From assembly GCA_031262745.1 (NCBI GenBank), contig JAISHE010000077.1:1-43828 (forward strand): a stretch of DNA of 43,828 nucleotides, in the 5' to 3' direction. The position numbers were made by a program, and so were the translations under genes. The notes below the pieces were generated by a model. The model saw only the letters and a program-made list of their open reading frames with translations, was not told where the DNA came from and did no database searches. Every line of letters starts with the position of its first letter. The first letter of the stretch is position 1. Source of the DNA: Culturomica sp. Its GTDB lineage: Bacteria; Bacteroidota; Bacteroidia; Bacteroidales; Marinifilaceae. This document shows positions 1 through 43,828 of this stretch, in pieces.

Positions 1-1159
1 CGTTTGGTACGTCAGTGAAGCCGGAGCAGCCGAATGGACATTAATTCCGAATGAAGTGGGTGCGGAATTAAGTTCTTATCAACAGTCGGCTACCGTTAGC
101 GGAGCTTCGATAGCGGTTAAATTTAAACGTAAAGCTGTTTGCTCATTAGGCGAAGCGGAAACGACTGTTTCAACTACTATTCCTAATCTAAAAATTTCAT
201 TCAGTCCTACGAGTGCAAAGTTGAATGCTTGTGTTAGAACGACAGTAACAGCAAGCATACCTTATGCCGCATCAACACCAACTTTCACATGGACAACGGA
301 AACGGGAATAAAGACAGGTAAAACTTACACTCCTGTTTACGGAGATTTCACGAGTGGCACTTCAACTAATGGGAATAGGACGATAAAAGTGCAGTCGTTA
401 GTTTCCGGATGTAGAGATAGCACAAACCTGTCAATTTCTATAAGTTTACTTCCTGCAAATTTCACTCAAAATTTCACATTTATAGATCCTCGCGACAGTA
501 AAGTTTATCCGATTCTTAAAATCGGCACTCAGTGTTGGATGACAAAAAACATGAATGTCGGCACACTTGTCACCGGTTCAAATTACTCCACTCATTCAAC
601 TTCCGGCATCCAAAAGCTATGTTATAGTAATTCGGAAAGTAACTGTACTACTTACGGCGGACTTTACAATTGGGCAGAAGCAGTTAACGGCGAAAAAGTA
701 GGAACGGGAGCAGCGACGACATCTACTGCAAAGAATATAAAATATGCGGTGGATGGCTCAGGTTACGTTCAAGGTATTTGTCCTGACGGTTGGCATGTTC
801 CGAGTGATGGGGAGTTTAAGACTTTAGAAATGCAACTCGGTATGACAGAATCTCAGGCAGGTGGTACCGATTGGCGCGGTAGTGACCAGGGACGTCAGTT
901 AAAGAGTACTGATTTGTGGACAGCCTATGCTTCCACTTCGGGCACTAACAGTAGTGGTTGGAGCGGACTTCCGAGTGGCTACCGGCATACCTCCGGTGGT
1001 GCATTCAACACCGTTGGCACGAACGGATACTGGTGGTCGTCATCACAGAGTAGTTCCTCGAGCGCGTGGCGCTGGCGTCTGGACTACAATGAGGCTCGGG
1101 TCAGCCGAGCAACCGTCGATAAGTCGAACGGCTTCTCCGTCCGTTGTTTGCTAAACTAA
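1..1159 (+). CDS. FISUMP-domain surface protein, 3' part (truncated by window edge)
   Basis: The reading frame is open from base 2 with no start of its own, so only the C-terminal part of a larger secreted protein is seen. The first ~135 residues form Ig-like/PKD-type sequence (repeated pattern FTWTTETG, then a hydroxyl-rich strand region). From about residue 155 of the visible part comes a FISUMP domain (TIGR02145 type): YPILKIGTQCWMTKNMN, then CYSNSESNC, YGGLYNWAEAVNG, CPDGWHVPSDGEFKTLE, WWSSS and the terminal GFSVRCLLN. It is a clear paralogue of the end of the gene at 40823-43717, which also has the VWYV...LIP segment in the same place. FISUMP proteins are extracellular and have the FGE/C-type-lectin-like fold. 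The specific function is unknown. The last ~70 codons are the variable region described separately. Confidence 0.88.
   Translation, partial: VWYVSEAGAAEWTLIPNEVGAELSSYQQSATVSGASIAVKFKRKAVCSLGEAETTVSTTIPNLKISFSPTSAKLNACVRTTVTASIPYAASTPTFTWTTETGIKTGKTYTPVYGDFTSGTSTNGNRTIKVQSLVSGCRDSTNLSISISLLPANFTQNFTFIDPRDSKVYPILKIGTQCWMTKNMNVGTLVTGSNYSTHSTSGIQKLCYSNSESNCTTYGGLYNWAEAVNGEKVGTGAATTSTAKNIKYAVDGSGYVQGICPDGWHVPSDGEFKTLEMQLGMTESQAGGTDWRGSDQGRQLKSTDLWTAYASTSGTNSSGWSGLPSGYRHTSGGAFNTVGTNGYWWSSSQSSSSSAWRWRLDYNEARVSRATVDKSNGFSVRCLLN
941..1156 (+). other. DGR-like variable region VR1 (3' end of FISUMP gene)
   Basis: Aligned codon by codon with 38595-38810 and 43499-43714, framework codons (TGG TGG TCG TCA TCA; GCG TGG CGC; GGC TTC TCC GTC CGT TGT) are the same or nearly so. 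The variable codons mostly keep their third base C or T and differ at bases 1 and 2. Examples for VR1/VR2/VR3: CAT/AAT/GTT, ACC/AAC/AGC, ACC/AAC/CTC, AGC/CAC/TAC, GTC/TAC/ACC, AAC/TAC/CGC. This is what adenine-specific mutagenesis of AAC/AAT template codons would give. The pattern is seen directly; assignment to a diversity-generating retroelement is inference. Confidence 0.65.
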
Positions 1160-1200
1160 ATTCAATTACGAATTACGAGTTCAGGGGTAAGCGTTGCCGG

Positions 1201-1292
1201 AGGACAACGAGTCTCTCGCTAAGGACAACGAGTCTCTCGTTATGGACAACGAGTCTCTCACTAAGGACAACGAATCTCTCGTTATGGACAAT
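1201..1292. repeat. 21-bp tandem array 1 (~4.4 copies)
   Basis: Four 21-bp units start at 1201, 1222, 1243 and 1264, with a partial unit from 1285. The core is GGACAACGAGTCTCTC; the last codon-sized block alternates between forms ending CTA and TTA. Because 21 is a multiple of three, all frames repeat as heptapeptides; one plus frame gives DNESLxK/M units. No start codon or credible gene is attached. It lies 41 bp after the FISUMP stop codon. Confidence 0.9.
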
Positions 1293-1301
1293 GAGGTATC
1301 T

Positions 1302-1380
1302 CCGTAGGCAACGCTTCGCTCGCCTGCGGTTATGCAGATGTCGCCTTTCAGGCGAATATAATCGGGCTGCCGTAGGCAGC
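1302..1380. repeat. REP-like hairpin cluster
   Basis: Three imperfect or perfect palindromes occur in 80 bp. CCGTAGGC (1302-1309) pairs with GCCTGCGG (1322-1329) with one G.T pair. TCGCCT (1341-1346) pairs with AGGCGA (1350-1355) over a 3-nt loop. GCTGCC (1366-1371) pairs with GGCAGC (1375-1380) over GTA. The first hairpin followed by GATGTCGCC is shared with the element at 40470-40507. Non-coding; a dispersed intergenic repeat family is the best reading. Confidence 0.7.
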
Positions 1381-1477
1381 ATAGTTGAGCGAGAGCTACG
1401 CTCCTCGCCAGCCGACAAGCCGGCTGGTTACTAAACTGCGCTTCCTACGGAAGCCATATACGCCATTATAGTACATC

Positions 1478-1618
1478 CGGAGAGTTCGGCGAGTTGATCG
1501 GAGAGTTCGGCGAGTTGATCGGAAAGTTCGGCGAGTTGACCGGAAAGTTCGGCGAGTTAACCGGAAAGTTCGGCAAGTTGATCGGAGAGTTCGGCAAGTT
1601 GACCGGAAAGTTCGGCAG
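1478..1618. repeat. 21-bp tandem array 2 (~6.7 copies)
   Basis: Units of 21 bp start at 1478, 1499, 1520, 1541, 1562 and 1583, with a partial one from 1604. Consensus is CGGAAAGTTCGGCGAGTTGA plus one base; the copies differ by transitions at few positions (GAGAG/GAAAG, GCGAG/GCAAG). In one plus frame it reads as heptads such as IGKFGEL, but there is no ATG and the frame is entered only at a TTG inside the array, so it is taken as non-coding. Copy number is likely variable between strains. Confidence 0.9.
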
Positions 1619-1673
1619 AACACGATGTATTGGGGGCAGCCCTACGGTTGCGCAGTCATCCGGAGATGGGTTG

Positions 1674-1702
1674 TTGTTTTATAATGTTTTTTCTTACCTT
1701 TA
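1674..1702 (+). promoter_or_regulatory. Possible promoter for the 1764 gene
   Basis: TTG at 1674-1676, 18 bp, then TACCTTTA at 1695-1702 resembles the Bacteroidetes -33/-7 promoter (TTTG...TAnnTTTG) with one mismatch at the last -7 base. It lies ~60 bp before the ATG at 1764. Confidence 0.4.
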
Positions 1703-1763
1703 CGAGCCTTAATAGATTACGTCTATTTATAAAAAACAGATTTAATTTTAAAATCGGTAGTAA

Positions 1764-2177
1764 ATGACAAGAGATACTTATATTTTAATTGCGTTTTGTG
1801 TTTTTATGCTGCTGCTGGGAATGAGAATACGGCAGAGGTGGCAACGAAAGAAAGAGAATCGACAACCTGATGTGAAGATAAACAAGAATCAACGCCCGAA
1901 GTTTGCACAGGAGAATGTGGCAGAACCGCCGGAAGTGAAGGCAAGACGTGAAAGGCGTGAAAAGAGGGTGAGGCTTTATACGGGTATACAGCTTGTGGTG
2001 CTTCTCGGTTTGATGATTTATATGGTTCCTGCACTTGTTCACGATATTGCTGTGCCTGCACGAATTGAGCCTGAAAACTTTTTTTTACGTTGTTTAATAT
2101 TTCTACTCACAATTTACATCTTTATTCTCGGCTACATAAAAATGTTCCGGCGTAAAAAGTCTGAAAATCAACAATGA
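1764..2177 (+). CDS. Small three-TM membrane protein, unknown function
   Basis: 137 aa; not a family I recognise. There is an N-terminal hydrophobic segment (about residues 6-20), then a highly basic, charged cytoplasmic-looking stretch (about 22-68, many K/R/E), a second hydrophobic segment (about 72-95) and a third (about 107-127), ending in a basic tail. The ATG at 1764 is preceded by a promoter-like sequence. It is separated from the moxR operon by 155 bp, so probably transcribed on its own. It could be a small envelope protein specific to this lineage. Confidence 0.6.
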   Translation: MTRDTYILIAFCVFMLLLGMRIRQRWQRKKENRQPDVKINKNQRPKFAQENVAEPPEVKARRERREKRVRLYTGIQLVVLLGLMIYMVPALVHDIAVPARIEPENFFLRCLIFLLTIYIFILGYIKMFRRKKSENQQ

Positions 2178-2262
2178 ATAATAGATCGGTATATGTAAAA
2201 CTCTATAAGAAGTCTTAACTTTTTTTAACGGGTTAGTAATGAGTGATTTAATGAGTAATGCT

Positions 2263-2270
2263 TAATTTTG
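2263..2270 (+). promoter_or_regulatory. Possible -7 element for the Bat operon
   Basis: TAATTTTG fits the Bacteroidetes -7 consensus TAnnTTTG and lies 63 bp before the moxR ATG in a 155-bp intergenic gap. No convincing -33 TTTG is at the usual distance, so support is weak. Confidence 0.35.
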
Positions 2271-2332
2271 GTCGTCTGAATTAAAACGAAAAAGAATAAA
2301 TAAAATAAGTTATCAATAAAAAATTATAAAAG

Positions 2333-3325
2333 ATGGATAGTATTGATATTAAAGCTTTGAACGACAGGATACAACGGGAAAGTTCCTTTGTTGATATGAT
2401 TAGTTTGGAGATGAATAAGGTGATAGTTGGTCAGAAACACCTTGTTGAAAGTCTGATGATTGGTTTGCTGTCTGACGGACACATACTTTTGGAAGGTGTG
2501 CCCGGTTTGGCTAAAACGTTAGCCATAAACACTCTTGCAACGACGATTGATGCTAAGTTTAGCCGTATTCAGTTTACTCCCGATTTGTTACCTGCGGACG
2601 TTGTGGGTACCATGATTTATTCGCAGAAGAAGGAAGAATTTATGGTGAAGCAGGGACCTATTTTTGCCAACTTCATATTGGCAGATGAAATCAACCGTGC
2701 GCCGGCAAAAGTGCAGTCGGCACTGTTGGAAGCCATGCAGGAACGTCAGGTAACAATAGGCGAAGAAACGTATAATTTGCCGTCGCCTTTCCTTGTTATG
2801 GCAACTCAAAACCCGATAGAGCAGGAAGGTACGTATCCTCTGCCGGAAGCGCAGGTAGACCGTTTTATGCTTAAAGTGGTTATCGACTACCCTAAAAAGG
2901 AGGATGAAAAACAAATCATTCGCCATAATCTTGAAAAGAGTTTCCCTAAGGCTTCAACTATTTTGAAACCGAGCGATATAAATAAGGCAAGGGAAGTGGT
3001 GAAGGACGTCTACATGGATGAAAAGATTGAAAAATATATTATAGATATAGTTTTTGCAACGCGTTTTCCGTCCGACAACGGTTTGGATAAATTCACCAAC
3101 ATGATAGCCTACGGCGGTTCGCCACGTGCAAGTATCAGTTTGGCTAAGGCTGCTAAGGCTTACGCCTTTATTAAAAGGAGAGGTTATGTTATTCCGGAAG
3201 ACGTGCGTGCGGTTTGTTTTGATGTTATGCGCCACCGTATCGGTCTCACCTACGAAGCTGAAGCGAATAATATTACGAGCGAAGACGTGATAAGTGAAAT
3301 ATTAAATACGGTAGAAGTGCCTTAG
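2333..3325 (+). CDS. MoxR-family AAA+ ATPase of the Bat operon
   Basis: 330 aa, full length for the MoxR family. Walker A is GVPGLAKT (residues 55-62), Walker B ILADEINRAP (around 115-124, acidic pair D118-E119), sensor-1-like ATQNPIEQEGTYPLPEAQ, then the C-terminal lid with GGSPRAS and RRGYVIPEDV. MoxR ATPases act as chaperones or assembly factors for von Willebrand factor A (VWA) proteins. Here the gene is first in a plus-strand cluster with a DUF58 gene and batA-E, the conserved Bacteroidetes aerotolerance arrangement. Its natural clients are therefore probably the MIDAS-containing BatA and BatB proteins downstream. The ATG at 2333 gives the expected N-terminus. A second MoxR paralogue lies at 22771-23727. 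Confidence 0.95.
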   Translation: MDSIDIKALNDRIQRESSFVDMISLEMNKVIVGQKHLVESLMIGLLSDGHILLEGVPGLAKTLAINTLATTIDAKFSRIQFTPDLLPADVVGTMIYSQKKEEFMVKQGPIFANFILADEINRAPAKVQSALLEAMQERQVTIGEETYNLPSPFLVMATQNPIEQEGTYPLPEAQVDRFMLKVVIDYPKKEDEKQIIRHNLEKSFPKASTILKPSDINKAREVVKDVYMDEKIEKYIIDIVFATRFPSDNGLDKFTNMIAYGGSPRASISLAKAAKAYAFIKRRGYVIPEDVRAVCFDVMRHRIGLTYEAEANNITSEDVISEILNTVEVP

Positions 3326-3389
3326 TAGCGAGTTTCGGAATGTTGAACCGTTATTAATGAACTTCTACAAAAGTTTAAAGATTTGATTT

Positions 3390-4259
3390 ATGGATGCTAC
3401 CGATTTATTAAAACGAGTGCGTCAGATTGAGATAAAGACGCGAGGATTGTCAAGCAATATCTTTGCGGGAGAATATCACTCGGCATTTAAAGGCAGAGGT
3501 ATGACGTTCAGCGAAGTGCGTGAGTACCAATATGGCGACGACATCCGCAACATTGATTGGAACGTTACGGCTCGTCATAATCATCCTTACGTTAAGGTCT
3601 TTGAAGAAGAAAGAGAGTTGACGGTTATGCTGCTCGTAGACGTGAGTGCTTCCCGTAATTTCGGCACCGTTTCAAAGTTGAAAAAAAATCAGATTACGGA
3701 AATTGCAGCTGTGTTGGCTTTTTCGGCAATGTTGAACAATGATAAAATCGGAGTTATATTCTTTTCCGACCAAATAGAAAAGTTCATACCGCCCAAAAAA
3801 GGCAAGACACATATTTTGCATATTATTAGGGAATTGATTGATTTCACTCCCGAAAGTAAAAAGACGAATATTGCCGTTGCGCTGGAATATTTGACTAATT
3901 CCATCAAGAAACGTTGCACATGTTTTGTGCTTTCCGATTTTATGGATGAAAACAACTTTGATCATGCTCTTTCCATTGCCAACCGTAAGCATGACGTTAT
4001 AGCTTTGCGAGTCTACGACCAAAGGGAAACGGAACTTCCGCCCGTTGGGTTGATTTATTTACGTGATGCCGAAACGGATAGGAAAATTTGGGTTGACACC
4101 TCCGATAAGAATGTGAGAGAAAACTATCGTAAATATCAATTCATCAAGGAAAAAGAGTTAATATCTTCTCTCAAAAAAGCAGGGGTTGATTCGGCAATGA
4201 TTAGTGCCGACGAGGATTATGTGAGGGAGCTAATGAAACTTTTTAAGAAAAGAGCTTAA
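3390..4259 (+). CDS. DUF58 / VWA-like protein of the Bat operon
   Basis: 289 aa. The DUF58 signature is clear: GRGMTFSEVREYQYGDD, then IRNIDWNVTARHNHPYVKVF, followed by a VWA-like fold with the DxSxS-type metal site DVSAS at about residues 84-88. The rest fits the alternating strand/helix pattern of a VWA domain (IGVIFFSD, TNIAVALEYL, CFVLSDFMDE). No signal peptide or TM, so cytoplasmic. DUF58 proteins are regularly encoded beside MoxR ATPases and are thought to be MoxR partners. The gene is 64 bp after moxR and 9 bp before the next ORF, so it is in the same operon. Confidence 0.93.
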   Translation: MDATDLLKRVRQIEIKTRGLSSNIFAGEYHSAFKGRGMTFSEVREYQYGDDIRNIDWNVTARHNHPYVKVFEEERELTVMLLVDVSASRNFGTVSKLKKNQITEIAAVLAFSAMLNNDKIGVIFFSDQIEKFIPPKKGKTHILHIIRELIDFTPESKKTNIAVALEYLTNSIKKRCTCFVLSDFMDENNFDHALSIANRKHDVIALRVYDQRETELPPVGLIYLRDAETDRKIWVDTSDKNVRENYRKYQFIKEKELISSLKKAGVDSAMISADEDYVRELMKLFKKRA

Positions 4260-4268
4260 CGACGTTTG

Positions 4269-5255
4269 ATGATGAGAGGTTTTAAATTTGAATATATGCG
4301 TAGAATTTTACTTGTTTTACTTTTTGCATTATCATCTTTGAGCATGAGCGCACAGAGGATTGAGTACAAATCTTCCCTCGATTCGACATTTATGCTCATA
4401 GGCGACCAAAGAAAACTTTCTTTCGAGCTTTGGAGCGATAATTACGTTAAGGTTAAGTTTCCGATTTTTGCAGATAAACAGATTATAGATAGTGTTGAAA
4501 TAATTTCCGGTCCGGTGAGAGATTCGAGCGAAGATAAAAAGACCGGAAGGTGGCATTTTAGCGAAACCTACGTGATTACGTCTTTCGATACGGGTGTTTA
4601 TATCATTCCTCCCTTTGAAATTAATGTAGAGAAGGACGGTTTCAACAGCGTTTTCAGAACGGAACAGTTGGAGTTGTTTGTAAACACTTTCAAAATGGAC
4701 GAAAACGCAGGACTTGCCGATATTGTAATGCCTTTGGATGTTCCTTGGACTTTTATGGAAATACTGATTTATGTTTTGTATGTTCTTGGAGGGTTGTTGA
4801 TTATTGCCTTGATTGTTTGGTTAATCATAAGACTTAAGAAAGGTAAAGTAGAAGGTGTGTCAGTAAAATCACTTGTTCCTCCGTATATTCGAGCGATTGA
4901 AGATTTGAACCGTTTGAAGGAGGAAAAACTTTGGCAATCGGGACATGTGAAAGAGTATTACATTAGGCTGACGGATGCGTTGCGTACTTATATTGAGGAT
5001 GAACTCCACGTGAATGCAATGGAGCAAACTTCGTTTGAAACATTGCAGGCATTGAAGAATAATCCTTATATTTCCAAAGAGGATTACGAGCGTCTGGGAG
5101 AACTTTTGTCCACTTCCGATTTTGTGAAGTTTGCGAAGATGCAACCTTTGCCCGACAGTAATTCCGGAAATATGCAAACGGCTTATGAACTTGTGGAGCA
5201 TGTACATTTGAAAATAAAGGAGGAGGAATCGAAGGTTACGGCAAATAATGAATAA
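4269..5255 (+). CDS. BatD-like exported membrane protein of the Bat operon
   Basis: About 328 aa. ATG codons occur at 4269, 4272 and 4296; starting at 4296 gives the cleanest signal peptide (MRRILLVLLFALSSLSMSA/Q), so the true start may be 4296. After the signal comes a periplasmic beta-rich domain, one TM segment (about residues 166-190 counted from 4269, IYVLYVLGGLLIIALIVWL), then a cytoplasmic helical region of about 135 residues with LRTYIEDELHVNAMEQTSFE. That late region resembles the cytoplasmic tail of BatD (8069-9904: LWGYVSYKLNVDRSELNRDN), suggesting a small BatD-type paralogue. It sits between DUF58 and batA, as in other Bacteroidetes Bat clusters. Function is unknown; inferred role in the Bat envelope complex. 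Confidence 0.8.
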   Translation: MMRGFKFEYMRRILLVLLFALSSLSMSAQRIEYKSSLDSTFMLIGDQRKLSFELWSDNYVKVKFPIFADKQIIDSVEIISGPVRDSSEDKKTGRWHFSETYVITSFDTGVYIIPPFEINVEKDGFNSVFRTEQLELFVNTFKMDENAGLADIVMPLDVPWTFMEILIYVLYVLGGLLIIALIVWLIIRLKKGKVEGVSVKSLVPPYIRAIEDLNRLKEEKLWQSGHVKEYYIRLTDALRTYIEDELHVNAMEQTSFETLQALKNNPYISKEDYERLGELLSTSDFVKFAKMQPLPDSNSGNMQTAYELVEHVHLKIKEEESKVTANNE

Positions 5256-5266
5256 ATTGTAGTGTT

Positions 5267-6259
5267 ATGTTTGGATATACATTTGCTAATCCGGAATATT
5301 TTTGGGCATTATTAATATTGCTACCACTTGTTTTGTGGTACATTTGGAAAGAAAAGGATGCTCATGCGGATATTCAATTTTCATCTTTGGCGGCATTTCG
5401 CAATGTTAAGAGTGCCGGCAGGATTTGGTTGCGACATCTGTTGTTTGCATTGAAGTTGGCGGCTATTGTGTTGTTGATAACGGCTTTGGCACGTCCGCAA
5501 TCGAACAATAGTTGGCAAACCTATTCAAGCGACGGTATTGAAATAATGATGGCTCTGGATATATCGGGCAGTATGCTTGCGCGAGATTTTACTCCCGACC
5601 GTTTGGAAGCTGCAAAAGAAGTGGCAACCAAGTTTATACTTGAACGTCCGCAAGATAAGATAGGCTTGGTGGTTTTTGCGGGCGAAAGTTTCACTCAATG
5701 TCCGTTGACCACCGACCATGCTGTGTTGATAAACCTTTTGAGGGAGATAAAGAGCGGTATTATTGAAGACGGTACCGCCATAGGTTTGGGACTTGCCAAT
5801 GCGGTTAACCGTTTGAAGGACAGTCAGGGCAAATCAAAGGTGGTGATACTTCTCACGGACGGTGTGAACAATCGCGGTTCTGTGGCACCCGTAACGGCAG
5901 CCGAACTTGCTAAAACCTACGGTATTCGTGTCTACACGATAGGCGTTGGTACCTACGGTGAAGCTCCTTCTCCCGTTCAAACGGCTTTTGGTATACAATA
6001 CGTTAATGCACCTGTGGAAATAGATGAAGATGTTCTGAAACAGATTGCCGTCGTAACCGGAGGTAAATATTTCCGTGCAACGGATAACGAGAAGTTGACT
6101 CAAATTTATAATGAAATCGACCAATTGGAAAAAACTAAAATAGAAGTAAAACATTTCAGTAAAAGAGACGAACACTATTTTATTTTTGCTTTGGCAGGTG
6201 TTTTATTGTTGATAACGGGTGCTTTGCTTCGTTACACATTATTAAGAAAAATTCCATAA
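5267..6259 (+). CDS. batA: BatA, VWA-domain aerotolerance protein
   Basis: 330 aa inner-membrane protein with two N-terminal hydrophobic segments (about 12-27 and 64-82), a VWA domain with a complete MIDAS (DISGS at 98-102, later T in CPLTTD and D in LLTDGVNNRG), and a C-terminal TM (about 303-323, YFIFALAGVLLLITGALL). This is the BatA architecture. Bat proteins were first linked to aerotolerance in Bacteroides fragilis; the biochemical role is still unclear, but VWA proteins of this type are thought to form periplasm-facing complexes dependent on MoxR. It starts 11 bp after the previous gene and ends 16 bp before batB. Confidence 0.95.
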   Translation: MFGYTFANPEYFWALLILLPLVLWYIWKEKDAHADIQFSSLAAFRNVKSAGRIWLRHLLFALKLAAIVLLITALARPQSNNSWQTYSSDGIEIMMALDISGSMLARDFTPDRLEAAKEVATKFILERPQDKIGLVVFAGESFTQCPLTTDHAVLINLLREIKSGIIEDGTAIGLGLANAVNRLKDSQGKSKVVILLTDGVNNRGSVAPVTAAELAKTYGIRVYTIGVGTYGEAPSPVQTAFGIQYVNAPVEIDEDVLKQIAVVTGGKYFRATDNEKLTQIYNEIDQLEKTKIEVKHFSKRDEHYFIFALAGVLLLITGALLRYTLLRKIP

Positions 6260-6275
6260 TTAAAAATTAATCGGC

Positions 6276-7322
6276 ATGTTCAGATTTGCACATCCTGAAA
6301 TATTATATTTATTGGTAATTATACCGTTACTGATAATTTTCTACGCTGTTATGCGCAACCGTAAAAAGCGTGCAATACGCACTTTCGGTAATCCGGAACT
6401 TTTGGCAGATTTGATGCCTTTGAGTTCACACAAACGGGAAACGTGGAAGTTCTCACTCATTAGTTTGGCTTTGATGTTTTTTGTCATTGCTGCTGCCGGT
6501 CCCCAATTCGGCAGTAAATTGCAGCAAGTTCATAAAAAAGGTGTCGAAATAATAATTGCGTTGGATGTTTCCAACTCAATGCTTGCACAGGATATAAAAC
6601 CAAACAGGCTTGAAAGGGCAAAAATGGCAATATCACGCATGATAGAGAAATTGTCCGATGATAAGGTGGGACTAATTGTGTTTGCCGGTGATGCTTTTGT
6701 GCAATTGCCTATCACTACGGATTATTCTTCCGCACGTCTTTTCCTTTCAGGTATCACGACTGACATTGTGCCCGTGCAGGGAACCGCAATAGGAGCGGCA
6801 ATAAACACGGCGATGAAATCGTTTACTCCTGAAACCGAAACGTCTAAGGCTATTATCATCATCACCGACGGTGAGAATCATCAGGATGATGCGGTTGCAG
6901 CTGCCAAAGCCGCACGTGAGCAGGGTATTTATGTGCACACCATAGGCATGGGCTTGGATCAGGGAGCACCTATACCCGAAAAAGGTAAGCCGGGTGAGTT
7001 TATGAAAGATGCTTCGGGAAATGTGGTGGTATCAAAATTGGATGAAGCTACTCTTAAAGACATTGCACGGGAAGGCGAAGGTATCTACGTTCATGCTACT
7101 AACACAGACATAGGTTTAAATTCGATTGTGGATGAAATCAATCGTATGAATAAATCACTCATAGAGGAAAGAGTTTACACCGATTATGAGGAAAATTTTC
7201 AATATTTTCTAATTGCCGGACTACTCGTTTTATTGATTGAGATGATAGTTTCGGAAAGGAAGAATAAGTATATAATGAAACTTAATCTTTTCAAAGTGAA
7301 AAAGAAAGGAGATGAGAGATGA
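6276..7322 (+). CDS. batB: BatB, VWA-domain aerotolerance protein
   Basis: 348 aa paralogue of BatA with the same layout: N-terminal TM (about 10-26), second hydrophobic segment (about 62-78), VWA domain with MIDAS DVSNS (97-101), QLPITTD and IIITDGENH, and a C-terminal TM (about 309-327). It is longer than BatA at the C-terminus, with a basic tail (KVKKKGDER). The stop overlaps the batC start (ATGA), showing translational coupling. BatA and BatB probably form a hetero-complex in the inner membrane. Confidence 0.95.
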   Translation: MFRFAHPEILYLLVIIPLLIIFYAVMRNRKKRAIRTFGNPELLADLMPLSSHKRETWKFSLISLALMFFVIAAAGPQFGSKLQQVHKKGVEIIIALDVSNSMLAQDIKPNRLERAKMAISRMIEKLSDDKVGLIVFAGDAFVQLPITTDYSSARLFLSGITTDIVPVQGTAIGAAINTAMKSFTPETETSKAIIIITDGENHQDDAVAAAKAAREQGIYVHTIGMGLDQGAPIPEKGKPGEFMKDASGNVVVSKLDEATLKDIAREGEGIYVHATNTDIGLNSIVDEINRMNKSLIEERVYTDYEENFQYFLIAGLLVLLIEMIVSERKNKYIMKLNLFKVKKKGDER

Positions 7323-8065
7323 GAATGACAGTTTTGATATTGTTTATTACGCTCTGCGGTCAAACACTTTCTGCTCAGCAAGAGCGTAAGTTAATTCGTG
7401 AGGGCAATGAGTTTTTTAACAAGAAGGATTTTGAAAAGGCAGAAGTTGAATACCGTAAAGCGATTGACAAAGCACCTAATTCCTACGTTGCTCATTTTAA
7501 TTTGGGTACAGCCCTTTACAGGCAAAAGAAATATGAAGAAGCTTTGCGTGAGTTTGCTTCTTTGGAAAAAGATGAAACCGATCCTGAACGACTTGGTGAG
7601 TTGTATCACAATATGGGTAACACATTGTTTGGCATGCAAAAGATTGACGAAAGCATAGAGGCTTATAAGGAATCATTGAGACATCGTCCGAATTCTAATG
7701 AAACAAAAAATAATCTTGAATATGTACGCCGTTTTAGGCAGCAACAGCAACAGAAGCAGGATCAGGATCAGGAAAATAAGAACGGAGGAGATGGTAAAAA
7801 TCAGCAGGAACAAAACAAGGATGATAAATCTAAGCAAGAAGAATCTAAGAAACAACAGCAAAATCAAAATCAAGATCAAGATCAGCAAAAACAGGAGCAA
7901 CAGCAACAAAAATCGGAACAGCAGAATGTAAAAATCTCAGAAGAAGATGCAAAACGTTTGTTGGAAGCTCTGCAAAACGATGAAAAGCAGGTTCAGGAAA
8001 AAGTTCAACTGCAAAAAGCCGAACAACAAAAGGCTAAGAAAACAAAAATTGATAAAAACTGGTAG
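7319..8065 (+). CDS. batC: BatC, TPR protein with Gln/Lys-rich tail
   Basis: 248 aa. The N-terminal signal peptide (about 1-19, ending LSAQ) is followed by two to three TPR units (about 20-135, e.g. YVAHFNLGTALYRQKKYEEAL and LYHNMGNTLFGMQKIDESIEAYKESL). Residues about 140-210 are a low-complexity region dominated by Q, K, N, D and E, then a short helical end (ISEEDAKRLLEALQNDEKQ). TPR plus charged tail is typical of BatC, which likely scaffolds the Bat complex in the periplasm. The start ATG overlaps the batB stop by four bases. The A-rich Q/K tract (7741-7930) is a place where slippage could change length. Confidence 0.92.
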   Translation: MRMTVLILFITLCGQTLSAQQERKLIREGNEFFNKKDFEKAEVEYRKAIDKAPNSYVAHFNLGTALYRQKKYEEALREFASLEKDETDPERLGELYHNMGNTLFGMQKIDESIEAYKESLRHRPNSNETKNNLEYVRRFRQQQQQKQDQDQENKNGGDGKNQQEQNKDDKSKQEESKKQQQNQNQDQDQQKQEQQQQKSEQQNVKISEEDAKRLLEALQNDEKQVQEKVQLQKAEQQKAKKTKIDKNW

Positions 8066-8068
8066 AAT

Positions 8069-9904
8069 ATGAGAGTATTGGTTTTACTTTTTTTCATGTT
8101 TGCAACTACCTTACTTCCGGCACAGGACGTGAGTTTTAAGGCAGTTGCGCCGAATGTTGTGGAAGTTGGGGAACAGTTTAGGATTTCTTATACCTTAAAT
8201 AAAGAGGGCGAAAATTTGAAAGTACCGACTTTTGAAGGTTTCAACTTACTTATGGGTCCGAGCACAAGTACATCATCTTCTTTTTCAAACGTGAACGGTA
8301 GAGTAACTCAATCACAGTCTTACACTTATACCTATATACTTCAAAGCAATGAGAAAGGTGTGAAAACAATACCTGCTGCAACTATTGAAGTTGACGGTAA
8401 AACTTACACTTCCAACGTATTGAGCATAGAAGTTGTGGCAAGTAGCGGTAACAAAAGTAGCGGTACGACTTCACAAGGAACGGTGCAACCGGAAAAGAAT
8501 GCTGCAATCAGCGATAAAAATCTTTTTGTTCTTATAGACGTGTCTCGTAGTAATCTTTACATAGGTGAAGCAGCAATTGTAACCTTAAAAGTTTACACAA
8601 AGGTTGATTTGGTGAATCTCGGTCAAACAAAATTTCCTTCGTTTAGCGGTTTCTTGGTGGAGGAGGTACCAACTCCTCAACAGATTTCTCTTAATAGGGA
8701 AAATTATAACGGTTCGGTATATAATGTAGGCGTTTTGCGTAAATACCTGCTTTTCCCACAGCATACGGGTGAAATAGTTATCGAACCTTTTGAACTTGAA
8801 TGTGTTGTGAGGCAGCAGTTGAGCCGTTCCCGCAGTTTTTTTGACGATTTCTTCGGCAATTATCAGGATGTTAGAGTGAAAAGAGTCAGCAAACCGGTAA
8901 CCATTAATGTTAACGAGCTACCTATTGCAGGTAAACCGGCAGTTTTTAGCGGCACTGTCGGCAGGATAAATATGACTACCTCAATTTCTGCCGATACGGT
9001 TAATGTAAATGAGGCTATTACCTACAAGGTAACATTTTCCGGTAGTGGCAACATTAAATTAATAGAAACACCTTCAATAAGTTTCCCTCCTGATTTTGAG
9101 AATTACGAACCTAAAATTAACAAAAACATTAAAACGGACGAAAACGGAATGCACGGCAGTGTTACTTACGAATACTTGCTTATACCGAGATATGCAGGTG
9201 ATTACACTATACCCGGACTACGTTTTGCTTATTTCGATACACAAACGAAAACTTACAAAACTCTTAATGGTAATTCCTACTCGGTGAATGTCAGAAAAGT
9301 TGATGGAGTTAGCGAAACTCAAGCGGGTAATACTACCTCCGGAGCTGTTGTGCAATCATTTAAAAAGGAAGATGTTAAATTTCTTGGTGAAGACATACGC
9401 TACATTAAAACAGGTAATTTGCATATTCATGACAAGGGTATAGAGTTTTTTAAGACGTTGACTTATTGGCTTCTTCTTGTTGTGCCTTTATTACTTTTTG
9501 TGGTTGGGAGCATAATAAACCGTCGCCGGATTAAGGCTAACGCTGATTTGATACGGGTTAAAAATAAAGCGGCAACCAAAATGGCGCGCAAACGCATGAA
9601 ACTTGCTGCCGTAGCACTAAAATCCCGTAATTCGGAAATATTTTACGATGAGGTGTTGAAAGCACTTTGGGGTTATGTGAGTTATAAATTGAATGTTGAC
9701 CGTTCGGAACTAAATCGTGATAACATCAGTGAAAAGTTGGACAAGAAGTCTGTTGACGTAGGTTTGATAGATGCTTTTATCGCTTTGCTTGATGAGTGCG
9801 AATTTGCACGTTATGCACCCGGAGGCGACACCGAGCAAAAAATGGATGATACCTATAAAAAAGGTATTGCAATTATAACCAAGTTGGACAGGGCGGTTAA
9901 ATGA
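8069..9904 (+). CDS. batD: BatD, large exported aerotolerance protein
   Basis: 611 aa with a signal peptide (about 1-19, LLPAQ/D), a long beta-rich periplasmic part made of repeated Ig-like modules (NVVEVGEQFRISYTLN; RSNLYIGEAAIVTLKVYT; DTVNVNEAITYKVTFSG), one TM segment (about 461-485, LTYWLLLVVPLLLFVVG) and a cytoplasmic helical tail of ~125 residues. This is the BatD family (oxygen tolerance protein) at its usual length. It starts 3 bp after batC and precedes batE by 7 bp, within one operon. The Ig-like modules suggest protein-protein contacts in the periplasm with BatA and BatB. Confidence 0.95.
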   Translation: MRVLVLLFFMFATTLLPAQDVSFKAVAPNVVEVGEQFRISYTLNKEGENLKVPTFEGFNLLMGPSTSTSSSFSNVNGRVTQSQSYTYTYILQSNEKGVKTIPAATIEVDGKTYTSNVLSIEVVASSGNKSSGTTSQGTVQPEKNAAISDKNLFVLIDVSRSNLYIGEAAIVTLKVYTKVDLVNLGQTKFPSFSGFLVEEVPTPQQISLNRENYNGSVYNVGVLRKYLLFPQHTGEIVIEPFELECVVRQQLSRSRSFFDDFFGNYQDVRVKRVSKPVTINVNELPIAGKPAVFSGTVGRINMTTSISADTVNVNEAITYKVTFSGSGNIKLIETPSISFPPDFENYEPKINKNIKTDENGMHGSVTYEYLLIPRYAGDYTIPGLRFAYFDTQTKTYKTLNGNSYSVNVRKVDGVSETQAGNTTSGAVVQSFKKEDVKFLGEDIRYIKTGNLHIHDKGIEFFKTLTYWLLLVVPLLLFVVGSIINRRRIKANADLIRVKNKAATKMARKRMKLAAVALKSRNSEIFYDEVLKALWGYVSYKLNVDRSELNRDNISEKLDKKSVDVGLIDAFIALLDECEFARYAPGGDTEQKMDDTYKKGIAIITKLDRAVK

Positions 9905-9911
9905 TTTTAGT

Positions 9912-10661
9912 ATGAAGAAGTTATTGATATTTTGTTTGTTAATACCGTTTGTACAGCAAGTTTGTGCAATGGAAGATACTTTGCAAATTCAGGCGGAGAC
10001 CGATTATGTCGCAGGTAATTACAAAGATGCGGTTAAGAATTATGAACTTTTATTGCAAAAAGGCGAATCGGCAGATTTGTATTACAATTTGGGGAATGCC
10101 TATTTCAAATCCGGTGAGAACAGTCGTGCGATTTTAAATTATGAACGAGCCTTATTGCTCAACCCCGGTTTCACCGATGCTCATTATAATCTTAGAATTG
10201 CACAACGTAAGATTGTTGATAAAATAGATGAACTGCCTGAGCTATTTCTGGTTCGCTGGTACAAGTCATTAATTTCGGCTTTTTCTGCCGACCAGTGGGG
10301 GTGGATTTCCATTGGATTTTTCCTTTTGATGCTTATTTCGATAGGATTTTTTATCTATTCATCTAATGTCTTTATGAAAAAAACGGGTTTCACAACCTCA
10401 ATTGTCTCCTTGTTGATATTTGTTTTTACATTAATGTTTGCTTTTAAACAGACTGAACGTTTTGAACAGCGTCGGGAAGCCATCATTATGTCGCCGAGCG
10501 TTACCGTGAAAGGTTCACCGGACGAAAGCGGTACAAGTCTTTTTGTAATCCATGAAGGTTTGAAAGTGAATATAAAGGAGAAACTCGGTCAATGGTACAA
10601 CATACGCTTGCAAGACGGCAACGAAGGTTGGATAAGCATGCAGGATGCGGAGATAATCTAA
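9912..10661 (+). CDS. batE: BatE, TPR and SH3-like aerotolerance protein
   Basis: 249 aa. Signal peptide (about 1-19, VQQVCA/M), TPR units (about 28-100, LYYNLGNAYFKSGENSRAILNYERALLLN), two closely spaced TM segments (about 130-152 and 160-180), and a C-terminal bacterial SH3-like domain (about 188-249: VTVKGSPDESGTSLFVIHEG, WYNIRLQDGNEGWI). This is the BatE architecture. It is the last gene of the Bat operon; 48 bp separate it from dnaX. No terminator hairpin was seen in that gap. Confidence 0.93.
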   Translation: MKKLLIFCLLIPFVQQVCAMEDTLQIQAETDYVAGNYKDAVKNYELLLQKGESADLYYNLGNAYFKSGENSRAILNYERALLLNPGFTDAHYNLRIAQRKIVDKIDELPELFLVRWYKSLISAFSADQWGWISIGFFLLMLISIGFFIYSSNVFMKKTGFTTSIVSLLIFVFTLMFAFKQTERFEQRREAIIMSPSVTVKGSPDESGTSLFVIHEGLKVNIKEKLGQWYNIRLQDGNEGWISMQDAEII

Positions 10662-10671
10662 TTTTTTTATG

Positions 10672-10679
10672 TATCTTTA
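10672..10679 (+). promoter_or_regulatory. Possible -7 element for dnaX
   Basis: TATCTTTA, followed by C, resembles TAnnTTTG with one mismatch and sits 30 bp before the dnaX ATG in the short batE-dnaX gap. The matching -33 would lie inside batE and is not convincing. Confidence 0.35.
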
Positions 10680-10709
10680 CAAACTGAAAAATAAACCTCA
10701 CAGAATTTC

Positions 10710-11825
10710 ATGGATCAAGAGCAATTTGTAGTATCTGCAAGAAAATACCGTCCTGCGAGTTTCGACACTGTGGTAGGTCAATTGTCTATTACATCAACAC
10801 TTAGGAGTGCCATAGTGAATAAACAATTGGCACAGGCTTATTTGTTTTGCGGACCGAGAGGGGTGGGTAAAACTACTTGTGCACGTATCTTTGCCAAAAC
10901 AATCAACTGTATGAATCTGCAACCTAATGCGGAACCTTGTAACGAATGTGAATCATGTAAGGCATTCAACAGTGGTCGTTCTTTGAACATTCATGAATTG
11001 GATGCCGCTTCAAACAATGGTGTTGATGAAATTCGTGATTTGGTTGAGCAAGTTCGGATACTACCTCAAATCGGAAAATACAGCGTTTACATAATAGATG
11101 AAGTTCACATGTTGAGTTCTGCTGCTTTCAATGCGTTTTTGAAGACATTGGAAGAACCGCCCGCGCATGCTGTTTTCATTCTTGCTACCACCGAAAAGCA
11201 TAAAATTATTCCTACAATCCTTTCACGTTGTCAGATTTACGATTTTAATCGTATGAAAGTAGGGGACACGGTGGAACATCTAAAATACATTGCACAAAAA
11301 GAAGGAGTTGCAGCAGAAGAAGAAGCTCTGAATGTGATTGCACAAAAAGCAGACGGGGCGATGCGTGATGCTCTCTCTATTTTTGACCAGATAGTGAGCT
11401 TTAGCGGTAAGGAAGTAACTTATGATAAGGTAATCAAGAATTTAAATGTTTTGGATTACGATTATTATTTTCGCCTTACCGATTTTTTCAACAAAGGACA
11501 AGTTGCAGAAAGTTTACTTTTGTTTAATGAAATCTTAGAAAAAGGTTTCGATGCTTACAATTTGGTTACGGGCTTGGGTAAGCATTTTAGAAACTTGCTG
11601 GTAGCAAAAGATAAAGCAACCGTACAATTGCTTGAAGTGAGTGCATCTATAAAGGAGCGTTACCTACGTCAGGCAGGAGAGTGTGATGTTAACTTTCTTT
11701 ATGAAGCCTTGAAAATAAGTGAACAATGTGAAGTGCAATACAAAATGAGGATGGAAAAAAGGCTTTGCGTTGAGATAGCCTTTATTAAACTCTCTCAAAT
11801 CAACGAACTAAAAAAAAAAGTCTGA
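10710..11825 (+). CDS. dnaX: DNA polymerase III gamma subunit (short DnaX product)
   Basis: 371 aa clamp-loader ATPase. Walker A is GPRGVGKTTCARIFAK, a zinc module has spaced cysteines (INC...CNECESC), Walker B is DEVHML, sensor 1 is SRCQIYDF, and sensor 2 lies in the lid (GAMRDALSIFDQ). These are domains I-II; domain III (oligomerisation) runs to the end. DnaX loads the sliding clamp and bridges polymerase cores. The zero frame ends at UGA (11823-11825) just after an A10 run, so this ORF alone would be a gamma-like truncated form. Bacteroidetes DnaX is normally near 600 aa; the missing tau region follows in the -1 frame (11819-12445). See the slippage site at 11810-11867. Confidence 0.93.
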   Translation: MDQEQFVVSARKYRPASFDTVVGQLSITSTLRSAIVNKQLAQAYLFCGPRGVGKTTCARIFAKTINCMNLQPNAEPCNECESCKAFNSGRSLNIHELDAASNNGVDEIRDLVEQVRILPQIGKYSVYIIDEVHMLSSAAFNAFLKTLEEPPAHAVFILATTEKHKIIPTILSRCQIYDFNRMKVGDTVEHLKYIAQKEGVAAEEEALNVIAQKADGAMRDALSIFDQIVSFSGKEVTYDKVIKNLNVLDYDYYFRLTDFFNKGQVAESLLLFNEILEKGFDAYNLVTGLGKHFRNLLVAKDKATVQLLEVSASIKERYLRQAGECDVNFLYEALKISEQCEVQYKMRMEKRLCVEIAFIKLSQINELKKKV

Positions 11826-11867
11826 CAATACCTGAAAATGTATTGCTTAATATAGAAAACTTCAGAC
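11810..11867 (+). promoter_or_regulatory. Slippery A10 run and hairpin: candidate programmed frameshift in dnaX
   Basis: Ten A residues (11810-11819) are read as CTA AAA AAA AAA and followed directly by GTC TGA. Six nucleotides after the run starts a perfect 6-bp hairpin, CAATAC (11826-11831) with GTATTG (11840-11845) over 8 nt. Outside it, GTCTGA (11820-11825) can pair with TCAGAC (11862-11867). Slippery run, short spacer and stem-loop are the parts of a -1 frameshift signal; a run this long can also cause RNA polymerase slippage, as known for Thermus dnaX. Either route (one base re-read, or one A added) leads into the open downstream frame. A sequencing error in the run is the main alternative. 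Confidence 0.72.
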
Positions 11868-12445
11868 GTCCCAAGACATCATCCAAATCAGTTCAACAAC
11901 AACCGGTAGGAGAAAAAGTTGCACAACCAAAGGTGCAAAAAACAGTAGTATCGGAATCCACACACCGTCCGACTTCATCTTTTCGTTTGAAAGAAGCATT
12001 TGCAGCAACTGTTTCGGAAGTGCAACAGTCAAAGCATACTACGGAAGTAATTTCTGCAATCAATTTGGAAGCAAAAGATAGTTTCGATATTACAAAATTG
12101 CAGAAAGCCTTACATTCTTATATTTCCGACAATCATTTGGATATGACTACATCAACGGCTATTGTTGCGCATTCACCTAAAATATTTGCCGAAGATATTA
12201 CAATCGAAGTGGATAATCAAATGCAATTCGACAGATTAGAGACAATAAAAACAGATCTTAGAAATTACCTTGTGAAAACATTAAACAATGGTGCCATAGT
12301 ATGCAATATAAAAATGTTTGAAAATCAAGCAGGTGTAAAGGAAGACAAAAAACCTTTCACTTCTCAAGAAAAATGGGAGCACCTTTTAAAACAAAATCCC
12401 TTAGTTGCGGATATGAAAAATATGTTCGGATTGGAATTTGAATAA
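11819..12445 (+). CDS. dnaX: DnaX tau-specific C-terminal region (-1 frame)
   Basis: About 208 codons in the -1 frame relative to the gamma ORF, entered at AGT (11819) after the A10 run. There is no ATG near its beginning (only a TTG at 11843), so it is not a plausible free-standing gene. It contains a polar, low-complexity linker (RPKTSSKSVQQQPVGEKVAQPK) and then a folded part (about 60-208) with FDITKLQKALHSYISDNHLD and a terminal KWEHLLKQNPLVADMKNMFGLEFE. That end fits the polymerase-binding end of tau in Bacteroidetes. Joined to the first 370 codons the product is ~578 aa, the usual DnaX length. The next gene follows closely. Confidence 0.85.
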   Translation, partial: SLTIPENVLLNIENFRRPKTSSKSVQQQPVGEKVAQPKVQKTVVSESTHRPTSSFRLKEAFAATVSEVQQSKHTTEVISAINLEAKDSFDITKLQKALHSYISDNHLDMTTSTAIVAHSPKIFAEDITIEVDNQMQFDRLETIKTDLRNYLVKTLNNGAIVCNIKMFENQAGVKEDKKPFTSQEKWEHLLKQNPLVADMKNMFGLEFE

Positions 12446-12464
12446 TTTTATTTACCTTAGCTCG

Positions 12465-13211
12465 ATGAGATTGAGAGTTTTACTGATTACTATATTGGCA
12501 TTTATTACGATTTCCTTTGCATCTGCACAGAAGGTGTTAAATAATAGCAGCATTCTTAATTATCAACGTGGTGATCATAATTTATTACACTTCGGTTTCA
12601 CGCTTGGAGTTAATTATATGGATTATAAATCTTATCTATCCGGTTTAAATGATTGGCGTGTTGAAGGCGGTAAAATGAACATGGGTTTTCTCGTTGGGAT
12701 AGTTTCGGAACTCAGAATTACAGATGATTTGGCTTTGCGTTGCTTGCCGGGTCTTGAATTTTCTACGCGTAGATTGGTCTACACTCAAACCCCTATAAAT
12801 GAAGACAGTGAATTTTTATCAACAACAATTGTCGACGAATCGAATAATGACCACGTTTATATAACTGTGCCTTTGATGTTTAAGTATAAGGCTAAACGTA
12901 TTAATAATTATAGACCCTTTATAACACTTGGTCCCTGTGTGAAATATGATTTTCAAAACCATAAGAAAATAGAACCCGATAATGCGGTTTTTTTGCGTAC
13001 AAAACCTTGGGATTACTATCTTGAAATGGGAATAGGTTCGGATTTTTATTTACCTTATTTTAAACTTGGTATTGAACTTAGACTTTCTCTTGGTTTACGG
13101 GATATTTTAATACATGAATATGATATTCAAAATCCGGGTTTTGAAGGTTACACAGATGCCTTGAAAAAGTTGAAGACCAGAATGTTTACCCTTGCTTTCC
13201 ATTTTGAATAA
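12465..13211 (+). CDS. porT: PorT-family outer-membrane beta-barrel protein (type IX secretion)
   Basis: About 248 aa. The ATG at 12465 gives a good signal peptide (MRLRVLLITILAFITISFASA/Q); the frame extends a little upstream only through a TTG. The mature part has PorT-type features: HFGFTLGVNYMDYK, MGFLVGIVSELRITDDLALRCLPGLEF, a VYITVPLMFKYKAKR strand followed by NNYRPFITLGPC, and DYYLEMGIGSDFYLPYFKLGIELRLS. PorT/SprT is an outer-membrane component required for the type IX secretion system of Bacteroidetes. Gene context (after dnaX, overlapping the FAD dehydrogenase start by one base) is not diagnostic. The alternative is a generic outer-membrane beta-barrel protein. Confidence 0.8.
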   Translation: MRLRVLLITILAFITISFASAQKVLNNSSILNYQRGDHNLLHFGFTLGVNYMDYKSYLSGLNDWRVEGGKMNMGFLVGIVSELRITDDLALRCLPGLEFSTRRLVYTQTPINEDSEFLSTTIVDESNNDHVYITVPLMFKYKAKRINNYRPFITLGPCVKYDFQNHKKIEPDNAVFLRTKPWDYYLEMGIGSDFYLPYFKLGIELRLSLGLRDILIHEYDIQNPGFEGYTDALKKLKTRMFTLAFHFE

Positions 13212-14755
13212 TGTATAGAGAAGTTCAGATAAGAATTTCACCGGAAGCAGCTCTTTCGCAGGAAGAAATAAAAAAGGCAGTTAGTCGTCAGTCAGGCATT
13301 TCAAACGAAAGAATTGTGCGTTTTAATGTGGTTAAGCGTTCTGTTGATGCTCGCCGTAAACCTGTTTTGATAAATCTTTGTGTAGGTGTTCATGTAGATG
13401 AGATAGAAGAAAAGGAAGCTGCGTTTCTACCGTCTTATCGGGATGTGAGCAGCAAAGAAAAAGTGATTATCGTGGGTGCGGGACCGGCGGGACTTTTTGC
13501 AGCTTTGCGCTTGATAGAAAGAGGTTTTTGTCCGGTGGTGTTTGAAAGAGGTAAGACGGTTGATGAGCGTAAGACTGATTTAAAAAAGATGTATGTTTCG
13601 GGGATTGTTGATCCTGATTCTAATTTTGGTTTCGGTGAAGGTGGTGCCGGAACTTTTTCCGATGGTAAACTTTTCAGTCGTTCCAAGAAGCGGGGTAATA
13701 CTCAAAGGATCCTTGAAATATTGGTTTATCATGGAGCCGACAAGTCTATATTGGTGGATGCTCATCCTCATATCGGTACCGATAAACTTGGTAATGTGAT
13801 AATTAATATCAGGAAAACGATAGAACGTTATGGAGGTGTCGTACATTTTGGTCATCGTGTTACCGATTTGCTTGTGAAAGATGGTCGTGTTGAGGGAGTT
13901 ATTGCCGGAGATAAGGAATTTCTTAGCCGTAATGTTGTACTTGCCACCGGTCATTCCGCACGTGATATTTATAATCTACTTCATAATAAAGGTATAACAC
14001 TTGAGCAAAAAGAATTTGCCGTAGGATTGCGTTTAGAACATTTGCAACATGATATAGATTGTATTCAGTACCACAGTCGTCAGGGCAGAGGTGATTATTT
14101 ACCGGCGGCTGAGTATAATTTTGTTGCTAACGTGGACGGAAGAGGCGTTTATACTTTCTGTATGTGTCCGGGGGGAGTTGTTGTACCGGCAGCAACGGCA
14201 CCGGAACAGCAGGTGGTTAACGGAATGTCGTCGTCAACTCGTAACAGTATATGGGCAAATTCGGCTATAGTTACCACAATTGGAAGTCCGGAATTGGAAA
14301 AATTGAATTTGCATGGCATATTCGGAGGTATGAAATTTCAAGAGATGTTGGAAAAAAGTGCGTACAGTTGTTCAGGAGGTAATTTATTTGCCCCTGCGCA
14401 GGCGGTTGTAGACTTTTTAAAAGGTAAAACAAGTCAAAGATTACCGATTACTTCCTACAAACCCGGTGTAGTTGAGACCAATTTCTCCGAATGGTTACCG
14501 GATTTTTTATATAATCGTTTGAAAACCGGTATTCGTATGTTTGATTTTAAGGCTAAGGGATTTGTAAATGAAAATGCGATATTACTTGGTGTAGAAACAC
14601 GTACCTCTTCACCTGTTCGTATCCCTCGTTCGGCTGTAACTCGCATGAATACACAGCTTAAAGGACTATTCCCATGTGGGGAAGGTGCAGGTTATGCCGG
14701 TGGAATTATGTCTGCCGCAATGGATGGAGAAAGTTGTGCGGAAATTATTTTTTAG
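13211..14755 (+). CDS. FAD-dependent dehydrogenase (COG2509-type)
   Basis: 514 aa. Unlike simple flavoproteins, it has an ~85-residue N-terminal domain (MYREVQIRISPEAALSQEE...VDARRKPVLINL) before the dinucleotide-binding motif VIIVGAGPAGLFAALRL (about residues 85-101) with the acidic ribose-binding residue in VVFERGK. Further family marks are FGFGEGGAGTFSDGKL and the C-terminal FPCGEGAGYAGGIMSAAMDG, which closes the FAD site. This is the uncharacterised FAD-dependent dehydrogenase family of COG2509, with unknown physiological substrate. The start ATG overlaps the porT stop by one base (TAATG), implying coupling. Cytoplasmic. Confidence 0.9.
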   Translation: MYREVQIRISPEAALSQEEIKKAVSRQSGISNERIVRFNVVKRSVDARRKPVLINLCVGVHVDEIEEKEAAFLPSYRDVSSKEKVIIVGAGPAGLFAALRLIERGFCPVVFERGKTVDERKTDLKKMYVSGIVDPDSNFGFGEGGAGTFSDGKLFSRSKKRGNTQRILEILVYHGADKSILVDAHPHIGTDKLGNVIINIRKTIERYGGVVHFGHRVTDLLVKDGRVEGVIAGDKEFLSRNVVLATGHSARDIYNLLHNKGITLEQKEFAVGLRLEHLQHDIDCIQYHSRQGRGDYLPAAEYNFVANVDGRGVYTFCMCPGGVVVPAATAPEQQVVNGMSSSTRNSIWANSAIVTTIGSPELEKLNLHGIFGGMKFQEMLEKSAYSCSGGNLFAPAQAVVDFLKGKTSQRLPITSYKPGVVETNFSEWLPDFLYNRLKTGIRMFDFKAKGFVNENAILLGVETRTSSPVRIPRSAVTRMNTQLKGLFPCGEGAGYAGGIMSAAMDGESCAEIIF

Positions 14756-14784
14756 AGAATAAAAGTTATTTTTTTTCGGAAAAC

Positions 14785-14815
14785 TTTGATAAAGTAAATA
14801 AAATCCATACATTTG
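14785..14815 (+). promoter_or_regulatory. Bacteroidetes-type promoter for the HU gene
   Basis: TTTG at 14785-14788, 19 bp, then TACATTTG at 14808-14815, an exact match to TTTG-N19-TAnnTTTG. Transcription would start around 14821, leaving a ~48-nt leader before the HU ATG at 14869. Confidence 0.8.
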
Positions 14816-14868
14816 CAATCAAACTAATTTTAAAGTCAATTTAATAACCAACTCTAAAACTTTTTATT

Positions 14869-15138
14869 ATGAATAAAACAGAATTAATAGATGCTATGGC
14901 AGCTAAAGCAGGTTTAACAAAGGCTGATACCAAAAAATCTTTGGACGCTTTTATTGGTGTTGTAGGTGAAGCTTTGAAAGCAGGAGAAAGAATATCATTA
15001 GTGGGTTTTGGTTCATTCTCTGTTAGCATGAGAGGTGAAAGAATCGGAAGAAATCCGCAAACCGGTAAAACTATCACTATTCCCGAAAGGAAAGTAGTTA
15101 AATTCAAAGCCGGTTCCGAATTGGCAGAAATGGTTTAA
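14869..15138 (+). CDS. HU-family DNA-binding protein
   Basis: 89 aa, the standard length for HU. It starts [23 protein letters not shown] and carries the HU beta-arm signature [22 protein letters not shown] followed by [17 protein letters not shown] proteins dimerise and bend DNA with the beta-arms, shaping the nucleoid. The gene stands alone between a consensus promoter (14785-14815) and an intrinsic terminator (15162-15199), fitting a strongly expressed single gene. Whether it is the only HU of this organism cannot be told. Confidence 0.97.
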
Positions 15139-15161
15139 TTTTAATTTTACTGCCTAAAAAA

Positions 15162-15199
15162 ATGAGGGGCTATATCTTTATGGGATAGCCTCTCATTTT
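15162..15199 (+). terminator. Intrinsic terminator after HU
   Basis: ATGAGGGGCTAT (15162-15173) pairs with ATAGCCTCTCAT (15185-15196) with a single G.T pair over an 11-nt loop, followed by TTTT. It begins 24 bp after the HU stop codon. Confidence 0.85.
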
Positions 15200-15320
15200 A
15201 TTATTAAAGCTTGTTGTATTAAGCTAATAGTTTATCTGATTTATTTACTTATCGAACATCATTAGACTTACTGTTTAAACAGCTTGATCTCTAAAATATT
15301 TTGTGCTTAAATGTATAAAA

Positions 15321-17222
15321 ATGGAATACACCGTAGAGCAATTTGATGATATAAAGATACTTCGTTATGAAGTTCCTGCCTTTACACAACTTGATTTGCA
15401 GCAGAAATTATTTGTTTATTACCTTAGTTGTGCGGCTTTGGCAGGTAGGGATATTCTTTGGGATCAGAATAATCGTTATAATTTGCGTATTAGAAAATTG
15501 TTGGAAAAGATTATAAAATCTTATAAAGGAGATATAACGTCAACCGACTTTGAGGCATTTTTACTTTATGCGAAGAAAGTTTTCTTTGCAAACGGTATTC
15601 ACCACCATTATTCTATGGATAAATTCGTTCCGCATTTTTCAAAAGATTACTTTATTTCGATTGCAAATTCTGTGGGAATAACTCCCGAAGAAGATTTGTT
15701 GAAAGTGATTTTTGACACTAACTATATGTCTAAGCGAGTTGTGCTTGATGCGGGTGTGGATTTGATAGAATCTTCCGCAAACAATTATTATTTTGGAGTT
15801 ACTCAAAAAGAAGTCGAAGATTTTTATTCTGATAAAACCAAAGGTGTTGTTCATCCGGAAATGTGGGGATTGAATTCAACTTTGATTAAAAGAAACGGTG
15901 CTATTGCTGAGGATGTGTGGAAAGTCGACGGTAAATACGGTGCGGCTATAAAAGAAATTATAGATTATCTTGAAAAGGCGAAGGAGTATGCTTGTAACGA
16001 AACTCAGAAAACGGTAATAGAATTGCTTATAAAATTTTATGTTACCGGAGATCTTAAAACTTTCGATGAATATTCCATTAAATGGGTGGGTGAAACGGAA
16101 GCTCAGATTGATTTTATAAACGGTTTTATAGAAGTTTACGGTGATCCTTTAGCATATAAAGGTAGTTGGGAATCGGTTGTGCAAATAGTTGATAAGGAAG
16201 CCGGTAAGCGCACATCTATATTTGCTGATAATGCCTTGTGGTTTGAACGTAATGCTCCTATTGATGATAGGTTCAAGAAAGATGAAATTTCGGGAATAGT
16301 TGCGAGAGTTATGCAGGTGGCAATGTTAGGAGGAGATTGTTATCCTGCCACTCCGATAGGTATAAATCTTCCTAATTCCGAGTGGATACGTGAAGAATAC
16401 GGCAGTAAGTCGGTTACATTGGATAATATAACTTATTCATACGAACAGGCTTCTCAGAATAGCGGGGTTTTGGATGAATTTGCTTATACGGAAGAAGAAA
16501 AAACGTTGGCAAGACGTTATGGATATACTTCCGGAAATGTTCACACCGATTTGCATGAATGTTTAGGACACGGGTCGGGAAAGATGCTTGCAGGAGTAAC
16601 AACGGAATCACTGAAAAGTTATTATTCTACGATTGAAGAAGCAAGAGCCGATTTATTTGCTCTTTACTATATTATGGATAAGAAATTGCAGGAATTGGGA
16701 ATAGTTGAAAATGATGATGTGGCTAAGTGTGAATATAATAGTTATATACGTGGCGGATTGCTGACTCAACTCACTCGCATTAAATTAGGTTGCAATGTTG
16801 AGGAGTCGCACATGCGTAATAGGCAAATGATAGCTTCTTGGGTTTATGAAAAAGGTAGAGCCGAAAATGTAATTGAAAAAATATTTGAAAACGGTAAAAC
16901 ATATTTTGTTGTTCGTGATTATCAACGTTTGCGGGAACTCTTCGGAAATTTATTGTCGGAAGTGCAACGTATAAAATCGGAAGGGGATTATCAAGCGGCG
17001 AAAGATTTGATTGAGAATTATGGAGTTAAGGTCGATTATTCGCTACATCAAGAAGTGTTGCAACGTTATGACAAGTTGAATGTAGCACCATATTCCGGTT
17101 TCCTGAATCCTAATTATGAACTTATAATGAAGGATGATAAAATTGAGGATGTTAAGATTAGTTATCCTTCAAGTTTCTTAGAACAAATGCTTGCTTACGG
17201 CGATAACTACGGCTTGTTGTGA
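15321..17222 (+). CDS. Dipeptidyl-peptidase III (M49 metallopeptidase)
   Basis: About 633 aa from the ATG at 15321 (a GTG at 15303 is in frame but less likely). The zinc motif of peptidase family M49, HECLGH (about residues 412-417), is followed by the third-ligand motif EEARAD (about 439-444). This is the special HEXXGH arrangement of DPP III, which removes dipeptides from the N-terminus of short peptides. Other family features are WFERNAPIDDRFKK and GDCYPATPIGINLPN. No signal peptide is visible, so it is probably cytoplasmic, whereas some relatives carry a lipoprotein signal. Its stop overlaps the GTG start of the next gene (GTGA). A role in using short peptides imported from protein-rich food is inferred. 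Confidence 0.92.
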   Translation: MEYTVEQFDDIKILRYEVPAFTQLDLQQKLFVYYLSCAALAGRDILWDQNNRYNLRIRKLLEKIIKSYKGDITSTDFEAFLLYAKKVFFANGIHHHYSMDKFVPHFSKDYFISIANSVGITPEEDLLKVIFDTNYMSKRVVLDAGVDLIESSANNYYFGVTQKEVEDFYSDKTKGVVHPEMWGLNSTLIKRNGAIAEDVWKVDGKYGAAIKEIIDYLEKAKEYACNETQKTVIELLIKFYVTGDLKTFDEYSIKWVGETEAQIDFINGFIEVYGDPLAYKGSWESVVQIVDKEAGKRTSIFADNALWFERNAPIDDRFKKDEISGIVARVMQVAMLGGDCYPATPIGINLPNSEWIREEYGSKSVTLDNITYSYEQASQNSGVLDEFAYTEEEKTLARRYGYTSGNVHTDLHECLGHGSGKMLAGVTTESLKSYYSTIEEARADLFALYYIMDKKLQELGIVENDDVAKCEYNSYIRGGLLTQLTRIKLGCNVEESHMRNRQMIASWVYEKGRAENVIEKIFENGKTYFVVRDYQRLRELFGNLLSEVQRIKSEGDYQAAKDLIENYGVKVDYSLHQEVLQRYDKLNVAPYSGFLNPNYELIMKDDKIEDVKISYPSSFLEQMLAYGDNYGLL

Positions 17223-18643
17223 ACATATTTATAATTACGATATTATTATTTTTATCGCCACCTCCGGTAGAACTTTTCCTTTCCGATTCGGTAGATATAT
17301 ATTGGCCCTGCATAGATGTGAGCGGTAAATCTTTTTTAATGACATCGTTGGAAGCAGGTAATGAGGATATAATGATGCTTACCGATGGTAAGAAAAAATC
17401 TCTCAATATCAATACTCCCGAAAATGAAGGTACTCAATCGCTAACAGCTGACGGTAATATGTTGTATTTCACCGGTTGCGGACAGCCGGATAACATCGGA
17501 CGATGTGATATTTATGTAACTTATCGTATTTCCGATTCTCTTTGGTCGCAACCGATAAATTTGGGTTATCCCGTAAATAGTGAAGACTGGGAGGCTCAAC
17601 CGGCTATTTCGCCCGACGGCAGCAAATTGTTTTTTGCATCAAATCGTTCGGGCGGAAAGGGAAGGAGTGATATTTGGTGTTCAACATTATTGCATCGTTT
17701 GCCCGACGGCAGTCAGTACTGGTCGGAACCGGTGAATCTCTACATAAATACAGTCGGCGATGAGATGGCACCATATCTTTATTACGATGCTAAAACACTT
17801 TTCTTTTCTTCTACGTCTTATTCCGGTGAGGGTGGTATGGACATCTTCAAAGTGGATTTGAAAGCTAAAACCAAACCTGAGAATTTAGGTTCACCGATAA
17901 ACACATCAAAAAACGAGATGGGAATTGCAATTGATGCCGACGGTAAAAAAGTTTATTTTACAGCCGACAGTGGTGGCAGGAAAGCTATTTATACAACTTT
18001 TTTATCCGAAGAATTGCAATGTCCGGAAGTTTCTTACATGAATTTCACTGTTACCGATGAAAACGGTAGACATTTATTGCCGGACAAACTTTTATTGCAG
18101 TCCTATACAACGGGTGATACTTTGGCTTGGTATGATAATATTTCCTCAAATCGAGGAATGTTGTCGGTGTTGCAGGCGAATAATGAGGTATTACTTACCG
18201 TACTAAAAAAAGGTTATTTGATTTATTCTGAGGTTTTCAATACCGGTAAAGCATCGCGTAATCAGCCGTTGGAGAAAAAAATCGTGATGCGTGTAATTGC
18301 TCCTGAGACTACGGCAGTACTTCATGGAATATTCTTTGAACATGATAGTTATAAATTAAGTAATAAATCAATAGACGAATTAAATCAGTTGGTCGAATTT
18401 TTGAAAATCAATCCTAAGGTTAAAATAGAAATTTCAGGTCATACCGATAATACGGGAACAAGTGAATATAATTTTAAACTTTCGGAACAACGTGCGATAG
18501 AAGTGTATAAATATTTGTTTATTAATAGGATTAGAAAAGAGCGGATGACTTACAAAGGTTACGGTGCGACTAAACCTATTGCAAATAATTCCACAGAGGA
18601 AGGAAGAAGTGAAAACCGCAGAACCGAAATAAAAATCAAATAA
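17219..18643 (+). CDS. PD40 beta-propeller / OmpA-domain envelope protein
   Basis: 474 aa from a GTG that overlaps the previous stop. A short N-terminal hydrophobic segment (MNIFIITILLFLSPPPV) probably acts as a signal. Residues about 60-270 contain PD40 (WD40-like) repeats, e.g. AQPAISPDGSKLFFASNRSGGKGRSD and MGIAIDADGKKVYFTADSGG. The C-terminus (about 365-474) is an OmpA-family peptidoglycan-binding domain: FEHDSYKLSNKSIDEL, IEISGHTDNTGTSEYNFKLSEQRA, YGATKPIANNSTEEGRSENRRTEI. Such PD40-OmpA proteins anchor the outer envelope to peptidoglycan; PorE of type IX secretion has a related layout but with an added TPR part, absent here. It is coupled to birA 8 bp downstream. Confidence 0.85.
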   Translation: MNIFIITILLFLSPPPVELFLSDSVDIYWPCIDVSGKSFLMTSLEAGNEDIMMLTDGKKKSLNINTPENEGTQSLTADGNMLYFTGCGQPDNIGRCDIYVTYRISDSLWSQPINLGYPVNSEDWEAQPAISPDGSKLFFASNRSGGKGRSDIWCSTLLHRLPDGSQYWSEPVNLYINTVGDEMAPYLYYDAKTLFFSSTSYSGEGGMDIFKVDLKAKTKPENLGSPINTSKNEMGIAIDADGKKVYFTADSGGRKAIYTTFLSEELQCPEVSYMNFTVTDENGRHLLPDKLLLQSYTTGDTLAWYDNISSNRGMLSVLQANNEVLLTVLKKGYLIYSEVFNTGKASRNQPLEKKIVMRVIAPETTAVLHGIFFEHDSYKLSNKSIDELNQLVEFLKINPKVKIEISGHTDNTGTSEYNFKLSEQRAIEVYKYLFINRIRKERMTYKGYGATKPIANNSTEEGRSENRRTEIKIK

Positions 18644-18651
18644 TAACTTAT

Positions 18652-19413
18652 ATGAAAACTTACGGCTTGAATGGTTTTCTCGTGCATAAATATAAGGAAT
18701 TAATTTCGACCAATTCAAAGGCGGCAGAATATGGTTATAATGAAATTCAAGATAAGACACTGATAATTACACCAAAACAGACCGGTGGGAGAGGACAAGG
18801 GACAAATAAATGGGAGAGTGAAACCGGTAAGAATCTTGCTTTTTCCATGATCTTTAAACCGGAACAATCATTTTCGGCAGTGAATCAATTTGCAATTTCA
18901 ATGGCAGTTTCATTGGCATGCAGAAATGCCATATCTGCTTATGCGGATGATTGCACAATAAAATGGCCTAATGATATATATGTCGGAGATTATAAAATAG
19001 GCGGTATACTTATTGAAAACAAGATTGTTTCTAATTATGTTATGACATCGGTATGCGGCGTGGGTTTGAATGTGAATCAAAAACTTTTCTCTGAGAATAT
19101 ACCAAACCCGATTTCGTTATACATGATTCTTGATAAGGAACTTCCTTTGAAAAAACTTTTATCCGAAATTTTGGATAATATGAATATTACATATCCACAA
19201 ATTTATACGCCCGATTATTTGCTTTCCGATTATCTCTCCGTACTTTATCGGCGTGAAGGACTTTATAAATGGCGTGATGTAAACGGAATGTTTCTTGCTT
19301 CTATTGAAGGTGTGGACGAATACGGCAGGTTAGTTTTGACAGACACACGAGGAGAACAACGTGTTTACGGCTTTAAAGAAGTGGAATACATAATAGGTGA
19401 TAAGTGCTTATAA
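18652..19413 (+). CDS. birA: Biotin-protein ligase without DNA-binding domain
   Basis: 253 aa. It begins directly with the catalytic domain: STNSKAAEYG, the biotinyl-AMP loop GGRGQGTNKWESETGKNLAFS, and IKWPNDIYVGDYKIGGILIE, then the small C-terminal SH3-like domain (DVNGMFLASIEGVDEYGRLVLTD). It activates biotin with ATP and attaches it to the biotin carboxyl carrier domain. The N-terminal winged helix of the E. coli-type repressor is missing, so this protein should not repress the biotin genes at 31774-37958. It is the last gene of the DPP III - OmpA - birA run. Confidence 0.92.
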   Translation: MKTYGLNGFLVHKYKELISTNSKAAEYGYNEIQDKTLIITPKQTGGRGQGTNKWESETGKNLAFSMIFKPEQSFSAVNQFAISMAVSLACRNAISAYADDCTIKWPNDIYVGDYKIGGILIENKIVSNYVMTSVCGVGLNVNQKLFSENIPNPISLYMILDKELPLKKLLSEILDNMNITYPQIYTPDYLLSDYLSVLYRREGLYKWRDVNGMFLASIEGVDEYGRLVLTDTRGEQRVYGFKEVEYIIGDKCL

Positions 19414-19451
19414 ATCCCCCCAAAGTTGCTATTCCTTAATAACTGAGTTTT

Positions 19452-20312
19452 TTATTTATCCCAATTTTGCTCAAAATAGTTTATATAAGCGTAGTATTCA
19501 GAATCCTTGTCGGCATATTCTTTTGTTATATTAGCCCACTCTTCAAATTTTGGTTTATTCTTAACTTTAAAATAACTTTGAGCCATATTAATTGCCATTT
19601 CGGCTTTTTGCAGTTTATCGTTCGATAATTTTATACCTTGTAAATATACCTTCTCGGCTTCATCTAATTTGTTCTGATTTACTAACGAAAATCCGAGTTC
19701 CCGATAATACCAGAAATTCGCTGTGTCATTTTCAATAGCCTTGTTTAAAACGATTATTGCTTTGTCAAATTGTTTTGTTGCATTATATGCATATGCAAGT
19801 TCAAATTCAAGTCCTTTAAAATGTGGTTCTTTTTCATAAACTTCCAATAAAGGTTTAAAAGCGTGATGACTTGCACCGACACTATTGTATAAAAGACCAA
19901 TTTTGACAAGATATGAATTTTCGTTTTGACTTTCTTTGTAGTATTTCAACCAATCAGGTATTTTGGATAAGTTTAATTGATTAATTTCTTCATCCGAAAG
20001 TATTGTGACATTAGCTGTATTTTGACCTAATCTTATCTTTATATTTTCATTTTGTTTAAGGTCTTCCGACAACTTCCTCGATCCATTATTTTCAATGACA
20101 AATCGACCTCCTAAATCAACCGTAAAACCGGCATCTTCGTCAATGTATATAAATCCGAAGAGATAGGTTGAATCCTTTGCATTTTTATCAAATGCAACCC
20201 ATTGATCTACGGCATCGTAAAATGGTGTCGTAAATTTCAGTTCTCTATTTTGTCCAAATGAAAATGTTATAATTGTAAAGGCAGCTATAACAATCACAAA
20301 AATCCGTTTCAT
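19452..20312 (-). CDS. Exported TPR-repeat protein, unknown function
   Basis: 286 aa, with a signal peptide (MKRIFVIVIAAFTIITFSFG/Q). The first ~120 residues form an N-terminal region with a DUF-like beta-rich pattern (YLFGFIYIDEDAGFTVDLGG). Residues about 130-265 hold TPR units: LEFELAYAYNATKQFDKAIIVLNKAIEND, WYYRELGFSLVNQNKLDEAEKVYLQGI. It is probably periplasmic and mediates protein contacts; the partner is unknown. It converges with birA (38 bp between stops) and is transcribed alone from a promoter-like site at 20426-20433. Confidence 0.78.
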   Translation of the reverse strand: MKRIFVIVIAAFTIITFSFGQNRELKFTTPFYDAVDQWVAFDKNAKDSTYLFGFIYIDEDAGFTVDLGGRFVIENNGSRKLSEDLKQNENIKIRLGQNTANVTILSDEEINQLNLSKIPDWLKYYKESQNENSYLVKIGLLYNSVGASHHAFKPLLEVYEKEPHFKGLEFELAYAYNATKQFDKAIIVLNKAIENDTANFWYYRELGFSLVNQNKLDEAEKVYLQGIKLSNDKLQKAEMAINMAQSYFKVKNKPKFEEWANITKEYADKDSEYYAYINYFEQNWDK

Positions 20313-20425
20313 ATCTATTTTTAAATTAGGTCTATTTCGTGTATAAGTACTTTTACTTTTTTTGTTCCAATCAAATAAATTATTCTGACTATTAGGACAT
20401 TTAACTTGCTTATAACCTTACTTTG

Positions 20426-20433
20426 CAAAGATA
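20426..20433 (-). promoter_or_regulatory. -7 element for the TPR gene (minus strand)
   Basis: On the minus strand this reads TATCTTTG, an exact match to TAnnTTTG, 114 bp before the ATG at 20312. No clear -33 TTTG was found at the usual spacing. Confidence 0.5.
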
Positions 20434-20561
20434 TAATTTTATTTTCTTTAGCAGAATAATTATGAAGTTATTTTATTTGTTTTTTTGTCTGCTTTTACTA
20501 AAAAGCCTGTCTACTTTTATCCTCTTTCAAACATTATTCAACCTTATAAATTGAGAAAACA

Positions 20562-20987
20562 ATGACTAAAGATAGATTATTATGCTTATTAAAATACTCC
20601 CATCGCTTAGTGAGCGGATGCGATAGTTCTGAAAACGAATTTTTAGGTTCTGAAATTGGATTTAGAAGCTCTGAAAACGAATTTAGAAGTTCCTGCGATG
20701 GATGTGATTGTTATAAAAATGGTTTTTTAAGCTATAAAACCGGTGGCGTGGATTATAAAATTGAATTTGTGGATTCTTATTCCGTATTTTTAAGCTCTAA
20801 AAACGAATTTGTGGGTTCTGAAAATAGATTTAGAAGCTCTGAAAAGGAATTTTTAGGTTCTGAAAATGTAATTAGAAGCTCTGAATTCGGATTTAGGAAC
20901 TTCGAAAATAGATTTAGGAATGAGTTTGCCGCCACCGGCGAAGAAGTATTGCAAACAGCGGGTTCCGTATTTAGTTTTTCTTTTTAA
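20562..20987 (+). CDS. Heptad-repeat ORF, possible small protein of unknown function
   Basis: 141 aa from an ATG. From about residue 20 to 118 it is built from ~14 consecutive heptapeptides of the pattern x-S-E-N-E-F-x (SSENEFL, GSEIGFR, SSENEFR ... SSEKEFL, GSENVIR), encoded by diverged 21-bp DNA units (core TCTGAAAACGAATTT). The beginning (MTKDRLLCLLKYSHRLVSGCD) and end (ATGEEVLQTAGSVFSFSF) are unique. It overlaps the 3' end of the OstA-like gene on the other strand by 17 bp. That a diverged array stays open over 140 codons favours a real protein, but it may instead be an expanded minisatellite of the same type as the 21-bp arrays at 1201-1292 and 1478-1618. No family recognised. Confidence 0.4.
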   Translation: MTKDRLLCLLKYSHRLVSGCDSSENEFLGSEIGFRSSENEFRSSCDGCDCYKNGFLSYKTGGVDYKIEFVDSYSVFLSSKNEFVGSENRFRSSEKEFLGSENVIRSSEFGFRNFENRFRNEFAATGEEVLQTAGSVFSFSF

Positions 20988-22764
20988 TATCGAAGGTTTT
21001 TAGATTACCGCCACGACTTTTTGGGTGCACTTTACTTTTATTAAGATTTCCTTCGCTGTTTATTATAGGTTTGGCTTCTCTAACGTCGTTTTGATGTTCG
21101 TGTTGTACTTTGTTGTTTTTATTTTCCTCCTTATGCGAAGAGGTTTGTTTTGTAGGTGTATTGTTGGAGGGGCGGTTTGTGGTTTCTCTCTTTGTTATAT
21201 CTTTCTTTACCGTATTTACAGTGGAGGTACTATCTCTTTTCCATACGAAAATATCTTCCTTTGTCAAAGGTTTCAAGTCAATATACCAATGGAAATCACT
21301 CAAATAAAGTTCTTCCGGTTTTACTAAAAACCATGGAGTTAATGAACCGTCGACTTGAGTAATAAACTCTATATCTTTAATTTTACGTTGATTGAGATAA
21401 ATTTTTATCAATGAGCTAACAGCTTTATTTAGAAGAATATCATTTTTTTCTTCGTAAAAATAAATGCTTTCACCGTTACCGTTTACATCAACCAATTCGA
21501 GTTCATTATTTTTCATGTAACCAATCATATTGCGCCCCTTAATCTGATTGTAGCGATTAGTATCTATCGGATTTACAATCATTGCCTTGTCATTCAAATG
21601 AAACTCTTTCACAACATTGTTTTGGAGTAGCATATCAATATAAACGGCAGTCATTTGATTATCACTTGCCCATACAATAGGGGAGCCGTCCAAATAAACA
21701 GTTGAATCTTGTACAAAGAAAGTCATAGAGTCGCACACTCCCTGCAAATCCTTGTTATAAAATTGAGTATGGTAGTATGCTTTAAGTAATTTACTCACGG
21801 CTACACCGGTACTGTCTTTTATAACCGCATGTGATAATGTATCGCTGTGGATAAAGAGAGAATCCTTTTCACCGGCTAAAATAAGCAGGCTGTTGTCGGT
21901 GATGTAAGCATATTCGGTGTTACGAAAAAGTTCACCGTAATCACCTTCCGTTATGATATTATTTACAGAGTCGAACAAATGAATATTTCGGTGCATGAAA
22001 GCGGTACCGGATATACTGTCAATAACAATAGTGTCGGCATTCGCGACGTATTCCCTAAAAGTCATACGATTTTTCTCGTAAAGTTCAACATGTGAGGTAA
22101 CGGAATTATACCAACCGTTTTCAGAATACAATGTTCGTTCCTTTCCATAGATATTTGTGGGACCTTCAATATTGATAACCTTACTTACAGTGTTGTAAAT
22201 TAAAGTATCTGCAAACATGTTATAGTCGGGAGAAACAACATTCACACTATCATTGAAAAATAATTTATTTTCGTCCGCATAATAATAGCCCAACTTACTG
22301 GTAAGGGTATTCACGGAATCTTTTAATATTCCGCTGTTAAAATAATACCCGATATTTGTATCCATATCGTAGTCAAGGAACTGAGTATAGAGATCTATGT
22401 TACCGTTGTTTAGATGTACATTTCGTCTTACTATTGCTTTTTCACTATCTCCACAGTAGGATGCGTAATCACCCCAAAGATGCAGCGTGTCATTTCTAAT
22501 AATGTGCACATGTCCGAAAGCTTCGATATAGTTAGTATCGGTATATTGATAAAGACTGTCGCAAAAGATTAGTATATTATTTTGCTCCATTTCCACTTTA
22601 CCGCTCAAAATATTCCGATTTACGCTTATACCGGGACGAAAAAAGTCGGCATGGCGAATCTTTACGGTGTTTTCTTTTGCCGACGTAGTTGTTTGGGCTA
22701 CTACGGGTACACCTGCGGCAATCAGTAGAAAAACAATAATTATGTGAGAAACTAAAACCTTCAA
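20971..22764 (-). CDS. OstA-like protein (LPS-transport related)
   Basis: 597 aa. TTG at 22764 is the only usable start: an in-frame TAA lies three codons upstream and the next ATG is ~58 codons inside, after the signal peptide (KVLVSHIIIVFLLIAAGVPVVA/Q). The mature part consists of repeating beta-strand units of the OstA/LptA type (ILSGKVEMEQNNILIFCDSLYQY, YIEAFGHVHIIRNDTLHLWGD, IYGKERTLYSENGWYNS). These form the beta-jellyroll that carries lipopolysaccharide across the periplasm. The last ~85 residues are a polar, basic low-complexity tail (KRETTNRPSNNTPTKQ). It is the final gene of a minus-strand operon after two PPIase-like genes and a MoxR ATPase, 6 bp after the moxR stop. Confidence 0.85.
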   Translation of the reverse strand: MKVLVSHIIIVFLLIAAGVPVVAQTTTSAKENTVKIRHADFFRPGISVNRNILSGKVEMEQNNILIFCDSLYQYTDTNYIEAFGHVHIIRNDTLHLWGDYASYCGDSEKAIVRRNVHLNNGNIDLYTQFLDYDMDTNIGYYFNSGILKDSVNTLTSKLGYYYADENKLFFNDSVNVVSPDYNMFADTLIYNTVSKVINIEGPTNIYGKERTLYSENGWYNSVTSHVELYEKNRMTFREYVANADTIVIDSISGTAFMHRNIHLFDSVNNIITEGDYGELFRNTEYAYITDNSLLILAGEKDSLFIHSDTLSHAVIKDSTGVAVSKLLKAYYHTQFYNKDLQGVCDSMTFFVQDSTVYLDGSPIVWASDNQMTAVYIDMLLQNNVVKEFHLNDKAMIVNPIDTNRYNQIKGRNMIGYMKNNELELVDVNGNGESIYFYEEKNDILLNKAVSSLIKIYLNQRKIKDIEFITQVDGSLTPWFLVKPEELYLSDFHWYIDLKPLTKEDIFVWKRDSTSTVNTVKKDITKRETTNRPSNNTPTKQTSSHKEENKNNKVQHEHQNDVREAKPIINSEGNLNKSKVHPKSRGGNLKTFDIKKKN

Positions 22765-22770
22765 ACCGAC

Positions 22771-23727
22771 TTATTTAAGAAATTCCTGAATCAGGGATTC
22801 TATTGTAATATGTTCGGCTTCAGCCTTATAGTTTGTGAAAATACGATGCCTCAAAATAGGTTCTGCAACGTATTTAACATCTTCGATGTCAGGTGCATAT
22901 TTACCTTGAATTGCTGCATAGGTTTTTGCTCCGGAGATAAGAAACTGCGAAGCTCTCGGACCGGCACCCCAATTGAGATATTTCTCCGCAAGCGGGTCGG
23001 CACCCGGTTTGCCCGGACGAGTTTTTGCCGTCAATCTCACTGCAAATTCGGTTATATGCTTAGGTACCGGCATAAGACGTATAATTTCTTGATATTTAAT
23101 AATTTCTTTACCGTCTAAAATTTTATTCAAATTTCTTAAACCTTCTCCTGTCGTATCCTCTACTATATTTACTTCTTCCTCAAAAGTCGGATAATCCAAA
23201 ATAACGCTAAACATAAAGCGGTCGAGCTGAGCTTCGGGAAGAGGGTAGGTGCCTTCCTGTTCAATAGGATTTTGTGTGGCAAGCACGAAAAAAGGTTGTT
23301 CGAGAGTGCGGGTAACGCCGGCAGCAGTTATTCTACGTTCCTGCATGGCTTCGAGTAGTGCACTCTGAGTTTTTGGCGGAGTACGATTAATTTCATCTGC
23401 CAAAATAATATTTGCAAACAACGGTCCTTCGATAAATTTGAATTCTTTATTATTATCCAAAATCTCGGTACCTATAATATCGGAAGGCATCAAGTCGGGA
23501 GTAAATTGTATACGCTTATATTTCAAATTAAGAGTTTCGGCAATTGCCGTTACGAGCAACGTTTTAGCTAATCCCGGAACTCCGATAAGCAAGCTGTGCC
23601 CATTACTTAGTATTGAAATCAGAACTTTGTCTATCACATCATTTTGACCGATAATCTTACCGGCAATTTCTTTTTTCAGTTCGTTGTATTTGGTTTTCAG
23701 TTGATCGATCAATTGTGCATTATCCAT
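22771..23727 (-). CDS. MoxR-family AAA+ ATPase, second copy
   Basis: 318 aa. Walker A is GVPGLAKT, Walker B ILADEINRTP, sensor region ATQNPIEQEGTYPLPEAQ, and the C-terminal lid has GAGPRASQFLISGAK. It is a close paralogue of the MoxR at 2333-3325, but no VWA or DUF58 gene is beside it. Instead it lies between the double-parvulin PPIase (22 bp upstream) and the OstA-like gene (6 bp downstream), an outer-membrane biogenesis setting. Its likely task is remodelling of an envelope-related client, which is inference. ATG at 23727. Confidence 0.93.
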   Translation of the reverse strand: MDNAQLIDQLKTKYNELKKEIAGKIIGQNDVIDKVLISILSNGHSLLIGVPGLAKTLLVTAIAETLNLKYKRIQFTPDLMPSDIIGTEILDNNKEFKFIEGPLFANIILADEINRTPPKTQSALLEAMQERRITAAGVTRTLEQPFFVLATQNPIEQEGTYPLPEAQLDRFMFSVILDYPTFEEEVNIVEDTTGEGLRNLNKILDGKEIIKYQEIIRLMPVPKHITEFAVRLTAKTRPGKPGADPLAEKYLNWGAGPRASQFLISGAKTYAAIQGKYAPDIEDVKYVAEPILRHRIFTNYKAEAEHITIESLIQEFLK

Positions 23728-23749
23728 AATATCATTATTTTATTATTAG

Positions 23750-25084
23750 CTATTTAATCCAACCTTTATATTTGAAATTTGAATTTCGATATATTTTATC
23801 TATGCTTATATAAGTGTCTTTTTGCTTATCTTTAATCCAAGTATCTAAGATCTTAAAACGTTTCTCATTTTTAAGCATATTTTCAAAAATAGACCAGTCT
23901 TCTTCGAGATTTGCAGTATGTTTAGGATAGAATGCTTTAATTTTCACTATTTTAAATTCTTCTCCATGTTCGGTTTGTTCAATAAAGGGCGAAGAAATTT
24001 CACCGACTTTCATTTTGTTTACCTGTTTTGCCATATCACCTTTTATTTCAGCTCTTTCTAATTTGGCGTCGATACCTTCGCCGGCAATCAGTCCTCCGTT
24101 ATTCTTAGTATTCTTGTCGGTAGAAAAGTAGTAGGCAGCATCTTCAAAAGTCATTTCATCATTAACGACGTATTTACGGATTGTATCCAATTCATTTAAA
24201 GCATCTTGTTTTTCCTTGTCGCTAACCTTAGGTTGGAGAATAATATGTCTTACATTCACTTTCTCGCCTTGACGATCAATTAATTGCATAATATGAAAAC
24301 CATATTCGGTTTCCACTATTTTGGAAATCTTCCCCGGTTTTAAATTGAATGCAACGTCTGCAAATTCCGGAACCATTTCGCTTTTACTCATATAGCCGAG
24401 TTCGCCGCCTCTTGTAGCCGAACCGTCTTCGGAATAAAGAACAGCCAGAGTATTAAATGTTTTTTCGCCGTTAGTGATTTGTTCTCTAAATTCTCTAAGA
24501 CTATTACGAATTCTTTCTTTTTCTGTATCACTGATAACAGGTTTAATTACAATTTGTTGCAATTCAAATTTATCGGGAATTTCCGGCAAACTATCCTTAG
24601 ATGTTTTCCTGTAAAAAGTGCGTACTTCCGAAGGTGTTACGCGAATTTTTTCTACAATATGCTGTTGCATACTTTCTGCTGTGAGTTGCTCACGGATGGG
24701 AGAGCGAAGATCTGATTTGATTTCCTCAATCGGCTTTTTGAAATAACTTTCTACTCTTTCTTTGGTCCCGAGCGAAGAAATGAAATAGTCGATACGCTGC
24801 TGAACAGTACCTTCAACTTCTGCTTCGGTAACCACAACGCTATCAACTTTTGCTTGTGCAACCAAAAGTTTTTGTATCAGTAAACGTTCCAAAATATCTG
24901 CGCGGTAATCACTTGAAGATGAAATTAATTGTTGCTCCTGATCTTGTATATAGGTGTTTTCGATATCAGACAAAAGTATGACTTCTTCTCCGACTACGGC
25001 AACAATTTTATCAATCACGTTCTTTTGCCCTTTAATAAAGGAAGTTGATGCAATAAAAACTAAAAATAGTATTAGATTCCTCAT
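23750..25084 (-). CDS. SurA-like periplasmic peptidyl-prolyl isomerase
   Basis: About 444 aa from the ATG at 25084 (an in-frame TTG at 25090 overlaps the preceding stop). Signal peptide MRNLILFLVFIASTSFIKG/Q, then a SurA-N-type helical domain (NVIDKIVAVVGEEVILLSDIE), followed by two parvulin (rotamase) domains: one with EDGSATRGGELGYMSKSEMVPEFADVAF, one with NVRHIILQPKVSDKEKQ and KNNGGLIAGEGI. This matches SurA, the chaperone that delivers beta-barrel proteins to the outer membrane. The context (lipoprotein-like partner upstream, MoxR and OstA-like downstream) fits outer-membrane assembly. Confidence 0.9.
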   Translation of the reverse strand: MRNLILFLVFIASTSFIKGQKNVIDKIVAVVGEEVILLSDIENTYIQDQEQQLISSSSDYRADILERLLIQKLLVAQAKVDSVVVTEAEVEGTVQQRIDYFISSLGTKERVESYFKKPIEEIKSDLRSPIREQLTAESMQQHIVEKIRVTPSEVRTFYRKTSKDSLPEIPDKFELQQIVIKPVISDTEKERIRNSLREFREQITNGEKTFNTLAVLYSEDGSATRGGELGYMSKSEMVPEFADVAFNLKPGKISKIVETEYGFHIMQLIDRQGEKVNVRHIILQPKVSDKEKQDALNELDTIRKYVVNDEMTFEDAAYYFSTDKNTKNNGGLIAGEGIDAKLERAEIKGDMAKQVNKMKVGEISSPFIEQTEHGEEFKIVKIKAFYPKHTANLEEDWSIFENMLKNEKRFKILDTWIKDKQKDTYISIDKIYRNSNFKYKGWIK

Positions 25085-25086
25085 TT

Positions 25087-25944
25087 TCAATAAATTTTCA
25101 CATAATTTTTACGTATGGCTTCGCTATTGATTTGGTTTTCCAGTTCAATTTCAAAATCCATTTTTATTTTATTCTTTAATATAAGTATAATTTCATCTCT
25201 CACATATCCGATTGGTGCAACGGTTTGCGAATTAGCTATTTCCGTGATTTTTAGAAAGTAGTAGTTTTCATCGTCTTCACGTTCAATATGTTTGGTACGC
25301 ATAGCTTCTTTCTCCAATTGAGCAGGATCTCCGTATTGCGGCATTAAATTGAGTATAAATTTCAACTCCACCCATTTATTTTGAAAATTGTCAAACTTTT
25401 TTGCGGTACTTATGCAATATTCTTCGAGACTTTCTATGTCGCGTGCTTCGTCCGATTTAAACCATCGTCTTACCATGTTGAGTTTACCGGCAGATTTCGG
25501 TAGTACGAAGTAGATAGCTTTCACCACCGGTGTCGGTAGTATAAAATTATACTTATTTGCTTCATAGTATTTCTCAATTTCATCTTCGGTGATTTCCTTT
25601 TTCAATTTTTGGGCTATAAGTTTTTGTTTATAGTTGTGAATTAGGAGAGAGGTACGATAATCTTCCACCAGACGATCAATGTTTTTATCACTTGGAGATA
25701 GGTTTTGAATAGCTTTGTTCACAAGAAGTTGCTTTGTAATCCAGTTGCTGATATAGTTTCTTGCCATCAAAATACTGTCTTCTTTACTTGTTCCTTTCGG
25801 TAGGAATTGGGTTATTTCGGAAAACATAAGTTCTTTATCGAAAACTTTTGCTACCGGATAATCATTTTTATTTGTCTTGTATTCGCATGATAATGATGCG
25901 ACTAAAACAATAAAAGATATAAGTAGATTCTTAAACAACTGCAT
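25087..25944 (-). CDS. SurA-N-like probable lipoprotein
   Basis: About 285 aa from the ATG at 25944 (a TTG at 25953 is also in frame). The hydrophobic signal MQLFKNLLISFIVLVASLSC ends in a cysteine that could be lipidated, although the lipobox is not classical. The remainder is charged and helical (MARNYISNWITKQLLVNKAI, SLLIHNYKQKLIAQKLKKEITEDEIEKYYE), typical of the SurA N-terminal/trigger-factor-like fold, and then a region (TPVVKAIYFVLPKSAG) aligned with the beginning of a degenerate parvulin domain. The GGxLG core of active parvulin is not visible, so it may be a chaperone without isomerase activity. It is first in the operon, followed after 2 bp by the SurA-like gene. Confidence 0.72.
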   Translation of the reverse strand: MQLFKNLLISFIVLVASLSCEYKTNKNDYPVAKVFDKELMFSEITQFLPKGTSKEDSILMARNYISNWITKQLLVNKAIQNLSPSDKNIDRLVEDYRTSLLIHNYKQKLIAQKLKKEITEDEIEKYYEANKYNFILPTPVVKAIYFVLPKSAGKLNMVRRWFKSDEARDIESLEEYCISTAKKFDNFQNKWVELKFILNLMPQYGDPAQLEKEAMRTKHIEREDDENYYFLKITEIANSQTVAPIGYVRDEIILILKNKIKMDFEIELENQINSEAIRKNYVKIY

Positions 25945-25962
25945 ATCACTCAAAAATTAGCG

Positions 25963-25970
25963 TAAAGATA
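25963..25970 (-). promoter_or_regulatory. Possible -7 element for the envelope operon (minus strand)
   Basis: Minus-strand TATCTTTA followed by C, one mismatch from TAnnTTTG, 19 bp before the ATG at 25944. It is the same variant as at 10672. The leader would be very short. Confidence 0.4.
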
Positions 25971-26037
25971 TGCTAAATTATAAAAAAAGCCGACGAATTC
26001 AATGTTAATTTGTGAATTAAAACATAAATTTGTACTA

Positions 26038-27960
26038 ATGAGAGAAAGAGCAAGAGAAATATTGCGGGAATATTGGGGATATGATGGTTTTAGACCGTTG
26101 CAGGAGGATATAATATTGTCTGTACTTTCGGGAAAAGATACTTTGGCATTGATGCCGACAGGAGGTGGTAAATCAATAACGTATCAAGTACCGGCAATGA
26201 TTCTTGAAGGTGTTTGCATTGTGATTACTCCTTTAATTGCTTTGATGAAAGATCAAGTTGAAGATTTGCAACGTCTTGGTATTGAAGCGGAATCAATCTA
26301 CACCGGAATGGAGAACGAAAAGGTGCATTCGATTATCAATAAAACAATAGCCGGTAAACTACGTTTTCTATATATTTCACCGGAACGTTTAGCATCTGAG
26401 AATTTTAGGAATTATTTAAAACAAATGCCTGTTTCACTTTTGGCAGTGGATGAAGCTCATTGCATTTCTCAATGGGGTTATGATTTTCGTCCGTCTTACC
26501 TGCGAATTGCGGAAATCAGAAAGTATTTCAACAATGTTACTGTATTGGCTCTCACGGCTACGGCTACTCCTGAGGTGGCAAGAGATATACAGGAAAAATT
26601 GGATTTTTCGCAGACTAACGTCCTTTCAAAGAGTTTCAGACGTAAAAATTTGGCTTATGTTGTTAGGAATGTAGAAGATAAAATCGGAGAATTAGTGCAT
26701 ATTCTTACGAAAATTTCGGGTAGTGCAATTGTATATGCACGTAAAAGAGAAACAGTTAAGCAACTTGCCGTATTTCTAAAAACCAAAGATATAAATGCAG
26801 ATTACTATCATGCGGGACTTTCATCTTTGCAGCGAACATTAAAGCAAAATGCTTGGAAATCGGGTGAAACTAAAGTTATTGTAGCTACCAATGCTTTCGG
26901 TATGGGTATTAATAAGGAAGATGTTAGGTTGGTGGTGCATTTCGACGTTCCCGACAGTGTGGAAGCTTACTTTCAGGAAGCCGGTCGTGCCGGTCGTGAT
27001 GAAAAAAAGGCTTATGCTGTTATGTTAACAAATGCAGCGGCAAAAGTTGCTTTAAAATCTCGTGTTACCAAAAGTTATCCTGACATTAAGTACATAAAAA
27101 ATATATATGCTCTACTTGGAGATTTTTTTCAAATTGCAGAAGGAGCGGGTGAAGGATATGCCTTTGAGTTGGATTCGGAAAAGTTTATTTCAACTTTCAA
27201 GTTGGAACGTATGAAAACATTTTCTTCTATAAAAATCTTGGAAGCAGCCGGCTACCTTGCATATACGGAAGATGTTCATTCTCGTTCGAGTGTATCTTTT
27301 ATTGTCAACAGAGGGAAACTGGACGAGTATACGCCTGTTTCCACAAAGGAAGATGGCTTACTTGTGCTGCTCATGCGGTCATATCCGGGAATTTTTACAA
27401 AGCAAATCACAATCGGTGAAGATTTTTTAGCAAAGTCGCTCGAATTGACAGTAAACGATGTTTATAATATGCTTCTGGCACTTGCTAAAAAGCGAATATT
27501 GAAATACATACCCGGTAATAATCGTTTTTACATCGTATATACTCAACGTCGTGTACCTTTGTCTTATCTTCAATTCGAAAAAGGAATTTATGAGGATAGA
27601 AAGAAGCGTTATGAAATGAAGGTTAACCGTATGATTAAGTATGTGGAAGATGCCGGTAAGTGTCGGCAACTTTATTTAATTCGCTATTTCGGTCAAAAAG
27701 AAAAAGAACCTTGTGGGGTGTGCGACATTTGTTTGGCTGCTAAGAAAAACGGCTTATCTTTTTCGGAAGTTGAAATAATCGTGAAAACCGAACTTGAAAA
27801 GGGAGATAAGCACATTAAGGAACTTGTGAGACTTTTTGATGAGTATCAACAAAATAGGGCGATAACTCATATACGTAGAATGTTGGATGAAGACACATTG
27901 TATTATGTACAACCGTTTGTTGTCGGTCTGACGAAAAATAAATTAACCCCAAATCGGTAA
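26038..27960 (+). CDS. recQ: RecQ-family ATP-dependent DNA helicase
   Basis: 640 aa from the ATG at 26038; an in-frame ATG at 26002 adds 12 residues that are not part of the family, and TAAATTTG at 26025-26032 would place transcription start near 26038. Motifs: FRPLQEDII (motif 0), MPTGGGKS (Walker A), AVDEAHCISQWGYDFRP (DEAH), LTATATPEV (motif III), ATNAFGMGINKEDV and QEAGRAGRDE (motif VI). The zinc-binding RecQ-C region has CRQLYLIRYF then CGVCDIC. A clear HRDC domain is not evident. RecQ unwinds DNA 3'-5' in recombination repair. Divergent from the minus-strand envelope operon. Confidence 0.95.
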   Translation: MRERAREILREYWGYDGFRPLQEDIILSVLSGKDTLALMPTGGGKSITYQVPAMILEGVCIVITPLIALMKDQVEDLQRLGIEAESIYTGMENEKVHSIINKTIAGKLRFLYISPERLASENFRNYLKQMPVSLLAVDEAHCISQWGYDFRPSYLRIAEIRKYFNNVTVLALTATATPEVARDIQEKLDFSQTNVLSKSFRRKNLAYVVRNVEDKIGELVHILTKISGSAIVYARKRETVKQLAVFLKTKDINADYYHAGLSSLQRTLKQNAWKSGETKVIVATNAFGMGINKEDVRLVVHFDVPDSVEAYFQEAGRAGRDEKKAYAVMLTNAAAKVALKSRVTKSYPDIKYIKNIYALLGDFFQIAEGAGEGYAFELDSEKFISTFKLERMKTFSSIKILEAAGYLAYTEDVHSRSSVSFIVNRGKLDEYTPVSTKEDGLLVLLMRSYPGIFTKQITIGEDFLAKSLELTVNDVYNMLLALAKKRILKYIPGNNRFYIVYTQRRVPLSYLQFEKGIYEDRKKRYEMKVNRMIKYVEDAGKCRQLYLIRYFGQKEKEPCGVCDICLAAKKNGLSFSEVEIIVKTELEKGDKHIKELVRLFDEYQQNRAITHIRRMLDEDTLYYVQPFVVGLTKNKLTPNR

Positions 27961-27982
27961 TTAGAAAAAATTAGTTTTGTTT

Positions 27983-28666
27983 CTAATGATCGTCAGTAGA
28001 AACCAATGGATCTTTAACACCGGCTTTGTGAAAAGCATCGGCACGAAGCAGACAACTGTCGCACGTGCCACATGGTTTGTTGCCACCACGATAGCAACTC
28101 CATGTGTCGCCGAAATCAACACCTAATTGTTCACCGATTTTAATTTCATCAGCTTTTGTTTTATGCAGAAAAGGTGTGTGGATTGTGATGTGTCGATGTT
28201 TCTCGGCACCGAGCAATGTACCTGCATTAATAGCCTGTTCCATAGCTTTTATGAAATTCTCACGACAATCGACGTAACCGGAATAATCAACTTCACTGAT
28301 ACCTATAAAAATATCTTCTATATCGTTGGCATCGGCGTAGGATGCGGCAATAGAAAGAAACACCATATTGCGTGCGGGAACGTATGTATCCGGTATATCT
28401 GTACGATTAATATCGCCGTCGCCTATTTCCATTGTGGAGTCGGTTAACGAAGAACCATGCCATTGGTTTAGCATGATGTCCACGATTTTATGTTCCTTAA
28501 CACCGGCTTTTTTTGCTGTTTTGCAAGCACATTCCAATTCTTTGCTATGTTTTTGACCGTAACGAAAGGAGATTGCATATATTTCGTCAAAACCTTGCGA
28601 TTTAGCCAAATAAAGTGTAATGGTTGAATCTAAGCCGCCGGATAATAAAACTATTGCTTTTTTCAT
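27983..28666 (-). CDS. queC: 7-cyano-7-deazaguanine (preQ0) synthase
   Basis: 227 aa, the usual length. The PP-loop SGGLDST near the N-terminus binds ATP, and the C-terminal zinc site has four cysteines in CYRGGNKPCGTCDSC. QueC converts 7-carboxy-7-deazaguanine to preQ0 with ATP and ammonia in queuosine biosynthesis. The other queuosine genes (queD, queE, queF) are not in the window. Its ATG overlaps the stop of the upstream PEP/pyruvate-binding gene by four bases, so the two are co-transcribed. It converges with recQ with 22 bp between stops; a short inverted repeat TTAGAAA/TTTCTAA at 27961-27986 may serve as a weak two-way terminator. Confidence 0.95.
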   Translation of the reverse strand: MKKAIVLLSGGLDSTITLYLAKSQGFDEIYAISFRYGQKHSKELECACKTAKKAGVKEHKIVDIMLNQWHGSSLTDSTMEIGDGDINRTDIPDTYVPARNMVFLSIAASYADANDIEDIFIGISEVDYSGYVDCRENFIKAMEQAINAGTLLGAEKHRHITIHTPFLHKTKADEIKIGEQLGVDFGDTWSCYRGGNKPCGTCDSCLLRADAFHKAGVKDPLVSTDDH

Positions 28667-31650
28667 AGTATATTTTCTCCTTTTTCGGTTAAATAAATAA
28701 GTGCCCTTTGTTGTCTGCCGCTCATGAGCACTGTGAACGGTTTGCGGAAATGAACATGTCTCACATACTCTTTTTCTTCAACAATAATTTGATCGCTAAG
28801 AAGATCAAAGTTGATAAAAGAATCTTCCGTTATATATGGTATGGAAATATAACCGACATTCATGGAAGTAACATTGTGAAAAAAGTGGGAACCGAGTGAA
28901 GCATCAAGCGGAAATTCCGACATACCTTGTTCGACAATCACTTTTGCTTTACTTATATCCGACCAATTAACGGGTATACCGGTAAGCGGATCACGAGTTC
29001 CCCAGCGACCGGGACCCACCAAAATGTAAGGAGTGTTGGTTTCCGTCAGTCGTTGATTGATTTTTTTCACTTCTTTTGCTATTTTCTCGGTTTTCAACTT
29101 GTTGAATCGTTCCGGCACAATGTAGACCACGTCGCTAATATCGGTGATTTTTCCGTTACCCATACATTTTGTTGCTTTAAGTACAACATGTTCATCTTCA
29201 ACTTTAACATCTTTAACATCGATATTATAGTTGAGTTTCATTAACGGTTTTATTTGCAATAGGTATAGTACGGGTTTACCGTTTTCTATATTTAAAGAAA
29301 ATTCAATCTCTACGGGAGCACCCATAGCTTGATTGAAAATGTCAAGTAAAATATCAAGAGCCTGAGGCAGTTTAATATCTCCATATTCAAGAATACCCGG
29401 AAAATTAACAATGCGGATACCCTTCTCGGAAAGGTCGTACAGTATGCGATCATTCAAAAAGTCGTAAACCGTAGCCAAACCGTTTAGATTACCGTCTTTT
29501 TCTACCTCTTTTATATCATAGCGTTTGATTGCCGCATTCTCACCGTCAATTGCAAGATTATAATTCTGATTGCTCATGTCGATAGCGTAGAAATATTTTT
29601 GACTATCACGCGCCATATCTTTTATGGACGCCAATTGCAATTTGGGATAACGAGGAGAAAAACGACATGTTTTTTCGCCTCCAACTACGTAGGAACCAAG
29701 TCCGAGAGCTATCACGGCAAATCCGTCTTCCGGTTGTATGTAGGAAAACGGATAAAAATTGTAGGATTGTGCAACACCGCTTATATTTGGGTAATACTTA
29801 CCGTTGTATTCATTCCCGATGACTTCCTGTATGATAATTGCCATCTTTTCTTCTTCAATCACATAGTCGACAGCTTGGAAATAAGCACGTGATTCCTGAG
29901 TATAGATCGAAGCGTAAACAAGTTTTATTGCTTTTTCCAAATCTTCAAGGCGTTTTTCGATGTCCGGATTATTATTGGGAATTAAATAAGTTGCATAAAC
30001 ACCTGCAAACGGTTGATTTAAGGAATCTTCCAACAATCCGGAAGAACGTACTGCAAGAGGTTTTTTCATAACTTCCAAATAGGAGTAGAGTTTGTTGCGC
30101 AAACTTGCAGAAATAACACCTTTTAAGAATGCTTCTTTGATAACCGAATAATTTTTTTCAAAATAAATAGTTTCAATTAATTGGTTGATTTCTATGAAAT
30201 TATCATATTCATCCACGCCGATAATAGCCGTTTTAGGTATATGTATATCCAAATCCGGAATTAGTTTTTGGATATTTACATGTTCGATAAAATTGGAAAG
30301 AAAAGCCATTCCACGACCTTTACCTCCGAGAGAGCCTTTGCCGAGACGTATGACATAACGGTTTGAATCAACGATTTTCTGTTGAAAATTAACGATTCTA
30401 CCGCGTCTTTTACGTATTTCCGAATTTTCAAAGATATGTATAAAGAACTGACGCACATCGTCCACATTTTTAAAGTAATCAAACGGGTAACGCCTCAATT
30501 TTTTTGCCAAACTGATTTCGCCTCTTGCCATAAACCACATTGATATACCATTTCTAACGGAATGGTATTCAATAGATTCATCCGGTATGGTGTAGAGTTT
30601 CTGTTTAAACTCTTCGATAGAAGAAGCTTTATCAATAGGATTGGCATTTTTATCTTTAAAAATGAAATCACCGAATCCTAATTTATCTTTTATATATTTT
30701 TGAATATCATGACTTAACGTTACGGAATTTTTGTGGATAAACTCGGCATTAACCTCTTTCGCACGTTTGGCATTTTCAATGTCATGACTTTGTAGAAGGC
30801 AAGGGATTACGCTATCCACACTTCGAGTATATTTTATAAGGTCTATGCCGGCATTTTCGTCTTCTACTCCATTTCTTTTGTATTTAACGTCGGAAATCAC
30901 ACAGAGCAAATAATCTTTATAACGATCAATAATCTCGGTCGCTTCTTCAAAAGTGCTAACCAGAATCACCTTTGGACGCGTGCGGATTTTCATGATTAAA
31001 CTCATGTCGTCGTTATTAGGTTCTTTTTTGATAAGTTCCTGAGTTTGAGTCATAATCTCCGTATATAATAGAGGAAGATAACGAGAATAATAGCGCACGG
31101 AATCTTCAACTATCAACATCAAACGAATATCTCCGAGTTGTGTATCGTTTTTCAGATTCACCATATCTTCAATGTATTTACACATTGCAAGAAAAACCTT
31201 TGTAGAACCGTTCCACACGAACATTCGCTTTATCGACTTTGAAATTTCTTCCTCAATATTATAAAAGTAAGCCAAATCGGAATTGTTATTTACCAACATC
31301 ATTTGCGGTATATTCGGAAAAAGTTCCTTTATATTATGGCTTGTGCGAATAGGCGTTTCCTTATCCAAGCCGGACATTATGATAATCAGGTGAATAGCTT
31401 GACGATTAAGCACCTCTAATGCTTCTTTTTCACTTGTAACCGATATAAAACGTGGAGCAGTATAAAGATTAACTTGTAGATATTCACCATAAACTTTATC
31501 TGTAAATTGTCCTTCACGGTCAATCGTATAGGCATCGTAGTAGGTGGAAATCACAAGTATTTCCTTGACCTTGAATGCCATCAAATCTTGAAAAATATCA
31601 CGTTCGGTTCGTTCTCTTTTGTAAATCTTGTCGAGGTCTATTTTTGGCAT
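28663..31650 (-). CDS. PEP/pyruvate-binding domain protein with receiver-like N-terminus
   Basis: 995 aa from the ATG at 31650; a TTG at 31686 extends the frame but lies within the -7 element at 31684-31691. Residues about 1-150 and 180-335 look like two response-regulator-receiver-type folds (VKEILVISTYYDAY; RLMLIVEDSVRYYSRYLP). From about 430 to 850 runs the ATP-grasp domain of PEP synthase/PPDK: LGKGSLGGKGRGMAFL, KKPLAVRSSGLLEDS, FAGVYATYL. The C-terminal part contains VGPGRWGTRDPLTGIPV. The swivelling phosphohistidine domain (GGxTSHAAI-like) and the PEP-binding TIM barrel are absent, so it cannot be a complete PEP synthase. Function unknown; a phosphotransfer or regulatory role is a guess. 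Confidence 0.8.
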   Translation of the reverse strand: MPKIDLDKIYKRERTERDIFQDLMAFKVKEILVISTYYDAYTIDREGQFTDKVYGEYLQVNLYTAPRFISVTSEKEALEVLNRQAIHLIIIMSGLDKETPIRTSHNIKELFPNIPQMMLVNNNSDLAYFYNIEEEISKSIKRMFVWNGSTKVFLAMCKYIEDMVNLKNDTQLGDIRLMLIVEDSVRYYSRYLPLLYTEIMTQTQELIKKEPNNDDMSLIMKIRTRPKVILVSTFEEATEIIDRYKDYLLCVISDVKYKRNGVEDENAGIDLIKYTRSVDSVIPCLLQSHDIENAKRAKEVNAEFIHKNSVTLSHDIQKYIKDKLGFGDFIFKDKNANPIDKASSIEEFKQKLYTIPDESIEYHSVRNGISMWFMARGEISLAKKLRRYPFDYFKNVDDVRQFFIHIFENSEIRKRRGRIVNFQQKIVDSNRYVIRLGKGSLGGKGRGMAFLSNFIEHVNIQKLIPDLDIHIPKTAIIGVDEYDNFIEINQLIETIYFEKNYSVIKEAFLKGVISASLRNKLYSYLEVMKKPLAVRSSGLLEDSLNQPFAGVYATYLIPNNNPDIEKRLEDLEKAIKLVYASIYTQESRAYFQAVDYVIEEEKMAIIIQEVIGNEYNGKYYPNISGVAQSYNFYPFSYIQPEDGFAVIALGLGSYVVGGEKTCRFSPRYPKLQLASIKDMARDSQKYFYAIDMSNQNYNLAIDGENAAIKRYDIKEVEKDGNLNGLATVYDFLNDRILYDLSEKGIRIVNFPGILEYGDIKLPQALDILLDIFNQAMGAPVEIEFSLNIENGKPVLYLLQIKPLMKLNYNIDVKDVKVEDEHVVLKATKCMGNGKITDISDVVYIVPERFNKLKTEKIAKEVKKINQRLTETNTPYILVGPGRWGTRDPLTGIPVNWSDISKAKVIVEQGMSEFPLDASLGSHFFHNVTSMNVGYISIPYITEDSFINFDLLSDQIIVEEKEYVRHVHFRKPFTVLMSGRQQRALIYLTEKGENIL

Positions 31651-31683
31651 TGCTTTTGAGATTATTCCTGTTATTATAGTTTG

Positions 31684-31691
31684 CAAATTTA
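31684..31691 (-). promoter_or_regulatory. -7 element for the PEP-binding gene and queC (minus strand)
   Basis: Minus-strand TAAATTTG matches TAnnTTTG exactly and lies 33 bp before the ATG at 31650. It argues against the upstream TTG start at 31686. No clear -33 element was found. Confidence 0.5.
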
Positions 31692-31773
31692 TTGAAAAAT
31701 CTCGTACATCTATAAGCCTTGTAGAAATTCTTTTGTAACTTGCATGCTTTAAATTTTCTAAAAATTTTCTAAT

Positions 31774-32733
31774 ATGATGACACTTAAAGAACTAAAAGCA
31801 AAAACTTTAGCCGGAGACAATATAAGTAGAGAAGAGGCATTATGGCTTGCATCTTTCCCCGAGAAGGAAGAACTGTATGCTGCGGCAAATGAAATCAGGG
31901 AGAAAATGTGCGGCAAACATTTCGACACTTGTTCAATTATAAATGCACGCTCAGGCAGGTGTTCGGAGAACTGTAAATGGTGTGCACAATCGGTGGTTTT
32001 CAAGACGGATGTTGAAACCTACGATTTGATAGACGAGTCCACTTGTATAGAAATGGCTAAAAGCAATGCGCAATACGGAATAGACAAATTTTCATTCGTT
32101 ACGAGCGGTAGAGCACTGTCGGATAAAAATGTTGATAAACTATGTGAATATGCAGTTAGAATAAAACAAGAAGTACCCATCAAACTTTGCGCATCAATGG
32201 GATTGTTGAAAAAAGAACAATTGGCAAAGTTGATGAAAGTCGGTATCACTCGTTACCATTGTAATTTGGAAAGTTCCGAGAAACATTTCCCTACACTTTG
32301 TTCCACTCACAGTATTCAAGACAAGATAGATACGCTTAAAGCAGCGCGTGAGGTGGGAATGGAAATTTGTTCCGGTGGCATTATCGGTATGGGTGAAAGC
32401 ATGGATGACCGCATTGATTTGGCATTGAAGCTGCGTGAAATAGGAGTTAAATCCGTGCCCATGAATATACTAAATCCGATACCGGGTACTCCATTGGAAG
32501 GTATGCCGCCTTTGAGTGATGAAGAAATACTAACGACAATTGCCGTATATCGTTTTCTATTGCCTGATGCTTATTTGCGTTTTGCCGGCGGACGCATTTT
32601 GATAGAGCATTTGGAGGAAAAGGCAATGCAAGTGAGCATTAATTCCGCCATAATCGGTGATATGCTCACCACTCCCGGAGCCAAAATCGAACAAGACTTT
32701 AAATTAATAAAGCAATTGGGGTACAGTTATTAA
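31774..32733 (+). CDS. bioB: Biotin synthase
   Basis: 319 aa radical-SAM enzyme. The CxxxCxxC cluster motif is C63, C67, C70 in GRCSENCKWCAQS; other hallmarks are HCNLESS, CSGGIIGMGE, PMNILNPIPGTPLE and RFAGGR near the C-terminus. It inserts sulfur into dethiobiotin, the last step of biotin synthesis. ATGs at 31774 and 31777 are both possible starts. It is the first biotin gene, but the rest of the pathway (bioA, bioF, bioG) begins 2.1 kb downstream after a restriction-modification cassette. Confidence 0.97.
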   Translation: MMTLKELKAKTLAGDNISREEALWLASFPEKEELYAAANEIREKMCGKHFDTCSIINARSGRCSENCKWCAQSVVFKTDVETYDLIDESTCIEMAKSNAQYGIDKFSFVTSGRALSDKNVDKLCEYAVRIKQEVPIKLCASMGLLKKEQLAKLMKVGITRYHCNLESSEKHFPTLCSTHSIQDKIDTLKAAREVGMEICSGGIIGMGESMDDRIDLALKLREIGVKSVPMNILNPIPGTPLEGMPPLSDEEILTTIAVYRFLLPDAYLRFAGGRILIEHLEEKAMQVSINSAIIGDMLTTPGAKIEQDFKLIKQLGYSY

Positions 32734-32754
32734 AAAAGGAAAGCATAGGAAATA

Positions 32755-33756
32755 ATGGATGAATTATTAACTATACAGCAAGCGAGCCAATGGGCGAGTG
32801 CTTATATTGGAAGAATGGTAACAGCTTCTAATATTTCTTACCTTATACAATATGGAAGAATAAAGAAAATCGGTGAGAACGGCTCAACTCAGATATCGCT
32901 GTTGGAGTTGCAAAATTATTATAAATCGGAGTTGAAATCGGGAAAAAATGAATTGAAAACTGAAATATTGTTAGGCGATTGTAAAAATGAATTGAAAAAA
33001 CTTGCAGATAATTCTATTGATTTGATAGTAACTTCTCCTCCGTATGCCGACCGAAGAAAAAACACTTACGGCGGAATAAATCCCGATAAATATGTAGAAT
33101 GGTTTATGCCAATATCCAAGGAATTATTGCGAGTATTAAAACCCGACGGCACTTTTATTCTAAATATTAAAGAAAAAGCCGAGAATGGAGAAAGAAGTAC
33201 TTATGTAATAGAACTAATTTTGGCTTTACGAAAACAGGGTTGGCTCTGGACGGAAGAATTTATTTGGCATAAAAAAAATTCATATCCCGGAAAGTGGCCA
33301 AATAGATTTCGCGATGCGTGGGAACGACTTTTACAGTTCAACAAAACGCGAAAATTTAATATGTACCAAGACTCCGTAAAAGTTCCGATAGGCGATTGGG
33401 CAAATGGTAGATTGAAAAATCTTAGCGAAACAGACAAAATCAGAGATAACGCAAAAAACGGTAGCGGATTCGGCAAAAATATATCAAATTGGTTAGGAAA
33501 AGAGAGTGTTTATCCCGATAACGTTTTACATTTATCAACCGAATGCAATAACAAAAACCATAGTGCCGCATTTCCCGACACTTTGCCGGAATGGTTTATT
33601 AAATTATTCACAAAAGAAGGCGATGTTGTATTAGACCCATTCGCAGGTTCAGGGACAACATTGCGAGTTGCACAAAAAATGGCACGCAATTCAATCGGCA
33701 TAGAAATTATGCCGGAATATGTAGAAGCTATAAACGAACAAATTGTGCAAAAATAA
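32755..33756 (+). CDS. DNA methyltransferase (N4/N6 amino-MTase, beta-type order)
   Basis: 333 aa. Catalytic motif IV SPPY (residues 94-97) precedes the SAM motif I DPFAGSGTT (about 294-302), the order of the N6/N4 methylase family PF01555; SPPY rather than DPPY favours N4-cytosine methylation. The first ~60 residues (LLTIQQASQWASAYIGRM...ISYLIQYGRIKKIGENG) look like a small helix-turn-helix domain of the excisionase/MerR kind that may help DNA binding or autoregulation. It is the modification half of a type II system with the endonuclease 17 bp downstream. It starts 21 bp after bioB, and the DNA is visibly more AT-rich than the biotin genes, pointing to transfer. Confidence 0.88.
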   Translation: MDELLTIQQASQWASAYIGRMVTASNISYLIQYGRIKKIGENGSTQISLLELQNYYKSELKSGKNELKTEILLGDCKNELKKLADNSIDLIVTSPPYADRRKNTYGGINPDKYVEWFMPISKELLRVLKPDGTFILNIKEKAENGERSTYVIELILALRKQGWLWTEEFIWHKKNSYPGKWPNRFRDAWERLLQFNKTRKFNMYQDSVKVPIGDWANGRLKNLSETDKIRDNAKNGSGFGKNISNWLGKESVYPDNVLHLSTECNNKNHSAAFPDTLPEWFIKLFTKEGDVVLDPFAGSGTTLRVAQKMARNSIGIEIMPEYVEAINEQIVQK

Positions 33757-33773
33757 CTAAAGTTATATTGAAA

Positions 33774-34514
33774 ATGAAAAATTTAAACCTATCGGATGTA
33801 ACGAAATATGTTGAAGATAATATTGGCATTTTTCACGAAAAACGCATAAAAAGTTTAGACACATTAAAATTGTCGGATGTTCTCAAAAGAAAAAATCCTT
33901 ATTTGTTTAAAGCAAAATATACCGAAACTTCGGAGCAAATTGTTCGTGGAATTGTAGATGCACACATTTCCTCAAATGAAGAAACTATTTTTGGCGACTG
34001 GCTTGAAGGACTGGCTATTTTCGTAAATGAAAAAGTGTATGGTGGTTGGAAATCGGGTATTAAAAATATTGACCTTGAATTTGATAAAGATGGCATGCGT
34101 TATATTGTTACAATAAAATCAAGCAAAAATTGGGGAAATAGTAGTCAAGTTGCCAAACTTATTTCTGATTTTAAAACTGCAAAGAAAACTTTACGCACAA
34201 GTAATTCACAACTTCAAATAATCGCTGTTAACGGATGTTGTTACAGTTACGATAATCAGCCTGATAAAGGCGATTATTATAAATATTGCGGGCAAGAATT
34301 TTGGACATTTATCTCCGGTAATGAAAATCTATATTTGGAAATTGTTGAACCTTTGGGACATAAAGCAAGAGAACGAAATGCTGATTTTCAAAAGTCGTAC
34401 ACTCAAATGATAAACAAATTTACGAAAGAGTTTTCCAATGAATTTTGTAAAGATAATGGCGATATTGATTGGATAAAATTAGTTCAATTTAATTCAGGTA
34501 AGAAATGGAAGTAA
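33774..34514 (+). CDS. Type II restriction endonuclease, EcoO109I/PmeII-like
   Basis: About 246 aa from the ATG at 33774 (a TTG two codons earlier is in frame). Recognisable blocks are VRGIVDAHISSNEETIFGDWLEGLA and a nuclease core with D100-L-E102-F followed by YIVTIKSSKNWGNSSQ (K115). This resembles the EcoO109I-type PD-(D/E)xK endonucleases that recognise RGGNCCY-like sites, as far as I can recall; the acidic residue of the (D/E)xK pair is not obvious here (TIK), so catalytic assignment is tentative. Position right after the methyltransferase supports a restriction role. The specificity cannot be read from the sequence. Confidence 0.72.
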   Translation: MKNLNLSDVTKYVEDNIGIFHEKRIKSLDTLKLSDVLKRKNPYLFKAKYTETSEQIVRGIVDAHISSNEETIFGDWLEGLAIFVNEKVYGGWKSGIKNIDLEFDKDGMRYIVTIKSSKNWGNSSQVAKLISDFKTAKKTLRTSNSQLQIIAVNGCCYSYDNQPDKGDYYKYCGQEFWTFISGNENLYLEIVEPLGHKARERNADFQKSYTQMINKFTKEFSNEFCKDNGDIDWIKLVQFNSGKKWK

Positions 34515-34702
34515 TAAAAAAAAATGATACATTGTATTCAATATTAGAAACAGACGTTCAATCCGAAGCCGTTTATAGAATAGGAAGAAAACTAAACGAG
34601 GATGAAATGTTGACTCTAAAAAAACGATTAGAATATGGAATGGGTGAAAATATGCCATTTATTTGGTCTGCAATTTTTGAGGAATTTAAAACTAAGAATT
34701 GA
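34505..34702 (+). CDS. Small hypothetical protein linked to the restriction-modification pair
   Basis: 65 aa, ATG inside the last codons of the endonuclease gene (10-bp overlap), so translationally coupled. Sequence is helical and charged (AVYRIGRKLNEDEMLTLKKRLEYGMG, then FIWSAIFEEFKTKN). No helix-turn-helix or other known fold recognised. The tight overlap and similar base composition suggest it belongs to the restriction-modification cassette, perhaps as a regulator or accessory subunit, which is inference. Confidence 0.6.
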   Translation: MEVIKKNDTLYSILETDVQSEAVYRIGRKLNEDEMLTLKKRLEYGMGENMPFIWSAIFEEFKTKN

Positions 34703-34756
34703 TCCCGAAATAGATTTATATTTTGCAAGATTTAATAGTTGATATAATCATAATAC

Positions 34757-34799
34757 TATTTCATTTTGATAAAAACTATATGAAATAAGTTAATATTAA
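34757..34799. repeat. Inverted repeat and palindrome between R-M cassette and bioA
   Basis: TATTTCAT (34757-34764) and ATGAAATA (34780-34787) form a perfect 8-bp inverted repeat over 15 nt. It is followed at once by the perfect 10-bp palindrome TTAATATTAA (34790-34799). The 140-bp gap 34703-34842 contains no ORF. It could be an operator or junction sequence; no T-run follows, so it is not a classical terminator. Confidence 0.55.
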
Positions 34800-34842
34800 T
34801 GATTTGTATATTTTAGTACATTATTGTTAGATAAGAAATATC

Positions 34843-36111
34843 ATGAATTTGGAGTTTGACAGGGAGCATATTTGGCATCCGTATACGGGGATGAGGGAGC
34901 CGTTGCCGGTGTATCCGGTGAAGAGGGCAGAGGGAGTGAGAATTGAATTGGAAGACGGCAGGCAATTGATTGACGGCATGTCGTCGTGGTGGTGTGCCGT
35001 TCACGGGTACAATCATCCTGTACTTAATGAGGCTGTGCGGATGCAGGTGGCGGAAATGTCGCACGTCATGTTTGGCGGTTTCACGCATAAGCCGGCGATA
35101 GAACTTGCGGAGAAGTTGCTGGCGATGGCACCTGTGGGCATGGACAAAGTTTTCTACTGTGATTCGGGTTCGGTGGCTGTGGAAGTGGCAATGAAAATGG
35201 CACTACAATATTGGTATGCCGCCGGAAATAAAAAGAAAACAAGTTTTGCAACCATAACGAAAGGTTATCACGGCGACACTTGGAATGCCATGTCCGTATG
35301 TGATCCGGTAACCGGCATGCACAGCATTTTCCGGTCGTCGTTACCTGTACAGTTTTTTATACCTCGTCCCGAATGTCGCTACGGTGAAAGTTGCATGGAA
35401 GGAGATTTGGCACCGCTTGAAGCCTGCTTGCGCAACAACCATGAACAGATTGCAGCACTCATCTTGGAACCGATTGTGCAGGGTGCGGGCGGGATGTGGT
35501 TTTATTCGGCTGAGTATTTGAAACAAGCGAGAGAATTGTGCAACCGTTATGATGTGTTGCTTATTTGTGATGAAATTGCCACCGGTTTTGGGCGTAGCGG
35601 CAAGATGTGGGGAGTTGACCACGCCCGAATAAGTCCCGACATTATGTGTGTCGGTAAAGCCATAACGGGAGGTTACATGAGTTTTGCCGCCGTTATGACC
35701 ACTGCAAAAGTTGCCGATGTTATCAGTTCTGCCGAACCTTATGTTTTCATGCACGGTCCCACGTTTATGGGCAACCCTTTGGCTTGTGCGGTGGCTTGTG
35801 CGTCGATTGATCTGATACGAACTTACGATTTGCAGGCAATGGTGGGAGGTATAGAACAACAATTGAAAGAGGAACTTGCTCCGGCTGTGGCGTTACCGCA
35901 GGTTGCGGACGTTAGAGTACTCGGAGCAATAGGTGTTTTGGAATTGAGAAAAAGCGTAGATATGGCAAAGGCACAGGCGGAATTTGTCAAAGAAGGCATT
36001 TGGGTGCGTCCTTTCGGGAAACTGGTTTATATAATGCCACCTTTTATAATAGGTAGCAAAGATTTGAGTGTACTCACTTCCGCACTGCTTAAAGTCGTTT
36101 CAAAAATGTAA
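34843..36111 (+). CDS. bioA: Adenosylmethionine-8-amino-7-oxononanoate aminotransferase
   Basis: 422 aa class III aminotransferase. Start [17 protein letters not shown] is typical of BioA, as are [16 protein letters not shown], the PLP region [28 protein letters not shown] and the lysine motif [10 protein letters not shown]. It converts KAPA to DAPA using SAM as the amino donor. G+C is clearly higher than in the cassette just upstream. It is followed after 5 bp by bioF. The dethiobiotin synthetase gene bioD needed for the next step is not in the window. Confidence 0.97.
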
Positions 36112-36116
36112 TAACA

Positions 36117-37277
36117 ATGAATATAGAGCGTTACGCAAATAAACTTAACACCATTCGTGAAGCAGGTAACTATCGACATTTGAGAGAAGTTCAGCACAAC
36201 GGATTTCTAATTCATGAAGGGGGTAATGAGTTGCTAAACTTATCTTCAAACGATTATTTGGGGCTATCTGCAAATCGCCGATTTAAGGAAGAATTCTTCT
36301 TGGAATTTGATGTGAAATCATTGAATTTCAGTGCTGTCTCCTCTCGTTTATTGTCCGGCAATCATGAATATTATTTGATGCTTGAAAATGACCTGCGAGA
36401 ACTTTACGGCAAGGAAGCGGCTTTGGTTTTTAATTCCGGTTACCATGCCAATATAGGTATACTACCGGCGTTAACTTCCAAAAAAGATTTAATCATTGCC
36501 GATAAATCGGTGCATGCGAGTATCATTGACGGCATACGTCTTAGCGAAGCCGAGTTTGCACGTTATCGGCATGCCGATATGGAGCATCTGCGTTCCATTC
36601 TGCAAGAAAAGCGTGAGCAATATGAAAATGTTTTCATAGTTACGGAATCTATTTTCAGTATGGACGGAGATGTGGCTGATTTGCTGGAACTTTGCGACTT
36701 GAAGAAAGAGTTCGACGCATTTCTCTACGTGGATGAAGCCCATGCGGTTGGTGTGAGAGGCACAAACGGACTTGGATGTTGCGAAGAGCAGGCTTGCATG
36801 GAAGATATAGATTTCATTGTGGGCACATTCGGTAAAGCATTCGCATCGGTTGGAGCGTTTGTTGTTTGCAATGATTTATTTAGGGAATACCTTGTGAACA
36901 CTCAAAGAAGTCTGATTTTCTCAACGGCACTTCCGCCGATGAACGTGGCATGGACGAGATATGTTCTGAATCGTATGCCGGAATTTTATGAACTGCGGGA
37001 AAAGCTTTTAACTGTTTCCGAGCGTTTACGGCAAACCTTGCGTGAGAAGAATTTTGAAACCACCGGTAGCTCCCACATAGTGCCGATGATATGCGGTGAA
37101 AACGAAACTGCGGTGGAAATGGCGGAACTGCTTTGCGACAACGGTTTCTTTGTCTTGCCGGTGCGTTATCCCACAGTTCCCAAAAATCAAGCTCGCATTC
37201 GATTTTCGCTTAATGCGGCTATTCCTGATGAGGACTATGACTGTTTGTTTGAATTTTTAGAAAAAGGTATAGAATAA
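36117..37277 (+). CDS. bioF: 8-amino-7-oxononanoate synthase
   Basis: 386 aa alpha-oxoamine synthase. Family marks: NLSSNDYLGLSANRRF, SSRLLSGNHEYYLMLE, VFNSGYHANIG, VDEAHAVGVRG and the PLP lysine in GTFGKAFASVGAF. It condenses pimeloyl-ACP (or CoA) with alanine to give KAPA. Separated from bioA by 5 bp and from bioG by 6 bp, so one transcription unit. Confidence 0.97.
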   Translation: MNIERYANKLNTIREAGNYRHLREVQHNGFLIHEGGNELLNLSSNDYLGLSANRRFKEEFFLEFDVKSLNFSAVSSRLLSGNHEYYLMLENDLRELYGKEAALVFNSGYHANIGILPALTSKKDLIIADKSVHASIIDGIRLSEAEFARYRHADMEHLRSILQEKREQYENVFIVTESIFSMDGDVADLLELCDLKKEFDAFLYVDEAHAVGVRGTNGLGCCEEQACMEDIDFIVGTFGKAFASVGAFVVCNDLFREYLVNTQRSLIFSTALPPMNVAWTRYVLNRMPEFYELREKLLTVSERLRQTLREKNFETTGSSHIVPMICGENETAVEMAELLCDNGFFVLPVRYPTVPKNQARIRFSLNAAIPDEDYDCLFEFLEKGIE

Positions 37278-37283
37278 CATCGT

Positions 37284-37958
37284 ATGAAAACGGAATGGTT
37301 GTCAAAAAAATCTTCGGACACCTTACTGTTGTTCTACAATGGTTGGGGCATGGACAAAAATGTGCTTAATCATTTCAATTTTGATTGTGATGTTTTAATG
37401 TTTTATGACTACCGTTCACTTTCTGTGGGCGATTTACCGGATTTTTCAGCGTATACGACGATTAGACTTTTGGCTTGGTCGATGGGAGTGTGGGCTGCTG
37501 CAAACACGCTTCATCTGTTTGATGTAGAACCGGAGTATGCCGTAGCTGTCAACGGTAGCGAATTGCCTGTTGATGATAGTTTCGGAATACCGGAAAAGAT
37601 TTATTTACTCACGGAAAAGGGCATGGACAATAGGGGGCGTGATAAGTTTTTGTCGAGAATGTTCGATTCTGTCGAAGACAGAGAGCGTTTTTTTACCGAC
37701 AACATGCCTGCGAGAGAACTGTCCGAACAGATTGAAGAATTGACACAAATACGAATAGCGTCTGCCCTCAATCATAATTCGATACATTGGGATAAGGCTT
37801 TAATCTCCGTGAACGACCGGATTTTCCCGTCTGAAAATTTGTTTAACTATTGGAATGAAAAAACGAATGTGATTACGCTACAATCGGGACATTATCCGTT
37901 CTTTGTTTTGAAAAATATGATATTCTCGGAAAATATTCCGAAATTATTATGTTTTTAG
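37284..37958 (+). CDS. bioG: BioG-type pimeloyl-ACP methyl ester esterase (DUF452)
   Basis: 224 aa alpha/beta-hydrolase of the DUF452/BioG family. It starts with LLLFYNGWGMD (oxyanion region), has the nucleophile S66 in LLAWSMGVWAA, and a late histidine in QSGHYPFF. BioG removes the methyl ester made by BioC, releasing pimeloyl-ACP for BioF. In many Bacteroidetes bioG is directly followed by bioC and bioD; here the next gene is a FISUMP lipoprotein, so these genes are elsewhere or missing. Confidence 0.92.
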   Translation: MKTEWLSKKSSDTLLLFYNGWGMDKNVLNHFNFDCDVLMFYDYRSLSVGDLPDFSAYTTIRLLAWSMGVWAAANTLHLFDVEPEYAVAVNGSELPVDDSFGIPEKIYLLTEKGMDNRGRDKFLSRMFDSVEDRERFFTDNMPARELSEQIEELTQIRIASALNHNSIHWDKALISVNDRIFPSENLFNYWNEKTNVITLQSGHYPFFVLKNMIFSENIPKLLCF

Positions 37959-38042
37959 GGGAAAGAGGAAATGATAGTTACGATTTTGACAAAAGTTATA
38001 AGCCTTTTTTTCATGCTTTAAATGAATGATTAATAATAGAAA

Positions 38043-38813
38043 ATGACAACAATGAATAAGATTTTAAATTTAGTATTAGCAAGTATGTGTTTAATGCTTT
38101 TAGCAGCTTGTTTGTCTAAGGCTGTTGCTGCAACAACAAACAAAACTTCTGCCGGTTGCGGCAGTGATTTCACTGACAGTCGGGATAATCAGGTTTACCC
38201 TACGGTTCAAATCGGGAGTCAGTGTTGGATGGCTAAGAATTTGAATTACGGCAGTAGAGTGAGCGGAAATGATAATAAAACACACAAACGCTCCGGCGTT
38301 CAAAAAATATGTTATGATAATTTGGAAAGTAATTGTGATATCTACGGCGGACTTTACAGTTGGAAGGAAACTGTAAACGGCGAAAATTCCGGCAGTATCA
38401 AATATGTTGTCGGCAGTTCAAATGTTATTCAAGGTGTATGTCCGGATGGTTGGCATGTTCCGAGCGATGAAGAGTTTAAGACTTTGGAAATGCAACTCGG
38501 TATGACACAGGCACAGGCAAACACTATGTATGGGCGTAGTAATGATCAGGGGCTTCAGTTAAAGAGTACCACCGGTTGGTTGTCAAACGGGAATGGCACT
38601 AACAGTAGTGGTTGGAGCGGGCTTCCGGGTGGCTATCGGAATAACTCCGGTAGTACGTTCAGCAACGTTGGTGCGGGTGGGTACTGGTGGTCGTCATCAG
38701 AGAATCGTTCTTCCAGTGCGTGGCGCCGGGCTTTGGTCTATGTAAACGCTACAGTCCACCGTTTCACCTACAATAAATCCTACGGCTTTTCCGTCCGTTG
38801 TTTACTGAATTAG
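38043..38813 (+). CDS. FISUMP-domain lipoprotein with variable C-terminus
   Basis: 256 aa, the smallest FISUMP member here. N-terminal signal ending MLLAAC (Cys about residue 23) suggests a lipoprotein; the ATG at 38052 is an alternative start. The rest is a single FISUMP domain: YPTVQIGSQCWMAKNLN, KICYDNLESNCDIYGGLYSW, CPDGWHVPSDEEFKTLE, then the variable stretch beginning at residue 185 and ending GFSVRCLLN. Expected to be tethered to the cell surface with the C-type-lectin-like fold exposed. It follows bioG on the same strand after 84 bp but is functionally unrelated. Compared with the other two copies it lacks the Ig-like domains. Confidence 0.9.
   Translation: MTTMNKILNLVLASMCLMLLAACLSKAVAATTNKTSAGCGSDFTDSRDNQVYPTVQIGSQCWMAKNLNYGSRVSGNDNKTHKRSGVQKICYDNLESNCDIYGGLYSWKETVNGENSGSIKYVVGSSNVIQGVCPDGWHVPSDEEFKTLEMQLGMTQAQANTMYGRSNDQGLQLKSTTGWLSNGNGTNSSGWSGLPGGYRNNSGSTFSNVGAGGYWWSSSENRSSSAWRRALVYVNATVHRFTYNKSYGFSVRCLLN
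38595..38810 (+). other. DGR-like variable region VR2
   Basis: Last ~72 codons of the FISUMP lipoprotein. This copy keeps the most AAC/AAT codons at variable places (AAT AAC after CGG; AAC before GTT; AAT AAA near the end) and may be closest to the ancestral template. Where it differs from VR1 and VR3, mainly codon bases 1 and 2 change. Framework ends GGC TTT TCC GTC CGT TGT. Pattern seen; mechanism inferred. Confidence 0.65.
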
Positions 38814-38829
38814 CGTGGTATTCTGTAGT

Positions 38830-38847
38830 GGCGTTGCATGCAACGCC
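38830..38847. repeat. 18-bp perfect palindrome
   Basis: GGCGTTGCATGCAACGCC is its own reverse complement. It lies 17 bp after the FISUMP stop codon and joins directly to the ~95-bp repeat element at 38844. Related palindromes are common in Bacteroidetes intergenic DNA, as I recall. Confidence 0.8.
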
Positions 38848-38938
38848 CGAAAATATACACCGACATCGTCATCGGGCGTATGCCATACGCCCGTAGATTA
38901 CAGGCGTTTCGGATATTATATTATGTGTCGTGAAAATA
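38844..38938 (+). repeat. ~95-bp dispersed repeat, copy A
   Basis: Starts CGCCCGAAAATATACACCGA and contains the hairpin GGGCGTA-TGCCA-TACGCCC. A copy in the same direction lies at 40551-40647 with the first ~50 bp nearly identical. The two copies bracket the gene pair 39087-40305. The rest of the 273-bp gap 38814-39086 holds the 18-bp palindrome and the promoter of the next gene. Confidence 0.85.
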
Positions 38939-39038
38939 GATTTTCGGCTTAATGGTCATTTCATCTTCAGTTTTGACCATTAGACTGGATTTTCTTAATT
39001 TTTGCCGTTTTTTGAGCCTCAAAGAAGCATGTTTTGAT

Positions 39039-39046
39039 TACCTTTG
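39039..39046 (+). promoter_or_regulatory. Promoter (-7) for the DUF3800 gene
   Basis: TACCTTTG fits TAnnTTTG; TTTG at 39011-39014 lies 24 bp upstream, a little far for a -33. The -7 is 41 bp before the ATG at 39087. Confidence 0.55.
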
Positions 39047-39086
39047 TGTTTTATGATGCTTTTCTAACGATTGTTGTTTTAGGAGT

Positions 39087-39797
39087 ATGAGACCATTGTA
39101 TAATATATATTGCGACGAGAGTTGCCATCTGGAGAACGATGGTTGCAAGTCGATGGTGTTGGGGGCTATATGGTGTCCCGACAAAAAAAAGGATGAGATA
39201 TTTCGGCGTTTACGCGAAATCAAGGTCGAGCATGGGCTGAGTCCGCATTTCGAATTGAAATGGAATGCAGTGTCTCCGAGTAAACTTGCCTACTATCTTG
39301 ATGTGGTCAATTACTTTTTCGATAACTCCGACCTCCATTTCAGGACACTTGTTGTCCCCGACAAAGCGGATTTGGACCATGTGAAGTTTCGTCAAACACA
39401 CGACGACTTCTATTACAAAATGTATTTCAGTCTGCTTAAAACCATATTCGAGCCGGATAATAGCTACAACGTATATATCGACATCAAGGACACCCGTGGT
39501 AACGAAAAAGTAAAGAAACTGCACGAAGCTCTTTCTAACACCCACTATGATTTTTCGCACAATCTGATTCGTAAAGTGCAACAGGTGCGTTCACACGAAG
39601 TCGAATTGATCGGACTTGCGGATTTTTTTACGGGAGCGGAAGGTTATGTCCACAGAGGCTTAGAGACAAGCACGGCAAAAATTGACCTCATAGCCAAAAT
39701 CAGAGAACGGTCGGGTTATTCTTTATTAAAGCCAACCCTGTACAAAGAGGATAAGTTTAATGTTTTTATCTGGAAATCAGGGTATGGCAAACAGTAG
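39087..39797 (+). CDS. DUF3800 protein (RNase H-like fold, possible defence gene)
   Basis: 236 aa. The beginning IYCDESCHLENDGCKSMVLGAIWCP with an early D-E pair is typical of DUF3800, followed by ELKWNAVSPSKLAYYLDVVNYFF, a mid motif YNVYIDIKDTRG and the late acidic region VELIGLADFFTGAEGY. DUF3800 proteins are believed to have an RNase H-like fold with carboxylate residues (here D10, D in YIDIKD, D in GLADF) and occur often in mobile or defence islands. It overlaps the next ORF, suggesting a two-gene operon bracketed by direct repeats. Biochemical activity is unknown. Confidence 0.8.
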   Translation: MRPLYNIYCDESCHLENDGCKSMVLGAIWCPDKKKDEIFRRLREIKVEHGLSPHFELKWNAVSPSKLAYYLDVVNYFFDNSDLHFRTLVVPDKADLDHVKFRQTHDDFYYKMYFSLLKTIFEPDNSYNVYIDIKDTRGNEKVKKLHEALSNTHYDFSHNLIRKVQQVRSHEVELIGLADFFTGAEGYVHRGLETSTAKIDLIAKIRERSGYSLLKPTLYKEDKFNVFIWKSGYGKQ

Positions 39798-40305
39798 CGT
39801 GGATTATTTTGAACTTCCGGAGCTTATTACGCTGACCGAGTTCGGCGATGATTTCGATGCCTACTTAGAGGCTGTGTATGAAGTGTTCAAAGAGAATTTT
39901 GTTGTTCAAAAACCTGTTTTCCAAGGGCGACAACTCGGACTCAAAAAGCATCCCGTAATAGAGGGCAAAGAGTACACATTTTGGCATATGATTTCGAGTG
40001 GTAAATCTGAAGCCAATCGCAATACCGATATGCAACGTATGGAACGGATCAGGTGGTCTCCAAAGATGATTAACTTCTCGGAACACCCATACCTAAAAGT
40101 TTGGCGCAACACGAGAGCCGGAGGTCAAGAGAGTATTCTGATTTGGCACAATGCCGAGAAATTTCTTGTGGTTTTGAGAGACCGTGGTAGCTATCTTCTG
40201 CCGTGGACTGCTTATCCGGTCAGTTATCGCAACATGGAGAAGAAGTTGATGAAGGAATACGAGGATTACATATCCTCTAAAAAAGCCGAAACCGCTCGGT
40301 TATAG
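39784..40305 (+). CDS. Partner of DUF3800, putative BECR/RelE-like nuclease
   Basis: About 173 aa from the ATG at 39784 (an ATG at 39760 adds 8 residues and deepens the overlap with the DUF3800 gene). Motifs GRQLGLKKHPVIEGKEYTFWHM, RIRWSPKMI, LKVWRNTR and LVVLRDRGSYLLPWTAYPVSY are reminiscent of the barnase-EndoU-colicin E5/D-RelE (BECR) family of phage-encoded nucleases, with conserved H, R, K and W residues and the closing TAYPV strand. This is recognition by pattern only. With the DUF3800 gene it may be a toxin or defence pair. No signal peptide, so cytoplasmic. Confidence 0.55.
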   Translation: MANSSVDYFELPELITLTEFGDDFDAYLEAVYEVFKENFVVQKPVFQGRQLGLKKHPVIEGKEYTFWHMISSGKSEANRNTDMQRMERIRWSPKMINFSEHPYLKVWRNTRAGGQESILIWHNAEKFLVVLRDRGSYLLPWTAYPVSYRNMEKKLMKEYEDYISSKKAETARL

Positions 40306-40443
40306 ACCGAACGGAATCTTTTCTCCTCTAACAGCGTGGTTAATGAGATGGTGCAAATGTAATCATCTTTTCTCAAAAAACGTTCCACAACTGCAAATTA
40401 TTTTGTTTCGATTAAATCAAGTGGTTTAATAACGTCAATCCTC

Positions 40444-40507
40444 TTGCCTGAAAGGCAAAATTTTCGTAACCGTAGGTCAAGCGAAGCGCAACCTGCGGGA
40501 TGTCGCC
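40444..40507. repeat. REP-like hairpin element
   Basis: TTGCCT (40444-40449) pairs with AGGCAA (40453-40458); CCGTAGGT (40470-40477) pairs with ACCTGCGG (40491-40498); then GATGTCGCC (40499-40507). The second hairpin plus GATGTCGCC matches 1302-1345, with the stem end changed from GGC/GCC to GGT/ACC, a compensating base pair. It lies within the 517-bp gene-free stretch 40306-40822, which otherwise holds repeat copy B and a promoter; short ORFs there look accidental. Confidence 0.7.
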
Positions 40508-40550
40508 AATCCCCTACGATTTGCAAAATACCATGAAATGGTTGGGTATA

Positions 40551-40647
40551 CGCCCGAAAAATATACACCGACATCGTCATCGGGCGTATGCCATACGCCC
40601 ATACATTACGGGAGTTGCGGATATTATATGGTGTGGCGTGAAAAATA
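40551..40647 (+). repeat. ~95-bp dispersed repeat, copy B
   Basis: Same orientation as copy A (38844-38938). Shares the block from CGCCCGAAAA through the hairpin GGGCGTA-TGCCA-TACGCCC and a more diverged second half (CGGATATTATAT, then GTGAAAA). Together the copies form direct repeats ~1.7 kb apart. Confidence 0.85.
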
Positions 40648-40659
40648 TTCTAACATTAT

Positions 40660-40693
40660 TTTGTCGATATTCAGAATTATTTTTTTACATTTG
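40660..40693 (+). promoter_or_regulatory. Promoter for the large FGE/FISUMP gene
   Basis: TTTG (40660-40663), 22 bp, then TACATTTG (40686-40693): same -7 as the HU promoter. It lies 130 bp before the ATG at 40823, leaving a ~120-nt leader. Confidence 0.65.
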
Positions 40694-40822
40694 CATCGCA
40701 ATAGTTTCTTTGCAAAAACCATGGGTTTTTGAGGCTCCAAAATCGGTGAAAATCAATGAAATAGGGTTGTTTACAAAAAGAGGCTAACTGCTACATTTTT
40801 AAATAATTAAACTAAGTGTAAA

Positions 40823-43717
40823 ATGAATGTGGAAGATACCGAAAGAGGGAAAAAAAGAGGCGAAATTAACCATGTATTTCGCAATTTTTTAATTTGTGCC
40901 TGTATCCTGTTGAGCACAAATGTTTTAGCTAATAATGTGAGGTTCAATTCAAAGCCGACTGTTTTTTTAAGCGGCGACAGCGTAATAATCTCATTTTCAT
41001 TATCTTGGGATCACTCGTGGCGAGATGACTTTAATTGGGATGCTGTTTGGGTTTTTGGGAAGTACGGAAAGGGAATTTCCGACAATTGGCATCATCTAAA
41101 CCTCTCAACGTCAGGGCATATAATGCCTTCGGGGTTCACTTATGATGTCGGAAACATTGATGCCGACAATGCGGGCGGTTTGTTCCTTATGCGTGCCGAC
41201 AAGGGCAGCGGAGCTGTTAATAATCAAACGTTTACTATCAAAACCCATGTTTCCAACTTTAACAATATAAATGCCGCAAATCTTAGCAGCGGCGACGTTT
41301 TTCTCAGCCTTTCCGCTATAGAAATGGTATATATTCCTTACGGGGGTTACTATCTTGGTGACGGAGCAACGCCTAATCGTCTCGGCGGCAGCGACGGAGC
41401 AGCGATAGCCGTGAACAGCGAAGATGCTTTGACGGTTTACACTGTTACTTCCGGCACTGTCGGAGCTTCAAAGAGTTTGCCTTCGTCGACTTCCGCTAAT
41501 TTCCCAAAAGGTTATAAAGGTTTTTATTGCATGAAATATGAGGTGAGTCAAGATCAGTATGTAAGTTTTCTCAATTCTCTCACTCGTGCTCAACAAAAAG
41601 CACGAATCGGCAATAATCTTGATGAATTGAAAGTGGGTGATTATGTTTTCGGCGATAAATTGAGTCCAAGCTATAGAAACGGCATTTGCGTTATATCCAA
41701 TCCTGCAGGTAAGCCTGCAATTTTCGGTTGCAACCTTAATCCTGCCGAACCTTATTTCGGTGCGGATGACGGAAAGTGCATCGCTTGCAATTATCTCACT
41801 CCCGCCGATATGTTGGCTTATTGCGATTGGGCATGTTTGCGCCCAATGAGTGAGTTGGAATATGAAAAGGCGTGTAGAAAACCTTATCCTCAGGCAGCTA
41901 TTGAGGGCGAGTTTGTTTGGAACTCAGCAAGCGGCGTCAGCGGTTTGAGCGGAGCGGGAGCATTGCTCAACGCCGGCAGGGTGAATGAGCAGCCGGCTTC
42001 GGGAGCAACTAACGTCAATTATAATAATGGCAGTTTGGGACCTGTTCGCAGTGCGAGTTTCGGCACTTCGAGTTCCACGCAAGCTCAGGCGGGTGCCACT
42101 TTTTGGGGTTTGATGGAGATGAGCGGCAACGTGGCAGAGCTTTGCTATTCCGTTAATGCTGCCACAACTTTTAATACTTATAATATTTACGCTTCTCACG
42201 GCAACGGCGAAGTAAACCCTTCGGGAGCGACGGATATAGCTACCACTGTTTGGTCAAATGCAGCTGCTTCATTTATCGCTAAGGGCGGCAGTTTTGCGAG
42301 CACAAACACCACCGAGTTAGCAATTTCGGATAGAACGAGAGCCACTGTTTCCGACGTTAGAGACAGCACCGTTGGTTTTCGGGCAGTGCATACTTTTGGT
42401 GGCAGTAGCGTAACGGTTGATGCGGGAGAGATTTTTGTTCCTGTTGAGGGATGTGCCACCGGAATAACAGTTTCCAACACCACTTCCGCAAGCGTGCTTT
42501 GGAACGGAGCAGAGTTTGAAGTTCCTGTTAACTATGTTTGGTATGTGAAGGAGGGAGCAGCCGGTGCTTGGAGTTTGATACCTGATGAAACGGGAGCAGA
42601 TTTGAATGATTATAAACCTTCGCTGCCTTCTACCGGCATTGGAATCACTGTCTGGTTTAAGCGTAAGGCAGTTACTTCTTTGGGAGAGGCTGAGAGCGCA
42701 GAGATTTCTACCACCGTCCCTAATTTGAATATAACTTTCGAGCCTTCGACATCTAAGCTTGATGCTTGCGGAGCTGGCTCAGTTAGGGTGAGCGTGCCTT
42801 ATAACACAACTACCCCCGTTTTCACATGGACGACGGAAACGGGCAACAAAACGGGCGTAAGCTACACTCCTGAGTACACGGATTTCACGAAAGGCACTTT
42901 AACAAATGGAGATGTTTCTGTTACGTGTTTGGTGGAGGTTTCGGGTTGCACGAACAGCAAGAGTTTGACTGTGTCGGTAACTCCACTTCAGCCGAGAATA
43001 AGTTTTACTTGCGGTAGCATATACACAGACACGAGAGAAGTAATCTCTCAGGATTATCCTACGGTTCTAATCGGAGATCAGTGTTGGATGACAAAAAACA
43101 TGAATATAGGCACACGAGTAGCCGGTTCAGATTACAATACTCATCAGACAGCCGGAATCCAGAAGATATGTTATGATAATTTAGAAAGTAATTGTGATAT
43201 TTACGGTGGACTTTACAGTTGGGCAGAGGCAGTGAATGGAGAGCAAACCGCTTCGGGCGCAATCAATACGGCAACCGACTTTAATAAGAAATGTGCCGTA
43301 GACGGTAGCGGACATACACAGGGCATTTGTCCTGATGGTTGGCATGTTCCGAGCGATGCGGAGTTTAAAACACTCGAAATGGCTCTTGATCCTCCGCTTA
43401 CACAGGCTCAGGCAGATGCCACGATTTGGCGTGGTAGTGATCAGGGGCGTCAGTTAAAAAGTATTGATTTGTGGACATATTATGATGCTTCAACAACGGG
43501 CACCAACACCTCATTTTGGGACGGGCGATCGGGTGGCGACCGGGTTAGCTCCGGTGGTACGTTCAGCCTCGTTGGCACGCACGGATTCTGGTGGTCGTCA
43601 TCAGAGTACAGTTCTTCCAATGCGTGGCGCCGGCATCTGGATTACAGCTACGCTACAGTCTACCGTGACGACACCAATAAGTCGCGCGGCTTCTCCGTCC
43701 GTTGTCTTTTAAATTAG
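40823..43717 (+). CDS. FGE-sulfatase / Ig-like / FISUMP surface protein with variable C-terminus
   Basis: 964 aa. A long charged start (about 1-20) precedes the signal core FLICACILLSTNVLA. Residues ~38-160: beta-rich domain; ~165-525: formylglycine-generating-enzyme-like domain (AIEMVYIPYGGYYLGDG, GFYCMKYEVSQDQYVSFLN, CDWACLRPMSELEYEKACR, LMEMSGNVAELC, GFRAVH); ~530-735: Ig-like/PKD segments with FTWTTETG; ~740-964: FISUMP domain ending GFSVRCLLN. FGE-sulfatase and FISUMP both have C-type-lectin-like folds, so the protein carries two. A catalytic role is unlikely; it is probably a cell-surface binding protein. No type IX C-terminal sorting domain is apparent. Its last part is paralogous to the gene at the left edge. 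Confidence 0.9.
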   Translation: MNVEDTERGKKRGEINHVFRNFLICACILLSTNVLANNVRFNSKPTVFLSGDSVIISFSLSWDHSWRDDFNWDAVWVFGKYGKGISDNWHHLNLSTSGHIMPSGFTYDVGNIDADNAGGLFLMRADKGSGAVNNQTFTIKTHVSNFNNINAANLSSGDVFLSLSAIEMVYIPYGGYYLGDGATPNRLGGSDGAAIAVNSEDALTVYTVTSGTVGASKSLPSSTSANFPKGYKGFYCMKYEVSQDQYVSFLNSLTRAQQKARIGNNLDELKVGDYVFGDKLSPSYRNGICVISNPAGKPAIFGCNLNPAEPYFGADDGKCIACNYLTPADMLAYCDWACLRPMSELEYEKACRKPYPQAAIEGEFVWNSASGVSGLSGAGALLNAGRVNEQPASGATNVNYNNGSLGPVRSASFGTSSSTQAQAGATFWGLMEMSGNVAELCYSVNAATTFNTYNIYASHGNGEVNPSGATDIATTVWSNAAASFIAKGGSFASTNTTELAISDRTRATVSDVRDSTVGFRAVHTFGGSSVTVDAGEIFVPVEGCATGITVSNTTSASVLWNGAEFEVPVNYVWYVKEGAAGAWSLIPDETGADLNDYKPSLPSTGIGITVWFKRKAVTSLGEAESAEISTTVPNLNITFEPSTSKLDACGAGSVRVSVPYNTTTPVFTWTTETGNKTGVSYTPEYTDFTKGTLTNGDVSVTCLVEVSGCTNSKSLTVSVTPLQPRISFTCGSIYTDTREVISQDYPTVLIGDQCWMTKNMNIGTRVAGSDYNTHQTAGIQKICYDNLESNCDIYGGLYSWAEAVNGEQTASGAINTATDFNKKCAVDGSGHTQGICPDGWHVPSDAEFKTLEMALDPPLTQAQADATIWRGSDQGRQLKSIDLWTYYDASTTGTNTSFWDGRSGGDRVSSGGTFSLVGTHGFWWSSSEYSSSNAWRRHLDYSYATVYRDDTNKSRGFSVRCLLN
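43499..43714 (+). other. DGR-like variable region VR3
   Basis: Last 72 codons of the 964-aa protein, from residue 893. Variable codons (GTT AGC; AGC CTC; CAC; CAT; TAC; GAC GAC ACC AAT; CGC) compare with VR1 and VR2 as substitutions at template A positions, while GCG TGG CGC, GTC, and GGC TTC TCC GTC CGT TGT are fixed. The first ~10 codons (ACC TCA TTT TGG GAC GGG CGA TCG) diverge more broadly, so ordinary divergence or a different template contributes there. Downstream 43718-43828 contains no gene. Confidence 0.65.
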
Positions 43718-43828
43718 ATTAGAGTGTAGGGATTAGAGTATAGAGAGTAGCAGATGGACTTTTGTCCGAGTGGATTAAACTTTTTATTAAGTGTTTGAGG
43801 TTTATGAAGCAAGAACAATGTTCATCTG

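Follow-up and report, generated by a model that had tools for sequence, protein, structure and literature searches.

The question raised by this locus is whether three genes for FISUMP-domain proteins, located on a 43,828-nucleotide stretch of DNA from Culturomica sp. (the window), owe their variable C-termini to a diversity-generating retroelement (DGR) situated elsewhere in the genome. The window is the entire contig C45 of a genome of 2.12 Mb (78 contigs, 96.7% completeness). All three window proteins score above the cut-off for the FISUMP family (PF09603/TIGR02145; Table 1). The N-terminus of target gene 2 has a lipobox-like motif (LAAC) and that of target gene 3 an export signal-like stretch, both read by eye. 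A sequence-only reading of the window had proposed that the last ~72 codons of the three genes (941-1156, 38595-38810, and 43499-43714) align without gaps and are variable regions (VRs) of a DGR. The ungapped alignment was confirmed at these positions, and every VR1/VR2/VR3 codon triplet that had been listed as an example is present in the sequence. Homology to the template repeat (TR) described below begins ~31 bases inside these ranges in all three VRs. The accompanying claim, that third bases and synonymous sites are conserved, was partly right, but with all codons counted, differences occur at third positions about as often as at the first two (pairwise differences at codon positions 1/2/3 of 19/12/21, 22/20/18, and 23/18/17). 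These frequent third-position differences are explained by the age of VR1 and VR2, which differ from the TR at 12 and 18 non-adenine positions, respectively, many of them scattered.

Table 1 Features of the window (contig C45) and of the two DGR loci on contigs C3 and C64
Feature	Contig	Position	Strand	Description
Target gene 1	C45	2-1159	+	FISUMP gene, 5' end open, truncated by contig start; PF09603 E 2e-38
VR1	C45	972-1152	+	3' end of target gene 1; resembles present TR (GAG GCT CGG block), eroded
Target gene 2	C45	38043-38813	+	256-aa lipoprotein-like FISUMP protein; PF09603 E 1e-39
VR2	C45	38626-38806	+	Variable region of target gene 2; type B, eroded
REP-like palindromes	C45	38838-38895	.	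Candidate target-site hairpins; inverted repeats just downstream of target gene 2
Target gene 3	C45	40823-43717	+	964 aa; FGE-sulfatase-like PF03781 E 2e-9 and FISUMP PF09603 E 1e-29
VR3	C45	43530-43710	+	3' end of target gene 3; looks fresh, fits inferred template B
DGR1 RT	C3	7859-9340	-	PF00078, PHROG 1423
DGR1 TR	C3	9362-9542	-	22 bases from RT start
DGR1 avd	C3	9847-10185	-	bAvd: PF22296 E 1.6e-17; PHROG 'Avd protein of DGR'
DGR2 whole locus	C64	177-4138	-	Complete: RT, HRDC accessory gene, TR, adjacent target
DGR2 RT	C64	177-1163	-	IGNLTSQ/YMDD
DGR2 HRDC gene	C64	1138-1641		Accessory gene
DGR2 TR	C64	1817-1949		
DGR2 target	C64	2129-4138		PEGA/FGE-sulfatase
DGR2 VR	C64	2126-2258		

A DNA search of the genome with VR3 returned 37 matches, including one (C3:9365-9542, minus strand) just upstream of a reverse transcriptase (RT) gene that was found independently by PF00078. 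The remote template predicted from the window, rich in AAC and AAT codons and next to a DGR-type RT and avd, is thus located on contig C3 of the same genome, in a cassette with the order avd, TR, RT on a single strand (DGR1). AAC or AAT make up 18 of the 59 codons in the TR reading frame; opposite all six variable codons listed as examples from the window, the TR has AAT, AAC, AAT, AAC, AAC, and AAC (codons 16, 24, 46, 55, 59, and 63). The bAvd gene is the only one in the genome, and it scores 57.9 bits with the NCBIfam Avd model, under the cut-off of 80. The best solved-structure match of the RT is 8ub7, which we take to be the BPP-1 DGR RT complex. With IGNLTSQ at 215 and YVDD at 247, the protein has the DGR-class motif (I/L/V)GxxxSQ and a catalytic YxDD; the IGNLTSQ type of motif has been reported for DGR RTs (PMC3521204). 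Homologues of this RT adjoin TR/VR pairs, and in other phyla the loci of related RTs have FISUMP-type TR/VR pairs next to them, with GFSVRC-like tails. The ORF upstream of avd matches MutS_I only weakly, just below the cut-off, and Rfam gave no match within the cassette.

Comparison of the VRs with the TR reveals where the two diverge. Mismatches are concentrated at template adenines, as had been anticipated: pooled over the 16 ungapped VRs, they affect 354 of 784 adenines versus 193 of 2112 other bases. The VRs on contigs C1 and C18 differ from the TR at 21/49 and 28/49 adenines, respectively, and at none of the 132 other bases, and each has 0/57 mismatches at non-adenine third positions. In the window the same bias is present in VR1 (20/49 adenines, 12/132 other bases, p = 3e-6), VR2 (22/49 and 18/132, p = 3e-5), and VR3 (22/49 and 10/132, p = 5e-8). 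The non-adenine mismatches of VR3 are confined to a block characteristic of a second template (TR_B, see below) or to the last two bases, and among the window VRs only VR3 looks freshly rewritten. Adenines are replaced most often by G, then T, then C. The most-changed site is the first adenine of AAC (0.70), and both adenines of the single AAG codon are never changed (0/32), a pattern that fits the avoidance of stop codons together with a conserved lysine.

These data bear directly on the simplest alternative, ordinary divergence of paralogues in a large, Asn-rich FISUMP family whose loops vary under selection and which involves no retroelement. Large FISUMP families are widespread in the order with no link to DGRs (90/119 genomes), and the third-position differences among the window VRs would also be expected from such divergence. 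However, the VRs match a TR that adjoins RT and avd genes, and the C1 and C18 VRs together differ from it at 49 adenines and at 0/264 other bases, third positions included. The discovery of the TR and these adenine-only mismatches refute ordinary divergence, to which we assign a negligible probability. The sequence-only reading had named two outcomes that would speak against a DGR, the lack of an RT or template and mismatches spread evenly over positions and bases; both were examined, and neither was found.

We therefore consider it very probable that the window C-termini are VRs of the C3 DGR, produced by mutagenic homing, with the cassette at a remote site and the FISUMP C-termini it modifies dispersed over the genome. 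In the proposed mechanism, the TR RNA on C3 would be copied by the error-prone RT with Avd, adenines of the TR would be copied as random bases, and the resulting cDNA would replace the homologous VRs at the 3' ends of scattered FISUMP genes. Palindromes downstream of the VRs may help the cDNA to integrate.

The palindromes are a lead in this respect. Stems of at least 8 bp occur within 150 nt downstream in 13 of 17 target genes versus 20 of 76 others, in a genome where palindromes are also widespread repeats. BPP-1 requires a hairpin downstream of its VR (PMC3240598), and the palindromes here may be target-site hairpins. REP-like palindromes (GGGCGTATGCCATACGCCC and other families) occur genome-wide, with copies in the window at 38874-38892 and 40582-40600, and an ORF beside the C3 cassette (C3:10778-11287) resembles, by eye, a REP-associated transposase.

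The homologous 3' flanks of the target genes fall into about four classes, shared between genes of different N-terminal architecture, as though C-terminal modules and flanks had been duplicated together. This raises the possibility that gene conversion among paralogues, and not retrohoming, spreads the shared framework. The small number of flank classes, which implies duplication of whole modules, is in line with this, as is the most similar VR pair, whose agreement at adenine sites slightly exceeds that of shuffles (34, versus a shuffled mean maximum of 30, p 0.016). However, gene conversion would copy the variable states as well, yet these are near-independent between VRs, and it would not restrict differences to template adenines; we regard it as very improbable. 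Module duplication followed by retrohoming fits the flank and VR facts alike.

Because the C1 and C18 VRs match the TR at every non-adenine base, rewriting from the present TR is recent, and these spotless VRs suggest that the C3 enzyme is working in the organism now. The alternative is a relic, a DGR that once diversified the FISUMP genes and is now inactive, so that the VR differences are fossils. Most VRs are indeed eroded, the template appears to have changed, and the RT frame continues for ~100 residues beyond the point where its relatives usually end (C3:7859-8180, minus strand), through a translated interspersed repeat. Set against this are the intact RT catalytic motifs and Avd, and the agreement of two VRs with the present TR at all of their non-adenine positions, 57 third positions in each. 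We consider a relic unlikely.

The VRs themselves point to a template other than the present one. Nine VRs, including VR3, share a non-adenine block (roughly AAC AAC GCT ACA GTC ... AAC AAC) that differs from the present TR (AAT GAG GCG AGG GTC ... ACC AAC). We rebuilt the corresponding template, TR_B, from the VRs, leaving out each tested VR in turn. Against the leave-one-out TR_B, mismatches in the nine type-B VRs affect 234/488 adenines and 58/1141 other bases. VR3 differs from it at 25/54 adenines and only 2/127 other bases, and VR2 at 24/53 and 13/128. A search of the genome for the source of the type-B VRs identified no second TR, Avd, or RT of the DGR1 type in the assembly. B-like templates are present in related DGRs of Marinilabiliaceae and Cloacimonadota, and for this reason the present TR looks derived. 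We favor the reading, based on sequence comparison, that VR3 and the other type-B VRs were made by an earlier template, TR_B, which has since been replaced. A second avd-type DGR with template B, present in the organism and missing from the assembly, might instead own VR3 and VR2. Such a cassette would explain why nine VRs share a block that has no counterpart in the present TR and that TR_B accounts for, and an assembly of this fragmentation and completeness, with five contig ends inside VRs where 0.5 are expected, leaves room for one. However, none of its components was recovered, and, given the templates of related DGRs, the present TR may simply descend from TR_B. We regard a missing cassette as possible but doubtful.

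The window genes represent a small part of the targets. The genome has 35 matches to PF09603/TIGR02145, including the TR and two genes that were matched in two pieces, and a FISUMP C-terminus is present on 34 ORFs or contig-end fragments, not counting the TR itself. We graded these 34 C-termini by their non-adenine mismatch to the better of the two templates. Ten are at ≤5%, about ten more at 8-11%, and the rest decay to 30%. A clear DGR footprint is retained by about 20 of the 34, with 10 looking fresh. Non-adenine mismatch exceeds 8% in 24 of the 34 targets, so rewriting by the present TR is not under way in many of them. Under a criterion applied in PMC8144416 (≥75% of mismatches at adenines), four VRs fit the present TR (C1, C18, C25:28237, and the truncated C65), while six more, including VR3 of the window, fit the inferred second template only. 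Ten VRs have at least 80% of their mismatches at adenines when the better template is used, six of these only against TR_B. The contig ends of C48, C62, C65, C67, and C78 are the five that lie inside VRs; repeats, or variety at the level of reads or of the population, may have caused these breaks.

The N-termini of the targets are varied and include short lipoprotein-like proteins, FGE-sulfatase-like domains with FISUMP, PEGA with FISUMP, and fibronectin-like repeats with FISUMP. In target gene C25:28237-30693 the VR is internal (region C25:30049-30690) and is followed by ~150 residues with an Lcl_C domain. That one remote element would act on dispersed targets of different architectures had been suggested from the three window genes alone, and the many such genes in the genome support it. 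The same retroelement has probably marked 20-30 scattered genes encoding probable surface proteins, which is unusually many for a single template. Export signals were assigned by eye; the targets are putatively exported and may bind variable ligands.

A scan for adenine-biased repeats over the whole 11.3 kb of contig C3, which stops 1.1 kb upstream of avd, found no VR on it; applied to relatives, it detected adjacent VRs in many, G047 among them. A VR in cis is usual for a DGR core cassette and not strictly defining. Our broader proposal, which we put forward tentatively and at somewhat less than an even chance, is an all-trans DGR that has no target of its own and serves at least 20 exported FISUMP receptors on varied N-terminal scaffolds, with a template that has been replaced at least once and VRs that record both the old and the new version. 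The relative G047 has 30 FISUMP matches and four related RTs and was examined as a candidate for a further multi-target case; the one of its TRs used in a genome-wide search has a single full VR match, in cis.

A second, complete DGR (DGR2) is present on contig C64. Between its TR and VR, 18 of 34 adenines differ, together with a single other base that lies past the stop codon, and a genome search with the DGR2 TR found no targets besides the one in cis. DGR2 is independent of DGR1. The DGR2 target and a FISUMP gene on C65 (C65:2-1978) share a 450-residue N-terminal part that is 86% identical, and this PEGA-type N-terminal scaffold is common to the DGR2 target (C64:2129-4138) and two FISUMP targets of DGR1, C65:2-1978 and C25:28237-30693 (86% and 68% identity). 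One scaffold thus carries two kinds of head, with a separate DGR for each.

The C-type-lectin fold of the FISUMP domain, which is shared by known DGR targets, is taken here from the literature. Structure models of the domain were obtained with a pLDDT of 59 at first and 85.5 for the replacement. Fold searches with both models gave no significant PDB match, and the weak matches include C-type lectins.

Several features of DGR1 are known from other systems. As in the DGR of Bordetella phage BPP-1 (mtd-avd-TR-brt), the order is avd-TR-RT, the changes from TR to VR are adenine-specific, the VR is C-terminal, and the template is rich in AAC. However, BPP-1 has a single target beside a phage cassette, whereas here the contig is cellular, and the targets are many and remote, none adjoining the cassette. 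The same target domain (Fib_succ_major, FISUMP) has been described in human microbiomes, with nine putative targets counted across many samples (PMC4159848), in contrast to ~34 such C-termini, alongside one cassette, in a single genome. In Treponema denticola, one TR serves several dispersed targets, many of them lipoproteins, and a remote VR matches the TR type of another strain, comparable to the type-B VRs (PMC4891356). That DGR reaches ~eight targets at most, including one within the core cassette, and has an HRDC accessory gene, as in DGR2 (PMC4891356); DGR1 uses Avd instead. Trichodesmium and other cyanobacteria have CLec modules on different N-terminal domains and remote targets (in T. 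erythraeum, two DGRs account for 18 TR/VR loci), but their targets are of another family, with two proximal targets per DGR (PMC7517822, PMC8867640). Thiohalocapsa PB-PSB1 has several DGRs per genome, trans-diversified targets, and incomplete loci (PMC10907252); its 15 targets are spread over nine loci and linked to conflict systems, unlike the many probably exported proteins of a single cassette. Multiple VRs per TR are also already known, as are single templates with dozens of copies, illustrated by an atypical element in which few adenines are changed (PMC6642488).

Earlier work has thus already described the DGR mechanism, HRDC accessory genes, and targets of the FISUMP type or at remote sites. 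The unusual features are the number of recognisable dispersed targets for a single avd-type cassette (for which we claim no record), the lack of a target in cis, and the traces of two generations of template in one genome. A cassette with remote targets only would escape DGR scans; here the template codons were exactly predictable from reading the targets alone. With ~20 targets in varied chromosomal contexts and of varied ages, and two template versions, the genome lends itself to the study of mutagenic homing in trans. A recent claim that the editing rate is set by the orientation of the target relative to replication (PMC12875486) could be examined on these ~20 targets. Judged by GC skew, 15 of 19 targets are co-directional, and genes in general lean likewise.

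The searches give no indication of a phage origin for DGR1, as viral contigs have only distant RTs (~30% identity) and phage records gave distant FISUMP matches only. A 735 kb uncultured phage (LR756501.1, 653714-653959) has a FISUMP-like stretch with 40% identity over 46% of the query. Another reverse transcriptase in the genome, C52:919-2451, matches the AbiP2 anti-phage family (PADLOC E 1.7e-190).
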